Positions 1 to 64,000 of a stretch of 64,000 bases of DNA are shown here, in pieces. Made by a program: the position numbers and the translations under genes. The stretch spans positions 3,286,001 to 3,350,000 of the forward strand of contig NZ_CP051261.1 of NCBI RefSeq assembly GCF_014236855.1. Direction: 5' to 3'. The first letter of the stretch is position 1. Each line of letters starts with the position of its first letter. The notes beneath the pieces are model-generated. The model made no database searches. It was not told the origin of the DNA and worked only from the letters and a program-made list of their open reading frames with translations. This DNA comes from Xanthomonas sp. SI (GTDB lineage Bacteria > Pseudomonadota > Gammaproteobacteria > Xanthomonadales > Xanthomonadaceae).

Positions 1-1729
1 TCCGGCAACGCGCCGATCGGCAGGATCACGTCGGCGACGTCGCGGGTGGAGGCGCAGGCGAATTGGCTGAACGCCACCACCTTGGCCGCGCCCAGCGCGG
101 CGCGCGCGGCGCCGGCATCGGCGAAGTCCAGGCCCGGCTCGATGCCGTACAGCACATAGGCGCTGCGCGGCTCGGCAAACATGCCGGCCACGTCGCGCGC
201 GCTCGGCAGCACGCCCAGCTTGGCCAGGCCGACCGCGTTGGCGCCCTGCGGCACGCGGCACAGCGCCGCGCCGGTGGCGGCGGCGAAGTCGCGCGCGGCG
301 GCACGCAGCGCGGCGGCCTGCGGATGGTTCTCGACCAGCGCACCGACGATCAGCACCGCACGCCCGGCGGCGCCCTGCACCGCTTCGCGCAACGCCGCAT
401 CGGCGAGCGCGGCGGCGAAGCCGGATGGCGCCACGATCTGCTTGCCGGCCTGGTCGAAGGCGAAATCGAAATCGACCGGGTTGATCGAATACACGCGCGC
501 CTGGCGCTGCATCCGCGCCTTGCGGATGCGGGCGTGCAGCAGCGGCAGCTCGTGGCGCAGGTTGCTGCCCAGCACCACGATCACGTCGGCCTGCTCGATC
601 TGCGCCAGCGGCACCGCGAACGGCTCGGCCACGGCGGCGTCGGAGAAATCGCGGTTGCCGATGCGGTGGTCCAGGTTGCCGCTGCCCAGGCCCTCGGCCA
701 GGCGCGCCAGCAAGGCGCCTTCCTCATTGGAGGTGGCCGGGTGCGCGAGCACGCCCAGCGCATCGCCGCGGTTGTTCTTCAGGATGTCGGCGGCGGCGGC
801 CAGGCCATCGGCCCAGGACACTTCCTGCCACTGGCCATCGATCTTGCGCAGCGGCCGCGTGGCGCGGTCGGCGGCGTACAGGCCCTGGTGCGAATAGCGG
901 TCACGGTCGGACAGCCAGCACTCGTTGACCGCTTCGTTGTCGCGCGGCACGGTGCGCAGCACTTCGCCGCGGCGCACGTGCAGGAACAGGTTGGAGCCCA
1001 TCGCATCGTGGTAGCCGAGCGATTCGCGCGCGGTCAATTCCCACGGACGCGCGCGGAACTGGAACACCTTGTTGGTCAGCGCGCCGACCGGGCACACGTC
1101 GATGACATTGCCCGACAGCTCGGTGGTCAGCGGCTTGCCGTCATAGGTGCCGATCTGCAGGTTCTCGCCGCGGTACATGCCGCCCAGCTCGTAGGTGCCG
1201 GCGATGTCCGCGGTGAAGCGCACGCAGCGCGTGCACTGGATGCAGCGGGTCATCTCGGTGGCGACTAGCGGACCGATGTCCTCGTCGGCCACCACGCGCT
1301 TGCGCTCGTTGAAGCGGCTGACCGAACGGCCGTAGCCCAGCGACACGTCCTGCAGTTCGCACTCGCCGCCCTGATCGCAGATCGGGCAGTCCAGCGGGTG
1401 GTTGATCAGCAGGAACTCCATCACGCTGCGCTGGTACTTCAGCGCCTTCTCGCTGCGCGTGGCGACCTTCATGCCGTCCATCACCGGCGTCGCGCACGCG
1501 GGCGACGGCTTCGGCGACTTCTCCACGTCGACCAGGCACATGCGGCAGTTGGCCGCGATCGGCAGCTTCTCGTGGTAGCAGAAGCGCGGGATCGGAATGC
1601 CGGCCTTGTCGGCGGCCTGGATGATCATCGAACCCTTGGGCACGACCAGGGACTGGCCGTCGATCTCGACGGTCACATGTCCCTCCGGCACCACGGCCGG
1701 GGTCGCGCCAGGATTGTTGGGTTGCGCGC

Positions 1730-1733
<4 letters not shown>
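1..1733 (-). CDS. nuoG: NADH-quinone oxidoreductase subunit G (NuoG), C-terminus outside window
   Basis: This is the large iron-sulfur subunit of respiratory complex I, in the peripheral arm on the cytoplasmic side; it passes electrons from NuoF/NuoE toward NuoB. About 577 residues are visible and the gene runs off the left edge. The N-terminal ferredoxin-like domain shows Cys52, Cys63, Cys66 and Cys80, the spacing expected for the N1b [2Fe-2S] centre. Further on come a His/Cys motif (HPLDCPICDQGGECE) for N5 and CIQCTRC followed by a CPVGAL segment for another [4Fe-4S] centre, then the start of the molybdopterin-oxidoreductase-like region. The ATG at 1731-1733 overlaps the nuoF stop as ATGA, so translation is coupled. 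Family identity is secure; only the end is missing. Confidence 0.97.
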
Positions 1734-3073
<1,340 letters not shown>

Positions 3074-3078
3074 TGCCG

Positions 3079-3602
3079 TTACTCCAACCCGTCCAGCAGC
3101 GCGTCGACCTTGTCCTTGGTCAACTGCTCGTGATAGTGGCCGTTGATCACCATCATCGGCGCGCCGGCGCAGCCGGCAAGGCATTCTTCTTCGCGCTTGA
3201 GGTAGACGCGGCCATCGGCGGTGGACTGGCCCAGCTTGCAGCCGAGCTTCTTCTCCGCATGCGCGACCAGGTCTTCGGCGCCGTTGAGCCAGCAGCTGAT
3301 GTTGGTGCAGAAGGCGACGTTGTTGCGGCCCACCTTCTCGGTCTCGAACATCGAGTAGAAGCTGGCGACCTCGTAGGCCCACACCGGCGGCAGCTCCAGA
3401 TACTTGGCCACGCCGACGATCAGCTCGTCGGTCAGCCAGCCCTGGTTCTGCTCCTGCGCGGCGTGCAGGCCCTGCAGCACCGCCGAACGCTTGCGGTCCG
3501 GCGGGAACTTGGCCAGCCAGTGATCGATGTGCGCGCGCGTCTTGTCGCTCAGCACCAGCATCGGATCGACGTCGCGCGCCGCTTCGAAATTACCTGTCGC
3601 CT

Positions 3603-3606
<4 letters not shown>
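3079..3606 (-). CDS. nuoE: NADH-quinone oxidoreductase subunit E (NuoE)
   Basis: NuoE is the 24-kDa thioredoxin-like [2Fe-2S] subunit of complex I and pairs with NuoF in the NADH-dehydrogenase module. The 175-residue product shows the four N1a ligands Cys100, Cys105, Cys142 and Cys146 in the family pattern C-x4-C ... C-x3-C. Length is normal. The ATG at 3604-3606 overlaps the nuoD stop as ATGA, which supports this start and indicates coupled translation. Confidence 0.97.
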
Positions 3607-4906
<1,300 letters not shown>

Positions 4907-4910
<4 letters not shown>

Positions 4911-5656
4911 TTGGCGGGCTCCTTGAATGCTTCGCCCGCGGCGGTCTGGTAGCGCGCATCGTCGCGGATCACGCGCGGCACGCCGACCCGCGGCTCGACC
5001 GAGGTCACCGGCTCGTAGACCACGCGCTGCTTCTCTTCGTCGTAACGCACTTCGACGTTGCCGATCAGCGGAAAATCCTTGCGGAACGGATGGCCGACGA
5101 AGCCGTAGTCGGTGAGGATGCGGCGCAGGTCCGGGTGGCCGGCGAAGACCACGCCGAACAGGTCGAACGCCTCGCGCTCGAACCAATTCGCGCCCGGCCA
5201 GATGTCGGTGACCGAGGCCACCACCGGCAGGTCTTCGTTCGGCGCATAGCAGCGCACGCGCAGGCGCTGGTTGTGGCGATAGGAGATCAGCTGCGCGAGC
5301 ACCGCATAGCGCTGCAGCGGCACCGGCAACGGCTGGATGTCACCGGCGGTCTCGCCGCTGGGGAACTCGCCCCAGCCGAAACGGCCCATGCCCTTGCCTT
5401 CGACGCCGCGACTGAAGCCCTGCGACGACACGTCGGCGGTATCCCACTCGTCGCTGCCGTAGCCCAGGTAGTCCACGCCGCACAGGTCGGACAATTGCTC
5501 GAAACCGAACTCGTCGCGCAGCGCCAGGCAGGTGGCGTGCCAGGCGTCGGCCGGCACTTCCAGGGTGACTTCGCCACGCGGGAGGACCACGAACACCTGG
5601 CTGCCGGGGAAACGGGCGCCGAGTCGGTCGCTAAAGGAAGATGCTTGCTCTGCCAT
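4907..5656 (-). CDS. nuoC: NADH-quinone oxidoreductase subunit C (NuoC)
   Basis: NuoC is the 30-kDa-type scaffold subunit of the complex I connecting module, bound to NuoD and NuoB. The 249-residue product ends with the conserved block around [23 protein letters not shown], the recognisable signature of the family. It is encoded separately from nuoD. The ATG lies 34 bases after the nuoB stop, the largest gap within this part of the operon. The 3' end overlaps nuoD by four bases. Confidence 0.96.
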
Positions 5657-5690
5657 GGGGGCTTGGCGTGCTCTTAAGAAGTAAGAGGAA

Positions 5691-6245
5691 TCAGCGCGCG
5701 ATGGTCTGGGTTCGCCAGATCTTCTTCTGCAGCTGCAAGATGCCGTAGACCAGCGCTTCGGCGGTCGGCGGGCAGCCCGGGACGTAGATGTCCACCGGCA
5801 CGATGCGGTCGCAGCCGCGCACCACCGAATACGAATAGTGGTAGTAGCCGCCGCCGTTGGCGCAGCTGCCCATCGAGATCACCCACTTCGGGTCGGGCAT
5901 CTGGTCGTAGACCTTGCGCAGCGCCGGGGCCATCTTGTTGACCAGGGTGCCGGCGACGATCATCACGTCGGACTGGCGCGGCGACGGGCGGAACACCACG
6001 CCGTAGCGGTCCAGGTCCAGGCGCGCGGCGCCGGCGTGCATCATCTCGACCGCACAGCAGGCCAGACCGAAGGTCATCGGCCACATCGAGCCGGTGCGCG
6101 CCCAGTTCAGCAGCGCATCGACGCTGGTGGTCACGTAGCCCTTCTCGAGCAACGGGTTCTCGCCTTCGGGACGCAGGATGTCGTCGACCCGCCCTTCCGG
6201 GATCGGGTTGGTCATCAGGCGATCCAGGGTCTGAATCACTCCCAT
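5691..6245 (-). CDS. nuoB: NADH-quinone oxidoreductase subunit B (NuoB)
   Basis: NuoB carries the terminal [4Fe-4S] cluster N2 that hands electrons to quinone. The 184-residue product shows adjacent cysteines Cys63-Cys64 ([10 protein letters not shown]), Cys128 (GSCANGGG) and Cys158 (VPGCPP), the four N2 ligands. The start used is ATG at 6243-6245 (MGVIQTLD...), which overlaps the end of nuoA by ten bases. A longer open frame upstream reads through nuoA in another frame and has no family support. Confidence 0.97.
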
Positions 6246-6592
6246 TCCAGCGCTCCCTTCTTCCACACGTAGATAAAACCGAGGAACAGCATGCCGACGA
6301 ACAGGCCCATGGTGACCAGGGAGCGAGCGCCCAGGTCCATGAACACCTGCGTCCACGGCACGATGAAGATGATTTCCAGATCGAAGACGATGAACTGGAT
6401 CGCGATCAGGTAGTAGCGCACGTCGAACTTCATGCGCGCGTCTTCGAAGGCCTCGAAGCCGCACTCGTAGGGCGAGAGCTTCTTCGCGTCGGGACGCCGG
6501 GGACCGAGGAACCGTCCCACCAGCATCAGCGCGACGCCGATTCCGGTGGCCACGATCAGAAACAGTAGGGTGGGCAAATATTCGGCCAGCAC
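6236..6592 (-). CDS. nuoA: NADH-quinone oxidoreductase subunit A (NuoA)
   Basis: NuoA is a small membrane subunit of complex I at the junction of membrane and peripheral arms. With the GTG start at 6590-6592 ([11 protein letters not shown]...) the product is 118 residues with three predicted transmembrane helices and the conserved [21 protein letters not shown] block. A longer frame starting at 6709 would add an Arg-rich stretch reaching to the edge of the tRNA gene and is rejected. It is the first gene of nuoABCDEFG here. The promoter presumably lies in the 107 bases between this start and tRNA-Leu; no clear -35/-10 pair was found. Confidence 0.95.
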
Positions 6593-6699
6593 TCGCAATT
6601 CTCTCTTGCCTGTGCCCGCGCGCGTGCCGCGCAGGCATGGGATAGACGATCTTCCGGCAAGGGACGTGACGTTCCTGCGCAGAAACCGTAGCCAAACAA

Positions 6700-6784
6700 T
6701 GGTGCCCAAGAGGGGACTCGAACCCCTACGACCTAAGTCGCTACCACCTCAAGGTAGTGCGTCTACCAATTCCGCCACCTGGGC
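6700..6784 (-). tRNA. tRNA-Leu (anticodon GAG)
   Basis: An 85-base class II tRNA on the minus strand. The acceptor stem pairs GCCCAGG (5' end at 6784) with the 3' CTTGGGC segment. The anticodon arm has a CTACC/GGTAG stem and loop TTGAGGT, giving anticodon GAG. There is a variable arm and a T arm with GGTTCGAGTCC. The 3' CCA is encoded (TGG at 6700-6702 on the plus strand). It lies between secG and nuoA, all on the same strand, with 48 bases to secG. Confidence 0.96.
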
Positions 6785-6832
6785 TTGCGTATCGCGCGCG
6801 GCATCCCGCCGCGCAACATATTGTAACCGTCT

Positions 6833-7270
6833 TCAGTCTTTCTGCGATGGGGCAGGCGACTTTTGTTGTGCATTTTCCGGCGGCTGCTGCGCGGGCACCG
6901 CAGCGGCAGGTGCGGCAGCGGCCGGCGCGGTCGAGGCCGGGGCCTGCGGGATCTGCAGCTCGCCGGCCGGCGCGGCCGGCGACGGAGTCGCGGCCTGCGA
7001 CATCACGCCGAGATTGGCCTCCGCGGCCGGGCGCGCGCTGTGGCCGGCATACCAGGCCATGAACAGGCTGATGCCGAAGAACACCACCGCCAGCCACTTG
7101 GTCGACTTGGACAGGAAGTTGGACGCGCCGCGCGATCCGAACACGGTGCCGGACGCACCCGCGCCGAAGCCCGAACCCGCCGCCGCGCCGGAACCGCGCT
7201 GCATCAGGATCAGCGCGATCATCGCGATCGCCACCAGCACGTAGACCACATTGAGGATGACCATCAGCAT
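6833..7270 (-). CDS. secG: Preprotein translocase subunit SecG
   Basis: SecG is the small auxiliary subunit of the SecYEG protein-export channel in the inner membrane. The product is 145 residues: two transmembrane helices (about residues 3-23 and 58-76) joined by a Gly/Ser-rich loop containing GSGFGAGASGTVFGSRGASNF, the family signature. It is followed by a long Ala/Pro/Gln-rich C-terminal tail of about 65 residues, which is longer than in enteric SecG. The ATG at 7268-7270 is preferred over one two codons later because family members start M-L-x-V-I-L. It sits 65 bases after tpiA. Confidence 0.95.
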   Translation of the reverse strand: MLMVILNVVYVLVAIAMIALILMQRGSGAAAGSGFGAGASGTVFGSRGASNFLSKSTKWLAVVFFGISLFMAWYAGHSARPAAEANLGVMSQAATPSPAAPAGELQIPQAPASTAPAAAAPAAAVPAQQPPENAQQKSPAPSQKD

Positions 7271-7335
7271 TTCGAAATCCGTCCGGACAGTTGCGACTTG
7301 AGTAGCGAGCGGCCGCCAGCACGGCGACCGTTCGG

Positions 7336-8091
7336 TTAACGGGCGGCCGCCGCTCGCGCGATGGCCAGGAACTCTTGGGCGACCAGCGAAGCGCCGCCGA
7401 CCAGCCCGCCATCGACGTCCGGCTGTGCGAACAGCTCGGCGGCGTTGTCGGGCTTGACGCTGCCCCCATACAGGAGCGGCAGCGAATCAGCGATTCTAGC
7501 ATCGTGGGCGGCGACTTCGCCACGGATGAAGGCGTGTACCGCCTGCGCCTGGGCCGGGCTGGCGGTGCGCCCGGTGCCGATCGCCCACACCGGCTCGTAG
7601 GCGACCACGGCCTGGGCGAAGCCCTGCGCGCCGACCAGCGCCAGCACCGGCGCCAGCTGCGCGGCGATGACCGATTCAGTCTGGCCGGCCTCGCGCTGCT
7701 CCAGGGTCTCGCCCACGCACAGGATCGGGATCAGCCCGGCATGCAGCGCCGCGGCGAACTTGCGCGCGACCAGCTCGCTGTTCTCGTGATGGTACTGGCG
7801 CCGCTCCGAATGCCCGACCAGGCCGTACTCGGCGCCGACATCGACCAGCATCGCCGCCGACACCTCGCCGGTGTAGGCGCCCTTCTCGTTGCTGCTCACG
7901 TCCTGCGCGCCGAAGCGCAACGCATGGTCCTCGAAATCCTCGATCAGGTCGCCCAGGTACGGCAGCGGCGGCAGGATCACCACCTCCACGCCGTCGGCGG
8001 GCAGGCCCGCGGCCACCTCCTGCACCAGCGCGGTGGCGAAATGGCGGTTGCCGTGCAGCTTCCAGTTTCCGGCTACGATCTTGCGTCGCAT
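7336..8091 (-). CDS. tpiA: Triosephosphate isomerase
   Basis: TpiA interconverts dihydroxyacetone phosphate and glyceraldehyde 3-phosphate in glycolysis and gluconeogenesis. The 251-residue product has all catalytic residues: Asn9 and Lys11 in the GNWKLHG motif, His94 in VGHSERR and Glu166 in AYEPVWAIGTG, followed by the phosphate-binding LLYGGSV and GGLVGGASL loops. The length is typical. The frame is open far upstream but ATG at 8089-8091 gives the canonical N-terminus MRRKIVAGNWK. It lies directly upstream of secG on the minus strand, the usual tpiA-secG pair. Confidence 0.98.
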   Translation of the reverse strand: MRRKIVAGNWKLHGNRHFATALVQEVAAGLPADGVEVVILPPLPYLGDLIEDFEDHALRFGAQDVSSNEKGAYTGEVSAAMLVDVGAEYGLVGHSERRQYHHENSELVARKFAAALHAGLIPILCVGETLEQREAGQTESVIAAQLAPVLALVGAQGFAQAVVAYEPVWAIGTGRTASPAQAQAVHAFIRGEVAAHDARIADSLPLLYGGSVKPDNAAELFAQPDVDGGLVGGASLVAQEFLAIARAAAAR

Positions 8092-8218
8092 CGGCGCGTT
8101 CTCCGGCGAAAAAGTGCCGAAAGGATAGCCCATGCGCGGTGAGGCCCGGCGCCGGCGCCCCGCTTCGCCGCCTCCGCTGCCGCCCCGCCCCACCCTTTGC
8201 CGCCTCTGCGAGACCGCC

Positions 8219-9016
8219 ATGCCCCAGCCTTCCGGCCATGCCCTGATCACCGGCGCCTCCAGCGGCATCGGCCGCGAGATCGCCCGCGAATACGCGCGCC
8301 GCGGCGTGCCGCTGATCCTCAGCGCGCGGCGCGAGGCGCTGCTGCAGGCGCTGGCCGAGGAACTGCGCGCGCAGGTGCCGGTGCAGATCGTGGTCGCCGA
8401 CCTGGCCGACCCGGCGGCACCGGCCGCGCTGGTGGCCGAACTGGAACGGCGCGGCCTGGCGGTGCGGATCCTGGTCAACAACGCCGGCTACGGCGTGCCG
8501 GGCCGCTTTCCCGACAGCGACTGGGCTACCCACGCCGCGTTCCTGCAGGTGATGGTCGGCGCGGTCTGCGAACTGACCTGGCGCCTGCTGCCGGCACTGC
8601 GCGCCAGCGGCCAGGGCCGCATCCTCAACGTCGCCTCGTTCGCCGCGCTGGTGCCCGGCGCCGACGGCCAGACCCTGTACGCGGCGGCGAAGAGCTTCAT
8701 GCTGCGCTTCAGCGAATCGCTGGCGCTGGAAAACGCCGACCGCGGCGTCAACGTCTGCGCACTGTGCCCGGGCTTCACCTGGTCCGAATTCCACGACGTG
8801 ACCGGCACCCGCGCGCAGATGAACAAACTGCCAAGCTGGGCCTGGCTGCAGACCGCCGCGGTCGCGCGCGCCGGCATCGACGGCGCCGAACACGGCCGCG
8901 TGCGGGTGGTGCCGGGCGCGTTCTACCGCGCACTGCTGGGCCTGGTCGCATTGCTGCCGAATGCGCTGCTGCTGAGAGTGATGCGACGCGGCTCCCAACG
9001 AATCAGGCCGTTGTGA
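8219..9016 (+). CDS. SDR-family NAD(P)-dependent oxidoreductase
   Basis: A classical short-chain dehydrogenase/reductase of 265 residues. It has the cofactor-binding TGASSGIG at residues 11-18, NNAG at 87-90 and the catalytic set Ser140, Tyr154 and Lys158 (YAAAK). The substrate cannot be read from sequence; the hydrophobic C-terminus is typical of membrane-associated or lipid-acting SDRs, which is only a hint. The start is the ATG at 8219, with an in-frame upstream extension rejected as Arg/Pro-rich. It is divergent from tpiA and convergent with the oxygenase gene, with a long inverted repeat between the two stop codons. Confidence 0.88.
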   Translation: MPQPSGHALITGASSGIGREIAREYARRGVPLILSARREALLQALAEELRAQVPVQIVVADLADPAAPAALVAELERRGLAVRILVNNAGYGVPGRFPDSDWATHAAFLQVMVGAVCELTWRLLPALRASGQGRILNVASFAALVPGADGQTLYAAAKSFMLRFSESLALENADRGVNVCALCPGFTWSEFHDVTGTRAQMNKLPSWAWLQTAAVARAGIDGAEHGRVRVVPGAFYRALLGLVALLPNALLLRVMRRGSQRIRPL

Positions 9017-9020
9017 GGCC

Positions 9021-9132
9021 GGGATTGGGGATTCGGGATTAGGGATTCGCAAGAGCGGATTCCCGAGCCAGCGCTTGTATCCGCAGCGCACGCCCCGCTT
9101 TTGCGAATCCCCAATCCCGAATCCCCAATCCC
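9021..9132. repeat. Long inverted repeat of GGGATT/GAATCC units
   Basis: Two 32-base arms (9021-9052 and 9101-9132) are inverted copies that match at 31 of 32 positions and are separated by 48 bases. The arms are built from GGGATTGGGGATTCGG-type units. The structure sits exactly between the convergent SDR and oxygenase stop codons, so it could act as a two-way terminator or be a small mobile palindromic element. Related units occur at 11541-11676 and near 46884. Confidence 0.85.
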
Positions 9133-9134
9133 GA

Positions 9135-10073
9135 CTATTTCAGCTTGATCTCGCGCAACCGCTCTTCCAGATACCCCTGCGCGGTGATCGGCTCTGGGTA
9201 GCGGCTCGGGTTGTCGGCGCTGATGCACGAGGGCAGCACGTCGATGACGAAATCCGGGTTCGGGTGCAGGAAGAAAGGTACCGAGTAGCGCGGCTGCCGC
9301 GCCTGTTCGCCCGGCGGATTGACCACGCGGTGGGTGGTCGAGGGATACACGTGGTTGGTCAGGCGCTGCAGCATGTCGCCGATGTTGACCACGATGGTGT
9401 CGGCGTCGGAGGTGAACGGCACCCACTCGCCGTGCTTGGACTTCACTTCCAGGCCGGCGGCGCTGGCGCCGACCAGCAGGGTGATCAGGTTGATGTCCTC
9501 GTGCGCGCCGGCGCGCACGTTGGGGATGTCGTCGGCGGTGATCGGCGGGTAGTGGATCGGGCGCAGGATCGCGTTGCCCGAATCGGTCTTGTCGGCGAAG
9601 TAGTGCTCGGGCAGGCCGATATGCAACGCCAGCGCCGCCAGCACGCGCGCGCCGAGCTGGTCCAGCGCCTGGTACAGGCCGTAGCCGTGCTCGCGGAAGC
9701 CCGGCACTTCGCTCGGCCACAGGTTCGGCAGCATCACGTCGCGATATTTTGAATCCTCGCCAATCTCGCGGCCGATGTGCCAGAACTCCTTCAGGTCGAA
9801 GTGCTTGGAGTCCTTGGCGGTCTCCACGCCGAACGCGGTATAGCCGCGCGCGCCGCCGCTGCCGGGCACGTGGTACTTGCGCTTGACCTCCTCCGGCAAG
9901 GCGAAGAACGCCTTGAACACGCCATAGGCCGCATCGATCTGCGCCTGCGCGATGCCGTGGTTGCGGATGCCGGCGAAGCCCCACTCGCGATAGGCCGCGC
10001 CCAGTTCGGCGACGAAGGCGTCGCGGTCTGTGTCGAAGCGGGTGATGTCCAGGGTCGGAATGCGCGCAGTCAT
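9135..10073 (-). CDS. 2-oxoglutarate/Fe(II)-dependent oxygenase (isopenicillin N synthase-like)
   Basis: A 312-residue member of the IPNS-like non-haem iron dioxygenases. The N-terminal domain matches the DIOX_N type (IPTLDITRF..., WGFAGIRNHGI). The iron ligands are visible as His191 and Asp193 (HEDINLITLL) and His248 (STTHRVVNP), with the co-substrate-binding Arg262-x-Ser264 (PRYSVPFF). Substrate is unknown. Bacterial relatives include ethylene-forming and gibberellin-type enzymes, but nothing here supports those functions. The ATG at 10071-10073 is the only good start. It lies 37 bases downstream of a predicted 29-codon membrane ORF and after glmM on the same strand. Confidence 0.9.
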   Translation of the reverse strand: MTARIPTLDITRFDTDRDAFVAELGAAYREWGFAGIRNHGIAQAQIDAAYGVFKAFFALPEEVKRKYHVPGSGGARGYTAFGVETAKDSKHFDLKEFWHIGREIGEDSKYRDVMLPNLWPSEVPGFREHGYGLYQALDQLGARVLAALALHIGLPEHYFADKTDSGNAILRPIHYPPITADDIPNVRAGAHEDINLITLLVGASAAGLEVKSKHGEWVPFTSDADTIVVNIGDMLQRLTNHVYPSTTHRVVNPPGEQARQPRYSVPFFLHPNPDFVIDVLPSCISADNPSRYPEPITAQGYLEERLREIKLK

Positions 10074-10110
10074 GGCAGGAACCGTCGTGGTGAAGGGAGA
10101 AACGCCGCGA

Positions 10111-10200
10111 TCAGATCAGCAGGCGGTACAGCAGGTAGAAGGTGGCCGCCTTGGCGATGACCACCACGATGCCGATGGCGATCGACTCACGCCGCGTCAC
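10111..10200 (-). CDS. Predicted 29-residue single-pass membrane microprotein
   Basis: A short open frame starting with GTG at 10198-10200, overlapping the last 14 bases of glmM, and ending with TGA at 10111-10113. The translation starts V(M)TRRESIAIG and then has a continuous hydrophobic helix of about 20 residues ([20 protein letters not shown]). The charged N-terminus followed by one helix is typical of small inner-membrane proteins. It fills most of the gap between glmM and the oxygenase gene. No family is recognised; the evidence is composition, position and overlap only, and it could be chance. Confidence 0.4.
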
Positions 10201-11536
10201 GGACCGCCTCGGCGAGCTTTTCCAGGGTGTCGCGCATCAGCGCCGCATCGTCGGCCTCGACCGTGACCCGCAGCACCGGCTCGGTGCCGGACGGACGCAG
10301 GAAGGCGCGCCCGCGCCCCTGCACCGCCGCCTGCGCCGCAGCCAGCGCGGCCTGCACGCTGGCCGCCTCGGCCGGGCGCGCGCCTTGCTGCAGGCGCACG
10401 TTGACGGTCTGCTGCGGCACCTTGCGCAGGCCCTGCAGCGCCTGGCGCAGGCTCTGCCGCGAGCGCTTGAGCACCTCCAGCACCTGCAGCGCGCTGACGA
10501 TGGCGTCGCCGGTGGTGGCGCGGTCCAGGCACAGCATGTGCCCGGAAGTCTCGCCGCCGAGCACGCCGCCGTGCTCGACCAGCGCCTGGTGCACGTAGCG
10601 GTCGCCGACCTTGACCCGCAGGAACGGCAGCTGCAGCGCGGCCAGGGCCTGTTCCAGCCCGTAGTTGGTCATCAGCGTGCCGACCACCGGCCCGCGCAGG
10701 CGGCCGCTGGCCTGCCAGCCGCAGGCCAGCACGTACAGCAGGTCGTCGCCGTCGACCGGGTTGCCCTGGTCGTCGGCCATCAGCACGCGGTCGCCGTCGC
10801 CGTCGAAGGCGATGCCCAGCTGTGCGCCATGCTGGCGCACGTTGCTGGCGAGGTTGTCGATGTGCATCGAGCCGACCCCGGCGTTGATGTTGAGCCCGTC
10901 CGGCGCGGCACCGATCGCGATCACCTCGGCGCCCAGCTCACGGAACAGCAGCGGCGCGATGTGGTACGTCGCGCCATGCGCGCAGTCCAGCACCACCTTC
11001 AGCCCGCGCAGGTCGAAGCCGCGCGGCACGCTGGCCTTGCAGAACTCGATGTAGCGGCCGATCGCGTCGCGCGCGCGCATCGCCTTGCCCAGGCGCTCGG
11101 ATTCCACCGTGGCGAACGGCGCGTCGAGCGCGGCTTCGATCGCGCTCTCGGTGGCGTCGTCGAGCTTCTCGCCCTCGGCGGAAAAGAACTTGATGCCGTT
11201 GTCGTAGTGCGGATTGTGCGAGGCGCTGATCACGATGCCGGCGTCGGCGCCGAGGGTGCGGGTCAGGAACGCCACCGCCGGAGTCGGCATCGGCCCGAGC
11301 AGTTGCACGTCGACACCGGCGGCGACCAGCCCGGCCTCCAATGCCGATTCGAACATGTAGCCGGAGATGCGCGTGTCCTTGCCGATCACCACCGTCGGCC
11401 GCGCAGTGCCGGCGGCGCCGGCGCCGAGCACGCGGCCCAACGCATTACCCAGGCGCATCACGAAATCGGCGGAAATGGCGCCCTGCCCGACCCGGCCGCG
11501 GATGCCGTCGGTGCCGAAGTATTTGCGGGTGCTCAT
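10187..11536 (-). CDS. glmM: Phosphoglucosamine mutase
   Basis: GlmM converts glucosamine 6-phosphate to glucosamine 1-phosphate, the step that feeds UDP-GlcNAc for peptidoglycan and LPS. The 449-residue product starts with [10 protein letters not shown], has the phosphoserine loop ISASHNP with Ser106, the magnesium-binding DGDGDR near residue 245, the sugar-binding GGETSGH and the phosphate-binding RPSGTEP near the C-terminus. Length is normal. The start ATG at 11534-11536 is clear. It follows accD by a repeat-filled gap of about 140 bases and is not next to folP/ftsH as in enterobacteria. Confidence 0.98.
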
Positions 11537-11540
11537 GCGG

Positions 11541-11676
11541 CTGGGAATGGGGAATGGGGAATCGGGAATGGGGCAAAGCCCGGGAATTGCGCCGGCCCAA
11601 CGAAACGCGCGCTAGATGCGCAATCCATCGGCCGCGCGGGACCACGAATCCCGAATCCCGAATCCCGAATCCCGGC
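11541..11676. repeat. GGGAAT/GAATCCC repeat cluster
   Basis: The gap between glmM and accD holds a direct run of GGGAATGG units (11544-11573) and, about 70 bases later, a run of CGAATCC units (11645-11675) in opposite orientation. They can fold into an imperfect long hairpin. The unit is related to the inverted repeat at 9021-9132. No coding capacity is evident. Confidence 0.75.
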
Positions 11677-11678
11677 CT

Positions 11679-12569
<891 letters not shown>

Positions 12570-12966
12570 GCGGAATGACGATCCAGTCGCGCGGCCCACC
12601 AGGCCGCCAAGGGGCGACAGTCTAGCGCGGTGCTAGATATCGCGCCGCAACGACGTCATGCGGGCCGCAGCGCCACGCCGGTTGATGCGCCGCAACATCC
12701 CTACCCCGTTGCCGGCGCGCAATCAGGTCGCATAGCAAGCGGGGGCTTGCCTCCCCGCTCCTGACGGGCGAGAGAGCACGGCATGCATGCCGTGAAGCGC
12801 CACGCCATTGGTGCGGGCCGGGCCGCGGAGCGGGCGCAGCGGCGAAGGTATGGGCGAAGCCGCGCAGCCTACCTCTCGGGCCTAGAAAACCGGCAGCCGA
12901 GCCGCTACCGCAAACGCCTGCCGACCTTGCCACCGGACGGCGCCAACCGCCGGCAGATCCAGGCCT
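12570..12966. other. Non-coding gap between trpA and accD with an 18-base palindrome
   Basis: No convincing gene is seen in these 397 bases. The only feature that stands out is a perfect 18-base palindrome at 12777-12794 (CACGGCATG and its inverse). The stretch would have to contain any promoter for accD. Possible frames through it are Arg/Gly/Pro-rich and lack family features. Confidence 0.6.
12777..12794. repeat. Perfect 18-base palindrome
   Basis: CACGGCATGCATGCCGTG is identical to its reverse complement. It lies 208 bases upstream of the accD start and 173 bases beyond the trpA stop. With no loop it looks more like a dimeric-protein site than a terminator, and no T-run follows. Function is unknown. 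Confidence 0.7.
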
Positions 12967-13782
12967 TCACCCCTGGTCCAACGCCTGCCGCAATGGCGCC
13001 AGGAACGCCAGCGCGCGTTCGCGCACCGCCTCCAGGGTCGTCGCCTCGGCCAGCGCCGCGACCAGCGCGCTGCCGACCACCACGCCGTCGGCGTCCACCG
13101 CCATGGCCTTGGCGCTGGCGGCGTCCTTGATCCCGAACCCGGCCACCACCGGCACCGCCGAACGTGCGCGCAGCTGGCGCAGGCGGTCGCCGGCGGCCCG
13201 GGTGTCGAGGTGGTCGGCACCGGTGACGCCGGCGAAGCTGACGTAGTACAGGTAACCGCGCGCCGCATCGCACAACAGGCCGATGCGCGCGTCGCTGGTG
13301 GTCGGCGAGGCCAGCACGATCAGGTCCAGGCCGGCAGCGGCGAAGATCGCCAGGGTTTCGGCCGACTCTTCCGGCGGCAGGTCGACTAGCAGTACGCCAT
13401 CCACGCCGGCCGCCACCGCTTCCTCGGCGAAGCGTGCGGTGCCGTGGATCTCGACCGGGTTGAGGTAGCCCATCAGCACCACCGGCGTGGCCGCATCGTC
13501 GCGGCGGAACGCGCTGACCGTCTCCAGCACGTAGGCCAGGCCGGCGCCGCGCGCCAGCGCGCGCTCGGAGCTGCGCTGGATGGTGGGACCGTCGGCCATC
13601 GGGTCGGAGAACGGCACGCCGAGTTCGATCACGTCGGCGCCGGCCTCGACCAGCGCATGCATCGCCGGTACCGTCGCCTCCAGCGACGGATCGCCGGCGG
13701 TGACGAACGGGATCAGCGCCTTGCGCCCGGCCTGGCGCAGCGCGTCGAAGCGCGCGGCGATGCGGTTCGCGGCGCGGCTCAT
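12967..13782 (-). CDS. trpA: Tryptophan synthase alpha subunit
   Basis: TrpA cleaves indole-3-glycerol phosphate to indole and glyceraldehyde 3-phosphate and channels indole to TrpB. The 271-residue product shows catalytic Glu53 (IELGVPFSDP) and Asp64, and the phosphate-binding GFGIKD and GSALV segments. Its ATG at 13780-13782 overlaps by four bases the stop of a 50-codon gene that itself overlaps trpB, so all three are translationally coupled. A GGAGGG Shine-Dalgarno-like sequence lies just upstream, inside the end of that small gene. Control is presumably by the divergent trpI product. Confidence 0.97.
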   Translation of the reverse strand: MSRAANRIAARFDALRQAGRKALIPFVTAGDPSLEATVPAMHALVEAGADVIELGVPFSDPMADGPTIQRSSERALARGAGLAYVLETVSAFRRDDAATPVVLMGYLNPVEIHGTARFAEEAVAAGVDGVLLVDLPPEESAETLAIFAAAGLDLIVLASPTTSDARIGLLCDAARGYLYYVSFAGVTGADHLDTRAAGDRLRQLRARSAVPVVAGFGIKDAASAKAMAVDADGVVVGSALVAALAEATTLEAVRERALAFLAPLRQALDQG

Positions 13783-13927
13783 GCGCAGCCCTCCACCAAT
13801 TGCACGGCGTTCCAGCTTCCCCAGTACATCGATGTCACGTTGCCTTCTCCGGTGTCGTAGCGGACCGCGAACCCATGTTGCGGGTCGCGCCAAGTCAGAT
13901 AAAGATCGTTGCCGCCGCCGCGTTCGC

Positions 13928-13931
<4 letters not shown>
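13779..13931 (-). CDS. Trp-rich 50-residue protein coupled between trpB and trpA
   Basis: The GTG start at 13929-13931 overlaps the trpB stop as GTGA, and the TGA at 13779-13781 overlaps the trpA start as ATGA. The frame thus exactly fills the gap between the two tryptophan synthase genes. The translation begins [12 protein letters not shown] and looks protein-like: mixed hydrophobic and polar, no low complexity after the GGG. Trp14, Trp37 and Trp40 make 6% tryptophan. G+C is lower than in its neighbours. No family is recognised. It could be a small partner of tryptophan synthase or a coupling/leader-like peptide; neither is shown. Confidence 0.7.
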
Positions 13932-15145
<1,214 letters not shown>

Positions 15146-15206
15146 GGCGATCACGGCAAGTAGGACAGGCCTGCACTTTAGCGCACGCGTCGCCCGGCAA
15201 AAACCG

Positions 15207-15223
15207 ATAAAGTCTGCGCATAT
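15207..15223. promoter_or_regulatory. Candidate TrpI-type (LysR) operator in trpB-trpI gap
   Basis: The 95-base divergent region contains ATA-N11-TAT at 15207-15223, a dyad of the size bound by LysR-type regulators. In Pseudomonas, TrpI binds between trpI and trpBA and activates trpBA with indoleglycerol phosphate. Its presence here is predicted from the gene order and this dyad only. Confidence 0.35.
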
Positions 15224-15240
15224 CCGTCAGGAAATCTCAC

Positions 15241-16143
15241 ATGTCCGGTCTGCGCCGCCTGCCCTCGCTGAATGCCCTGCGCGCGTTCGAGGCCGCCGCG
15301 CGGCTGCGCAGCGTCGGCGGCGCGGCGGCCGAGCTGCACGTCACCCACGGCGCGGTCAGCCGCCAGATCCGGCTGCTGGAAGAGGAACTGGGGCTGGCGC
15401 TGCTGCAGCGCGAGGGCCGCGGCATCCGCCCGACCGCGGCCGGCGAGCGGCTGCGCGACGCGGCCGGCGGCGCCTTCGCCCAGTTGCAGGACGCGGTGGC
15501 GGAACTGCGCCGGCCGGCGCGGCCCAGCGCGCTGGTGCTGGGTTGCCCGGGCAGCATCCTGGCGCGCTGGATGATTCCGCGGCTGCAGGCGCTGCAGCGC
15601 GACCTGCCCGCGCTGACCCTGCACCTGTCCGCGCACGAAGGCGAATTCGGCGCAGAGCTGGACGGCCTGGACGCCGCGCTGCTGCTCGGCCAGGCGCCGT
15701 GGCCGGACGGTTGGCAGGTGCACGTGCTGGCGCCGGAGCGAATCGGCCCGGTGCTCAGCCCGGCGCTGCCGCAGGCACAAACACTGGCGGCCGGTCCGCC
15801 CTCGGCACTGCTGCAACAACAGCTGCTGCACACCGCCTCGCGCCCGCAGGCGTGGCCGTCCTGGGCACAGGCGCATGGCGTGGACCCTACCGCGCTGCGC
15901 TACGGCACCGGCTTCGAACACCTGTACTACCTGCTCGAAGCGGCGCTGGCCGGCATCGGCGTGGCGATCGCGCCGCAGCCGCTGGTCGCGGATGACCTGG
16001 CCAACGGCCGCCTGCTGGCGCCGTGGGGCTTCGCCGAGACCGGCGGGCAGTGGGCGCTGTGTGCGCGCCGGGAACAGCAGGACCCGCGGGTGCAGGCGCT
16101 GGCGCGGTGGCTGGCTGGCGAGTTGCAGCAGGACGGCGGCTAA
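15241..16143 (+). CDS. trpI: LysR-family transcriptional activator of trpBA (TrpI)
   Basis: A 300-residue LysR-type regulator. The winged helix-turn-helix is at about residues 8-65 (LPSLNALRAFEAAARL..., HVTHGAVSRQIRLLEEELG). A periplasmic-binding-protein-like effector domain follows, with the stretches HTASRPQAWP and YGTGFEHLYYLLEAALAG that I associate with pseudomonad TrpI. In Pseudomonas that protein activates trpBA in response to indoleglycerol phosphate. The divergent arrangement with trpB supports the same role. An AGGAAA Shine-Dalgarno-like sequence precedes the ATG. The general name GcvA-like LysR is the fallback if the TrpI match is coincidental. Confidence 0.88.
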   Translation: MSGLRRLPSLNALRAFEAAARLRSVGGAAAELHVTHGAVSRQIRLLEEELGLALLQREGRGIRPTAAGERLRDAAGGAFAQLQDAVAELRRPARPSALVLGCPGSILARWMIPRLQALQRDLPALTLHLSAHEGEFGAELDGLDAALLLGQAPWPDGWQVHVLAPERIGPVLSPALPQAQTLAAGPPSALLQQQLLHTASRPQAWPSWAQAHGVDPTALRYGTGFEHLYYLLEAALAGIGVAIAPQPLVADDLANGRLLAPWGFAETGGQWALCARREQQDPRVQALARWLAGELQQDGG

Positions 16144-16243
16144 GCAATTTCTTTCGCCTGGTTGCCGGCGACTAGCGTTGCAGAGATGCCTCCGGAGACG
16201 CGAAGCGGCTACGGCCTAGCGTGCGACGCGTTGTCGGATGTCT

Positions 16244-16268
16244 GTCGCGGCTGAAGCCGCTCCTACAG
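16244..16268 (-). repeat. REP-like palindromic repeat
   Basis: A 25-base unit containing CGGCTGAAGCCG flanked by GTCG and CTCCTACAG. It is the exact reverse complement of 40649-40673. Such units are scattered between genes in xanthomonads. It lies in the gap between the convergent trpI and telA-like genes. Confidence 0.8.
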
Positions 16269-16323
16269 GGGCTCCCCGGCTGCTGAAAGGCATCGGCCGC
16301 TGCGCGCGGTCGGCGCGACCGCG

Positions 16324-17421
16324 TCAGCCGGCAGGGGTCGGCGCGGCCAGGCGCTGCTGCAGCTCGTCGCGCAACCGCGCCAGTTCGACCTCGGCCGCGC
16401 GCCGCTGCTGCATGCCGTCGCGGTGGATCTCGCGCACTTCTTCCACCGTGGCGATCAACTGCTCGTGTACGTGGCGCAGCGTGTCCATGTCGATCACCGC
16501 GCGCTGGTTGGCGCGCGCGGTGTCCACCGAGGTCTGCCGCATCAGTTCGGCGTTGCGGCGCATGATGTCGTTGGTGGCGTCGTCGATGGCGTTGGACAGC
16601 GCCGCCGCGTTCTGCTGCTCGCTCAGCGACAGCTGGATCGCGAACTGGCGCTTCCACGACGGGATGGTGATGTCGCGCACGGTGTTGAACTTCTCGATCA
16701 ACTGCAGCGCGTTGGCCTGGATCAGGCGGATCATCGGCAGCGCCTGGTCGGCGGCGTGCTGCATCACCTGCAGGTCGCCGACGCGCTTGTCGAGCAGGCG
16801 GATGGCGGTGTCGATCTCGGCGCGCTGTCCGCGCGCCTGCGGATCGTCCTGCCCCGCCAGCGCCAGATGCTGGTGCTGCAGTTCGGCCAGTCGCAGCTTG
16901 CCGGCAGCCACGTGCAAGCCCAGCTCGCGGCGTTCGGCCTGCACCATCTGATGCATGCGATCGAACTCGCCCACGCGCTGGCTCAGGCTCGTCTGCTGCG
17001 CACCGACATCGCGCAGCAACTGTTCGATCTGGCGGTTGGTGTCGCTGAATTTCTGCACCAGCTCGCCCTTGGAGGCGCGCAGCCGGTCGATCAGGCCGCC
17101 GATCAGCGGCACCCGCGAGCGTTCGCCGAGCTGGTCCAGCTTCAGCGCGCGCGCGATCCGCACCACCTCGCCGAGCTTGTCGCCGGTGGCTTCGAGATCG
17201 CGGTTGCGTACCTGCTCCAGCAACTGGCTGGAAAAGGCCGCGGTATGCGCGGCGACCTCGCTGCCGAACAGGTGCAGGCTGCCCGGGGCCACCTCGCGCA
17301 GCCCCTGCGCAAGCGCTGCGATCTGCTCGCGATCGTCGGCCACCAGGCCCAGGGCCTTGAGCTCGGCCGCATCGGGTGTGGCCGGCGCAACCTGCGGCAG
17401 CAGCGGATTTTCCTGGGTCAT
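16324..17421 (-). CDS. TelA-family (toxic anion resistance) protein
   Basis: A 365-residue TelA-like protein (PF05816), a family named from tellurite-resistance plasmids whose biochemical role is still unclear. It is almost wholly helical with several long amphipathic segments. It shows the conserved central block around residues 240-270 with TIPSWKRQFAIQLSL, and no transmembrane helix or signal peptide, so it is probably cytoplasmic or peripheral. It is the last gene of the five-gene minus-strand block and lies 47 bases after the orphan 239-residue gene. Co-location with a flotillin and a large AAA ATPase suggests an envelope-stress role; that is inference. Confidence 0.88.
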   Translation of the reverse strand: MTQENPLLPQVAPATPDAAELKALGLVADDREQIAALAQGLREVAPGSLHLFGSEVAAHTAAFSSQLLEQVRNRDLEATGDKLGEVVRIARALKLDQLGERSRVPLIGGLIDRLRASKGELVQKFSDTNRQIEQLLRDVGAQQTSLSQRVGEFDRMHQMVQAERRELGLHVAAGKLRLAELQHQHLALAGQDDPQARGQRAEIDTAIRLLDKRVGDLQVMQHAADQALPMIRLIQANALQLIEKFNTVRDITIPSWKRQFAIQLSLSEQQNAAALSNAIDDATNDIMRRNAELMRQTSVDTARANQRAVIDMDTLRHVHEQLIATVEEVREIHRDGMQQRRAAEVELARLRDELQQRLAAPTPAG

Positions 17422-17468
17422 CGTGCTTCTCTCCTTCGATAGCGGGACGCGGCGGCTCGGGCGCAGGC

Positions 17469-18188
17469 TCAGCGCAGTCTAGCCCGCATCGCCTGGAGTT
17501 CGGCCAGGATGCGCTGCTGCGCCTGCGCGGCGCGGGTGGCGTGGGCCGCGCCATGCGCCGCCTGCAGCGCCGACTCGGCCTGGCGCCATGCCGGCAGCAG
17601 CACCTCGCGGATATGCCGATAGCGCTGCAGCAACTCGTTGCCCTGCTGTTGCAGCAGGCGCCACTGCGCGGCCTCCAGCCGCCAGGCGACGGCGACGCGC
17701 TGCAGGTGATCCAGGCGCCGGCTCCAGGCCTCGGCCAGTTGCGTGCCGCTGGCCGGCACCGACACGGCGGCGATCCAGCGTTCGAGCGCGGCGACGCCGG
17801 CATCCGCGGCGGCAGCCATCGCGCCATGCCCATCGAGACGCTGCTGCAATCCGGCCGCCTGCTGGTCGGCGCGCAGCAGCACCACGCCCATCTGCGAACT
17901 GAGTGTTTCGGCCTCGGCCTGCGCTTCCAGGTCGCGCCCGAGCAGCCGCCCGAGCACGCCGCTGGCGCGACGGATGCGCTGCGGATCGCGCGCTTGCAGC
18001 GCCTGCTGGATGTGCTCCAGCTCGCGGACCAATGCGGCACCGCCATCGGCTGCGGTATCGCGCTGCGCCAGCACCTGGCCGACGGCGTCCAGCAACGGCG
18101 CCGCGTAGCTCGCCGCGGCCTGGGCGTCGCCCATCTGCAGCGGCGCGGCAGGCGGCTGCGGCAGCGCCGGGGCGGTGTCCGCGCTCAC
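17469..18188 (-). CDS. Orphan helical protein, 239 residues, coupled to the AAA ATPase gene
   Basis: No family recognised. The product is very rich in Ala, Gln, Leu and Arg and predicted to be a bundle of long helices, with no signal peptide, membrane helix or cysteine clusters. The GTG start at 18186-18188 overlaps the stop of the giant ATPase gene as GTGA, so it is probably made in step with it. It is followed by the TelA-like gene. Its overall look (helical, about 240 residues, next to TelA) resembles the small helical partners that accompany TelA proteins elsewhere, but no residue-level evidence links them. Most likely a structural adaptor of the five-gene system. Confidence 0.75.
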   Translation of the reverse strand: MSADTAPALPQPPAAPLQMGDAQAAASYAAPLLDAVGQVLAQRDTAADGGAALVRELEHIQQALQARDPQRIRRASGVLGRLLGRDLEAQAEAETLSSQMGVVLLRADQQAAGLQQRLDGHGAMAAAADAGVAALERWIAAVSVPASGTQLAEAWSRRLDHLQRVAVAWRLEAAQWRLLQQQGNELLQRYRHIREVLLPAWRQAESALQAAHGAAHATRAAQAQQRILAELQAMRARLR

Positions 18189-21100
18189 GCCGGGCTGGGC
18201 TCCGGATCGTCACCGCGCGCGGCCCCGGCCTCGCCGTAGAAATGCCGCGCCAGCGCTTCGTCGAGCTGGCGTTCGGCCAGCGTGCGCGGGCGGCGCTCGC
18301 GCGGCGCGACCGCGGCCGGCGTGACCGGCTCGCGCAGATAGGCGCGGACCGCCTCGGCCAGGCCCGCGAGCGCCTGCCCGGCCTGGGCGTGGCCTTCGTG
18401 CGAGCGCGCCAGCGCGTCCAGCAACGGCTGCAGTTCGGGCGCCGGCGGGGAGGCAGGCGGCGGCGCGGAAGCGGATTCGGAAACGGCGGGGGCCGGCAGC
18501 GCACGCTCGCGCTCGGCCAACACCTGCTGCAGCAGCGCCAGCATCTGCTCCCAGCGCTGCTGCGCCGATGCCGGTTCGTCGCGCAGCACCTGCAGGCCGC
18601 TGGCGATGTCGGCCAACTGCGCCACCATGCGTCCGCCGACATCGGCCTCGTCCGCGCCCATCGCCTTGTTGCGCAGGAAATCGCGCTTGATCTGCTCCCA
18701 GCGCGCCAGGTCCTCGGCGCCCATCGCGCCGCGCAGTTCGGCCAGCTTGAGCAGGTTTTCCTCGGCGCCGCTGGTCAGCAGTTGTGCCTCGCCCAGGTAG
18801 TGATCGGAGATCAGCTGCTGCAGCTCGGCCTCGTTCATCACCGGCGAGATCTTCTCCGCCAGCTTGTTCATGTTGCGGTAGCTGCCCTGCAGCCGGAACG
18901 GCGGCTCGCTGCGGTAGCGATCGTCCTGCGCGGCGCTGGCGATGTACTGCTGGTTGACCCGGTAGACCACGTCGCGCACGCGCAGCATGCGCTGCAGGGT
19001 GGCGACGATCTCGTTGATCTCCGCACCGCTGTAGGCGTGGCTCAGCGCATTGGTGGAAATCTCCTTGCCGCGGGCGCGCTCGACCAGCAGGTACAGATCG
19101 GCCAGTTCGCGCGTGGCCAGCGGCGCCAGCACCGGATTGGAGGTCAGGCTGTTCTCGATGTAGCTGAGCACGAACGCGTCCTCCATGCCGCCGAGCACGT
19201 CGCCGAGGTTGTAGACGTCGGCGCGGTTGGCGAGCATGTCCGGAATCTTGAACACCTCGCCGGACTCGGTGTACGGATTGCCGGCCATCACCACGCAGAA
19301 CTTCTTGCCGCGCATGTCGTAGGTGCGGGTGCGGCCCTTCCACACGCCCTCGATGCGACGGGTGCCGTCGCACAGCGAAATGAACTTCTGCAGGAATTCC
19401 GGATGGGTGTGCTGGATGTCGTCGACATACAGCATGGTGTTGTTGCCCATCTCCAGCGCCAGGTTGAGCTTGAGCAGTTCCTGCCGCGAGGTGGCGTCCG
19501 GCGCCTGCGCCGGATCCAGCGAGCGCACCGCGTGCCCCAGTGCTGGGCCGTTGATCTTCATGAAGACCAGGCCGAGGCGGCTGGCCACGTATTCCATTAG
19601 CGTGGTCTTGCCGTAGCCCGGCGGCGAGATCATCAGCAACAGACCCATCAGGTCGCTGCGCTTGTTCTCGCCGACGGTGCCCATCTGCTTGGCCAGGTTG
19701 TCGCCGATCACGCCCAGATAGACTTCGTTGATCAGCTTGTTGCGCACGAACGAGGACAGCGGCCGCGCCTTGAACTCGGACAGGCGCAGCTGCTCGCGTT
19801 CGCGCACGATGACCTGCTGGCGCAAGGCCTGGTAGTGGCGGAAGCCCGGCACGAAGGTTTGCTCGTGGCGGTGCAGGCGCGCCAGGAAATCGTCGATGGC
19901 GATGGTCAGGCGGCCGCCCTCGATGCGCGGATGCTCGCCGAGCAAGCCCTCCACCGTGGTCATCAACAGCACCTCGCTGTGCTGGCTGCGCAGCCGCGAG
20001 GCCAGCAGCACGATCGCCACCGCTTCCGGCACGTAGCCGGCATAGGCGACGAAGCGCGGATCCTGGCACAGGCCGTGCAGCCAATGGCTGGCCAGGGCCC
20101 AGCCGGCGGCGAGCTGGCCGCGCACGCGCTCCAGCGAACGATCGAACTCTTCGCGCAGGCCGGCCTCGCCCAAGCGCGTATGCAAGGCGTCGAGCAACTC
20201 GCGCGCGTGGCGGCTGAGCGGGAAGGTCGGCTCGCCCAGCGCCAGCTCGGCGGCCAGGTAGGCGGCGGCGGCCGCGGCGTGGCCGGCATCGAACGGCAGC
20301 AGGCTGTCGTCGACGAAGCGCTGCAGCGCCTGCTGCATCTCGGACTGCAGCGCCTGGCGGCCCTCGCCTGCGCCGAACAGGCGGAAGATCGCATCGGCGC
20401 CGGCTTGCCGCGCGACCCATGCCGCGACCGCGGCGTCGCGCTGGCGCTCGGCCCAGAACGCCATCGCCAGCGCGCGCGCGGCCGGCGCATGCACCAGCGT
20501 GCCGGCCGCCTGATGCAGCGGCAGCAAGGCCTGCAGGATGCGCGTGGCGTCGTGGTCGTGGATGCCGCGTTCGTAGCCTTCGCGATAACGCGGCGCGGCG
20601 AAATCGCGCACGCTGCGGGCCAGCGCGTCGGGCGTGGCCGCCTGCTGCTGCAGGCCAGGCAGGTCGAGTCCGTCGCGGCCGGCCAGCGCGGATTCGAGCA
20701 GGCTGCCGGCCAGGTATTCGCCGCGGTACAGGTCCGGCGATTCCGAATCCAGCGTCACCTGCCAGTAGGCGCGCGTGGCCTCCAGCGCGGCGTCGTGCAG
20801 CGGCTCCAGATAGTCGGTGCCGGTGAGGTGCAGGGCCAGTCCGTCCTCGCGCGGCAACAGGGTCAGATCCAGCGCCTGGGTGTTGACGCTGAAGCGGTGC
20901 CGCGGGCCGAGCCGGACCACGTTGCCGCCGGACTCGAACAACTCGCTGCGGTCGCGCAAGGCGCGCACCGCCTGGTCGCGCACGCCCTTCAGCCGCGCCT
21001 CGACATCGTCGGCCTTGACGCTGTCGCGGTAGCCGCGCAGGCGTTCGGCCAGTTCGCGCAGCTTGAGGATCAGCGGATCGCCGGCGAAGAAGGCATTGAG

Positions 21101-23530
21101 TTCGTCGGCCGTGGCGAAGCGTTCGGTGCGCCTGGGCAGGCCATCGAGGATGCGCGTGGCGGCGTCGAGCAGCGAGCGCGCCTTGCGCTGGCGCTCGTCG
21201 AGCAAGGCCTGCTTGTGGCTGTCGAAGGCCTCGATCAATTCTTCGCGCTTGCTGAGGATGTCGCCGAGGAACTGCTCGTGTTCGCCGAACTGGCTCTCCA
21301 GTTCCTCCAGCTGCAGCAGCAACCGCGACAGCTGCTCGTCGGCGCGCTCGGGATCGGTGGACAAGGACAGCGCGCTGGTGATGGCCTGGCCGAACAGCGC
21401 GAACTGCGCCGCGAACTGGGCCACGCTCTCGGCCGAGCCCAGGGTCTTGCGCCGCTGCTCGGCGCGCGCGCGCGCCTGGTTGAGCCGCGCATAGACTTCG
21501 GACAGGGTTTCGACCACGCGGGTGCGCTCGGTGGCGTCGTCGACCTTGAGTCCGGCCATCAGCTCGGAGAGCAGGTCCAGGTCGTTGGACAGCGCCTGCA
21601 TCGCCTGCAACTGTTCGGACAGCGTGCGCGCGGTAACCGCCGCCTGCGCCGCCGCGTCCAGTTCGGCCAGGCGTGCGTTCAACGGCGCCAGCGCGGTCTC
21701 GCTGCCAAGAAAGCGGCCGGTGGCCGCGCCGACCGTCTCGTGCGCCTGCTGCAGCGCCGCGCCCATCGCATCGATCGCCGCGGTATCGATATAGCGGTAT
21801 TCGCGGATCGTCAGCAACTGCCCGCGCTGGGCGGCGATGGCATTGAGCGGCTCGACGAACTCCTGGATCCCGGTCCAGTTTTCTGGCTGCAGCCGTGCCA
21901 GCAGCGCCTTGTGCGCGGCGACGGCGTCGACCATCGCCTGCTCGGACTGCTGGCGGATCGACAGCACCTTCTCGTATTCGTCCAGCACCGCTTCGCCGGT
22001 GGCGCTGATGCCGCGCAGCACGCCGCCGAGACCGCCGCAGTGTTCGTCGTCCAGCCAGTGGTGGGCGTCGAACAGGCGCCGCGCGTCCTCGACCAGCAGC
22101 TCGTAGCGCTGCACCGAGACCTCGTCGTGCTCGATCGCGCGCGCCAGCCCGAACAGGTTGGAGATGCCGCGCACCAGTTCGGCATTGCCGATGCGGCCGA
22201 GGAAGCTGTTGCCCGGCGTGCGGCGCGCGGCGAATTCGTCGCTGCTGAATGGCGTCTGCCAGACCTGCATCGGATGGATCCGGGTCGGCTCGGTGCCTTC
22301 GGCATGGAACAGCACCATGCGCCCGTCCTGCAACAGCGCATAGCCATGGCCGAACACCGGGTTCTGCAGCGCGCGGCGGATGGTGTTGTAGACGAACAGC
22401 GCCGACTTGCCGCCTTCGCGCTCGTAGAAGATGTACAGCACGTCCTCGCCGTTGGGCGAGCGGATCGCGCGCTTGAACTGCATGCCGTCCATCGCCGCGT
22501 CGAACGCCTTGTGATCGCCGTTCTGCAGGTAATAGCCGCCGGGGAAGATGATGCCGTGGTCCTCGGGCAGCTGCACGCAGGCCTGCACGATGGCGTCGTT
22601 GCGCACGATGCGGCCGCTGAGCGTGTTGTAGATCAGCCCGCGCCATTGCGTCTCGCGGTACGGCAGCACCTTGAGCAGGACCAGCGTGCCGACCCGCGCG
22701 AAATCGAACTGCGCGTCGTCCAGCGACTGGGTCTTGTCCTCGACCGGCTCGCTGTAGATGCCCTGCCCGGTCTCGGTGTTGTTCTCGACCTTGATGGTCA
22801 GGTCGCCGCCGATGGTTTCCACGAACAGGGTGTCGAGGATGTTCAGGTGCGAATGGCGGCCGTTCACCGCCATCTCGCGGGTGGCGCGGGTCCATTCGAA
22901 ATCGAACGGCGGCGGCAGCGCGATGTCGCGTTCGCCGCGTGCGTCGATGTAGGTCAGCTCGCCGGCGCTGTCGATCGCCCAGCGGAACACGCGCACGTCG
23001 GCGCTGCGCTCGCCGATCTGGAACGACGCCAGCAACTTGCCGCCGATGACGATCAGCTGCAGCAGCCGCGCGTGCTTGTAGTAGGCGTACAGCTCGCCGA
23101 AGTCGTGCACGAAGCCGGGTTGGCCGAGGAAACTGCCGGCCACGTCGATCGGGCTGACGTCGTAGCCGTCGGCGCCCTCGACCAGCCGGTACAGGCCGAA
23201 CACGTCCTCGATGCGGGTCTGGTTCTTGAGCCCGAGGAACACGTTGTAGCCGAACAGCAGCATGTCCTGGCCGACCTGCACGATGTCGCGGCCGACGCAG
23301 TTGTTTTCGGTGCGGATGCGGAAGCGCCCGACCACCTCGAGCCGGCTGTCGCCGAATTCCTGCAGGCGCTGCGCGTTGAGCGCCTCGACCGCTTCGTGCA
23401 GGCGCGCGCCCTGCTCGACCAGGCGCCGGCGCAGCACATCGTAGGCGCCGCCCTGGGCGACGGCCTGGTCGACCTGGGACGGATTGGCGCCCTCGGGCTG
23501 CGGATCGGTCGGGGATTGGGTTGCTGCCAT
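18185..23530 (-). CDS. Giant AAA ATPase with N-terminal DUF3686-type region
   Basis: A 1781-residue protein usually labelled 'DNA repair ATPase', a name without experimental basis known to me. Residues about 30-480 form a beta-rich region of the DUF3686 type; 490-900 are mostly coiled coil; a helical region follows to about 1250. The AAA module has Walker A PPGYGKTT near residue 1305, Walker B LYVDD near 1366-1371 and a MoxR-like sensor segment VVMAGNP near 1417. The tail is helical with a Pro/Ala-rich linker near 1690. There is no signal or membrane segment. ATG at 23528-23530 is preferred; an in-frame ATG 26 codons upstream is Arg-rich. The stop overlaps the orphan helical gene. Confidence 0.88.
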   Translation of the reverse strand: MAATQSPTDPQPEGANPSQVDQAVAQGGAYDVLRRRLVEQGARLHEAVEALNAQRLQEFGDSRLEVVGRFRIRTENNCVGRDIVQVGQDMLLFGYNVFLGLKNQTRIEDVFGLYRLVEGADGYDVSPIDVAGSFLGQPGFVHDFGELYAYYKHARLLQLIVIGGKLLASFQIGERSADVRVFRWAIDSAGELTYIDARGERDIALPPPFDFEWTRATREMAVNGRHSHLNILDTLFVETIGGDLTIKVENNTETGQGIYSEPVEDKTQSLDDAQFDFARVGTLVLLKVLPYRETQWRGLIYNTLSGRIVRNDAIVQACVQLPEDHGIIFPGGYYLQNGDHKAFDAAMDGMQFKRAIRSPNGEDVLYIFYEREGGKSALFVYNTIRRALQNPVFGHGYALLQDGRMVLFHAEGTEPTRIHPMQVWQTPFSSDEFAARRTPGNSFLGRIGNAELVRGISNLFGLARAIEHDEVSVQRYELLVEDARRLFDAHHWLDDEHCGGLGGVLRGISATGEAVLDEYEKVLSIRQQSEQAMVDAVAAHKALLARLQPENWTGIQEFVEPLNAIAAQRGQLLTIREYRYIDTAAIDAMGAALQQAHETVGAATGRFLGSETALAPLNARLAELDAAAQAAVTARTLSEQLQAMQALSNDLDLLSELMAGLKVDDATERTRVVETLSEVYARLNQARARAEQRRKTLGSAESVAQFAAQFALFGQAITSALSLSTDPERADEQLSRLLLQLEELESQFGEHEQFLGDILSKREELIEAFDSHKQALLDERQRKARSLLDAATRILDGLPRRTERFATADELNAFFAGDPLILKLRELAERLRGYRDSVKADDVEARLKGVRDQAVRALRDRSELFESGGNVVRLGPRHRFSVNTQALDLTLLPREDGLALHLTGTDYLEPLHDAALEATRAYWQVTLDSESPDLYRGEYLAGSLLESALAGRDGLDLPGLQQQAATPDALARSVRDFAAPRYREGYERGIHDHDATRILQALLPLHQAAGTLVHAPAARALAMAFWAERQRDAAVAAWVARQAGADAIFRLFGAGEGRQALQSEMQQALQRFVDDSLLPFDAGHAAAAAAYLAAELALGEPTFPLSRHARELLDALHTRLGEAGLREEFDRSLERVRGQLAAGWALASHWLHGLCQDPRFVAYAGYVPEAVAIVLLASRLRSQHSEVLLMTTVEGLLGEHPRIEGGRLTIAIDDFLARLHRHEQTFVPGFRHYQALRQQVIVREREQLRLSEFKARPLSSFVRNKLINEVYLGVIGDNLAKQMGTVGENKRSDLMGLLLMISPPGYGKTTLMEYVASRLGLVFMKINGPALGHAVRSLDPAQAPDATSRQELLKLNLALEMGNNTMLYVDDIQHTHPEFLQKFISLCDGTRRIEGVWKGRTRTYDMRGKKFCVVMAGNPYTESGEVFKIPDMLANRADVYNLGDVLGGMEDAFVLSYIENSLTSNPVLAPLATRELADLYLLVERARGKEISTNALSHAYSGAEINEIVATLQRMLRVRDVVYRVNQQYIASAAQDDRYRSEPPFRLQGSYRNMNKLAEKISPVMNEAELQQLISDHYLGEAQLLTSGAEENLLKLAELRGAMGAEDLARWEQIKRDFLRNKAMGADEADVGGRMVAQLADIASGLQVLRDEPASAQQRWEQMLALLQQVLAERERALPAPAVSESASAPPPASPPAPELQPLLDALARSHEGHAQAGQALAGLAEAVRAYLREPVTPAAVAPRERRPRTLAERQLDEALARHFYGEAGAARGDDPEPSPA

Positions 23531-23658
23531 CGTCAACGGCTCCTGCCGGCTTGCATGCGGCCGGCGCGCGTCGCCGCGCGCCGTGTTCTCAGCGGGGTCC
23601 GGCGGCACGTGGCCGCCGCTGGATCGCGCAGCGCGCGCGGATCAGCCCAGGCCCAGGC

Positions 23659-25647
23659 TCACGGCTGCGCGACGGGCAGCGCGACGGCGCCCTCCGCCGC
23701 AACCGGCTTGTGCCGCTCCACGCCCAGGTAGCGCTGCATCAGGTCCTGCACGATCGGGCTCTTGTCGGCCAGGCCCTCGATCGACTTGCCGAGCGAGACC
23801 GCCTTGATCAGATTCTCGAACATGCCGCCGTCGCCGCCGACCAGGTCGATATCGGCATTGCGCAGCGCGCTGGCGATGACCTCGGCGTTTTCCTTGGACA
23901 CTTCCTTGCCGGCCTCGATCGAGGCCAGCGCCTGCTTGAGGCTGGTGTCGAGCATCATCCGGAACTCCTCGTGGCCGCGCGCGGTGTCGCTGAGCGCGCC
24001 GATCGCCTCGAACTTGCGGGTCAGGCCCTCGGCCTCGGCGAACAGGCGTTTCTCGACCACGTTCGCCTCGGCCAGGCCGATCGACTCGGCCGCGCTGGCC
24101 TTGGCCTTGCCCATCTGTTCCTCGCCCTGCGCCTTGGCCTGCAGCGTCTCGGCCAGCACGCGCGCATCGTTGCTGCCCTGCTTGAAGCTGGCTTCGGCCT
24201 TGGCCTCGATCACCCGCGCCTCGGCGATGCCCACCTTCTCGATCGCCAGCGCCGAGGCTTCCTTGACCTGTGCGTCGGCCAGGCCGGGCGCGGCCTTTTC
24301 GGCGCGCATGCCGTCGGCCAGCAGCTTCTTGGCTTCGGCCTGCTTGCCCGCGGCCTCGTGTTCGGCCTGCGCCAGGGTGGTCAGTTCGACCGCACGATGC
24401 TTGGCCGCGGTCTCGCTTGCCTGCGCTTCCTTGACCTGGCGCACCAGCTGCTCCTGCGCCTTGGCCTCGGCTTCCAGGATCGTCACCTGCTTGTGCCGGT
24501 CGGCCTCGGCCACTTCGCGCACTTCCTTGATCCGCTCCTCTTCCTGGGCCACGGTCTTGTCGATGGCGATGCGCTCGCGGGTGATGTTGGCCACGTCCAT
24601 CTTGCCGTTCTCCACCACCTTGTCGCGCTCAACGCCCTGCAGCTGCACTTCGCGATCGGTGGTGACCTGCTCCAGTTGGCGCGCGCGCGTGACCCGCTCG
24701 ACCTCGATGGCGACCGCGCGCTGGCGGTTCTGTTCGGCGACCTCGACCTCGCGCATGCGGTTCTGCTCGCGGATGTCGATCAGCTGCTGCGCCTCGATGC
24801 GCGCATTCTCCGACAGCTGGCGCTGCTCTTCCTGCACCTTCAGCGTCTCGGCCTGTTCGCGCGCGCGGATCGTGTCGACCTCGCGCTTCTGCCGCGCCTC
24901 GGCCTCGGCCTGCTGCCGCTCCAGCGCCAGCAGCGCCTCGCGCGCTTCCACGTTCTTCTTGGTGATCGCCAGCTTCTCGTTCTGCTCCAGCTCGTTGGTC
25001 ACCACGTTCTGGGTGGCGGTCAGCTCGGTGATCTTGCGGATGCCCTCGGCGTCGAGGATGTTGTGCGGATCCAGCAGCGACTTCGGGGTCTGCTCCAGGT
25101 AATCGATCGCCACGTCCTCGAGCACGTAACCGTTGAGGTCGTTGCCGATCACCGCGATGATCTCATCGCGGAATTCCTGGCGCTTCTCGAACAGTTCGGT
25201 GAACTGGAACTTCTTGCCGACCGTCTTCAGCGCCTCGGAGAACTTGGCGTTGAACAGCTCGTCGACCGCATGCTTGTCAGAGGCACGGTCGGCGCCGATC
25301 GCCTTGGCCACGCGCAGCACGTCGGCCTGGGTCTCGTTGACCCGCAGGTAGAACGCGACCGCGATGTCGGCGCGCATGTTGTCGCGGCAGATCAGGCCTT
25401 CCTTGCCGCGGCGATCGACCTGCAGGGTGATCAGGCTGATCCGCATCAGCTCGGCGCGGTACAGCACCGGCACGATCAGCGCGCCGGTGAAATGCACCTT
25501 CGGCGTCGAACTCATGTCGTTGACGATCAATGCCACGCCTTGGTCGACCTTGCGGTAGAACGCCTTGAACAGGCCAGCCAATCCCAGCAGCAGCACCAGC
25601 AGGATGCCGACGCCGATCAGAAACGGCGCCATCGTCGCAAAACTCAT
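23659..25647 (-). CDS. yqiK: Flotillin/SPFH-domain membrane protein (YqiK-like)
   Basis: A 662-residue flotillin-family protein. One transmembrane helix at about residues 8-28 anchors it in the inner membrane, an SPFH/Band-7 domain follows (about 32-210, with VDRRGKEGLICRDNMRADIAVAF), then a very long Glu/Gln/Ala/Arg-rich coiled coil (about 220-520) and a flotillin C-terminal region. Flotillins form large oligomeric assemblies in membrane microdomains. The coiled coil is longer than in E. coli YqiK. The ATG at 25645-25647 overlaps the YqiJ-like stop (ATGA), the classic YqiJ-YqiK pair. A gap of 128 bases to the ATPase gene may hold an internal promoter. Confidence 0.93.
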   Translation of the reverse strand: MSFATMAPFLIGVGILLVLLLGLAGLFKAFYRKVDQGVALIVNDMSSTPKVHFTGALIVPVLYRAELMRISLITLQVDRRGKEGLICRDNMRADIAVAFYLRVNETQADVLRVAKAIGADRASDKHAVDELFNAKFSEALKTVGKKFQFTELFEKRQEFRDEIIAVIGNDLNGYVLEDVAIDYLEQTPKSLLDPHNILDAEGIRKITELTATQNVVTNELEQNEKLAITKKNVEAREALLALERQQAEAEARQKREVDTIRAREQAETLKVQEEQRQLSENARIEAQQLIDIREQNRMREVEVAEQNRQRAVAIEVERVTRARQLEQVTTDREVQLQGVERDKVVENGKMDVANITRERIAIDKTVAQEEERIKEVREVAEADRHKQVTILEAEAKAQEQLVRQVKEAQASETAAKHRAVELTTLAQAEHEAAGKQAEAKKLLADGMRAEKAAPGLADAQVKEASALAIEKVGIAEARVIEAKAEASFKQGSNDARVLAETLQAKAQGEEQMGKAKASAAESIGLAEANVVEKRLFAEAEGLTRKFEAIGALSDTARGHEEFRMMLDTSLKQALASIEAGKEVSKENAEVIASALRNADIDLVGGDGGMFENLIKAVSLGKSIEGLADKSPIVQDLMQRYLGVERHKPVAAEGAVALPVAQP

Positions 25648-26339
25648 CGGTGGATCTCCTTATCGCCCGCAATCAGGCTGTGGGGTAACGGCGAACCCGG
25701 CTGATCCTGCTCGCGGGCCACCAGGTAATGATTGTGCGCATGCACGTAGTCGACCAGCACGACGCGCTCGCCGCGCAGGTACTGGCTGCCGGACGGCGCG
25801 CGCACCTGCAGCACCAGTCCGGCGCCGCCGTCGTCGACATTGGCGTAGCCGCTGCCGGCATCGACGCGCGGCGAGGCGATCACCCCGACCTTGCCGAGCA
25901 GCGACTGCTGCGCGACCGGACGCAGCTTCAGCAGCAGGCGCCGCAGCGGCCGCAGCATCCACGAGGTCAGCGGCACCGCCGGCACCAGCGCCAGCAGCGC
26001 GACCGCGCTGCCCAGGCCCCAGCGCACCCCGTCCGGCACCCCCTGCAGCAGGAACAGATGCGCGAAATAGGTGCCGGTCCAGGCCCAGAACGACAGCAAC
26101 GCCACCACCAGCATCAGCGGCGCACCGCCCAGGCCGAGCCGCGCGAAGATGCCGGAAATGCCATGCAGGCCGTGCTCGGCGCCGTGCGCGCCATCCACAT
26201 GCAGATGCAGATGCCCGTCGGCGAGGTGGTGATCGGCAATGCCGGTCGCGGCCAGCAGCCAATAGATCGCCGAGAATCCCAGCAAAATGCTGTACGGCAG
26301 CGTGGGAAACCCCAGTGCGACGCTCAAGAACTCGGCCAT
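25644..26339 (-). CDS. yqiJ: YqiJ-like membrane protein with C-terminal OB fold
   Basis: A 231-residue inner-membrane protein of the YqiJ (PF07290) type, which pairs with YqiK flotillins. There are three hydrophobic segments: about residues 12-30, a second near 75-100 and a third near 115-135. A beta-rich OB-like domain follows (GKVGVIASPRVDAGSGYANV...). Unusually, the loop after the first helix (DNA about 26158-26235) has eight histidines in about 26 residues. The start ATG at 26337-26339 gives MAEFLSVALGFP; an ATG four codons earlier is an alternative. This is the first gene of the block. A TATGAT at 26465-26470 (minus) is a possible -10 element with no clear -35. Confidence 0.85.
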   Translation of the reverse strand: MAEFLSVALGFPTLPYSILLGFSAIYWLLAATGIADHHLADGHLHLHVDGAHGAEHGLHGISGIFARLGLGGAPLMLVVALLSFWAWTGTYFAHLFLLQGVPDGVRWGLGSAVALLALVPAVPLTSWMLRPLRRLLLKLRPVAQQSLLGKVGVIASPRVDAGSGYANVDDGGAGLVLQVRAPSGSQYLRGERVVLVDYVHAHNHYLVAREQDQPGSPLPHSLIAGDKEIHR

Positions 26340-26616
26340 TCCCTCATCCATCCCTGTGCGGGCAGCGCACATCGCCATCAGGCGCGTGCGCTGTCGCTTC
26401 ATCCTCATCGGCCGGCAGCGCGCATCACGCGCGGCGCGGCATCGCCGACCGACCCCTGGCCCGGATCATACGATAAAGGCGTGACCGCACCCAGCGCGGC
26501 GCGCAAGCGCCATGGCGGTGGCGCGTCTGGATCTGGCGGCGCGCGGAGCGGCCGATTGCGCAGCCATACTGCTGCGTACGCGGCCTTGACGACCTAGCGT
26601 GGCGGCGCAGTCCGCT

Positions 26617-27279
26617 CTAGCAGTTGGTGTTCAACTCGTGGCAATCGGCGCGGCGCACTTCCTCGACGAACTTGCGCATCTTGTGCCCGTCCTTGATGCC
26701 CGGCTGGCTCTCGATGCCGCTGGACACGTCCACGCCCCACGGCAAGGTGGCGATGATCGCGTCGAACACGTTGTCGGAGGTGATGCCGCCGGCCAGCAGG
26801 AACGGCCGGTGCAGGCCGGTGGGCAGGCGCGTCCAGTCGAAGGTCTTGCCGGAACCGCCGCTCTCGCCCGGGGCGTGGCTGTCGAACAGGAAGCCCGCCG
26901 CGTTCGGGTACTGCAACTGCAGGGTGCGTGCGTTGATGTCGCTGCCGCCCATCGGTACCGCTTTCAGGTACGGCAGGTTGAAACCGCGGCAGAAGCCGTC
27001 GTCCTCGTCGCCATGGAACTGCAGCAGGGTCGGCCGCACCGTGCGCAGCACTTCGCGCACCTCGTCCTTGGGGTTGTCGCGGAACAGCGCGACCACGTCG
27101 ACCATCGGCGAGGCGGCCTGGCGCATCGCGCGGGCCTCGGCCGGCGCCACCCGCCGCGGGCTGCCGTGGGCGAACACGAATCCCACCGAATCCACCCCAA
27201 GTTCGCCCGCCAGGCGGATGTCGCCGGCACGGGTCATGCCGCAGAACTTGATGCGGGTGCGATACAGGGTTCGATTCAT
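26617..27279 (-). CDS. trpF: Phosphoribosylanthranilate isomerase
   Basis: TrpF isomerises phosphoribosylanthranilate in tryptophan synthesis. The 220-residue beta/alpha barrel starts [14 protein letters not shown], the family signature with catalytic Cys in KFCG, and has the phosphate-binding LLAGGIT and GVDVSSGIE segments near the C-terminus. Length is normal. The ATG at 27277-27279 overlaps the truA stop as ATGA. It is separated from trpBA by about 10 kb filled by the flotillin/AAA/TelA block and trpI; in the xanthomonad order I know, trpF is next to trpBA. Confidence 0.97.
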
Positions 27280-28049
27280 AGGGTGACCTCGGCCGGTAGC
27301 TTCCAGATATCGGGGTAGAGAGGACCGACGAAGACCAGTCCCTGCGGCGGCGCCGTCGGGCCGGCGACGCTGCGGTCGCGCCCGGCAAGCAGTTCGCCGA
27401 TCCAGGAAACCGGCTTCTCGCCCGTTCCTACCATGATTAAGGAGCCTACGATATTGCGCACCATGTGATGAAGGAATGCATTGGCCTGGACCTGGACCTC
27501 GACGACCTCGCCGATTCGGGTCACCGCGATCGCCTGCAGCTCGCGCCGCGCATGCAGCGCCTGGCACTGGATGCTGCGGAACGCGCTGAAATCCTGCTCG
27601 CCCAGCAACGCCTGCGCGGCGGCATGCATCGCCTCGGCCTGCAGCGGCCGCCGCTCCCAGCTCAGGGTCTGCCGGTACAGCGCCGGGCGTACCTGGCGGT
27701 TGAGCAGGCGGTAGCGGTAGCGCCGCGCGCGCGCCGAGAAGCGCGCATGGAAATCGTCCGCGGCCGGCACGCACCAGCGCACGCACACCGACGCCGGCAA
27801 GCGCGCGGTGGCGCCAAGCATCCAGCCGCGCGGCGCGCGTGGCGCATCGCAATCGAAATGCACGACCTGGCATTCGCCGTGCACGCCGGCGTCGGTGCGA
27901 CCGGCGCAGACCACGCTCACCGGCGTATCGGCCACCGACGACAGCGCCGCCTGCAGCGCCGCCTGCACGCTCGGCCCGCCGGATTCGCCGAGCTGCTGCC
28001 AGCCCTGGAACTCGCTGCCGTCGTATTCCACGCCCAGCGCATAACGCAT
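27276..28049 (-). CDS. truA: tRNA pseudouridine synthase A
   Basis: TruA makes pseudouridine at positions 38-40 of the anticodon arm of many tRNAs. The 257-residue product has the catalytic Asp in the [10 protein letters not shown] motif, an N-terminal [10 protein letters not shown] block, the RYRYRLLNR segment, and the [12 protein letters not shown]-terminal block. It lies directly upstream of trpF with a four-base overlap and downstream of fimV, the usual arrangement in this group. Confidence 0.97.
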
Positions 28050-28055
28050 CGCGCC

Positions 28056-28295
28056 CTACTCCGTCACAACGCGCAATGCGGGCCACAGCGGCCATGGCGC
28101 TGCGCTGCGGCACGCTAGCGCATATGGGTTCGTGCGAGGCCCAGCGGCGCTCGCCGCGGGCGGGCGCAACCGCGGCAACAGCGCAGCCGCGATGCAGGTC
28201 CCCGGCGCCGCCATGCTTGCCTCGCGCGCCAGCCGGGACAGCGCCTGGCGGCGTGTCGGCGGCATCACCGCAAGGTCGAGGAGGTGTTCGCGCAT
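28056..28295 (-). CDS. Possible 79-residue small protein (weak)
   Basis: The 305-base gap between fimV and truA holds one plausible frame from ATG at 28293-28295 to a stop at 28056. An AGGGA Shine-Dalgarno-like sequence lies 8 bases upstream of the ATG. The first 45 residues look like a small protein ([20 protein letters not shown]...), but the remainder is Ala/Pro/Arg-rich as in random high-G+C frames. There is no recognised family. Apart from this I see nothing in the gap. Confidence 0.25.
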
Positions 28296-28354
28296 CGTCG
28301 CATTCCCTGTCGAGGCAGCGCGGCGGCGACTGCGCCGCACGCCGCCTGCGCGCA

Positions 28355-30370
28355 TCAGCTCAAGCGGGCCAGCAGTTGCTGGGCTTCGGCACGCGCCGCC
28401 GGATCGCCGCCGGCCGCCACTTCGGTCAGCAGAGTGCGCGCGGTTTCGTTGTCGCCCAGGTCCATGTAGGCCACTGCCAGCTCCAGGCGCTCGCGGCCGA
28501 TCGGCGGATACGTGGGCTCCGGTTCGACGCTCGATTCGGCGGCGGCAGACAGATCGCCCTGGTGCCAGGTCGGCTCCTGGCGTTCCGCCACCACCGGCGC
28601 GACCGGCGTCGGCGCCGACGGCGGCTGCCGCCATGGTTCGTCGGCGTCGAGCGGCGCCTGCGTCAGCGGTGCGACCTCGGCATCGGGCCGTAGCGCGAAC
28701 TGCGCATGCTCCGCGGCAGGCGCGGCGTCGGCATCGGCATCGACGTCGTCGTGACGCGGCGCATGCCCGGCAAGCTCGCGCTCGAATGCGTGGTCCTGGT
28801 ATGCCCGGTCTTCGGCGGCCGCGTCTTCGGCCACCTCGCGCTCGTGTTCGTCCAGCGGCGGCAGGTCCGGCGCGTCCACCTCGCGATGCGCCACCACCGG
28901 CACCGCCGCGGCCAGTTCCGCCGCGTCGTAGCCGTGCCGCGGCAGCGGCGGCAACGGCGAAGGCTTGCGTCGGCGCGACAGCAACAACGCGCCGATGCCC
29001 AGCACCAGCAGCGCCAGCCCGCCCCACAGCCACAGCGGCCAGCCGCTGGAGGCCGTAGCCGGCGCGGGTTGCGCCTGCGCCTGGGTCTGCCCGGATTGCG
29101 CCAGGCGCTTCTGCGCCGCGGCCAGGTCGCTGTCCTTCAGTGCGATCAGTTGCTGCTGCTGGGCCTTGAGCTTTTCCAGCTGTTCGACCCGCGAGCGCAG
29201 TTCCTGGACCTCGGCATCGCGTGCCGCGAGATCTTCGCGCGCCTGCTGCAATTGTTGAGTCGCCACCATGTCTCCCTCGTCGCCGGCACCGGTGCCGGAC
29301 TTGGTTCCTGCGTTGTCGCGCTGCGCCGGCACCGCCGGCGCGATTTCCAGGCGTGCGCCCGACGCCGCCGTGGCCGTCGCGGCGGCGGGTTTGGCGGCCG
29401 CCGGCGCAGGCGCATCGGCCTGCTGCGCCTGTGCCGGCTGCGGCACTGGCGCACGCGCCTGGCGCCATTGCGCGGCCTGTTCGCGGACGATGGCGGTGGC
29501 CGCAGCGGCATCGATGCTGGCCAGTTCTTCCTGACGCGGCGTGCGCAACACTGCGCCCTGCTTGAGCAGGTTGACGTTGCCGCGGATGAACGCATCCGGG
29601 TTGGCGCGCAGCAGCGCGACCATGGTCTGGTCCAGCGAGTGGCCGCCGCTGCGCGCCAGCTGCCCGGCGATCTGTGACAGGGTCTGCCCGCGCTGCACCG
29701 GCGCCAGCGCATCGCCCGGCGCCGCAGTGGGTGCCGGGGCACTGCGGACCGGCGTGGCGGGCGCGGCCGACAGCGCAGGCGGCGGGCTGTTGACGACCGC
29801 TGGCGGCGCCGTTGCCGGCGCCGGCAACGGCTCGCTGCGGACGATGCGGTCGGACGGCGCGGCGGCGGCCGGGGCATCGATCGCCGGCGCGTCGATCGCC
29901 GCGGCGGTGTTGGGCGCGTCGAGCAAGGCCGAATATTCGCGGATCAATCGGCCCTGGCCCCAATCGACCTCGATCAGGAAGCTCAGCGACGGCACCTCCA
30001 CCGGCATCTGGCTGCTGACGCGGATCACCGCGCGGCCCTGGTTGGTCTGCGCGAAGCGGAACTGCAGGCTGCCGACCAGGCCGTCCGGGCGCTCCAACCC
30101 GACCCGGGCGAAGGTCGCCGGCGAGGCCAGCGCGACGCGTGCGTTTTCCAGCTCGCCCGGTTCGTTGGAGATCACCGGGATCTCGGCCAGGAACGGCTGG
30201 CCGGGTTTGGACAGGACGCGGATGTCGCCCAGTCCCAGCGCCAGCGCGGCCTGGCTGCAGGCCAGCAACAGCAGCGCGCACGCCGCGCGCCAGCCGCGGC
30301 TCGTGCCGAGTGCAATGGAAGTGCCTTCGCCGCCATGGCGGCGGCGGAAGAAGCGTGGTTGTAGGCGCAT
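28355..30370 (-). CDS. fimV: FimV-family pilus/cell-pole assembly protein
   Basis: FimV is a peptidoglycan-binding hub protein needed for type IV pilus function and polar assembly (established in Pseudomonas). The 671-residue product has a signal peptide (hydrophobic core [13 protein letters not shown] around residues 31-44), the conserved FimV N-domain ([21 protein letters not shown]), a LysM domain around residues 225-280 ([19 protein letters not shown]...), a coiled coil, one membrane helix at about 440-463, an acidic cytoplasmic stretch and a short C-terminal TPR-like cap ([20 protein letters not shown]). The ATG at 30368-30370 is chosen; a GTG one codon earlier is possible. Confidence 0.93.
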
Positions 30371-30476
30371 CACGCCCCTGCCCTTGGTGTCATGGCGTGC
30401 AATATAGCCGTTGCCCTTTGGATTGTGGCGTTCGTCTACGAGGCTGTGCGACGGAGCCTTGCAGCAACGCGTCGCC

Positions 30477-30978
30477 TTGCTCCCCTTCTCCCATCGGGAG
30501 AAGGTGCCCCGCAGGGGCGGATGAGGGTACGGGTATCACGCGTGCTATCGGGCATCGCGAGGGCTTCGCCCCGTACCCTCACCCCTAACCCTCTCCCGAT
30601 GGGAGAGGGGGTCTTGGCTTCGGTTGTTGTGCTGCACGCTCAGGCAGCCCTCCCTTCTCCCACCGGGAGAAGGTGCCCCGTAGGGGCGGATGAGGGTACG
30701 AGCGAAGCCTCGTAGGATCGAAACAGTGCGAGGGCTTCGCCCCGTACCCTCACCCCTACCCCTCTCCCGATGGGAGAGGGGGTCTTGGCTTCGGTTGTTG
30801 TGTTGCGCGCTCGGGCAACCCTCCCTTCTCCCACCGGGACCACGGCCCCCTTTTTGGGAGAAGGTGCCCCGCAGGGGCGGATGAGGGTACGGGCGAAGCC
30901 TCGTGGGATCGAAACAGTGCGAGGGCTTCGCCCCGCACCCTCACCCCCGGCCCCTCTCCCGCAGGGAGAGGGGAGATA
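30477..30978. repeat. Array of palindromic intergenic repeats
   Basis: The 612-base gap between asd and fimV is mostly repeats. The segment GAGGGCTTCGCCCC starts at 30559, 30730 and 30921, giving units of 171 and 191 bases. Each unit holds paired palindromes of the type CCTCTCCC-GATG-GGGAGAGG and CCTTCTCCC-x-GGGAGAAGG, with about 90% identity between units by eye. One copy carries an extra CCACGGCCCCCTTTTTGG insertion. Related single units occur at 36995, 56335 and 63495. No coding sequence is seen. Confidence 0.9.
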
Positions 30979-30982
30979 GCGC

Positions 30983-32008
30983 TCAGCCTTCCTGCGCCAC
31001 CAGCTCGGCCAGTTGCACCGCGTTGAGTGCGGCGCCCTTGCGGATGTTGTCGGAGACGATCCACAGGTTGAGGCCGCGCGGATGCGAGATGTCTTCGCGG
31101 ATGCGGCCGACGTAGACCGCGTCGTTGCCGGAGGCGTGGGTGACCGGAGTCGGATAGCCGCCGGCCTTGCGCTCGTCGACCACTTCCACGCCCGGCGACG
31201 CGGCCAGCAGCGCGCGCGCCTGCTCGGCGCTGACCTTGCGCGTGGTCTCGATCGCCACCGCTTCGGAGTGGCCGTAGAACACCGGCACGCGCACCGCGGT
31301 CGGGTTCACCTGGATGTTGTCGTCGCCGAGGATCTTGCGCGTTTCCCAGACCAGCTTCATCTCTTCCTTGGTGAAGCCGTTCTCCAGGAAATCGTCGATG
31401 TGCGGGATCAGGTTGAAGGCGATCTGCACCGGGAAGCGCTGCGGGTCGATCGCCTGGAAGTTGAGCAACTGGCCGGTCTGCTTGCCCAGTTCTTCCAATG
31501 CCGAACGGCCGCCGCCGGACACCGACTGGTAGGTGGCCACGTTGATGCGCTCGATGTTGTACTCGCGGTGCAGCGGCGCCAGCGCCACCAACATCTGCAT
31601 GGTCGAGCAGTTGGGGTTGGCGACGATGCCGCGCGGACGCTGCTTCAGCGCTTCCGGGTTCACTTCCGACACCACCAGCGGCACGTCGTCGTCGTAGCGG
31701 AATGCCGAGGAGTTGTCGATCACCACCGCGCCGGCGGCGGCGAACTTCGGCGCGTATTCCTTGGAGATGCCGCCGCCGGCGGAGAACAGCGCGATGTCCA
31801 CGCCGGTCGGGTCGAAGCTGGCCAGGTCTAGCACGGTGACCTTCTGGCCCTTGAACTCGACCTGGCCGCCGGCCGAGCGCTCGGAGGCCAGCGGGTACAG
31901 GGTGGCGATAGGGAAGTCGCGCTCGGCGAGGATGTTCAGCATGGTTTCGCCGACAGCGCCGGTGGCGCCGACGACGGCGACGTTGAAACGACGGGATTCG
32001 TTGCTCAT
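30983..32008 (-). CDS. asd: Aspartate-semialdehyde dehydrogenase
   Basis: Asd reduces aspartyl phosphate to aspartate semialdehyde, the branch point to lysine, diaminopimelate, threonine and methionine. The 341-residue product has the NADP-binding GATGAVG at residues 14-20, catalytic Cys134 in ANPNCSTMQ and the conserved VATYQSVSGGGRSALEEL segment. Length is normal. The ATG at 32006-32008 is clear. It is 100 bases downstream of the hydroxyacid dehydrogenase gene and precedes fimV across a repeat array. Confidence 0.97.
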   Translation of the reverse strand: MSNESRRFNVAVVGATGAVGETMLNILAERDFPIATLYPLASERSAGGQVEFKGQKVTVLDLASFDPTGVDIALFSAGGGISKEYAPKFAAAGAVVIDNSSAFRYDDDVPLVVSEVNPEALKQRPRGIVANPNCSTMQMLVALAPLHREYNIERINVATYQSVSGGGRSALEELGKQTGQLLNFQAIDPQRFPVQIAFNLIPHIDDFLENGFTKEEMKLVWETRKILGDDNIQVNPTAVRVPVFYGHSEAVAIETTRKVSAEQARALLAASPGVEVVDERKAGGYPTPVTHASGNDAVYVGRIREDISHPRGLNLWIVSDNIRKGAALNAVQLAELVAQEG

Positions 32009-32108
32009 GGGAGATTGTTCGATCGGGTAGGAGAAAGGGGGAACAGCCGCACTGCCAGCTGGATTCGGGGAACCTCCCGAGCGCGCCGCTCAGGTCGCCG
32101 GAGGTTCC

Positions 32109-33149
32109 CTATCGTTTTTTGCCCGCGATGATGCCGTCGCCCTTGCCGGCGCCAGTCGCGATCGCATCCAGGTTCAACGCATTCGGCGGACGCCCGGCGT
32201 CGGCGCCGAGGCCCAGCGCGGCCAGCAGGTTGTCCACCGCCAGCGCCACCATCGCGCGGCGGGTGGCCGCACTGGCGCTGCCGATATGCGGGGTCAGCAC
32301 CACGTTGCGCAGGGCCAGCAGTTCCGGGTGCACCGCCGGCTCGCCTTCGTACACGTCCAGCCCGGCCGCGGCCAGGCGCCCGTGCGCGAGCGCGTCGGCC
32401 AGCGCCAGTTCGTCGATCAGGCCGCCGCGGGCGATGTTCACCACGGTGGCGCTCGGCTTCATCTGCGCCAGCGCGGCGGCATCGAGGATGTGGTGCGACT
32501 GCGGCGAATACGGCAGCACCAGCAGCAGGTGGTCGGCGCGCACCAGCAGTTCGTCGAAGCCGACGTACTCGGCAGCGTGCGCACGCTCCACCTCGGCCGG
32601 CAGGCGGCTGCGGTTGTGGTACAGCACGCGCATCGAGAAGCCAGCGGCGCGGCGCGCGATGGCCTGGCCGATGCGGCCCATGCCGAGGATACCCAGGGTG
32701 CTGCCGTGCACGTCGGCGCCGAGCATGGTCTGGAACGACCACTGCCGCCACTGCCCTTCGCGCAGCCAGCGTTCGGATTCGGTAATGCGCCGCGCGGCCG
32801 CCATCAGCAGCGCGAAGCCGAGGTCGGCGGTGGTTTCGGTGAGTACGTCGGGCGTGTTGCTGGCGACGATGCCCGCCGCGCTGAGCGCGTCCAGGTCGAG
32901 GTTGTTGTAGCCGACGCCGACGTTGGCGATGGCGCGCAGCCGCGGCGCGCCGGCGATCTCGGCCGCGCCGATGCGCTCGTTGAGCGTCACCAGCGCGCCG
33001 TCCAGCGGCGCCAGCGCCGCGGCCAGCTCCTGCTGCGAATACTTGGTCACGTCCGCGGTGGTGGTCAGCGCGCAATGTTCGCCGAGCCGTGCGACGACAT
33101 CGTCGAACAGCGGCTGGCTGACCCACACCCGTGGCCGCGACTCAGCCAT
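32109..33149 (-). CDS. D-2-hydroxyacid dehydrogenase (glyoxylate/hydroxypyruvate reductase-like)
   Basis: A 346-residue NAD(P)-dependent D-2-hydroxyacid dehydrogenase. The Rossmann motif is GILGMGRIG, and the catalytic set is the Arg in [10 protein letters not shown], the Glu in LDVYEGEP and the His in LTPHIGSA. The closest well-known relatives are GhrB-type glyoxylate/hydroxypyruvate reductases, but substrate cannot be fixed from sequence. The ATG at 33147-33149 overlaps the end of aroC by 8 bases; a GTG two codons earlier is also possible. It probably belongs to a prmB-aroC-dehydrogenase operon. Confidence 0.92.
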
Positions 33150-34245
33150 CGCCACCGCCGGGGATGTGCGGGGCGATGCTGCCGACGTCGCCGCACTGCG
33201 CGCGGTGGCGCAGCGCCTGGTCCATCAGCACCAGCGCCATCATCGCCTCGGCGATCGGGGTGGCGCGGATGCCGACGCAGGGGTCGTGGCGGCCGGTGGT
33301 GATGACGTCCACCGCCTGCCCGTCCACGTCCACCGTGGCGCCGGGCAGGCGCAGGCTGGAAGTAGGCTTGAACGCCAGCGAGGCGACGATCGGCTGGCCG
33401 GTGGCGATGCCGCCGAGCACGCCGCCGGCATGGTTGGACTGAAAGCCGTCCGGCGCGATCAGGTCGCGGTGCTCGGTGCCCTTCTGCGCCACCACGGCGA
33501 AGCCGTCGCCGATCTCCACGCCCTTGACCGCATTGATGCTCATCAGCGCCGCGGCCAGTTCGCCGTCGAGCTTGCCGTAGATCGGCTCGCCCCAGCCCGG
33601 CGGCACGCCGTCGGCGACCACGGTGACCTTGGCGCCAATCGAATCGCCGGACTTGCGCAGCGCGTCCATGTAGCTTTCCAGCTCCGGCACCTGCGCCGCA
33701 TGCGGCCAGAAGAATGCGTTGTCTTCCACCGCGTCCCAGGCGAAGCCCTGCGGCAGGACCGGCCCGAGTTGGGACAGGTAGCCGCGCACGCGCACGCCGT
33801 AGCGCTGCGCCAGCCACTTCTTGGCGATCACGCCGGCGGCCACGCGCATCGTGGTCTCGCGCGCCGAGGAACGGCCGCCGCCGCGCGGATCGCGGATGCC
33901 GTACTTCTGCCAGTAGCTGTAGTCGGCATGGCCCGGACGGAACTGGCGGGCGATGTCGGTGTAGTCCTTGCTGCGCTGGTCGGTGTTGCGGATCAGCAAG
34001 CCGATCGGGGTGCCGGTGGTGCGCCCCTCGTAGACCCCGGACAGGATCTCCACTTCGTCGGCCTCGCGCCGTGCCGAGGTGTGGCGGCTCTTGCCGGTGG
34101 CGCGGCGCTGCAGGTCGTGGGCGAATTCGGTGGCGTCGAGCTCCAGCCCGGGCGGGCAACCGTCGATCACGCAGCCGATCGCCGGCCCGTGCGATTCGCC
34201 GAAGGTGGTGACGGTCAGCAGGGTGCCGAAGCTGTTCGCGCTCAT
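33142..34245 (-). CDS. aroC: Chorismate synthase
   Basis: AroC converts EPSP to chorismate, using reduced FMN, at the end of the shikimate pathway. The 367-residue product shows GESHGPAIG at the N-terminus, the FMN-binding [14 protein letters not shown] and [10 protein letters not shown] blocks, and HDPCVGIRA near the C-terminus. The ATG is 10 bases past the prmB stop and the end overlaps the hydroxyacid dehydrogenase gene. Confidence 0.98.
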
Positions 34246-34255
34246 GGCCGCCGGC

Positions 34256-35182
34256 TCACCGGCTCGCGGCCAGGTCGGCGATGCGCGCGTGGTGCGCGAC
34301 CAGCTCGCTGGCTTCCACCGCGAAGATGCCCATCTGCCCGACCTTGAACTCGACCCAGGCGAAATCCACTTCCGGCAGCAGCTGCACCAGCGCGCGCTCG
34401 GATTCGCCGACTTCGCAGATCAGCAGGCCGTCCTCGCTGAGGTGCGCCGGCGCGTCGCGCAGGATCTTCAGCGCCAGGTCCAGGCCATCGTCGCCGGCGC
34501 GCAGGCCCAGTTCCGGCTCGTGCGCGTATTCGGGCGGCAGCGCGTCGGTCTCGGCGTGGGTGACGTAGGGCGGATTGGTCACGATCAGCTCGTAGCGGCG
34601 CCCGCCCAGCCCGGCGAACAGGTCCGACTTGACCAGCTCGACGTTGTCGGCCAGCAGCCGCGCCTTGTTCTCCGCGGCCAGGGCCAGCGCGTCGTCGCTG
34701 ATGTCGACCGCGTCCACCTGCCAGTTCGGGTTGTAGTGGCCCATCGCGATGGCGATGCAGCCCGAACCGGTGCACAGGTCCAGCGCGCGGCTGACTTCGC
34801 GCCCGGCCAGCCACGGCTCGAAGCCGGCCTCGATCAGCTCGGCGATCGGCGAGCGCGGCACCAGCGCGCGCGCATCGCTCTTGAAGCTGAGCCCGGCGAA
34901 CCAGGCTTCGCCGGTCAGGTAGGCGGCGGGGATGCGCTCGGCGATACGGCGCTCGAACAGCGCCAGCACCTGCGCCTTTTCCGGCGTGGTGACGCGCGCG
35001 CCGCCATAGGCCGGGCCCAGGTCGTGCGGCAGGTGCAGCGCGTGCAGCACCAGTTGCGTGGCTTCGTCCAGGGCGTTGTCGTAGCTGTGGCCGAAGCTCA
35101 GTTCGGCGGCATTGAAACGGCTGGTGCCGTAGCGGATCAGGTCGATGATCGTGTGGAGTTCGGCGGCCGCGTCGGCAGTCAT
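34256..35182 (-). CDS. prmB: 50S ribosomal protein L3 glutamine methyltransferase
   Basis: PrmB methylates the glutamine of ribosomal protein L3 using S-adenosylmethionine. The 308-residue product has the SAM-binding [14 protein letters not shown], the catalytic NPPY motif ([10 protein letters not shown]) and the C-terminal [11 protein letters not shown] segment. The neighbouring aroC supports PrmB rather than PrmC, because prmB-aroC is a common pair whereas prmC goes with prfA. The ATG at 35180-35182 is used; an upstream open frame lacks family features. It is divergent from the SCO gene. Confidence 0.95.
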
Positions 35183-35261
35183 GGCAACAGGCAAGGCAAT
35201 TCGGCCCCCGATTATAGGGGCCCGGCCGCTATCATGAGCGTTCGTTGCAAGGGAAATCAGT

Positions 35262-35909
35262 ATGTTCAACCGCAACTTCGGCATCGTCCTGGTGGTCGCC
35301 CTGGCCGCCGGCCTGGGCCTGCTGCTGGCCCAGAAGTACTTCGGCGGCGGCGCTTCGGCGTGGCCCGAGACCCGCAGCGTGCGCCTGTACCCGCAGCCGC
35401 GCGCCCTGCCCGACTTCCACCTGCGCCAATCTGACGGCACGCCGCTGGTGCCCGGCGAGCTGAAAGGCCACTGGACGCTGGTGTTCCTGGGCTTCACCGC
35501 CTGCCCGGACGTGTGCCCGACCACGCTGGCCGACCTGGCCCGCGCGCAGAAGCAGTGGGAATCGATCCCGGACACGCTGCGCCCGCGGGTGCTGTTCGTC
35601 TCGGTCGATCCGGAGCGCGACACCCCGGCGCGGCTGGGCGCCTACGCGCACGGCTTCCACAAGGACACCCTCGCCGCCACCGCCGACGTGCCGGAACTGG
35701 AACGTTTCGCCACCGCGCTGGGCTTCGTGTTCCAGAAGGTGCCCGGCAAGCATTTCCAGGAAAACCCCAACGACTACAGCATGGACCACTCCGCCGCGAT
35801 CGCGGTGCTCGACCCGCAGGGCCGCCAAACCGGGCTGATCCGCCCGCCGTTCGAGCCGGCGGCGATCGCCGCCGACCTGCAGGCGCTGACCAAGGCGACC
35901 GCGCCATGA
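35262..35909 (+). CDS. SCO1/SenC/PrrC-family copper-binding protein
   Basis: SCO proteins deliver copper to, or adjust thiols of, the CuA site of cytochrome c oxidase. The 215-residue product has one N-terminal membrane anchor (about residues 7-24), a periplasmic thioredoxin fold, the CxxxC motif Cys81/Cys85 (CPDVC) and the third copper ligand His176 (YSMDHSA). A clear AAGGGAAA Shine-Dalgarno-like sequence precedes the ATG. The stop overlaps the psd start as ATGA, so the two genes are coupled. Confidence 0.94.
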
Positions 35910-36754
35910 GCCTGCTGACCACGCTGACCTACGTGCTGCCGCACCGGCTGCTGTCCTCGCTGGCCCGGCGCCTGGCCTACTCGTCGCGGCCGGGGCTGAA
36001 GCAATGGCTGATCGACACCGTGGTGCGCCGCTTCGGGGTGGACCTGGCCGAGGCCGCCGAACCCGATCCGCGCGCCTACCCGACCTTCAATGCCTTCTTC
36101 ACCCGCGCGCTGAAGCCTGGCGCGCGCGTCGCCGATCCGGACCCGCAGGCGCTGCTGATGCCGGCCGACGGCCGCATCAGCCAGCTCGGCCCGATCCAGG
36201 ACGGGCGCATCTTCCAGGCCAAGGGCCAGTCGTTCACCGCTGCCGAGCTGCTCGGCGACGAGGCCGCGGCCGCGCCGTTTGCCAACGGCCTGTACGCCAC
36301 CGTGTACCTGTCGCCGCGCGACTACCACCGTGTGCACATGCCCTGGACCGGCACCCTGCGCGAGACCGTGCACGTGCCGGGACGGCTGTTCAGCGTCGGC
36401 CCGGACGCCGTGCGCAACGTGCCGCGGCTGTTCGCGCGCAACGAGCGTCTGGTCTGCCATTTCGACACCGAGTTCGGGCCGATGGCCTCGGTGATGGTCG
36501 GCGCGCTGCTGGTCAGCGGCGTGGAAACGGTGTGGAGCGGCGTGGAAATCCCACGCTACGGCGACCGTATCACCCGCAAGGATTGGCGTGGCAAGGGCAT
36601 CGTGCTGGAGCGGTTCGCGGAGATGGCCCGCTTCAACTACGGTTCGACCGTGATCGTGCTGTTGCCGCCGGGGGTGGCGCAGTTGGATCCGGCACTGGCG
36701 GCGGAAACCGCGGTCCGGCTCGGGCAGGCGCTCGCCAGGCGGATGCAAAGCTGA
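35906..36754 (+). CDS. psd: Phosphatidylserine decarboxylase proenzyme
   Basis: Psd makes phosphatidylethanolamine from phosphatidylserine at the inner membrane. The 282-residue proenzyme has the self-cleavage motif Gly246-Ser247-Thr248 (NYGSTVIVL), where Ser becomes the pyruvoyl group; the more usual form is LGST. Other family blocks are present ([35 protein letters not shown]). The ATG overlaps the SCO stop (ATGA). About 55 bases past the stop is a degraded copy of the 3' end of this same gene. Confidence 0.97.
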
Positions 36755-36808
36755 CGCACGGCGGCGCGACGCACGCAGGGGCGCCGTCCTTGTCCTGCGG
36801 CGCGGCAC

Positions 36809-36907
36809 GATTTCAATTACGGCTGCACCGTGATCGTGCTGCCGCGGACAACCATGGCGACGCTCGATCTGGCGCTGGCAGCGGAAGCGCCGGTCCGACT
36901 CAGTTAA
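36809..36907 (+). pseudogene. Degraded partial duplicate of the psd 3' end
   Basis: Read in frame, this 33-codon stretch gives DFNYGCTVIVLP ... LDLALAAEAPVRLS and a stop, matching psd residues about 242-275 ([13 protein letters not shown] ... [13 protein letters not shown]) with many DNA identities. The catalytic Ser of the GST motif is Cys here. There is no start codon or upstream homology. It is a relic of a tandem partial duplication. Confidence 0.8.
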
Positions 36908-36994
36908 ACGCTCGGCACACAGGGCGCTTCCTCCATCGTCGCGCGGGTATTGGGGCGGTAACAGCGCGCCCGGCGGCCTTGCATTCCCGGTGCT

Positions 36995-37258
36995 GCCGTA
37001 CCCTCACCCCAACCCCTCTCCCGACGGGAGAGGGACATCATGGCTCCGCTTCTGATGTGCGCGCGGCTGGACCATCACCACGCGTTGCATGCGCGCACGC
37101 TCCTTCTCCCCTCGGGAGGTGGCGCGCAGCGCCGGATGAGGGTGCGTCCGCCAGCAGTGCTTGCGTTCTAACCCTGCTATCGGAAGCGTCGCCCGCCTGG
37201 CTGCTGCGCCGTACCCTCATCCGCCCTTCGGGCACCTTCTCCCGATGGGAGAAGGGAA
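36995..37258. repeat. Palindromic intergenic repeats (CTCTCCCGA/CTTCTCCC type)
   Basis: Two palindromic units: CCTCTCCCGACGGGAGAGG at 37013-37033 and, at the other end, CCTTCTCCCGATGGGAGAAGG ending next to the lytic transglycosylase stop. A broken CTTCTCCCCTCGGGAGG unit lies between them. They belong to the same family as 30477-30978. The last palindrome may double as the terminator of psd and of the convergent transglycosylase gene. Confidence 0.8.
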
Positions 37259-37261
37259 GCG

Positions 37262-38860
37262 CTACTTGTCGCAGCCGGTCATCTTCAGCGACTGCCCCGG
37301 CTTCAACGCATAGCCCGGCGCGCGCAGGCCGTTGGCCTTGGCCAACTGCTTGATGTCGCAGCTGTAGCGGTCGGCGATGCGGCCCAGCGTGTCGCCCTTG
37401 GCCACGCGGTAGCTGCGCACCTGCTTGGGCTTGGGCTTGACCGGCGCCGGGCGTCCGGTGGCGATGGTGGTCGGCACGCCGGCCACCGGGGTCACGTCGC
37501 CCACCGCCACGTTGCCGGTGGGATCGGCGACCACGGGCGTGTTACTGCGGATCGCGGCGTTGACGTCGGCGGTGATCAGCGCGCGCGCCAGGTCGGCACG
37601 CGGGCCGCTGACGCAATAGCGGTTGTACAGGCCGACGATCTTGGTGGTGGCGTTGATGGTGACCCCGGCCGGGATCCAGCCATCGGGTTCATAGCGCGGG
37701 TTGAGGTTGCGCAGCGCGCGCATGTAGCCGTCGCGGGTGCCGTCGCTGCCCAGGCAGATGGTCAGCTCGTAGATCGTGGTGGACTTGGCCAGGCGCAGCG
37801 TCGCCGGCTGCGCGTTGATCTTCGGGAACGCCACCCCGTACTGCTGCGGGTGCAGGAAGATCCACGCCGCGGCGATCACCATCGGCACGTAGTCCTTGGT
37901 CTCGGCCGGGAACTGGTTGTACACCTGGGCATCCCAGAAGCTGCGCCCCTGCATCTGGTTGTACACGCGCGCGGCACGGCCCTCGCCGCCGTTGTAGCCG
38001 GCCAGCGACAATTCGATGCTGCGGTTGAGCTCGGCCATGCGCTCGTTGATGTACACCGCGCTGGCCTCGGCGGCGCTGCGCGCGTCGTAGCGGGTATCGA
38101 AGCCGGTGCCGTCCGGGCCCAGCCCGAAGCGGCGCCCGGTGGCCGGCATGAACTGCATCAGCCCGGCGGCGCCGACCCGCGAATTGGCGTGCACGCGACC
38201 ATTGGATTCCTTGGCGATGATGCCGAACAGCAGCGCCTCCGGCAGCCCGCGCTTTTCCCATTCCGGCCACATGATCGCGCGCAGGTTCTGGTAGTTCTCG
38301 TAGCTGTTCATCAGCGACGGGCGCATGTCGGTGAGCCAGCGGCGGATGCCGGCCTGCACCGCCGGGTTGTATTCGACCATCGCGTCGAAGGCATGGCGCT
38401 GGTCGTTGAGCAGGCTCGCCGCGCGCGCCGCTTCCGGCACATTGGCGGCCAGCGGACTGATGTGGTCAGGATCGGCCTGCAGCGGCATGGCGTCATCGTC
38501 GCTCGCATCGGCATCGGTCGCCGCGCCCTGCGCGTCGGCCTTGGCCTTGAGCAGGCGCTTGTACGCGCTCAGGTAGGTGCCGACCTGGCAGCCGCGCTGC
38601 TTGATGCAGGCATCGACCACGTCCTCGATGTCCTCCAGCGCCGCGTCGCTTTCCTGAGTGCCCTTGGGGTCGCTGTTGCCGACCAGCACCATCGCGTCGT
38701 TGTAGCGTTTCTCGGCCGCCGCCAGGCGCTGGTCGAGGACGGCGATGGCGGCCTTGTCGCGTGTGGAGACGCGTTCGGCGTGGGCAGAAGGCGCGGCGCA
38801 AGCCAGCGCCAAGGCAGCCACGGCGGGCCATCCATGGGTGATACGGAACGAAAGGGGCAT
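37262..38860 (-). CDS. Lytic murein transglycosylase with C-terminal LysM domain (MltD-like)
   Basis: A 532-residue exported peptidoglycan lyase. It has a signal peptide (residues 1-28, ending AHA) and an unusual helical region with a Cys pair (CIKQRGC). The SLT domain carries catalytic Glu in IIAKESNGRVHANSRVGAAGLMQFM and the following GYNGG motif. One LysM domain lies at about residues 482-528. It cleaves the glycan between MurNAc and GlcNAc. MltD of E. coli is lipidated and has two LysM domains, so this is a relative rather than a clear orthologue. The ATG at 38858-38860 is chosen for the signal peptide. It is divergent from the HerA-like gene. Confidence 0.9.
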   Translation of the reverse strand: MPLSFRITHGWPAVAALALACAAPSAHAERVSTRDKAAIAVLDQRLAAAEKRYNDAMVLVGNSDPKGTQESDAALEDIEDVVDACIKQRGCQVGTYLSAYKRLLKAKADAQGAATDADASDDDAMPLQADPDHISPLAANVPEAARAASLLNDQRHAFDAMVEYNPAVQAGIRRWLTDMRPSLMNSYENYQNLRAIMWPEWEKRGLPEALLFGIIAKESNGRVHANSRVGAAGLMQFMPATGRRFGLGPDGTGFDTRYDARSAAEASAVYINERMAELNRSIELSLAGYNGGEGRAARVYNQMQGRSFWDAQVYNQFPAETKDYVPMVIAAAWIFLHPQQYGVAFPKINAQPATLRLAKSTTIYELTICLGSDGTRDGYMRALRNLNPRYEPDGWIPAGVTINATTKIVGLYNRYCVSGPRADLARALITADVNAAIRSNTPVVADPTGNVAVGDVTPVAGVPTTIATGRPAPVKPKPKQVRSYRVAKGDTLGRIADRYSCDIKQLAKANGLRAPGYALKPGQSLKMTGCDK

Positions 38861-39057
38861 GATGGGACGCGGCGACGGAAAGGCCGCAGGGTAGCCGCCG
38901 CTGTCACATCGCGGCAAGGTCGGGCACGCGCCGGTACCGCGCCGGCGGGGCATCCGTTCATCGCTCAGGCCAGGCAAACCGCGGCCCTGACGCCCTCGCC
39001 GCGAGCGGGCGCCGGCGCGAACGCCTAGAATCCGCCCACCTCACCGCGGAGCTGTTC

Positions 39058-40563
39058 ATGGACCCGATCCTGCTGGGCAAAGGCCTGACCGACGACATCG
39101 CAGTGCTGCTGCAGCCGCGCCTGGGCAATCGCCACGGTCTGGTCGCCGGGGCCACCGGCACCGGCAAGACCGTGACCCTGATGACCCTGGCCGAGGGCTT
39201 CTCGCGGATCGGCGTGCCGGTGTTCATGGCCGACGTGAAGGGCGACGTGGCCGGGCTGGCGGTGGCCGGCGACGGCAGCGAGAAGGTGCTGCAGCGCGCC
39301 AGGGACATCGGCGTGGCCGACTACGCCCCTGCCGCCAACCCGGTGGTGTTCTGGGACCTGTACGGCCAGCTCGGGCACCCAGTGCGCACCACCGTCAGCG
39401 AGATGGGGCCGACCCTGCTGGCGCGGATCCTGGAACTCAACGACACCCAGGCCGGGGTGCTCGACATCGTGTTCAAGCTGGCCGATGACCGCGGCCTGCT
39501 GCTGCTCGACCTGGACGACCTGCGCGCCTTGCTGGCGCTGGTGGTCGAGCAGCGCAAGGACGTCTCCACCGAATACGGCCTGGTCAGCGCACCGTCGGTG
39601 GCGGCGATCCAGCGCGCGCTGCTGCGCCTGGCGCAGGACGGCGGCGAAGGCTTCTTCGGCGAACCGGCGCTGGACCTGGCCGAACTGATGCGGGTCGGCA
39701 GCGACGGCCGCGGCGTGATCGGCATCCTCGCCGCCGCGCAGTTGGTGCTCAAGCCGCGCCTGTACTCCACCTTCCTGCTGTGGCTGCTGTCGGAGCTGTT
39801 CGAAAAATTGCCGGAAGTGGGCGACCTGGACAAGCCCAAGCTGGTGTTCGTGTTCGACGAGGCGCACCTGCTGTTCGACGACGCGCCGCCGGCGCTGGTG
39901 CAGCGCATCGAGCAGGTGGTGCGGCTGATCCGCTCCAAGGGCGTGGGCGTGTACTTCTGTTCGCAGTTCCCCGACGACGTGCCGGACAACATCCTCGGCC
40001 AACTCGGCAACCGCGTGCAGCACGCGCTGCGCGCCTACACCCCGCGCGACCAGAAAGCGGTGCGCACCGCCGCCGAGACCTTCGTCGCCAATCCCAAGCT
40101 GGACGTGGCCAAGGCCATTTCCCAGCTCGGCACCGGCGAGGCCCTGGTCTCGACGCTGCAGGACAAGGGCGTGCCGATGCCGGTGCAGCAGACCCTGATC
40201 GCGCCGCCGCGCTGCCGGATGGGCGCGATCTCCGACGCCGAGCGTGCGCAGGTCCGCGCCGCCAGCGTGGTCGGCAACCGCTACGACACCGCGGTCAACC
40301 GCGATTCGGCGGCGGAAATGCTGGCGCGCCGGGTCGAGCAGGTGGCCGAAAAGACTGCGGCACCGGCGGCGCGCACCCGCGAGCAGGACGACGCGCAGGA
40401 CAGCGGCTTCGGCCAGGCGGTCAAGGACGCGGTGTTCGGCACCAAGCGCCGCCAGGGCATGCTGGAGACGATGGCCAAGCAGACCTCGCGCACTGTCGGC
40501 AACCGCATCGGCCAGCAGATCGTGCGCGGCATCTTCGGCAGCATCTTCGGCGGCAAGCGCTGA
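39058..40563 (+). CDS. yjgR: HerA-like ATPase of the DUF853 (YjgR) family
   Basis: A 501-residue cytoplasmic P-loop ATPase related to HerA/FtsK translocases. Walker A GATGTGKT is at residues 31-38 and Walker B VFVFDEAHLLF is near residue 264, with the family block FCSQFPDDVPDNILGQLGNRVQHALRAYTP. The C-terminal 60 residues are basic and end in a Gly-rich stretch (GIFGSIFGGKR). No substrate is established for the family. A GGAG Shine-Dalgarno-like sequence precedes the ATG. It stands alone, divergent from the lytic transglycosylase gene. Confidence 0.92.
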   Translation: MDPILLGKGLTDDIAVLLQPRLGNRHGLVAGATGTGKTVTLMTLAEGFSRIGVPVFMADVKGDVAGLAVAGDGSEKVLQRARDIGVADYAPAANPVVFWDLYGQLGHPVRTTVSEMGPTLLARILELNDTQAGVLDIVFKLADDRGLLLLDLDDLRALLALVVEQRKDVSTEYGLVSAPSVAAIQRALLRLAQDGGEGFFGEPALDLAELMRVGSDGRGVIGILAAAQLVLKPRLYSTFLLWLLSELFEKLPEVGDLDKPKLVFVFDEAHLLFDDAPPALVQRIEQVVRLIRSKGVGVYFCSQFPDDVPDNILGQLGNRVQHALRAYTPRDQKAVRTAAETFVANPKLDVAKAISQLGTGEALVSTLQDKGVPMPVQQTLIAPPRCRMGAISDAERAQVRAASVVGNRYDTAVNRDSAAEMLARRVEQVAEKTAAPAARTREQDDAQDSGFGQAVKDAVFGTKRRQGMLETMAKQTSRTVGNRIGQQIVRGIFGSIFGGKR

Positions 40564-40648
40564 GTGCGGGCGGATGGCAAGGCCGGTGGCGCGACGATGC
40601 GCGCGCCTTGCGGACACGGCCAATACATTTCAGATCCCGACACCCCAC

Positions 40649-40673
40649 CTGTAGGAGCGGCTTCAGCCGCGAC
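40649..40673 (+). repeat. REP-like palindromic repeat
   Basis: A 25-base unit with the core CGGCTTCAGCCG, exact inverse copy of 16244-16268. It lies between the convergent HerA-like ATPase and Nudix genes and may act as a transcription end signal. Confidence 0.8.
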
Positions 40674-40761
40674 AGGATTCCCCGAGGAAACCGGCGCGGC
40701 CGATAGCCCGAGGCTGTCCGCAGCCAATCCCAAACACATACAGAACCACTAAAAAAACGCC

Positions 40762-41373
40762 CTACCCCAGCACCCCATGCAGCTTGGCGTACTGCAACAA
40801 CATGATGGTCTTGCCATCGGCAATCTCGCCGGATTCGATCATCGCCAGCGCCACGTCGAGCGCCAGTTCCAGCACCTCGATCTCCTCGCCCTCGGCGGCA
40901 ACGCCGCCGCCCGTGCCGACCTTGTCGCGATCGAAATACTCGCCCACGAAGAAATACAGCTTTTCGGTGACCGAGCCCGGACTCATGAACGCCTCGAACA
41001 CCTTGCGCACGTTCTCGATCCGGTAGCCGGTTTCCTCTTCGGTCTCCTTGCGGATGCAGGTCTGCGCATCGTGCTGGTCGAGCAGCCCGGCGCAGGCTTC
41101 GATCAGCATGCCGTCGGGATTGCCGTTGAGCAGCGTCGGCAACCGGAACTGGCGGGTCAGCATCACCGTCTGCTTGGCGCGGCTGTAGAGCAGGATGGTG
41201 GAGCCGTTGCCGCGGTCGTAAGCCTCGCGCGACAGCGTCTGCCAGCTGCCGTCGCTGCGCTGGAAATCGAAGGTGACCTTGCGCAGCACGTACCAGTTGT
41301 CGGACAGCACCTCGACCTTTTCGATACGCACACGCGGATTGCCTGTGGCGGATGGGTTCAAGCGACACTCCAT
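40762..41373 (-). CDS. Nudix hydrolase (NudK / GDP-mannose pyrophosphatase-like)
   Basis: A 203-residue Nudix hydrolase. The Nudix box is GLLDQHDAQTCIRKETEEETGY; compared with the consensus, the first Glu is Asp and the Arg of 'REuxEE' is Lys. Lys also occurs in NudK, as I recall it. The N-terminal RIEKVEVLSDNWYVLRKVTF block is also NudK/ADP-ribose-pyrophosphatase-like. The likely role is cleavage of nucleoside diphosphate sugars; exact substrate uncertain. The ATG at 41371-41373 is used because the frame further upstream is low-complexity. Confidence 0.88.
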   Translation of the reverse strand: MECRLNPSATGNPRVRIEKVEVLSDNWYVLRKVTFDFQRSDGSWQTLSREAYDRGNGSTILLYSRAKQTVMLTRQFRLPTLLNGNPDGMLIEACAGLLDQHDAQTCIRKETEEETGYRIENVRKVFEAFMSPGSVTEKLYFFVGEYFDRDKVGTGGGVAAEGEEIEVLELALDVALAMIESGEIADGKTIMLLQYAKLHGVLG

Positions 41374-41726
41374 GCGTTGAGCTGGCGTCGGTGCCGGCGC
41401 CCGCAGCGGATTGCCGTCTGGGAATGCCGGCAGTCGCCGTGGAGCGCCCATTCTAGCCACAGCAGCGAGTCCACCCAGGACACGCCGTGTCCGCCGCAGC
41501 GCCCAGCCCAGTGCAACAGTGCACGCCGCGAACTGATCTTGCCCGGCTTGCGCTGCGCACCTGTGCCACATCGCGACCACGCATTGGCGCCGCGAGCGCG
41601 ATGCATGAAGGACTTAAAGGCACCTTGCTCGGCACGACCTCGCCCGGACCAACGCGCCAGCGCGCCCCGATTGCACGCCCGCCTGGCGCGTCGCACAATC
41701 GGCGCACATTGAACGCAGGGGGCGTC
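41374..41726. other. Intergenic stretch without recognisable content
   Basis: This 353-base region separates the divergent Nudix gene and the 426-residue membrane-protein gene. Frames through it are Arg/Ala/Pro-rich and unsupported. No repeats, hairpins or clear promoters were found except the GGGGG Shine-Dalgarno-like sequence at its end. Confidence 0.5.
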
Positions 41727-43007
41727 ATGGAAGACCGTCATCGCGCCGGCGCAAGCCGCGCGCGCCAAAGCACACCCGAACCTTTCTGGGCGCGCACCCG
41801 CGCCATCGCGCTGTATCCGCTGCACGGCGGCGCGCTGTTCGCACTGATCGCGCTGACCCTGTGCCGCCTGCTGGGAATGCTGCCGGGCATCGGCTGGATC
41901 ATCGGCATCGTCACCACGCTGGCGATCTACAAATACGCCTTCGAGATCCTGCGGCATACCGCCGACGGATACATGGATGCGCCCGAGCGCGGCTTCGACA
42001 TCGGCGACGGGGTGGTGCTGCGGCTGCTGGCGCTGATGATCGTGCTCGGCGCGGTGGTCGCCGCCGCGGCGCTGCTCGCCGGCCCGGCCGTCGGCCTGCT
42101 GACCTTGCTGGCGGTGGTGCTGCTGCAGCCCGGCTTCCTGATCTCGCTGGCCATCGACGGCAGCCTGCGCCGCGCGCTCAATCCGGCCGTGTCGATCGGC
42201 CTGGCGCTGCGCATCGGCTGGCCGTACCTGGCCGCGTTCGGCCTGCTGTTCGTGATCCAGGCCAGCGCGCTGACCGCGGCCCGATGGCTGCAGCACTACC
42301 TGCCGCCGTTGGTCAGCGACCTGGCGGTCGGGGTGGTGACGATCTGGGGCCTGTTCGCCGCCTTCCATCTGATGGGCTATCTGGTCTACCAGTACCACGA
42401 GGTGCTGGGCTACGAACCGGCCGCCGGCGACGACGCCACGCATGGCCGCCACGATCCGGACCAGCGCGTGCTCGACGAAGCCGAACAGTTCGTGCGCGAC
42501 GGCCACGCGCCCGAGGCGCTGCAGCTGCTGCGCGGCGAAGTGCGCTCGCGCGCGGTCAGCCTGGCGGTGCACGAGCTGTACCAGCGCCTGCTGCGCAACG
42601 GCGGACGCGCCGACGACCGCCGCGACCACACCCGCCAGTACATCAATCGCCTGCTGCAGGAAAAGCAGGAGCGGCGCGCACTGGCGCTGCTGCGCGAGGC
42701 CCTCGACACCGATCCCGACTTCGCCCCGCTGCTGCCGGAACAGGCCTCGCTGCTGGCCGAGCGCGCGCAGCTCGCCGGGCAGTTCAAGCTCTCGCTCGAC
42801 GGCCTGCTCGCCGCCCTGCGCGCCTGGCCCAAGGCGGCGGAATTCGGCGCCTGGTCGCTGAGCGCGGCGCTGTTGCTGGCCGAGCGCTTCGGCGACGACG
42901 CACAGGCGCGCGCGCTGCTGCAGGACGCGCTCGCGCGCTGCGAGGACGAGGCGCAACGCGGCAAGTTGCAGGCGGCGCTGAAGGCGCTGACCATCGCGCC
43001 GGCCTAG
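41727..43007 (+). CDS. Membrane protein with C-terminal helical-repeat domain
   Basis: A 426-residue protein of unrecognised family. The first half has about five hydrophobic segments (roughly residues 28-47, 50-66, 95-140 as two helices, 160-180, 195-215) with a DUF4013-like look. The second half is soluble and helical with TPR-like repeats ([40 protein letters not shown]). It is probably an inner-membrane protein with a cytoplasmic interaction domain. A strong GCAGGGGG Shine-Dalgarno-like sequence precedes the ATG. The gene is convergent with a rhomboid gene whose product also has a helical tail. Confidence 0.8.
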
Positions 43008-43048
43008 CACCGGCGCGCGACCGGGCGCCATGCCGTCGCCAACGGCAC

Positions 43049-44500
43049 TCACGCGTTGGCGAGCAGGAACCGGGCCTTGTCCGCCTGCGGCTGATCCGGG
43101 TAGCGCTCGATCACCGCGAGCAACAGGCGGCGCCACTCCGAGGGCGTCTGCTGCTCGCCATGGCCCAGCGCGAGCCGGAACCAGTGCTGCGCCTGTTCGG
43201 CGCGCGGCACCGCCGCATCCTGTGCCAGCAGCGCTTCGGCATCGCGCAGCCGGCCCAGCGCCAGCCAGCGATCGAACAGCAGCGCTCGCGTCGCCGCGTC
43301 CACGGCGATGGCACCGGCAATGCAGTCGCCGAGCAACGCTGCCTGCGCTTGCGCTTCCTGCGCCGTGGTCGCCGGCAGGCGCAGCAGTTCGATCGCGCGC
43401 GCCTGCGCGGCACGCGCATCGCCGGCATTGCGCGCGACCCGGTAACGCGCCTGCGCCACATCGAAGCGGCGCGGCTGCTCGGCGGCGAGTTCGTCGAGCA
43501 GGAACGCGGCCTCGCGGTTCTCCAGTCGCCCCAGATGCCGCTGCGCACGCTCCCAGCGGTCGTCCGCAGCGGCCACGGCCTCGTCGCGCATGAAGGCTTC
43601 GCGGGTCTGCCGCAGCGCCACCAGCGCCGCACCGAGCAGCGCGCCGGTGACCAGGCCGCCGGCATGCGCATCGAAGCCGATCCCCGCATCGCCGTTGGCC
43701 AACAGGTTGTACAGCTCCCAGCCCAGCCACAGCGGCAGCAACGCGATCGCCGGCCCGCGCACGTAGTCGAACACCACCGCGAACCAGTAGAAGAAGCGCA
43801 CCGGCCGCCGTCCCCAGACCACGCAGAACGCGCCCATCAGCGCGGCGATGGCGCCGGACGCGCCCAGACCGCCGCCGGCCTCGCCCCAGCGCCAGCACAG
43901 GCTGACCGCACTGGAACCGATCGCGCCCAGCAGGTAGACCAGCAGGAACCGCCAGCGCCCGATCGCGCCTTCCAGCAAGGTGCCGAGCACCACCAGGAAC
44001 AGCATGTTGCCGAACAGATGCAACGCGTCGGCATGCAGGAACGCCGAGGACAGCATCCGCGCCGGCGACCATTCGGAGCTGCGCTGCAGATGGCGCAAGG
44101 TGAACACGCGGCCCAGCAACGCGTCGTAGCGGGCGCGCAGCAGCGCCCAGGCCTGCTGCGCGGCGGGGTCCTCGAACGCCTCGCCGCTGCGCAACGCCTG
44201 CACGAAGCGCACGTCGTTGAGGCTGGCGGTACCGACGAACTCCGCCTGCTGCGCAGCCGGCACGCGCTCGAACTGGGCCAGCGCCTCCCCGCGCCCGCTA
44301 TGCTGCAGGTAACGCGCGTAGGCCGGCGCTTCGTAGGCGCCGAGTCCGGAATCGAGGTAATAGCGTTGCGCCTGCTGCAGCGGCACCGCGTCCTGGCGCT
44401 GCCAGCCGAAATAGACCGCCGCGTTGAGCAGCACCAGCAGCAGCGTGATCAGCGGAAAATTCTCCCGCGACAGCGGCTTGTGCAACGGCAGGATCAGCAT
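43049..44500 (-). CDS. Rhomboid intramembrane serine protease with long helical C-terminal tail
   Basis: A 483-residue rhomboid-family protein. The catalytic Ser is in [13 protein letters not shown] and the His in [11 protein letters not shown], with the [13 protein letters not shown] block between helices. There are six to seven predicted transmembrane helices in residues 1-300, and an insertion of about 90 residues after helix 1. The last 180 residues form a soluble Ala/Arg-rich helical region that resembles TPR repeats, which is not part of the minimal rhomboid fold. The ATG at 44498-44500 starts directly with the first helix. It is divergent from greB. Confidence 0.9.
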
Positions 44501-44611
44501 CGAACAACGTCCGTGTGGATGGCCGCGCCAGCTTCGGCCATCGTCCGCGCGTGCGCAAGACTGACGCACGCGCTAGCATCGCCACCCCGCTCCACCGCAG
44601 TGCCGACCCCG

Positions 44612-45118
44612 ATGAGCCGCTGGCGTCCTCCCGCCGAGAAAAGCACCGCCCTGATCACCGCCGAAGGCCACGCCCGGCTCAAGGCCGAGCTCGAGGACTT
44701 GTGGCGCGTGCGCCGGCCGGAGGTGGTCAAGGCGCTGGCCGCGGCCGCAGCCGAGGGCGACCGTTCGGAAAATGCCGAGTACACCTACCGCAAGAAACAG
44801 CTGGGCGAGATCGACCGCCGCGTGCGCTACCTGAGCAAGCGCCTGGAGGCACTGCGCGTGGTAGACACCGCGCCGTCCGATCCGCAGGCGGTGTTCTTCG
44901 GCGCGGTAGTCGAGCTGGAGGATGCCGACAGCGGCGAACTGCTGCGCTACCGCATCGTCGGCCCGGACGAGACCGATGCCGGCCGCGGCTGGATCAGCAT
45001 CGACTCGCCGCTGGCGCGGGCGCTGCTGAAGAAGCGCATCGACGACGAGATCGAGGCGCAACTGCCCGGCGGCCGCCACAGCTTCGTGGTGGTGTCGGTG
45101 GACTACGCGGCGCGCTGA
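44612..45118 (+). CDS. greB: Transcription elongation factor GreB
   Basis: Gre factors enter the secondary channel of RNA polymerase and trigger cleavage of backtracked RNA. The 168-residue product has the N-terminal coiled-coil hairpin with the acidic tip ([23 protein letters not shown]) and the C-terminal FKBP-like domain ([18 protein letters not shown]). The length and [16 protein letters not shown] favour GreB over GreA. The ATG at 44612 gives MSRWRPP.... It is divergent from the rhomboid gene and convergent with a rimO relic. Confidence 0.94.
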
Positions 45119-45163
45119 GCGACCGGCTGTCGCGCACGCGCGATTGGCAATGCCTTGCGGGCT

Positions 45164-45445
45164 TCACAGCACCTGCAGATTCAGTGCCTGCCGCGGTTGC
45201 GCCGTGCCCATCGGCAATGCCTCGCCGAATAGATCGTGCTCGTCGCTGTCGGTGATCTCCACGTCGACCAGATCGCCCGGCTGCAGGCCGCACTTGGCGC
45301 CGTTCTGGATGTGCACCAAGCCGTCGATCTCCGGCGCATCGGCCTTCGAGCGTGCCACCGCGATGCCGTCCTCCAGCAGATCGACCAGGCATTGCTGCAC
45401 GCTGCCGATCCTGGCTTGCAGCCGCGCCGGCCTGGGTCCGAGGGT
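45164..45445 (-). pseudogene. 3' fragment of a rimO-like methylthiotransferase gene
   Basis: About 94 codons matching only the C-terminus of RimO, the enzyme that methylthiolates ribosomal protein S12. The stretch [20 protein letters not shown] leads into the TRAM domain ([33 protein letters not shown]). The whole N-terminal and radical-SAM parts (about 360 residues) are missing: upstream, a TAA closes the frame and no CxxxCxxC motif is found on any frame nearby. A GTG at 45398-45400 could still start a 78-residue protein, but with no catalytic domain it is best treated as a relic. Confidence 0.82.
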
Positions 45446-45603
45446 GCTAGGAGAAAAACGCGCGGGTTATAACGCTCGGCCGGACCGCGCGGCGGACACC
45501 GCAAGCCGCCGCACATGGCACACCCCATCCCAATCGCGTTGACAGCCGCCTAGCCGCCGGCGTGGATAATCGTCGCTTCTCTCCCCCGCCACAGGAACGC
45601 ACC

Positions 45604-46266
45604 ATGGGCCACTGGACTACCCTCGATACCCCGCACGGTCAGGTCTCCGCCTGGCACGCCGTACCGGAAGGCGCCCCGCGCGGCGGCCTGGTGCTGATCC
45701 AGGAGATCTTCGGCGTCACCGCCTATATCCGCGAGGTCGCCGACTACTACGCCGCGCAAGGCTACGAAGTGCTGGCGCCGGGCCTGTTCGATCCGGTGGA
45801 AAAGGACATGCAGCTGAACTACGACCAGGACGGCGTGAACAGGGGCCTGGAACTGGTCGGCGCGCTCGGCTTCGACAAGGCGCTGGACATCGTGCAGGCC
45901 GCGGCGCAGGCGCTGGCGCCGGCCGGCAAGGTCGGCACCGTCGGCTATTGCTGGGGCGGCAGTGTTGCGCTGCTGGCGGCGGTACGGTTGGGCCTGCCGT
46001 CGGTGAGCTACTACGGCGGGCGCAATACCCAGTTCCTCGACGAAGCCCCGAAGGCGCCGGTGCTGTTCCACTTCGGCGCGCAGGACAGCAGCATTCCGCC
46101 GGACTCGGTACAGCAGCACCGCGAGAAACTGCCGCAGATGCAGACCTACGTGTATCCGGCCGGGCATGGTTTCGACCGCCATGTGGATCCGAACCACTAC
46201 GATGCCGACAGCGCCGAAAGCGCGCGCGAACGCAGCCTCGCGTTCCTCGCCGAACACCTGCGCTGA
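45604..46266 (+). CDS. Dienelactone hydrolase family protein
   Basis: A 220-residue alpha/beta hydrolase of the dienelactone hydrolase family. The triad is visible as Cys116 (GYCWGG nucleophile elbow), Asp161 (FGAQD) and His188 (PAGHGFDR). The true substrate is unknown; dienelactone itself is only the prototype. An AGGAAC Shine-Dalgarno-like sequence precedes the ATG at 45604, favouring it over an in-frame ATG 14 codons earlier. A HIT-family gene follows after 9 bases, so the two are probably cotranscribed. Confidence 0.93.
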   Translation: MGHWTTLDTPHGQVSAWHAVPEGAPRGGLVLIQEIFGVTAYIREVADYYAAQGYEVLAPGLFDPVEKDMQLNYDQDGVNRGLELVGALGFDKALDIVQAAAQALAPAGKVGTVGYCWGGSVALLAAVRLGLPSVSYYGGRNTQFLDEAPKAPVLFHFGAQDSSIPPDSVQQHREKLPQMQTYVYPAGHGFDRHVDPNHYDADSAESARERSLAFLAEHLR

Positions 46267-46275
46267 GCCGCGCCG

Positions 46276-46683
46276 ATGGCCGATTTCGCACTCGATCCGC
46301 GACTGGAAGCGGATAGCGCGTTCGTTGCCGACGGCCCGCTGTCGCAGGTGCGGCTGATGGACGACGCGCGCTTTCCGTGGCTGCTGCTGGTGCCGCGCGT
46401 CGCCGGCGCCAGCGAGTGGATCGACCTGGACGGCGCCCAGCAGCGCCTGCTGCTGGCCGAGATCAATCAGCTCTCGCAGCTGCTGCGCGGCGAGCCGGGC
46501 GTGCACAAACTCAACATCGGCGCCCTGGGCAATATCGTGCGCCAATTGCACGTGCACCTGATCGGGCGCCACGAAGGCGACGCGGCCTGGCCCGGGCCGG
46601 TATGGGGCAGCGGCACGGCGCAGCGGCTGGACGCCGATGTGCTGCAGACCCGTGTTGCGGCGTGGCGGCAACGGCTACGATAG
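46276..46683 (+). CDS. HIT-superfamily protein with Q-x-H-x-H motif
   Basis: A 135-residue histidine-triad-like nucleotide-binding protein. The signature is Gln90-Leu-His92-Val-His94-Leu-Ile, so the first His of the usual H-x-H-x-H-x-x is Gln, while the central nucleophilic His92 is retained. Such proteins hydrolyse or transfer nucleotidyl groups; activity here is unproven. Some HIT branches use Gln at this place. It is closely linked to the upstream dienelactone hydrolase gene and to a small membrane protein gene 28 bases downstream. Confidence 0.85.
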   Translation: MADFALDPRLEADSAFVADGPLSQVRLMDDARFPWLLLVPRVAGASEWIDLDGAQQRLLLAEINQLSQLLRGEPGVHKLNIGALGNIVRQLHVHLIGRHEGDAAWPGPVWGSGTAQRLDADVLQTRVAAWRQRLR

Positions 46684-46711
46684 GCGCCCTTTTAGCGGAA
46701 GCCGCGTCTCC

Positions 46712-46879
46712 ATGAAATCCAATGTGATCGCCGCCATCGTGCTGATCGTGATCGGCCTGGTGTTCCTGGCCAACAACCTGGGCTGGACCAATCTCAGCCT
46801 GGGCCGGCTGATCGCCACCTGGTGGCCGGCGATCCTGGTCGCGGTCGGCGTGGGCATGCTGTTCGGGCGCGGCAAGTAG
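46712..46879 (+). CDS. Small membrane protein with two hydrophobic segments (LiaI/DUF5668-like)
   Basis: A 55-residue protein with two hydrophobic segments (about 4-22 and 33-51) joined by NNLGWTNLSLGRLIATWWP. The pattern of a Gly/Phe helix, a W/N-rich turn and a WWPAILVAVGVGML helix matches the small LiaI/LiaF transmembrane region or DUF5668 type. Function is unknown. The ATG at 46712 follows the HIT gene closely; no clear Shine-Dalgarno sequence. Confidence 0.78.
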   Translation: MKSNVIAAIVLIVIGLVFLANNLGWTNLSLGRLIATWWPAILVAVGVGMLFGRGK

Positions 46880-46883
46880 TAAT

Positions 46884-46912
46884 TGTCGGGATTGGGGAGT
46901 CGGGATTGGGGA
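46884..46912 (+). repeat. GGGATTGGGG repeat unit
   Basis: Short run of GTCGGGATTGGGGAGTCGGGATTGG-type units, the same family as the repeats at 9021 and 11541, in the gap between the small membrane-protein gene and the convergent RDD gene. Confidence 0.7.
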
Positions 46913-47017
46913 TTCGCTGCAGCGATCTCCACCTCCCGACTGCCTGAGCCATGCGATCGGCCCCGGCGCGTTCGCGCCGTTGGCGGCCGCCGATGCGCGG
47001 CAGCCGGCACGTCCGCA

Positions 47018-47545
47018 TCAACGGCGGACGTTGACCACCTGGGTGCCTGCGATCAGGTCGTGCAGGCAACGCTTGTCCTTGCGGAAGATGAACAGCGCAT
47101 CCACCAGCGCATAGAAGTTGCCTGCGACCGGCACCAACGCTAACAGTTGGGTCGGCAGGTAGCGCAGCGCGATCAGCCGCCACAGCGGCGGTTGCCCGCC
47201 CTCCAGATCGGCGATACGGATCCACAGCAGCTTCTTGCCCCAGGTCTGCCCGGTCTTGGCCAGCGGATAGCCCTGCACCACCAAGAACACCACGAACGAC
47301 AGCACCGCGTAGCCGGCCATGGTCAGCCACGGCATCGGCTCGCCACCGCGCGCCGCGTCCATGACCCTGCCGAAATAGCCGGTCAGTGCGGCCAGCGGCA
47401 GGAAGGTCGCCAGCGCGATCACGCCGTCGATCAGCGCCGCGCCGAGGCGCTCGCCTCGGCCGGCCAGCACCTCGGCACCGTCCAGCGCCAGCGGCACCGA
47501 CGGCAACGGCGCTTCGGGCGCCTGGTAGGGATTGGGGTCGTTCAT
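47018..47545 (-). CDS. RDD-family membrane protein
   Basis: A 175-residue inner-membrane protein with the RDD signature: RGERLGAALIDGVIAL at about 30-45 (the Arg-Asp pair) and the second Asp in the last helix region. Three to four hydrophobic segments are predicted, plus a Pro-rich N-terminal tail (NPYQAPEAPLP). The GQTWGKKLLWIRI motif is typical. Transport or channel roles have been suggested for the family but not for this member. It is 28 bases after dcd on the same strand. Confidence 0.87.
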   Translation of the reverse strand: MNDPNPYQAPEAPLPSVPLALDGAEVLAGRGERLGAALIDGVIALATFLPLAALTGYFGRVMDAARGGEPMPWLTMAGYAVLSFVVFLVVQGYPLAKTGQTWGKKLLWIRIADLEGGQPPLWRLIALRYLPTQLLALVPVAGNFYALVDALFIFRKDKRCLHDLIAGTQVVNVRR

Positions 47546-47573
47546 TGCGCGCTCCTTGTGCAGTTGGGAAAAA

Positions 47574-48146
47574 TCAGGTCCTGGGCAGGGTCACGCCGGT
47601 CTGGCCCTGGTACTTGCCGCCGCGATCCTTGTAGCTGGTCTCGCACACGTCGTCGGCATCGGACTGGAAGAACAGCATCTGCGCCACGCCTTCGTTGGCG
47701 TAGATGCGCGCCGGCAGCGGCGTGGTGTTGCTGAATTCCAGGGTGACGTGCCCTTCCCACTCCGGCTCCAGCGGCGTGACATTGACGATGATGCCGCAGC
47801 GCGCGTAAGTGCTCTTGCCCAGGCACACCACCAGCGTGTCGCGCGGGATGCGGAAGAATTCCACGGTGCGCGCCAGGGCGAAGCTGTTGGGTGGGATGAT
47901 GCATTCGTCGGCCTCGATGTCCACGAAGCTCTTCGGATCGAAGCGCTTGGGGTCGACGATGGTCGAGTTGATGTTGGTGAACACCTTGAACTCGCGCGAG
48001 CAGCGCACGTCGTAGCCGTAGCTGGAGGTGCCGTAGCTGACGATGCGCTCGCCGTTGAGCTGCTTCACCTGGCCCGGCTCGTAAGGCGCGATCATGCCGT
48101 GCTGCTCGGACATGCGGCGGATCCAGCGGTCGCTCTTGATGCTCAT
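47574..48146 (-). CDS. dcd: dCTP deaminase
   Basis: Dcd deaminates dCTP to dUTP, supplying the precursor of dTMP. The 190-residue product has the family blocks [17 protein letters not shown], the catalytic Glu in [19 protein letters not shown] and the C-terminal GVAQMLFF and KYQGQTG segments. Length is normal. The ATG at 48144-48146 gives [12 protein letters not shown].... It lies between the mrp and RDD genes. Confidence 0.97.
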
Positions 48147-48274
48147 ACGTCTTCCTGATGCCTGTGGCGGCAGGCCGGAACCTGCCCGCCGGGAGCGCGG
48201 CCGACGCCGGAGCGGGCCGCAGTGACCGGCGATTCTAGCCGGTCGCGGCGCGTTCGCGGCGGCCGCGGCGGCGC

Positions 48275-49126
48275 TCAGAGCAGCGAGGCGGAAATCGGGA
48301 TCGATGCGCGCGGCCGCTTGCGCAGCTCCTCGGTCAGGCGCTGCGCGGTCACCAGATAGGCCAGCGCGGCGGCCGAGTCCGGGTCCGCGGCCACGATCGG
48401 GGTGCCGGCGTCGCCCTGCTCGCGGATCGCGATCGCCAACGGCAGCGATCCCAGCAGCGGCACGCCGTACTGCTGCGCCATGCGCTGGCCGCCGCCTTCG
48501 CCGAACAGGTGCTCGACATGGCCGCACTGCGTGCAGGTATGCACCGCCATGTTCTCGACGATACCCAGCACCGGCACCTCGACCTTCTCGAACATCTTCA
48601 GCGCCTTCTTCGCGTCCAGCGTGGCGATGTCCTGCGGCGTGGTCACGATCACCGCGCCGGCGACCGGAATCTTCTGCGCCAGGGTCAGCTGGATGTCGCC
48701 GGTGCCAGGCGGCAGGTCGATCAGCAGGTAGTCCAGGTCGTCCCACAGCGTATCGGTGAACAGCTGGGTCAGTGCCGAGGTGGCCATCGGCCCGCGCCAG
48801 ATCATCGGCGTGTCCTGGTCCACCAGCAGCCCGATCGACATCGCTTCGATGCCGAACGCGCGCATCGGCTCGATCGACTTGTTGTCGGGGCTGTCCGGGC
48901 GGCCGCTCAGGCCGAGCATGGCCGGCACGCTGGGGCCATAGACATCGGCATCCAGCACCCCGACCCGCGCGCCCTGGCGCTGCAGCGCCAGCGCCAGGTT
49001 CACCGCGGTGGTGGACTTGCCCACCCCGCCCTTGCCGGAACCGATGGCGATGACATTGCGGATCCGCGGCAGCGGCGTGAGGTTTGGCTGGACGGCGTGG
49101 ACGGGAATGCGGGGACGGTCGGTCAT
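48275..49126 (-). CDS. apbC: Iron-sulfur cluster carrier ATPase (ApbC/Mrp)
   Basis: A 283-residue ParA/MinD-like P-loop ATPase that binds and delivers [4Fe-4S] clusters. The deviant Walker A is GKGGVGKST at residues 31-39 and the cluster-binding Cys198-x-x-Cys201 pair (HTCTQCGH) is present. The N-terminal DUF59/MIP18-like domain of longer Mrp proteins is absent. The ATG is the first start after the upstream stop. The 718 bases upstream are non-coding. Confidence 0.94.
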
Positions 49127-49844
49127 CGGAAAACTCGTAGAGGAAACGTCGCAGCGCGCCGGCGCGCGGCGGGAACAGGGATGGCAGCGGCGAGCGCCGT
49201 CTGTCGGGAGGGCGTCGCAACGGATCGAATTGGGGCATGACTATACAAGTGCGGCGTGCCGTCCATGTCGGTGCAGCCGCCAGGCAGCCGCGCGAAGTTG
49301 CGCCAGCGCAGTCCTGTCTCGGCAGCGCGCAATCGCAGCCTCGGCCAGCGAGCCGGCGACCCAAGCATGGGACATCGGTCTTCCGCCAAGACGTAGCGTC
49401 GGCCGGCAAGCGCGCCACGCTATGGACCTCTGTACCGATCATCGCGCCCCATTATGGCGAAGCATGCTCACCGAATTGGTGCAGGACCACCATCATTGGC
49501 GAGGCCGCGCCAAGTCGCCGGATGCCCGGTTTGTGGTCCCTCCGGCAAATTGCCGCGTTATCACAAATGCCTATTCAGTCATATGGCCGATGCCACGCCC
49601 CCGAATGGTGCAAAGCAGCGTGGAAGGTGTCGCCACGGGCATACAACGCCACGTTTGACAGGCGTTTGCTGCCAGATAGGCGCAGATCGGCCCTGTAGAC
49701 GAAAAAGGTGACACGGCTGTACAAATGGCGTTAAGTTCATGTTACGTTTGGGTTGCTCGCATGGATGCGGAACCGATTTCAAGGCATATGTCGTGGCACG
49801 ACGCCCCTCGCCTTTTCTTTATTGATTTCCGGGGATAGAGATAA
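49127..49844. other. Long non-coding region upstream of the TonB-dependent receptor gene
   Basis: These 718 bases between the divergent mrp and receptor genes have no supported coding frame. The right half (about 49540-49840) is clearly richer in A+T than the rest of the window. A TTGACA hexamer at 49655-49660 is a candidate -35, with only a poor -10 match 16-17 bases on. The receptor's promoter and probably a long 5' leader lie here; no known riboswitch fold was recognised. Confidence 0.5.
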
Positions 49845-52655
49845 ATGACTGCTCGTCAGACACGTAGTTTCAAGCACAGCCGCCTGAGCGCGGCGTTGGT
49901 GACCGCCATGGTCGTGCCGGCCGCGTTCAGCGCCTTCGCGCAGGACAGCACCGACACCAAGGCCACCGACCTTGAGAAGGTCACGGTCACCGGCTCGCTG
50001 ATCCCGCAGAGCGAGATCGAGACCGCCACGCCGATCACCACCATCACCGCCGAAGACATCAAGGCCCGCGGCTTCAATTCGGTGGCCGATGTGCTGCAGA
50101 AGAGCTCGTTCGCGACCGGCGCGGTGCAGGGTGGCCAGAGCTCCGGCACCTTCACCCAGGGCGCGAAGACGGTCAGCCTGTTCGGCCTGTCGCCGGGCTA
50201 CGTGAAGTACCTGATCGACGGCCGGCCGATGTCGAACTACCCGGCGCTGTACAACGGCAGCGACACCTTCAACAACATCAGCGGCATTCCGATCGACCTG
50301 GTCGACCGCATCGAGATCCTGCCGGGTGGCCAGTCGTCGCTGTACGGCTCCGACGCGATCGCCGGCGTGATCAACGTCATCCTCAAGAAGAAGATGGACG
50401 GCGCGGTGTTCAGCATCCGCGGCGGCGGCTTCTCCGAAGGCGGCGGCAGCAACTTCCGCGCCACCTTCGCCGACGGCTGGACCTCCGCCGACGGCCGCAC
50501 CTCCGTGCTCGGCGGCGTGCAGTACGAAGAGAAGGATCCGATCTGGGCCTACGATCGCGGCCTGACCAGGCAGTACAACACGCAGGGCTACAGCGCGCCG
50601 CTGATCAGCCGCGACTTCCTGGTGTACAGCCCGTTCACCAGCTACAAGTTCCTCGACCCGGCCAACTGCGGCAACGTTTCCGGCCTGTTCGGCGGCACCA
50701 TGGCGCTGCAGCAGCGCCCGGGCTTCGGCGACGAGTACTACTGCGGTTCCAAGTACACCCCGGGCTACCGCACCCTGGACAACGGCCAGAAGTCGCTGCA
50801 GGCGTACGTGCACGGCACCTTCGACCTCAACGACAACGTGCAGCTGTACGGCGACGTGCTCTACAGCAAGGACCAGGTCAAGTACAACTCCGGCGGCAGC
50901 TATCTGTGGTGGGGCACCGCTTCCGACTTCGGCTACTACTACGACCCGAACCTGGACGACCTGGTCAACCTGCAGCGCTCGTTCGCGCCTGAGGAAGTCG
51001 GCCCGAACGGCTTCAACGACACGATGAGCCGCGACACCAGCGAGTCGGTCCGCGTCACCTTCGGTGCGCAGGGCACGCTCGGCCAGTCCAGCTGGGACTA
51101 CGACGCCGGCGTCACCTATACCCAGTACAAGCTGGAAGAGCGCAGCCTTGTCCGCTTCAAGGACCCGATCGACCAGTTCTTCATCAACAAGGTGCTGGGA
51201 CCGCAGCAGGGCCTGGATCCGATCTACAACGCCTATCCGGTCTACACCCCCAACTACGCGGCGTTCTACTCGCCGATCACGCCGGAAGAATTCGCCAGCT
51301 TCACCGGCCATGCGACCAACAAGAGCAAGACCTCCGACGGCATGCTGCGCCTGCAGCTGACCAACGCCAAGCTGTTCACCCTGCCCGGCGGCGACGCGGG
51401 CCTGGCCGTGGTCGGCGAATACGGCAAGCAGAAGTGGGACTACGATCCGGCGCCGGAGATCCTCAACGGCGAAGTGTGGGGTCTGACCTCGGTGGCCGGC
51501 GGCGGCGACCGCGACCGCTACGCGCTGACCTCGGAACTGCGCATGCCGGTGTTCGAGCCGCTGACCATCACCCTGGCCGGCCGCTACGACGCGTTCAAGG
51601 CCAGCGGCACCACCGTCGACAAGCCGACCTACAGCGTCGCGCTGGAATACCGTCCGTTCCAGTCGCTGCTGCTGCGCGGCAAGTACGGCACCGCGTTCCG
51701 CGCGCCGACCCTGTCCGACCAGTTCCAGGGCGAGAGCGGCTACTACAACACCGTGATCGACTACTACCAATGCGCGCAGCGCGGCTATCTGCCGGGCAAC
51801 ACCGACAACTGCCCGGCCGCCTACTCCGGCCGCCAGTTCCGGGGCACGCAGTCCGGCAACCTCGGCCTGAAGCCGATCAACGCCGATGTATGGAGCGCAG
51901 GCTTCGTGTGGTCGCCGGTCGACCGCATGGCGCTGACCTTCGACTACCTCAACTGGGACATCAGCGATGAAGTCACCCAGCAGAGCGCCGACGCGCTGAG
52001 CCTGCAGGATTATCGCTGCCGCGCCGGCATCGACGACATCAGCTCGGCGCTGTGCACCAGCGCGATGGCGCAGGTCACCCGCAACGCAGCCGGTCAGATC
52101 ACCGGGATCTATACGCCGAAGATCAACGTCTCCAACCAGAAGCTGGAAATGGCCGTGGCCTCGTTCCGCTACGGCTACGACTTCGGACGTTGGGGCGACC
52201 TCAGCTCGGTGGTCAGCTACACGCAGAAAATCAGCCACGAATACACCCAGTATGCTGGTGACGAACCGATCGACATGCTCAACAATCCGTACTGGAGCAC
52301 GGATCCGAAGCGCAAGGCCGATGCCTCGCTGACCTGGGAAATCGGCGACTTCGCGACCACCTGGTACGCCAGCTGGTTCGACAAGACCCCGAACTACGCG
52401 GCAAATCTCAGCACCGCCGGTTACGATGCGCCGCGCGCCGGCAAGCTGCCGTCGCACATCACCCACAACGCCAGCGTCACCTACACGGCGTTCGAGGGCA
52501 TGGAGCTGTCGCTGATGCTCACCAACGTGTTCAACAAGATGCCGCCCTTCGACGCGTCCTACCCGGGCAGCGCGACTTCGCCGTACAACGCGTACAACTA
52601 CGATGCATACGGCCGCGCGTACTACCTGGAAATGCGTTATTCGTTCGGCAAGTAA
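49845..52655 (+). CDS. TonB-dependent outer-membrane receptor
   Basis: A 936-residue outer-membrane receptor. It has a signal peptide (about 1-33, ending AFAQ), a TonB-box-like EKVTVTGS, a plug domain at about 45-190 (ITAEDIKARGFNSVADVLQ, VDRIEILPGGQSSLYGSDAIAGVINVILKKK) and a 22-strand-type barrel rich in aromatic alternation, ending in YYLEMRYSFGK with the C-terminal Phe motif near the end. The substrate is not known; no siderophore- or vitamin-specific motif is seen. A rho-independent terminator follows at once. It is convergent with a TPR-sulfotransferase gene, a pairing seen often in this group. Confidence 0.95.
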   Translation: MTARQTRSFKHSRLSAALVTAMVVPAAFSAFAQDSTDTKATDLEKVTVTGSLIPQSEIETATPITTITAEDIKARGFNSVADVLQKSSFATGAVQGGQSSGTFTQGAKTVSLFGLSPGYVKYLIDGRPMSNYPALYNGSDTFNNISGIPIDLVDRIEILPGGQSSLYGSDAIAGVINVILKKKMDGAVFSIRGGGFSEGGGSNFRATFADGWTSADGRTSVLGGVQYEEKDPIWAYDRGLTRQYNTQGYSAPLISRDFLVYSPFTSYKFLDPANCGNVSGLFGGTMALQQRPGFGDEYYCGSKYTPGYRTLDNGQKSLQAYVHGTFDLNDNVQLYGDVLYSKDQVKYNSGGSYLWWGTASDFGYYYDPNLDDLVNLQRSFAPEEVGPNGFNDTMSRDTSESVRVTFGAQGTLGQSSWDYDAGVTYTQYKLEERSLVRFKDPIDQFFINKVLGPQQGLDPIYNAYPVYTPNYAAFYSPITPEEFASFTGHATNKSKTSDGMLRLQLTNAKLFTLPGGDAGLAVVGEYGKQKWDYDPAPEILNGEVWGLTSVAGGGDRDRYALTSELRMPVFEPLTITLAGRYDAFKASGTTVDKPTYSVALEYRPFQSLLLRGKYGTAFRAPTLSDQFQGESGYYNTVIDYYQCAQRGYLPGNTDNCPAAYSGRQFRGTQSGNLGLKPINADVWSAGFVWSPVDRMALTFDYLNWDISDEVTQQSADALSLQDYRCRAGIDDISSALCTSAMAQVTRNAAGQITGIYTPKINVSNQKLEMAVASFRYGYDFGRWGDLSSVVSYTQKISHEYTQYAGDEPIDMLNNPYWSTDPKRKADASLTWEIGDFATTWYASWFDKTPNYAANLSTAGYDAPRAGKLPSHITHNASVTYTAFEGMELSLMLTNVFNKMPPFDASYPGSATSPYNAYNYDAYGRAYYLEMRYSFGK

Positions 52656-52676
52656 TCGAGCCTGAAGCGACACCAA

Positions 52677-52704
52677 AGCCCACCCGCGAGGGTGGGCTTT
52701 TTTT
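52677..52704 (+). terminator. Rho-independent terminator of the TonB-dependent receptor gene
   Basis: Stem AGCCCACCC / GGGTGGGCT with a GCGA loop, followed by a run of T residues, 21 bases after the receptor stop codon. Confidence 0.93.
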
Positions 52705-52843
52705 ATGCGTGGCGCCTGCTGGCGGGATATGTGCGACAGCGACTGCAAGCGCCCGCTTTGGCGCCCGCAATGACCCACGGCCGCACGCGCGATGCTGCGG
52801 CCTGTGCGTTCGGTCGATCTGTTATCGGAAGATCCGTGCCGCC

Positions 52844-54433
52844 TCAGCGGCTGCCTTGCCCCGTCGCTTCGAGCGATTGCGTATCCAGCAATTGTTTCAG
52901 CTCGGCGAGATCCTCGCCGTAGCGCTGCCAACGCCCCATGTAGGCACGGGTCATCGAGGTGCGCACCTGGACCACGCTGGCGGTGGCCACCGGCGCCTGG
53001 TTCTGCTCGAAACGCAGGCAGGCCTCGTCCCACGGCAAGCCGCAGAACTCCAGCAAACGGCGCGTGGTCGGCTCCTGCTCCAGCACCAGATCTGCGTAGT
53101 CGATTTCCAGCAGCCGCTGCGGGAACAACGCGCGCCAATGCGCCATCAAACGCTCGAACATCAGGTAATAGCGGCCGACGTCCATCAGGTCGAAGGAATA
53201 GTCGTAGTACGGCGAGGACAGTGCGAACAGCTGGCGGAAGTTGCTCAGGCAGGTGTCCATCGGATCGCGCCGCAGGCAGACGATGCGCGCATTCGGCAAC
53301 GCGCGCGCGATATGCCCCACGTACAGGAAGTTGTGCGGCAGCTTGTCCACGAACCGCGGCTTGGCGGCGGTGCCGGGACGGGTGGACTCGACGTAGGCGC
53401 GGCCGAGTTCGCGCCAGTCCAGCCCCTGCAGCTGGGTCAGCGTGGCCACGTCCAGGATCGCCGACGATGGCGTGCGCACCAGGCGCTTGAGCGCCACCGA
53501 GAAATTCTGCAGCTCGCCGGCCGAGTGCACCTGCGGATGGCTGGACAGGATCCGGTCCACCAGGGTGGTGCCGCTGCGCGGCATGCCGACCACGAAGATC
53601 GGCTCTTCGCTGTCAAAGCCCGGCGCAGGCGCAGCGTCGGCGGGGAAGGCCTGCTGCAACGCCTCGAACAGCACCGCATCGCGCTCGGACGTGTAACCGC
53701 GCGCGCGCTTCTGCACCGCCTTGCCCTGCACGTAGCCACGGAACGCGGCATGGTAGTCGCCGAGATCCTCGTGCTCCTTGGCCAGCGCCAGGTTGAGATA
53801 CAGCACCGCTTCCGGCACGTCGCCGGCCGAAGCCAGCGCCTGCTCCAGCAAGGCCAGGTTGTTCTCGTCCGCGCTCCACTTGCGCAACTGCGACAGCGAC
53901 AGATAGACCTTCCAGTAGCGTGGTTCCATGGCCAGGCAGGCCCGGTATTCCTGCTCGGCTTCCTGCAACCGCCCGGAGAACAGCAGCGAGGTGCCGAGGT
54001 TGTAGCGAAAGCTGGCGTGTTGCGGCGCGAGCTGCACCGCCTGGGTGAACGCGTCCAGCGCCGCGACGTGTTCGTTGACCTGGGTGTAGACCACGCCCAG
54101 CGTGTCCAGCGTATGCGCGTCGCTCGGCCGCAACGCCATCGCCTGGTCGGCGAAGTGATGCGCCTCCTGCATGAAGCGCCCCATCGCCAGCACCTTGGCC
54201 AGCTGCGTCGCGTAGTCGGCACGCTGCGGATTCAAGGTCGTCGCCTGATACAGGTGCGCCGCGGCAGCTTGCATCTGCTTCAGTTCCAACGCCGCCACGC
54301 CGGCCACGAACTGCACGCCGGCATGTTGCGGCAACGCGCGCAGAAGATGCTGCGCGAGCCGCTGCGCCTGGCCCCAGTCGCGCTGGTTGAGCGCGGCGAC
54401 AGCCTGGTTGTAGAGCTGAACCTGTTCGGTCAT
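52844..54433 (-). CDS. TPR-repeat sulfotransferase-family protein
   Basis: A 529-residue fusion. Residues 1-250 are tetratricopeptide repeats (for example AHTLDTLGVVYTQVNEHVAALDAFTQAVQL); residues 275-520 form a sulfotransferase-3-type domain with the PAPS 5'-phosphosulfate loop VGMPRSGTT at 282-290 and a later R-R-D-P-M-D segment (IVCLRRDPMDTCLSNFRQL) for the 3'-phosphate site. Such proteins are thought to sulfate carbohydrates or peptides; the acceptor is unknown. The ATG at 54431-54433 is chosen because the longer upstream frame is Arg/Pro-rich. It faces the TonB-dependent receptor gene. Confidence 0.9.
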   Translation of the reverse strand: MTEQVQLYNQAVAALNQRDWGQAQRLAQHLLRALPQHAGVQFVAGVAALELKQMQAAAAHLYQATTLNPQRADYATQLAKVLAMGRFMQEAHHFADQAMALRPSDAHTLDTLGVVYTQVNEHVAALDAFTQAVQLAPQHASFRYNLGTSLLFSGRLQEAEQEYRACLAMEPRYWKVYLSLSQLRKWSADENNLALLEQALASAGDVPEAVLYLNLALAKEHEDLGDYHAAFRGYVQGKAVQKRARGYTSERDAVLFEALQQAFPADAAPAPGFDSEEPIFVVGMPRSGTTLVDRILSSHPQVHSAGELQNFSVALKRLVRTPSSAILDVATLTQLQGLDWRELGRAYVESTRPGTAAKPRFVDKLPHNFLYVGHIARALPNARIVCLRRDPMDTCLSNFRQLFALSSPYYDYSFDLMDVGRYYLMFERLMAHWRALFPQRLLEIDYADLVLEQEPTTRRLLEFCGLPWDEACLRFEQNQAPVATASVVQVRTSMTRAYMGRWQRYGEDLAELKQLLDTQSLEATGQGSR

Positions 54434-54589
54434 GGAGGGGCCTGATGTCGGAGGAAGCCGGCGCTGGGGCGAGGACGCCACGGTTCGAGCGAGCGGCCAG
54501 CCATTATGCCCGGCGATCGGAACGATGGTCTTGGCGCGGATGCCTGCGCCATGTCGCATCGGATCCGCGCACCGACGCGGCGCGATGTG

Positions 54590-54616
54590 CGGCAGCGGCA
54601 GCGGCAGCGGCAGCGG
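54590..54616 (+). repeat. Hexanucleotide tandem repeat (GGCAGC)4
   Basis: Four perfect GGCAGC copies at 54591-54614 with flanking partial units, in the gap between the FAD oxidoreductase stop and the sulfotransferase start. Slippage could change its length. It is not within a gene. Confidence 0.9.
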
Positions 54617-54677
54617 CGCAGCGGTCCGTGAAACGAATGCGCCGCATCGCGGCGCCGGCAAACGGCACAGCGCTCAG

Positions 54678-56279
54678 TCAGCGCCGCCCATCGTCCAGCA
54701 GCGCCATCGCCGCATTGTGCCCGGGCGCGCCGGTCACGCCGCCGCCCGGGTGGGTGCCGGCGCCGCACAGGTACAGGCCGGGAATCGCGCCGCGGTAGTT
54801 GGCCTGGCCGAGCATCGGGCGGGCGCTGAACAACTGGTTGAGGCTCAGCGCGCCATGGAAGATGTCGCCGCCGATCAGGCCGAACGTGCGTTCCAGGTCC
54901 AGCGGGGTCAACGCCTGGCGGCCCAGCACCGAGTCCGCGAAGCCCGGCGCGTAGCGCTCGACGGTGGCGATCATCAGCTCGGCGACTTCGTCGCGGTGCG
55001 CGTCCCAACTGCGCCCGTCCGGCAACTGCGGCGCCACGTGCTGGCAGAACAGGCTGGCCACGTGCTGGCCGGGCGGCGCGAGCGAATCGTCCAGGGTGCT
55101 GGGGATCAGCAGTTCGACGATGGGATCGCGCGACCAGCCGCGGTCGCGCGCATCGCGGTAGGCGCGGTCCATGTAATCCAGGCTCGGCGCCAGGATGATG
55201 CCGGCGGTGAGATGGTCGCCCTGCCCCGGCAACGCGCGGAACTGCGGTAGCCGCGACAGCGCCACGTTCATCCGGAACGTGCCCGAGCCGCAGCGCCACT
55301 GCGCCATGCGCTCGCGGGTGGCGGCCGGCACGTGCGCCGGGTCGAGCAGGCGCTCGTACAGCAGCTTGGGATTGACGTTGGCGACGACCCGGCGCGCATG
55401 CAGGCGTTCGCCGTGTTCGGTGACCACACCGACCGCGCGCCCGTCCTCGACCAGGATCTCGCGCACGCCGGCGTCGGTGCGGATCTGCGCGCCGGCCGCG
55501 AGCGCCGCCTTGGCCATCGCCTGGGTGATCGCGCCCATGCCGCCGAGCGCGTGGCCCCAGGCGCCCTTGACCCCGTTGCTCTCGCCGAACACATGGTGCA
55601 GCAGCACGTAGGCCGAACCCGGCGTGTAGGGGCTGGCGTAGTTGCCGACGATGCCGTCGAAACCGAACAGCGCCTTGACCGGATCGCTCTCGAACCAGCG
55701 CTCCAGGTACTCGGCGGCGGAGATGGTGAACAGGTCCAGCAGCTCCTGGCGCAGGCCGGGATCGAGCGCATGCAGGCGGCGGCCGAGGCGGCCGGCGCGC
55801 AGCAGTTCCGGCAGCGCCTGCATCCAGCCGCCATCGGTGACGTTCGGCGGCGGCTGCAGCGCCAGAGCGCGCAGCACGTCGGCGATGCGTTCCAGCCGCG
55901 CTTCGTAGGCCGGCAGGCGTTCGGCGTCGCGCCGCGAGAACTTCGCCACCTGCGCCTGGGTGATGCCGGCGCCGGCCAGCAGGTAGCGGTCGTCGGGCAG
56001 CGGCACGAAGTTGTTGCAGCGGCGCGGCACGATGCGCAGCCCGTGCGCGGCCAGATCGAGATCGGCGATCACCTTCGGCTGCAGCAGCGACACCGTGTAG
56101 GACGCCACCGAATTGCGGAAGCCCGGGTGGAATTCCTCGGTGACCGCAGCGCCGCCGACCACGCCGCGCCGCTCCAGCACCGTAACCTTCCAGCCGGCCC
56201 GCGCCAGGTAAGCGGCGCAGACCAGGCCGTTGTGGCCGGCGCCGACGATCAGGGCATCGCAGGACGGTTCGCGCTTCAT
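54678..56279 (-). CDS. FAD-dependent oxidoreductase (phytoene desaturase / PYROXD2-like)
   Basis: A 533-residue flavoprotein of the phytoene-desaturase-like group. The FAD-binding Rossmann motif is GAGHNGLVCAAYLARAG at about residues 13-29, followed by VLERRGVVGGAAVTEE and the C-terminal GLYLCGAGTHPGGGVTGAPGHNAA flavin segment. Bacterial members include PYROXD2 homologues of unknown substrate; there are no carotenoid genes beside it, so a carotenoid role is not supported. The gene is monocistronic, with the sulfotransferase downstream on the same strand. Confidence 0.9.
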   Translation of the reverse strand: MKREPSCDALIVGAGHNGLVCAAYLARAGWKVTVLERRGVVGGAAVTEEFHPGFRNSVASYTVSLLQPKVIADLDLAAHGLRIVPRRCNNFVPLPDDRYLLAGAGITQAQVAKFSRRDAERLPAYEARLERIADVLRALALQPPPNVTDGGWMQALPELLRAGRLGRRLHALDPGLRQELLDLFTISAAEYLERWFESDPVKALFGFDGIVGNYASPYTPGSAYVLLHHVFGESNGVKGAWGHALGGMGAITQAMAKAALAAGAQIRTDAGVREILVEDGRAVGVVTEHGERLHARRVVANVNPKLLYERLLDPAHVPAATRERMAQWRCGSGTFRMNVALSRLPQFRALPGQGDHLTAGIILAPSLDYMDRAYRDARDRGWSRDPIVELLIPSTLDDSLAPPGQHVASLFCQHVAPQLPDGRSWDAHRDEVAELMIATVERYAPGFADSVLGRQALTPLDLERTFGLIGGDIFHGALSLNQLFSARPMLGQANYRGAIPGLYLCGAGTHPGGGVTGAPGHNAAMALLDDGRR

Positions 56280-56334
56280 CGTTCAGATAGTATGCGAGTC
56301 CCTCGCAAGAGCCCGCACATCCCTGCAGCGGCAA

Positions 56335-56485
56335 ATCATAAAGCCCCTCTCCCCCCGGGAGAGGGGTTGGGGTGAGGGTACGGCGCGAAGCGTCTCGTGG
56401 AATTGGGAGCACGAGGCTTCGCCCGTACCCTCATCCGCCGCTCCGCGGCCCCTTCTCCCAGCTGGAGAAGGGGGAGCGCTAGCCT
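56335..56485. repeat. Palindromic intergenic repeat pair
   Basis: CCCTCTCCCCCCGGGAGAGGGG at about 56344-56366 and CCTTCTCCCAGCTGGAGAAGG at about 56451-56471, with the inverted GAGGGTACGG/CGTACCCTC arms between. They are of the same family as 30477-30978. The 363-base gap between the oxidoreductase and peptidase starts otherwise looks empty. Confidence 0.85.
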
Positions 56486-56642
56486 TCGCGCGCAGCGCAG
56501 CGGCGGCCCGCCGGCCTTTGCCCCGGCTGACCGCAGCACCCGGCCCATGACCTTCGACACCCCTGAAACCCCGGGCAGCGGCGTACAGTCTCGCCACGGC
56601 CCCTCGGGCCATTCCGTATCCACGCTGGCTTGGAGCCTCCTA

Positions 56643-58766
56643 GTGACCTTTCGCAATCCCCAGATGCTGTTGTTGACCCTGGCCGTGAGCGCCGCCCTGA
56701 GCGGCTGCAACAAGCCCGACGCGGCGGCGCCCGCCGCCGACACCGCCAAGACCGAGGCCGCCGCGCCGGCGCCTGCCGCCGCTCCGGCCGAGCTGAAGCT
56801 CGACGCCAGCAAGCTGCCGGCCTACAACGCGTTCAGCGCCAACGACCTGGACCCGACCAAGGAGGCCTGCAGCGACTTCGCCGGCTACGTCAACGGCAAG
56901 TGGCTGGCCGCCAACGAAATCCCCAAGGACCGCAGCAGCTGGGGCGCATTCTCGATCCTGGACGAGCGCTCGGTCGCCGTGCAGCACCAGTTGGCCGAGC
57001 AGGCCGCCGCTGCGGCCAACGCGCAGGGCGTGGACAAGATCGTCGGCGATTTCTGGTCCTCGGGCATGGACGAAGCCAAGGTCAACGCGCAGGGCATCGA
57101 GCCGCTGAAGGCCGACCTGGCCGCGATCGACGGCCTCAAGGACGGCCCGGCGGTGGCCGAGTACCTGCGCCAGAGCGCGGCCAAGGGCGAGAACGGCCTG
57201 TTCGGCTTCGGCGCCGAGGCCGACTTCAAGAATTCCTCGATGAACATGGCCTACGCGATGCAGGGTGGCCTGGGCCTGCCCGACCGCGGCTACTACTTCG
57301 ATGCCGACAAGAAGGACAAGCTCAACGCCTACCAGGCGCACGTGGCCAAGGTGCTGGAGCTGTCCGGGGTGCCGGCCGCCGATGCGGCCAAGCAGGCCAA
57401 GGACGTGGTGGCGCTGGAAACGCGCCTGGCCAAGGTCTCCAAGTCCAGCGAGGAGATGTCGCGCGATGCCGAACTGTCTTACAACCCGGTAACCCCGGCC
57501 GAGGCCGACAAGCTGGCCCCGAACTTCCCGTGGACCAAGTTCTTCGAATCGCAGGGCGTGGCGGTGCCGGAGAAGTTCTCGCTGGCGATCCCGGCGTTCC
57601 ACGAGGAAGTGAGCAAGGCGCTGGGCGACACCGATCCGTCGGTGTGGCGCGCCTACCTGCGCTTCCACACCGTGGACAGCGCCGCGCCGTACCTGAGCGA
57701 TGCGTTCGCACAGGAGAGCTTCGCGTTCTACGGCAAGGAGCTCAACGGCCAGGCCGAGATGAAGCCGCGCTGGAAGCGCGTGCTCGGCAGCATCGAGGAC
57801 GGCGCCGGCGAGGCGATGGGCCAGATGTACGTCAAGGTCGCCTTCTCGGCCGACGCCAAGGCCAAGATGCAGCAACTGGTGGACAACCTGCGCCAGGCGC
57901 TGAAGGCGCGCATCGAGAACGTCACCTGGATGAGCCCGGAGACCAAGGCCAAGGCCATCGCCAAGTGGGAGACCTTCACCCCGAAGATCGGCTACCCGGA
58001 CAAGTGGCGCGACTACAGCGGCCTGAGCACGCAGCGCGACAGCTACCTGGACAACGTGCGCGCCGCCACCGCGTTCAACTACAAGTACAACCTGAGCAAG
58101 ATCGGCAAGCCGGTGGACAAGACCGAATGGGGCATGACCCCGCAGACGGTCAACGCCTACTACAACCCGCTGCAGAACGAGATCGTGTTCCCGGCCGCGA
58201 TCCTGCAGCCGCCGTTCTTCGATCCCACTGCCGACGACGCGTTCAACTACGGCGGCATCGGCGCGGTGATCGGCCACGAGATGACCCACGGCTACGACGA
58301 CCAGGGCGCGCGCTTCGGGCCGACCGGCAACTTCGAGAACTGGTGGACGCCGGCCGACGCCAAGAACTTCGCCAGGCTCACCGGCAAGCTGGTCAAGCAG
58401 TTCGACGAGTACAAGGTGGACGGCAAGCCGGTCAACGGCAAGCTGACCCTGGGCGAGAACATCGCCGACCTGGGCGGCCTGTCCACCGCCTACGACGCGA
58501 TGAAGAAGGCCACCGAGGGCAAGGACGATCCGAAGGTCGGCGGCATGACCCGCGACCAGAACTTCTTCCTCAACTGGGCCACCGTGTGGCGCACCAAGTA
58601 CACCCCGCAGAACGCGGCGGTGCGCCTGACCACCGACCCGCATGCCCCGGCGCAGTTCCGCGCGATGGGCGCGCCGTCGAACCTGCCGGCCTTCGCCGCC
58701 GCGTTCCAGTGCAAGGCCGGGTCGCCGATGGTGCGCGCCGGCGACAGGCAGGTCGTGATCTGGTAA
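56643..58766 (+). CDS. M13-family zinc metallopeptidase, lipoprotein
   Basis: A neprilysin/PepO-type endopeptidase, 707 residues from the GTG start (an ATG seven codons later gives 700). The N-terminus is a lipoprotein signal with lipobox LSGC, so the protein is probably attached to a membrane facing the periplasm. An Ala/Pro-rich linker follows, then the peptidase fold with zinc site HEMTH at residues 545-549 and the third ligand Glu605 in GENIADLGG. All catalytic residues are present. It is followed by a terminator and a paralogous gene. Confidence 0.94.
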   Translation: MTFRNPQMLLLTLAVSAALSGCNKPDAAAPAADTAKTEAAAPAPAAAPAELKLDASKLPAYNAFSANDLDPTKEACSDFAGYVNGKWLAANEIPKDRSSWGAFSILDERSVAVQHQLAEQAAAAANAQGVDKIVGDFWSSGMDEAKVNAQGIEPLKADLAAIDGLKDGPAVAEYLRQSAAKGENGLFGFGAEADFKNSSMNMAYAMQGGLGLPDRGYYFDADKKDKLNAYQAHVAKVLELSGVPAADAAKQAKDVVALETRLAKVSKSSEEMSRDAELSYNPVTPAEADKLAPNFPWTKFFESQGVAVPEKFSLAIPAFHEEVSKALGDTDPSVWRAYLRFHTVDSAAPYLSDAFAQESFAFYGKELNGQAEMKPRWKRVLGSIEDGAGEAMGQMYVKVAFSADAKAKMQQLVDNLRQALKARIENVTWMSPETKAKAIAKWETFTPKIGYPDKWRDYSGLSTQRDSYLDNVRAATAFNYKYNLSKIGKPVDKTEWGMTPQTVNAYYNPLQNEIVFPAAILQPPFFDPTADDAFNYGGIGAVIGHEMTHGYDDQGARFGPTGNFENWWTPADAKNFARLTGKLVKQFDEYKVDGKPVNGKLTLGENIADLGGLSTAYDAMKKATEGKDDPKVGGMTRDQNFFLNWATVWRTKYTPQNAAVRLTTDPHAPAQFRAMGAPSNLPAFAAAFQCKAGSPMVRAGDRQVVIW

Positions 58767-58790
58767 ACGCGTCAGCTCCTCCGCAACGCG

Positions 58791-58820
58791 AAAAGGCCCG
58801 GCATGTCCGGGCCTTTTCTT
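58791..58820 (+). terminator. Rho-independent terminator after the first M13 peptidase gene
   Basis: Stem AAAAGGCCCGG / CCGGGCCTTTTC with a short loop and a T-rich tail, 24 bases after the stop codon. Confidence 0.9.
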
Positions 58821-59011
58821 TGCGCGCTACGCGCGCCGGGCCGCGTGCGCATCGCGCGGGCGACGCCGCGGCGACACCCCCACGCCCGCCTGGCGCATGC
58901 CCGCGCATCCATCTGAACAGGTTGGGGAAAGCCGCGCCATGCCATGGACACAGCTGCGGGCCGCAGCTTGTTAAACTCCGCCGACTTTAATCCTGACCGG
59001 ATTCGCTCCCG

Positions 59012-61021
59012 ATGCTCAATGCCCGTCCGCTTGCCCTCGCTGTCGCCCTCGGCCTGATCGCCCTGGCGTCCACCGCCGATGCCGCGCCCAAGAAGAAGCG
59101 CGCCGCCGCCAAGGCGCCCGTCGTCAGCGCCGCCTGCACCGATTTCTACGACTACGCCAACGCCGACTGGCTGAAGAGCAACCCGCTGCCGCAGACCGGC
59201 GCGGTCACCGCGCTGGGCCAGCTATCCGCGCGCGCGCAGCAACAGCAGCGCGACCTGCTCGATGCGTCGATGCAGTCGCCGCAGAATTCGGTGCAGAAGG
59301 CGCTGGGCGATTTCTGGGCCAGCGGCCTGGACGAAGCGGCGGTGGAGAAGGACGGCTCCAATCCGATCGCGCCGTTGCTGAGCCGCATCGACGCGATCAA
59401 GAAAGCCAAGGAAGTCCCGGCCTCGATCGCCGCGCTGCACCAGGTCGGCATCCCGGTGGCCTTCAACTTCGGCGCCGACGTCGACCTGAAGGCGCTGGAC
59501 CGCCACATCGGCTACTTCATGCAGGGCGGCATGGGCCTGCCGGACCCGGCCTTCTACACTCGCACCGACGCCGACACCGTCGCCCTGATGGGCCGCTACC
59601 GCGCCTACGTCAAGCAGATCCTGACCCTGACCGGCACCCCGGCGGCCAAGCTCGAGGCCGACACCCAGTCGGTGCTGCAGATCGAGACCGCGCTGGCGCG
59701 CAGCGCCAAGTCGCTGGCGGGCATCAACAACCCGTTCAACAACTACGCGCCGATCTCCACCAAGGAGTTGAACAAGCAGTACCGCAACCTGCAGCTGGAC
59801 GCGTTCCTGAAGGCGCAGGGCGTCAACGACGACCTGGTGTCGATGGCCGACCCGGAAATGTTCAAGCAGCTCGACGGCATGATCGTCAGCATCAAGCCCG
59901 ACCAATGGAAGGCCTACCTGCGCTGGCGCGTCGGCGACGCGATGGCGCCGTACCTGTCCAAGAGCTTCCGCGACGCCAGCTTCGAGTTCCGCGGCCGTGT
60001 GCTGGAAGGCCAGACCCTGCCGCCGCAGCGCTGGTCGCAGGTGCTGGACGCTATCAACGTCGCCGCCGGCCCGATGCTGGGCCGCGAATACGTCGGCCGC
60101 TATCTCAACGCCGACACCCGCCGCCAGGCCGAGAGCATCGCCGACCAGGTGCGCGACACCGAGATCGCCGCGCTCAAGCGCAACACCTGGCTGAGCGAGT
60201 CGGCGCGCGCCGAAGCGCAGGCCAAGCTGGCCGCGCTGAAGATCGAAGTCGGCGCGCCGCGCCGCGACCTGGACTACAGCGTGCAGCCGATGGGCCGCGG
60301 CAGCTTCGGCGGCAACATGCTGATCGCCTCCACCTGGCGCCACCGCGAGGAAATGAAGCGCATCGGCAAGGGCAACGCCGACCGCCGCTGGGACGTGCTG
60401 CCGCAGCAGCCGGCGCTGACCTACGACCTCGCCCAGAACCGACTGATCGTCACCGCCGCACTGCTGCAGCCGCCGGTGTTCGTCGCCGGCGGCGATGCCG
60501 CCGCGCTGTACGGCGGCTACGGCGCGCTGGTCGCGCACGAACTGATCGGCGCGATCGACAGCAAGGGCAGCCAGGTCGACGCCAAGGGCGAACTGCGCAG
60601 CTGGTGGACCGCGGAAGACAAGAGCGCGTGGACTGCACTGAGCGCGCGCGCCGCGGCGCAGTACGGCGCCTACGACTTCCCCGGCGTGAAGGGCGCCAAG
60701 GTCAACGGCCAGCTGACCCAGGAACAGGACCTGACCGACATCGGCAGCGTCGAACTGGCCTGGCAGGCGTATGCCGCCGCCCAGCCCGCCGCCGGCGACG
60801 CCGGCAAGCAGGCGTTCTACAAGGCCTGGGCCGGCCTGTGGGCGCAGCAGCTGTCGCCGAACGAAGCGGTGCAGCGCGTCACCGCCGACGTGCACGCGCC
60901 GGGCCGCTGGCGCGCCAACGGCCCGCTGGCCAACCTGCCCTCCTTCGCCGCCGCCTTCACCTGCAAGGCCGGCCAGCCGATGGTGCGCAGCGACGCCGAG
61001 CAGATCCGCGTCTGGCCGTAA
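59012..61021 (+). CDS. M13-family paralogue lacking zinc-binding residues (predicted pseudoenzyme)
   Basis: A 669-residue protein clearly homologous to the preceding M13 peptidase throughout, with a Sec signal peptide (about 1-24, ending ADA) in place of the lipobox. In the zinc site HExxH reads HELIG (residues 509-513), losing the second His, and the ENxxD site reads QDLTD (572-576), losing the Glu ligand. The neighbouring fold, including the ..AAFTCKAGQPMVRSDAEQIRVWP C-terminus, is intact, so the gene is not simply decaying. It is predicted to be catalytically inactive. The role may be regulatory or chaperone-like for the active neighbour; that is inference. Confidence 0.9.
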   Translation: MLNARPLALAVALGLIALASTADAAPKKKRAAAKAPVVSAACTDFYDYANADWLKSNPLPQTGAVTALGQLSARAQQQQRDLLDASMQSPQNSVQKALGDFWASGLDEAAVEKDGSNPIAPLLSRIDAIKKAKEVPASIAALHQVGIPVAFNFGADVDLKALDRHIGYFMQGGMGLPDPAFYTRTDADTVALMGRYRAYVKQILTLTGTPAAKLEADTQSVLQIETALARSAKSLAGINNPFNNYAPISTKELNKQYRNLQLDAFLKAQGVNDDLVSMADPEMFKQLDGMIVSIKPDQWKAYLRWRVGDAMAPYLSKSFRDASFEFRGRVLEGQTLPPQRWSQVLDAINVAAGPMLGREYVGRYLNADTRRQAESIADQVRDTEIAALKRNTWLSESARAEAQAKLAALKIEVGAPRRDLDYSVQPMGRGSFGGNMLIASTWRHREEMKRIGKGNADRRWDVLPQQPALTYDLAQNRLIVTAALLQPPVFVAGGDAAALYGGYGALVAHELIGAIDSKGSQVDAKGELRSWWTAEDKSAWTALSARAAAQYGAYDFPGVKGAKVNGQLTQEQDLTDIGSVELAWQAYAAAQPAAGDAGKQAFYKAWAGLWAQQLSPNEAVQRVTADVHAPGRWRANGPLANLPSFAAAFTCKAGQPMVRSDAEQIRVWP

Positions 61022-61045
61022 CCGCAGTTCGCTAAGCAGTGCAGG

Positions 61046-61075
61046 CACGACGGCGCGGGCAACCGCGCCGTCGTG
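61046..61075 (+). terminator. Strong hairpin after the M13 paralogue gene
   Basis: A perfect 13-base stem (CACGACGGCGCGG and its inverse) with a GCAA loop, 24 bases after the stop codon. There is no T-run behind it, so it may be a 3' stabilising hairpin rather than a classic rho-independent terminator. Confidence 0.55.
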
Positions 61076-61430
61076 CGTTGTGGCGATGGCGAACGGCAAC
61101 ACCCGCCAGCCTCGCGGCGCTTGGCAACGGCCATCGGCGCGACGAAGCCAACGCGCTGCGCCATCAGCCGATGGCGCGGCGCAAAGGCACCCTCACCTGC
61201 GACGATGCGTCTCGAAGGACTACCCGCTGCGCTCGAACGCACGCTCGTTCAGTTGCGGCGCACGGATGCATCGGCCCTCGAAATGCGCTGAGTGCGCATC
61301 GCAGACATCACTGCCGAAGTGGAAGTGGCCGCTTTGCGTGGGGCTATGTCGGATCGCCACTCGGGATCGTTCGCGGCGCACGCCGGATCGCCTCACTGCA
61401 GCGGCGCCCGACGATGCAGGCCGATATCCC
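61076..61430. other. Intergenic stretch without recognisable content
   Basis: Between the M13 paralogue and the convergent rhomboid gene. No protein-like frame, repeats or tRNA are seen. The codon and base composition is less biased than the coding sequence nearby, and all frames are Arg/Ala-rich or short. Confidence 0.5.
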
Positions 61431-62087
61431 TCAGCGCACGATCCGCGGCCGCGGCGGCTTGCGCTTGCCGAACGGCGGCTGGCCGCGCCAGTAGCGGATC
61501 AGCAGCCAGCCGAACAGCATGCCGCCCAGGTGCGCGAAATGCGCCACGCCCGGCTGCCAGCCAGTGAAGCCCATCACCAGCTCCAGCGCGCCGAACACGA
61601 TCACGAAGGTGCGCGCCTTCATCGGGATCGGCGGGAACAGCAGCATCACCCGCTGATTCGGGAACAGCATGCCGAACGCCAGCAACAGGCCGAAGATACC
61701 GCCAGATGCGCCCAGGGTCGGATACGGATCGCCGCCGTTGCTGACCATCCACCAGCCCACCAGCAGCTGGCACAGGCCGGCGCCGGCCACGCACACCAGG
61801 TAATAGGTCAGGAAACGCTTGTTGCCCCAGGTCTGCTCCAGCGGACCGCCGAACATGTACAGCGCCAGCATGTTGAACAACAGGTGCGAGAAGCCGCCAT
61901 GCAGGAAGCCATAGGTCAGCAGCTGCCAGATCTGGAAATTCTGTCCCGGCGAAAACGCATCGAAGTCGCTGAGCGGCCACAGCATGAAAGGCGCGAAGGT
62001 GTCGTCGCCCAGCAGTTGCTGCAGCAGGAACACCGCCACATTGCCGATCAGCAGGGCTTGGGTAACAGGCGGAAGTCTGGGAAACAT
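61431..62087 (-). CDS. Rhomboid-family intramembrane serine protease
   Basis: A 218-residue compact rhomboid protease. It has the catalytic Ser in TLGASGGIFG and the His in AHLGGMLFG, the HLLFNMLALYMFGGPLE block and six predicted membrane helices, followed by a short basic tail (GKRKPPRPRIVR). Unlike the rhomboid at 43049-44500 it has no soluble helical extension. Orthologues are common in xanthomonads; the substrate is unknown. It is 40 bases after the alkyltransferase-like gene on the same strand. Confidence 0.92.
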   Translation of the reverse strand: MFPRLPPVTQALLIGNVAVFLLQQLLGDDTFAPFMLWPLSDFDAFSPGQNFQIWQLLTYGFLHGGFSHLLFNMLALYMFGGPLEQTWGNKRFLTYYLVCVAGAGLCQLLVGWWMVSNGGDPYPTLGASGGIFGLLLAFGMLFPNQRVMLLFPPIPMKARTFVIVFGALELVMGFTGWQPGVAHFAHLGGMLFGWLLIRYWRGQPPFGKRKPPRPRIVR

Positions 62088-62127
62088 GGTCGTGTCCGTG
62101 GCAACTGCCGACCATCATAGCCGCTCG

Positions 62128-62493
62128 CTATTGCGGGCCCCATAACGCCGCGTCGAGGTCGCGCGCCGGTGTTGGGGCACGCTTCACCCGTCCGCCCTGC
62201 ACCGCCACGCCTTCGGCGCGCAGCCGCTGGCACTGTTCGCGAAAGCCGCGCGAACCTTCCGGGAAGGCGATGCGTCCGTCGCTGCGCAGCACCCGGTGCC
62301 AGGGCAGCGCCGGATCGTCGTTGCCGCCGAGCACCCGTGCGACCAGCCGCGCGCGGCCGGGCAGCCCGGCCAGCATCGCCACTTCGCCGTAGCCGCGCAC
62401 CTGGCCGGACGGGATCGCGCGGATCGTCGCCAGGATCCGCGCCTGGGCCGCCGCCGCGGCTTCGGCGGCCGACGTGGGATGCGGCCCGCTCAT
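62128..62493 (-). CDS. Alkyltransferase-like protein (ATL)
   Basis: A 121-residue relative of O6-alkylguanine-DNA alkyltransferase in which the active-site Cys is replaced by Trp65 (LPWHRVLRSDG). ATL proteins bind alkylated bases and hand them to nucleotide excision repair but cannot transfer the alkyl group. The DNA-binding helix-turn-helix (GQVRGYGEVAMLAGLPGRARLVARVLG) is well conserved. The start at 62491-62493 overlaps the transporter stop as ATGA. Confidence 0.92.
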   Translation of the reverse strand: MSGPHPTSAAEAAAAAQARILATIRAIPSGQVRGYGEVAMLAGLPGRARLVARVLGGNDDPALPWHRVLRSDGRIAFPEGSRGFREQCQRLRAEGVAVQGGRVKRAPTPARDLDAALWGPQ

Positions 62494-63425
62494 GCAGGCA
62501 CTGTCCGCGCGGGCCGCGACACCGTCAGCACCCCGCCCAGCACCAGCAGCGTGCCGGCGATCTGCCACGGCCCCATCGCCTCGCCCAGCAGCAGCACGCT
62601 GAGCACGATGGTCGAGACCGGCCCGAGCATGCCGATCTGCGAGGCCAGGCCCGAGCCGATCCGCCGCACCGCCAGCATCGTCGCCAGCACCGGCACCGCC
62701 GTGCACAGGGTGCCGTTGAGCAGCGACAGCGCGTACACCGGCGTCGGCAACAGCAGGGCGTGCAGCGGCCGCAGCAGCAGGAACTGGGCGATGCACAGCA
62801 CGCAGGCGACCAGGCTGGCGTAGGCGGTCAGCCGCACCGCGCCGATCCGCGCCACCATCTGCCCGCTGCCGACCAGGTACAGCGCATAGGCCAGCGCGCT
62901 GCCGAACACCAGCGCGCTGCCCCAGGCGGTGCGCGCGCCGCCGACCTGCAGGTCGTGGCCGAAGGCCAGCAGCACGCCGAGATAGCTCAGCGCCAGCGCC
63001 CACAGCTGGCGACGTTGCGGCCGGCGGCGGAACACGAGCACGCCGATCAGCAGCACCAGGGTCGGGGTCAGGTACAGGATCAGCCGCTCGAGCGTCGCGG
63101 TGATGTAGGCCAGGCCGAGAAAATCCAGGTAGCTGGCCAGGTAGTAGCCGAGCACGCCGAGCGCGACGATGCGCCAGCGATCACCGCGCTGCAGCGGCGG
63201 CGCGCGGCGCGCGGCCCACAGCGCCATCGCCGCGAAACACGGCAAGGCCACCAGCATGCGCAGCGCCAGCAGGGTCACCGCGTCCACCCCGTAGCGATAG
63301 CCGAGCTTGACGATGATCGCCTTGCCGGAAAACGCGATCGCGCCGCCGGCGGCCAGCAGCACACCGCCCAGGTCGGCATGCGCAGTCGCCAGCGGAACGG
63401 CGGTCGAGCGCTCGGACGCGCTCAT
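62490..63425 (-). CDS. EamA/DMT-superfamily transporter
   Basis: A 311-residue inner-membrane protein with ten predicted transmembrane helices in two EamA repeats (for example GGVLLAAGGAIAFSGKAIIVKLGY at the start of the first, WGSALVFGSALAYALYLVGSG of the second). The drug/metabolite transporter superfamily includes amino-acid and metabolite exporters, so the substrate is open. The start ATG at 63423-63425 is preceded by three CGGAAA tandem units. Its stop overlaps the ATL gene. Confidence 0.9.
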   Translation of the reverse strand: MSASERSTAVPLATAHADLGGVLLAAGGAIAFSGKAIIVKLGYRYGVDAVTLLALRMLVALPCFAAMALWAARRAPPLQRGDRWRIVALGVLGYYLASYLDFLGLAYITATLERLILYLTPTLVLLIGVLVFRRRPQRRQLWALALSYLGVLLAFGHDLQVGGARTAWGSALVFGSALAYALYLVGSGQMVARIGAVRLTAYASLVACVLCIAQFLLLRPLHALLLPTPVYALSLLNGTLCTAVPVLATMLAVRRIGSGLASQIGMLGPVSTIVLSVLLLGEAMGPWQIAGTLLVLGGVLTVSRPARTVPA

Positions 63426-63494
63426 CGCGGACCGGCGCCGAAGCGGAAACGGAAACGGAAACGGACATCGTGCATGCCGCCCATTCTACGGCGG

Positions 63495-63715
63495 CTGCGC
63501 CCGCACCCTCATCCGGCCCTTCGGGCCACCTTCCCCCGAAAAGGGGGCCATGGTCCCGACGGGAGAAGGGAAAAGCCGCGGCGTGCAGAGCCCCTCTCCC
63601 ACCGGGAGAGGGGTTGGGGTGAGGGTCGGCGCGAAGCGCCTCGCGGATTTGGATGTCCGAGGCTTGCGCCCGCACCCTCGTCCAGCCCTACTGGCCACCT
63701 TCTCCCGTGCAGACG
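63495..63715. repeat. Palindromic intergenic repeats
   Basis: Several CTTCGGG/CCCTCTCCCACCGGGAGAGGGG and CCTTCTCCC-type palindromes of the family seen at 30477. The 422-base gap between the transporter gene and gor is otherwise featureless, except for the CGGAAA tandem triplet at 63444-63461. Confidence 0.85.
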
Positions 63716-63847
63716 ACATCGCGGCGTGGCGTGCCGGATTGGCATACAGACACGAAAAGGGGATGGGCGGGTCGGACCGCACTCGCCGCCCTGACCTCAG
63801 GGCCATGCCGTATGCAGCGGCGCTGCAACGCCGCGCATCTCAGCGCC

Positions 63848-64000
63848 TCAGCGCATCAGTACCACTTCCTCGGCCGAGGTCGGATGGATCGCCACCGTGT
63901 CCTCCAACTGGCGCTTGGTCACGCCCAGCTTCAGCGCCACCGCGAAGCCCTGCAGGATCTCGTCGGCACCGTCGCCGAGCAGATGGAAACCGACCACCCG
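63848..64000 (-). CDS. gor: Glutathione-disulfide reductase-like protein, C-terminal end only
   Basis: The last 50 codons of a pyridine nucleotide-disulfide oxidoreductase, cut by the right edge. The dimerisation-domain residues [25 protein letters not shown] and [16 protein letters not shown] are characteristic of glutathione reductase, with the catalytic His in HPTSAEE. The active-site Cys pair and FAD domain are outside the window, so related mercuric or dihydrolipoyl enzymes cannot be wholly excluded, though the tail favours Gor. Confidence 0.85.

Follow-up and report, generated by a model that had tools for sequence, protein, structure and literature searches.

A plasmid-type klaA-klaB gene pair in a chromosomal flotillin/DUF3686 ATPase operon of Xanthomonas sp. 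SI

The window, a stretch of 64,000 nucleotides from Xanthomonas sp. SI (contig NZ_CP051261.1, positions 3,286,001 to 3,350,000), contains a chromosomal membrane-maintenance operon that includes a klaA-klaB pair otherwise known from plasmids; the combination is new. We give about even chances to reading it as a shortened Bac/PSP-type membrane-maintenance operon whose KlaA-KlaB (TelA) pair does the work of the DUF2170-PspA pair of its relatives. The five ORFs are listed in Table 1. An earlier note on this DNA had described five genes in order on one strand, and order, coordinates, overlaps and both gaps are confirmed. Four bases are shared at the YqiJ/flotillin junction (ATGA) as well as at the ATPase/KlaA-homologue junction (GTGA), while 128 bases separate the ORFs of flotillin and ATPase and 47 bases those of the KlaA homologue and TelA. 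Such short overlaps, and gaps of up to 128 bases, suggest that the five genes are on a single transcript.

Table 1. The five genes of the operon, in gene order, with window positions.
Product	Positions	Strand	Basis
YqiJ/YuaF (NfeD-type) inner-membrane protein, 231 aa, ATG 26339	25644..26339	-	profile match to E. coli YqiJ
YqiK-like flotillin (SPFH/Band-7), 662 aa	23659..25647	-	profile match to E. coli YqiK
Giant AAA+ ATPase, 1781 aa, DUF3686 + DUF7902 + C-terminal AAA	18185..23530	-	Pfam
KlaA homologue, 239 aa, GTG start	17469..18188	-	profile comparison with KlaA proteins
KlaB-type TelA, 365 aa	16324..17421	-	PF05816, 230 bits, and tree

The first two genes had been named YqiJ and YqiK, and these names are borne out by family profiles. 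The window's own two proteins gave no match in the Pfam scan, and within the families PF21001 was matched in three of 23 YqiJ-like members (best E 0.0026), Band_7 in two of 23 flotillins (best E 1.2e-9) and Flot in four of 23 (best E 0.0054). The profile of 23 YqiJ-like relatives, however, matches E. coli YqiJ with an hhalign probability of 94.4% (E 9e-8), and that of 23 flotillin relatives matches E. coli YqiK with 99.9% (E 9e-34). Judging from its hydropathy, the YqiJ-like protein has three or four hydrophobic stretches; the flotillin has one hydrophobic helix, at its N-terminus.

The ATPase starts with an ATG at 23530 preceded by AGGAG; from an alternative GTG in the same frame, at 23608, the protein would be 1807 aa long. 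The Pfam scan places DUF3686 at residues 44-491 (651 bits), DUF7902 at 613-695 and AAA_5 at 1298-1425 (25 bits, as for AAA). The C-terminal AAA domain has the Walker A motif SPPGYGKTT and a Walker B motif ending in DD; the core residues of the motifs are invariant across 19 aligned sequences. The earlier label MoxR-like stands weakly by the AAA_5 match; among solved chains, p97-type proteins and RuvB come nearest, for the most part in the P-loop. Pfam and NCBI name this protein a DNA repair ATPase, in which case its neighbours would be incidental, and the weak similarity to RuvB fits that name. This similarity is nevertheless limited to the P-loop region, as it is with p97, and the constant partners of the ATPase are flotillin and YqiJ-like proteins, which makes a role in DNA repair highly improbable.

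The trio of YqiJ-like protein, flotillin and ATPase occurs in this order at 93 of the 101 loci; at the remaining eight the contig breaks off no more than 2.3 kb upstream of the ATPase. Its conservation exceeds chance, which supports the proposal of a conserved and taxonomically scattered flotillin/YqiJ/ATPase unit. In comparison to the near-constant trio, in-operon DUF2170 (57/101), PspA (54/101) and klaAB (14/101) are variable. One could argue from this that the main target of the ATPase is the flotillin/YqiJ scaffold or a membrane complex, and that KlaA/TelA or PspA serve as adaptors or regulators and not as polymers to be remodelled. We regard this as unlikely, as it leaves by itself the repeated joining of helical PspA or TelA proteins to the operon unexplained.

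To call the system undescribed, as was done earlier, is too strong, because the trio core and its PspA link are published and the bac operon of P. aeruginosa appears to be the same system. According to the available text of Ravi et al. 2024 (PMC11237479), which also assigns a beta-propeller fold to the N-terminal part of the ATPase, abbreviated operon forms without PspA exist; the word TelA has no match in the main text as available. From their PspA-flotillin-AAA operons the window operon differs in that it has klaAB and lacks PspA. It contains the DUF3686-type ATPase with adjacent flotillin and YqiJ/NfeD-type protein. Neither a DUF2170-PspA pair in the operon nor a PspA anywhere in the window's genome was found, and because that pair is missing we file it as an abbreviated form and not as a full Bac operon. 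In P. aeruginosa bacABCDEF the order DUF2170-PspA-NfeD/YqiJ-flotillin is followed by two further genes, all co-transcribed (PMC10948618); it shares the gene order of the core, but has the DUF2170-PspA pair and no klaAB in the available description, while the reverse is true for the window operon. BacE is probably PA3728, which is listed as an ATPase (PMC8190622, in the part available), and the DUF3686 protein, judging from the gene order in related Pseudomonas loci. The reported effect of deleting the P. aeruginosa bac flotillin, about 20% less biofilm with no other effect mentioned in the available account, counts against our preferred explanation.

The 239-residue product of gene 4 had been called an orphan helical protein. 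Helical it is throughout its AlphaFold2 model (pLDDT 91.9), without predicted membrane helices, but it is not an orphan. By profile comparison it is a KlaA homologue, a short diverged member of the TelA superfamily: its profile matches six KlaA proteins with an hhalign probability of 99.0% (E 2.6e-18) and KlaA of pRP1 alone with E 2.6e-15, and its HMM finds KlaA proteins with E 8.6e-28 to 1.2e-23, while the best of 5000 shuffled decoys reached E 0.18. Single-sequence tblastn of gene 4 against plasmids gave no match. The TelA protein likewise lacks predicted membrane helices, and its all-helical model (pLDDT 73) has two long antiparallel helices. In the tree the 20 TelA proteins of the operon fall into a single clade (100/100), and this clade groups (94/99) with six KlaB proteins that come from plasmids or from a plasmid-like contig. 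On this grouping the window TelA is KlaB-type, and genes 4-5 are the klaA-klaB pair of IncP plasmids. As in the IncP kilA operon (RK2/RP1/RP4), the two genes are adjacent, in the same order, and encode homologous proteins; the kilA operon, in contrast, is plasmid-borne, and has a third gene in the place of klaC in four of five plasmid loci read, the fifth being cut, while other genes follow the pair in the window. No flotillin or AAA ATPase is annotated in the plasmid klaA-klaB stretches of these five loci.

All 22 loci with the pair carry klaA-klaB directly behind the ATPase on the same strand. These loci span several genera and, apart from one classified only as Pseudomonadota (L036), belong to Xanthomonadaceae. 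Of the five-family co-location sought by the earlier note, the trio part is seen beyond close relatives, while the five-gene set is, by that note's own refutation rule, confined to them. Among ten family genomes with any TelA, two (L148, L149) carry TelA away from the operon. Within Xanthomonas the operon is either there as a whole block or missing altogether, and was found in five of 20 genomes; in all ten operon-free genomes read trpF adjoins LysR-trpB. The block-wise occurrence, together with the plasmid-borne nature of the closest out-of-operon relatives, would fit a pair captured from a plasmid, which sits behind the ATPase only for transcription and, with no contact to ATPase or flotillin, confers a tolerance of its own to tellurite or envelope antibiotics. 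This is possible but rather doubtful, as the pair keeps its position across the genera and the operon elsewhere gained a distant TelA. Very unlikely, in our opinion, is that chromosomal klaAB and the ATPase platform interfere with conjugation, as KlaA, KlaB and KlaC of RP4 inhibit the transfer of IncW plasmids (FiwB). In favour of this idea, FiwB needs all three proteins (available text of PMC5696584). Against it, KlaC was matched in none of 23 genomes in a search that had no positive control, and of the five proteins only the ATPase resembles defence models, with two weak matches (E 0.006 and 0.019). Moreover, in the loci read the core occurs far more widely without klaAB.

In eight loci of another family (f94) a different TelA subfamily is encoded at the opposite end of the operon, upstream of DUF2170-PspA; two of these proteins were scanned and match Pfam TelA with 76 and 81 bits. 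A single origin of the upstream-type and kla-type TelA in the operon is rejected (p-AU 1e-66), and each type requires one change on the ATPase tree. TelA-superfamily proteins were thus recruited into the operon independently at least twice, so that the proposed tie between TelA and the flotillin/YqiJ/ATPase unit gains support from two subfamilies.

We counted a match of at least 100 Pfam bits anywhere in the genome as canonical PspA. None of the 26 genomes with in-operon TelA has one, versus 37 of 50 other DUF3686 genomes. In f94, PspA matches score 122-125 bits in one genus, one partial match aside, but 52-69 bits in the genus bearing the upstream TelA, if there is a match at all. A sign test for TelA gain and PspA loss cannot reach significance, because there are only two independent gains. 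Eight loci keep klaAB alongside DUF2170 and a PspA, which counts against simple replacement and indicates that klaAB was added first and PspA lost later. Canonical in-operon PspA was also lost without TelA there in L016, L028, L029, L030, L017, L018 and L027, of which the first four carry a short PspA relative (the one scanned has no match in Pfam), and 16 further loci consist of the trio only, without in-operon PspA or TelA. Five genomes without in-operon TelA (G398, G681, G683, G686, G687) have no PspA match. The absence of PspA in Xanthomonas is not caused by klaAB, because all four operon-free genomes sampled lack it as well. No sequence relation to PspA was detected by hhalign for TelA (4.1%) or KlaA (0.3%).

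According to the reading we prefer, YqiJ and flotillin would form an inner-membrane platform, on which KlaA and TelA would assemble upon membrane damage, and the DUF3686 ATPase would turn over these assemblies using ATP. KlaA and TelA would then be the substrates of the ATPase and would replace PspA, and the operon would serve envelope stress tolerance. The proposed logic is like that of ESCRT-III with Vps4, where an AAA ATPase works on helical proteins bound to the membrane; the likeness is of logic alone, and the window ATPase has other N-terminal domains than Vps4. More speculative, and in our view unlikely, is the wider idea that TelA, KlaA and KlaB are a second PspA-like class of membrane-repair proteins, unrelated to PspA in sequence and driven by the DUF3686 ATPase. 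On this view the kilA operons of plasmids would encode members of the class but no such ATPase, and the host-lethal, tellurite and anti-IncW effects of kilA would all act via the inner membrane.

TelA and the kilA genes were described decades ago, yet are not known to have been assigned a mechanism. That members of the TelA family entered the PspA-flotillin-ATPase operon twice independently, in genomes that lack canonical PspA, offers TelA a concrete partner and a job that can be tested. The plasmid gene pair is now connected with a chromosomal envelope system, and the PspA-free operon bearing it is a direct route to the function of these long-mysterious proteins. The basis of most such systems is called unclear in the available text of PMC6955997. 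In the XpaC-TelA pairs of Bacillota, which are also met in settings of envelope stress, TelA again has a small partner, one of a different family from KlaA (PMC12791056, PMC3139573, as far as available). In favour of the preferred reading, a Lactococcus telA gene is up 3.4-fold in an available table on membrane-protein stress that also lists cesSR, and a Listeria telA mutant is, as cited from Collins 2010, more sensitive to nisin and tellurite.

The five genes of the operon all lie on the minus strand, and the ORF and junction check of the window upheld the earlier description of them; their identities are near certain. The contig is a single one of 5.25 Mb and its closest protein matches come from Xanthomonas. 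By Pfam the ATPase comprises DUF3686, DUF7902 and one AAA domain. Its Walker A core and the DD which ends its Walker B motif are invariant across 19 aligned sequences, and because the Walker B motif of most AAA+ ATPases ends in DE, the sequence suggests that its activity may be unusual. As the flotillin and the YqiJ-like protein of the window matched no Pfam model, these names were obtained by comparing profiles with YqiK and YqiJ of E. coli. Relatives of the ATPase are called 'DNA repair ATPase' in many public records and relatives of the fourth protein 'fused signal recognition particle receptor' in some; no support was found for either name.

Coordinates of the operon, its surroundings and the klaA-klaB locus of another gammaproteobacterium
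Feature	Positions	Content
Five-gene operon	window, 16324..26339	YqiJ-like, flotillin, ATPase, KlaA, TelA
ATPase gene	window, 18185-23530	
KlaA gene	window, 17469-18188	gene 4
Split trp neighbourhood	window, 15241-26617	trpF-(LysR)-trpB-trpA, divided by the operon
L141	G166 contig 2, 17000-36900	klaA-klaB pair

The earlier note took the five genes for an undescribed envelope system. The core of YqiJ, flotillin and ATPase is, however, conserved and already known. The locus belongs, in abbreviated form, to a published group of flotillin-AAA operons and has a chromosomal klaAB pair in addition. A search of 23 genomes for KlaC, run with no positive control, found none. The parts of Ravi et al. 2024 (PMC11237479) which deal with these genes report the trio with a CesT/Tir(DUF2170)-PspA pair, as well as abbreviated forms. 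The bac operon of P. aeruginosa, as far as it is set out in the relevant passages of PMC10948618, consists of DUF2170, PspA, a further pair of genes extending to the flotillin PA14_16180 and then two more, which were joined by RT-PCR; its NfeD gene is PA14_16160. For bacA biofilm and rhamnolipid phenotypes are described there, while the corresponding section of a later study gives a biofilm about 20% lower after deletion of the bac flotillin and notes no other effect. PA3728, which a review of cystic fibrosis adaptation (PMC8190622) lists as 'ATPase' in one of its gene tables, is possibly the BacE ATPase. The window locus lacks the DUF2170-PspA pair and carries klaAB.

The 239-residue product of gene 4, previously regarded as an orphan, turned out to be a KlaA homologue. 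A first search matched 28 proteins, the organism-labelled ones being from Xanthomonas, Stenotrophomonas and Luteimonas, and a plasmid search with one gene-4 sequence alone gave no match. A tandem pair of a short TelA and a TelA on a 53 kb contig of another gammaproteobacterium (L141) gave a hint of a plasmid connection. This contig, on which genes resembling ParA, ParB and Fic can be made out by eye, is likely a plasmid, and the KlaB encoded on it is identical in L164, a K. michiganensis IncP plasmid locus. The window TelA matched 663 plasmid records, every one below 60% identity, and five of the six plasmid neighbourhoods read have a gene in the klaA position ahead of TelA. A profile of the 28 gene-4 relatives found the five plasmid proteins and the L141 protein at E 8.6e-28 to 1.2e-23, with 0.18 as the best E among 5000 shuffled decoys. 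In hhalign it matched this KlaA set with 99.0% (E 2.6e-18) and pRP1 KlaA alone at E 2.6e-15. Since the six KlaA proteins match Pfam TelA with 29-41 bits (5/6 above the 30-bit cut-off) and KlaA and KlaB are called homologous in a passage of PMC5696584, genes 4 and 5 are, on sequence grounds, a pair of TelA-superfamily proteins.

DUF3686 occurs in 8/398 genomes sampled from the phylum, 30/250 from the order and 5/20 from the genus, the own genome included each time. We examined 101 loci, namely 20 and 80 from two genome sources, which share some genomes, plus the window; the 80 are the best of 573 matches and therefore skewed to near relatives. The proposed co-location holds for the core, whose order is kept in 93 of the 101 loci, the remaining eight ending at contig edges, in hosts including Pseudomonas, Delftia, Providencia, Pseudoalteromonas, Myxococcus and one planctomycete. 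Within six genes of the ATPase the 101 loci encode DUF2170 (57), PspA (54), PLD-like (28) and rhomboid-like (17) proteins, KlaA (14), TelA (14) and a family of about 113 aa, c6 (18, incl. L016, L020, L021 and L023). The last lies near YqiJ, mostly between PspA and YqiJ, and the one member scanned has no Pfam match. In many operons (e.g. L011, L039, L041) the ATPase gene is followed by rhomboid-like and PLD-like ones, whose products are possibly a membrane protease and a hydrolase that belong to the system.

TelA was recruited into the operon twice. A TelA tree of 51 rows unites the 20 operon proteins in a single clade (100/100), which groups with six KlaB proteins (94/99). A single change accounts for klaAB on the ATPase tree (40 rows, 'quick', SH-aLRT only); 12 PspA-less rows from Xanthomonas, Stenotrophomonas and Luteimonas deserti form one subclade (99) within the klaAB group, and eight rows combine klaAB with DUF2170 and PspA. 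The L036 locus is truncated before it reaches YqiJ. The most economical history is a single gain of klaAB behind the ATPase, after which the PspA pair was lost once. In L022, L035 and L151-L153 klaAB lies between the ATPase and the PLD gene. The 119 family genomes contain ten TelA genes, of which eight are of the kla operon type (L022, L024, L150-L153 and the window were read; the coordinates in G704 are those of L035's genome) and two, L148 and L149, lie outside the operon. In Xanthomonas the operon sits between trpF and the LysR-trpB genes. It is absent from 15/20 Xanthomonas genomes, and in all ten operon-less ones read trpF and LysR adjoin, 0.04-0.5 kb apart.

The second recruitment was seen when a broad TelA profile was run against all genes of the 101 loci. 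In L021, L023 and then L020 this revealed a TelA-like gene upstream of the DUF2170-PspA pair; no other TelA turned up besides these and the kla-type. Ten further loci of the same host family, f94, were fetched, of which L183, L184 and L186 are cut upstream. The upstream TelA is present in L178, L179, L181, L182 and L185 and absent from L177 and L180, i.e. in 8/10 f94 loci with visible upstream; the L183 genome has no TelA match. One gene intervenes before DUF2170-PspA in L021 and L179. The two proteins scanned reach 76 and 81 bits against Pfam TelA; when whole genomes were searched, those of G471 and G570 did not reach the Pfam cut-off, but they match the family profile. The subfamily is one clade (97/99). 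A single origin with the klaB-type operon TelA was rejected by the AU test (p 1e-66), a result to be read with caution as some branches of the upstream subfamily are long.

A TelA match exists in 37 of 76 DUF3686 genomes, as the kla pair in the operon (18), upstream in the operon (8), or elsewhere or cut (11). PspA of at least 100 Pfam bits anywhere in the genome was found in 0/26 in-operon-TelA genomes (16 without a match, 10 at 53-72 bits) versus 37/50 others. Four more klaAB genomes found via TelA (L150-L153) have 47-70 bits. Per locus PspA scores 0-72 bits in 28 TelA-bearing rows and 122-188 in 17/24 others (rank test p 0.0002, relatedness ignored), the rows being genomes from the two PspA surveys only and the 24 chosen by the analyst. 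This contrast is favoured by the omission of 16 trio-only loci (L013, L014, L049, L053, L059, L083, L085, L087, L089, L091, L093, L095, L098, L100, L101, L107), with which it becomes 17/40; L086 (PspA in operon) and L015, L036 and L057 (cut) were also omitted. In random pairings on the tree PspA changed the same way in 1.7 of two pairs and never the opposite way, which is without significance because two TelA changes are too few. As changes are few and PspA is also absent in 4/4 Xanthomonas genomes without the operon, the TelA-PspA link is suggestive. In L016 and L028-L030 (families f97, f2), which have no in-operon TelA, a short relative of PspA (hhalign, 95.9%) occupies the PspA position; the one scanned, from L016, has no Pfam match.

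The ATPase would act on the helical KlaA and TelA at the flotillin/YqiJ site, in parallel to PspA in the sister operons. We give this explanation as a whole an even chance; that both proteins are its direct substrates is a more doubtful proposal. KlaA is modelled confidently as all-helical (pLDDT 91.9), TelA moderately (pLDDT 73), two of its helices being about 75 residues long. According to the respective passages, RK2 kilA/telAB does not confer resistance to tellurite at a very high level (PMC6955997), a telA mutant of Listeria is sensitive to nisin and tellurite (PMC12791056, citing Collins 2010), and a telA gene of Lactococcus is listed as raised in a table on membrane-protein stress, alongside cesSR (PMC3139573).
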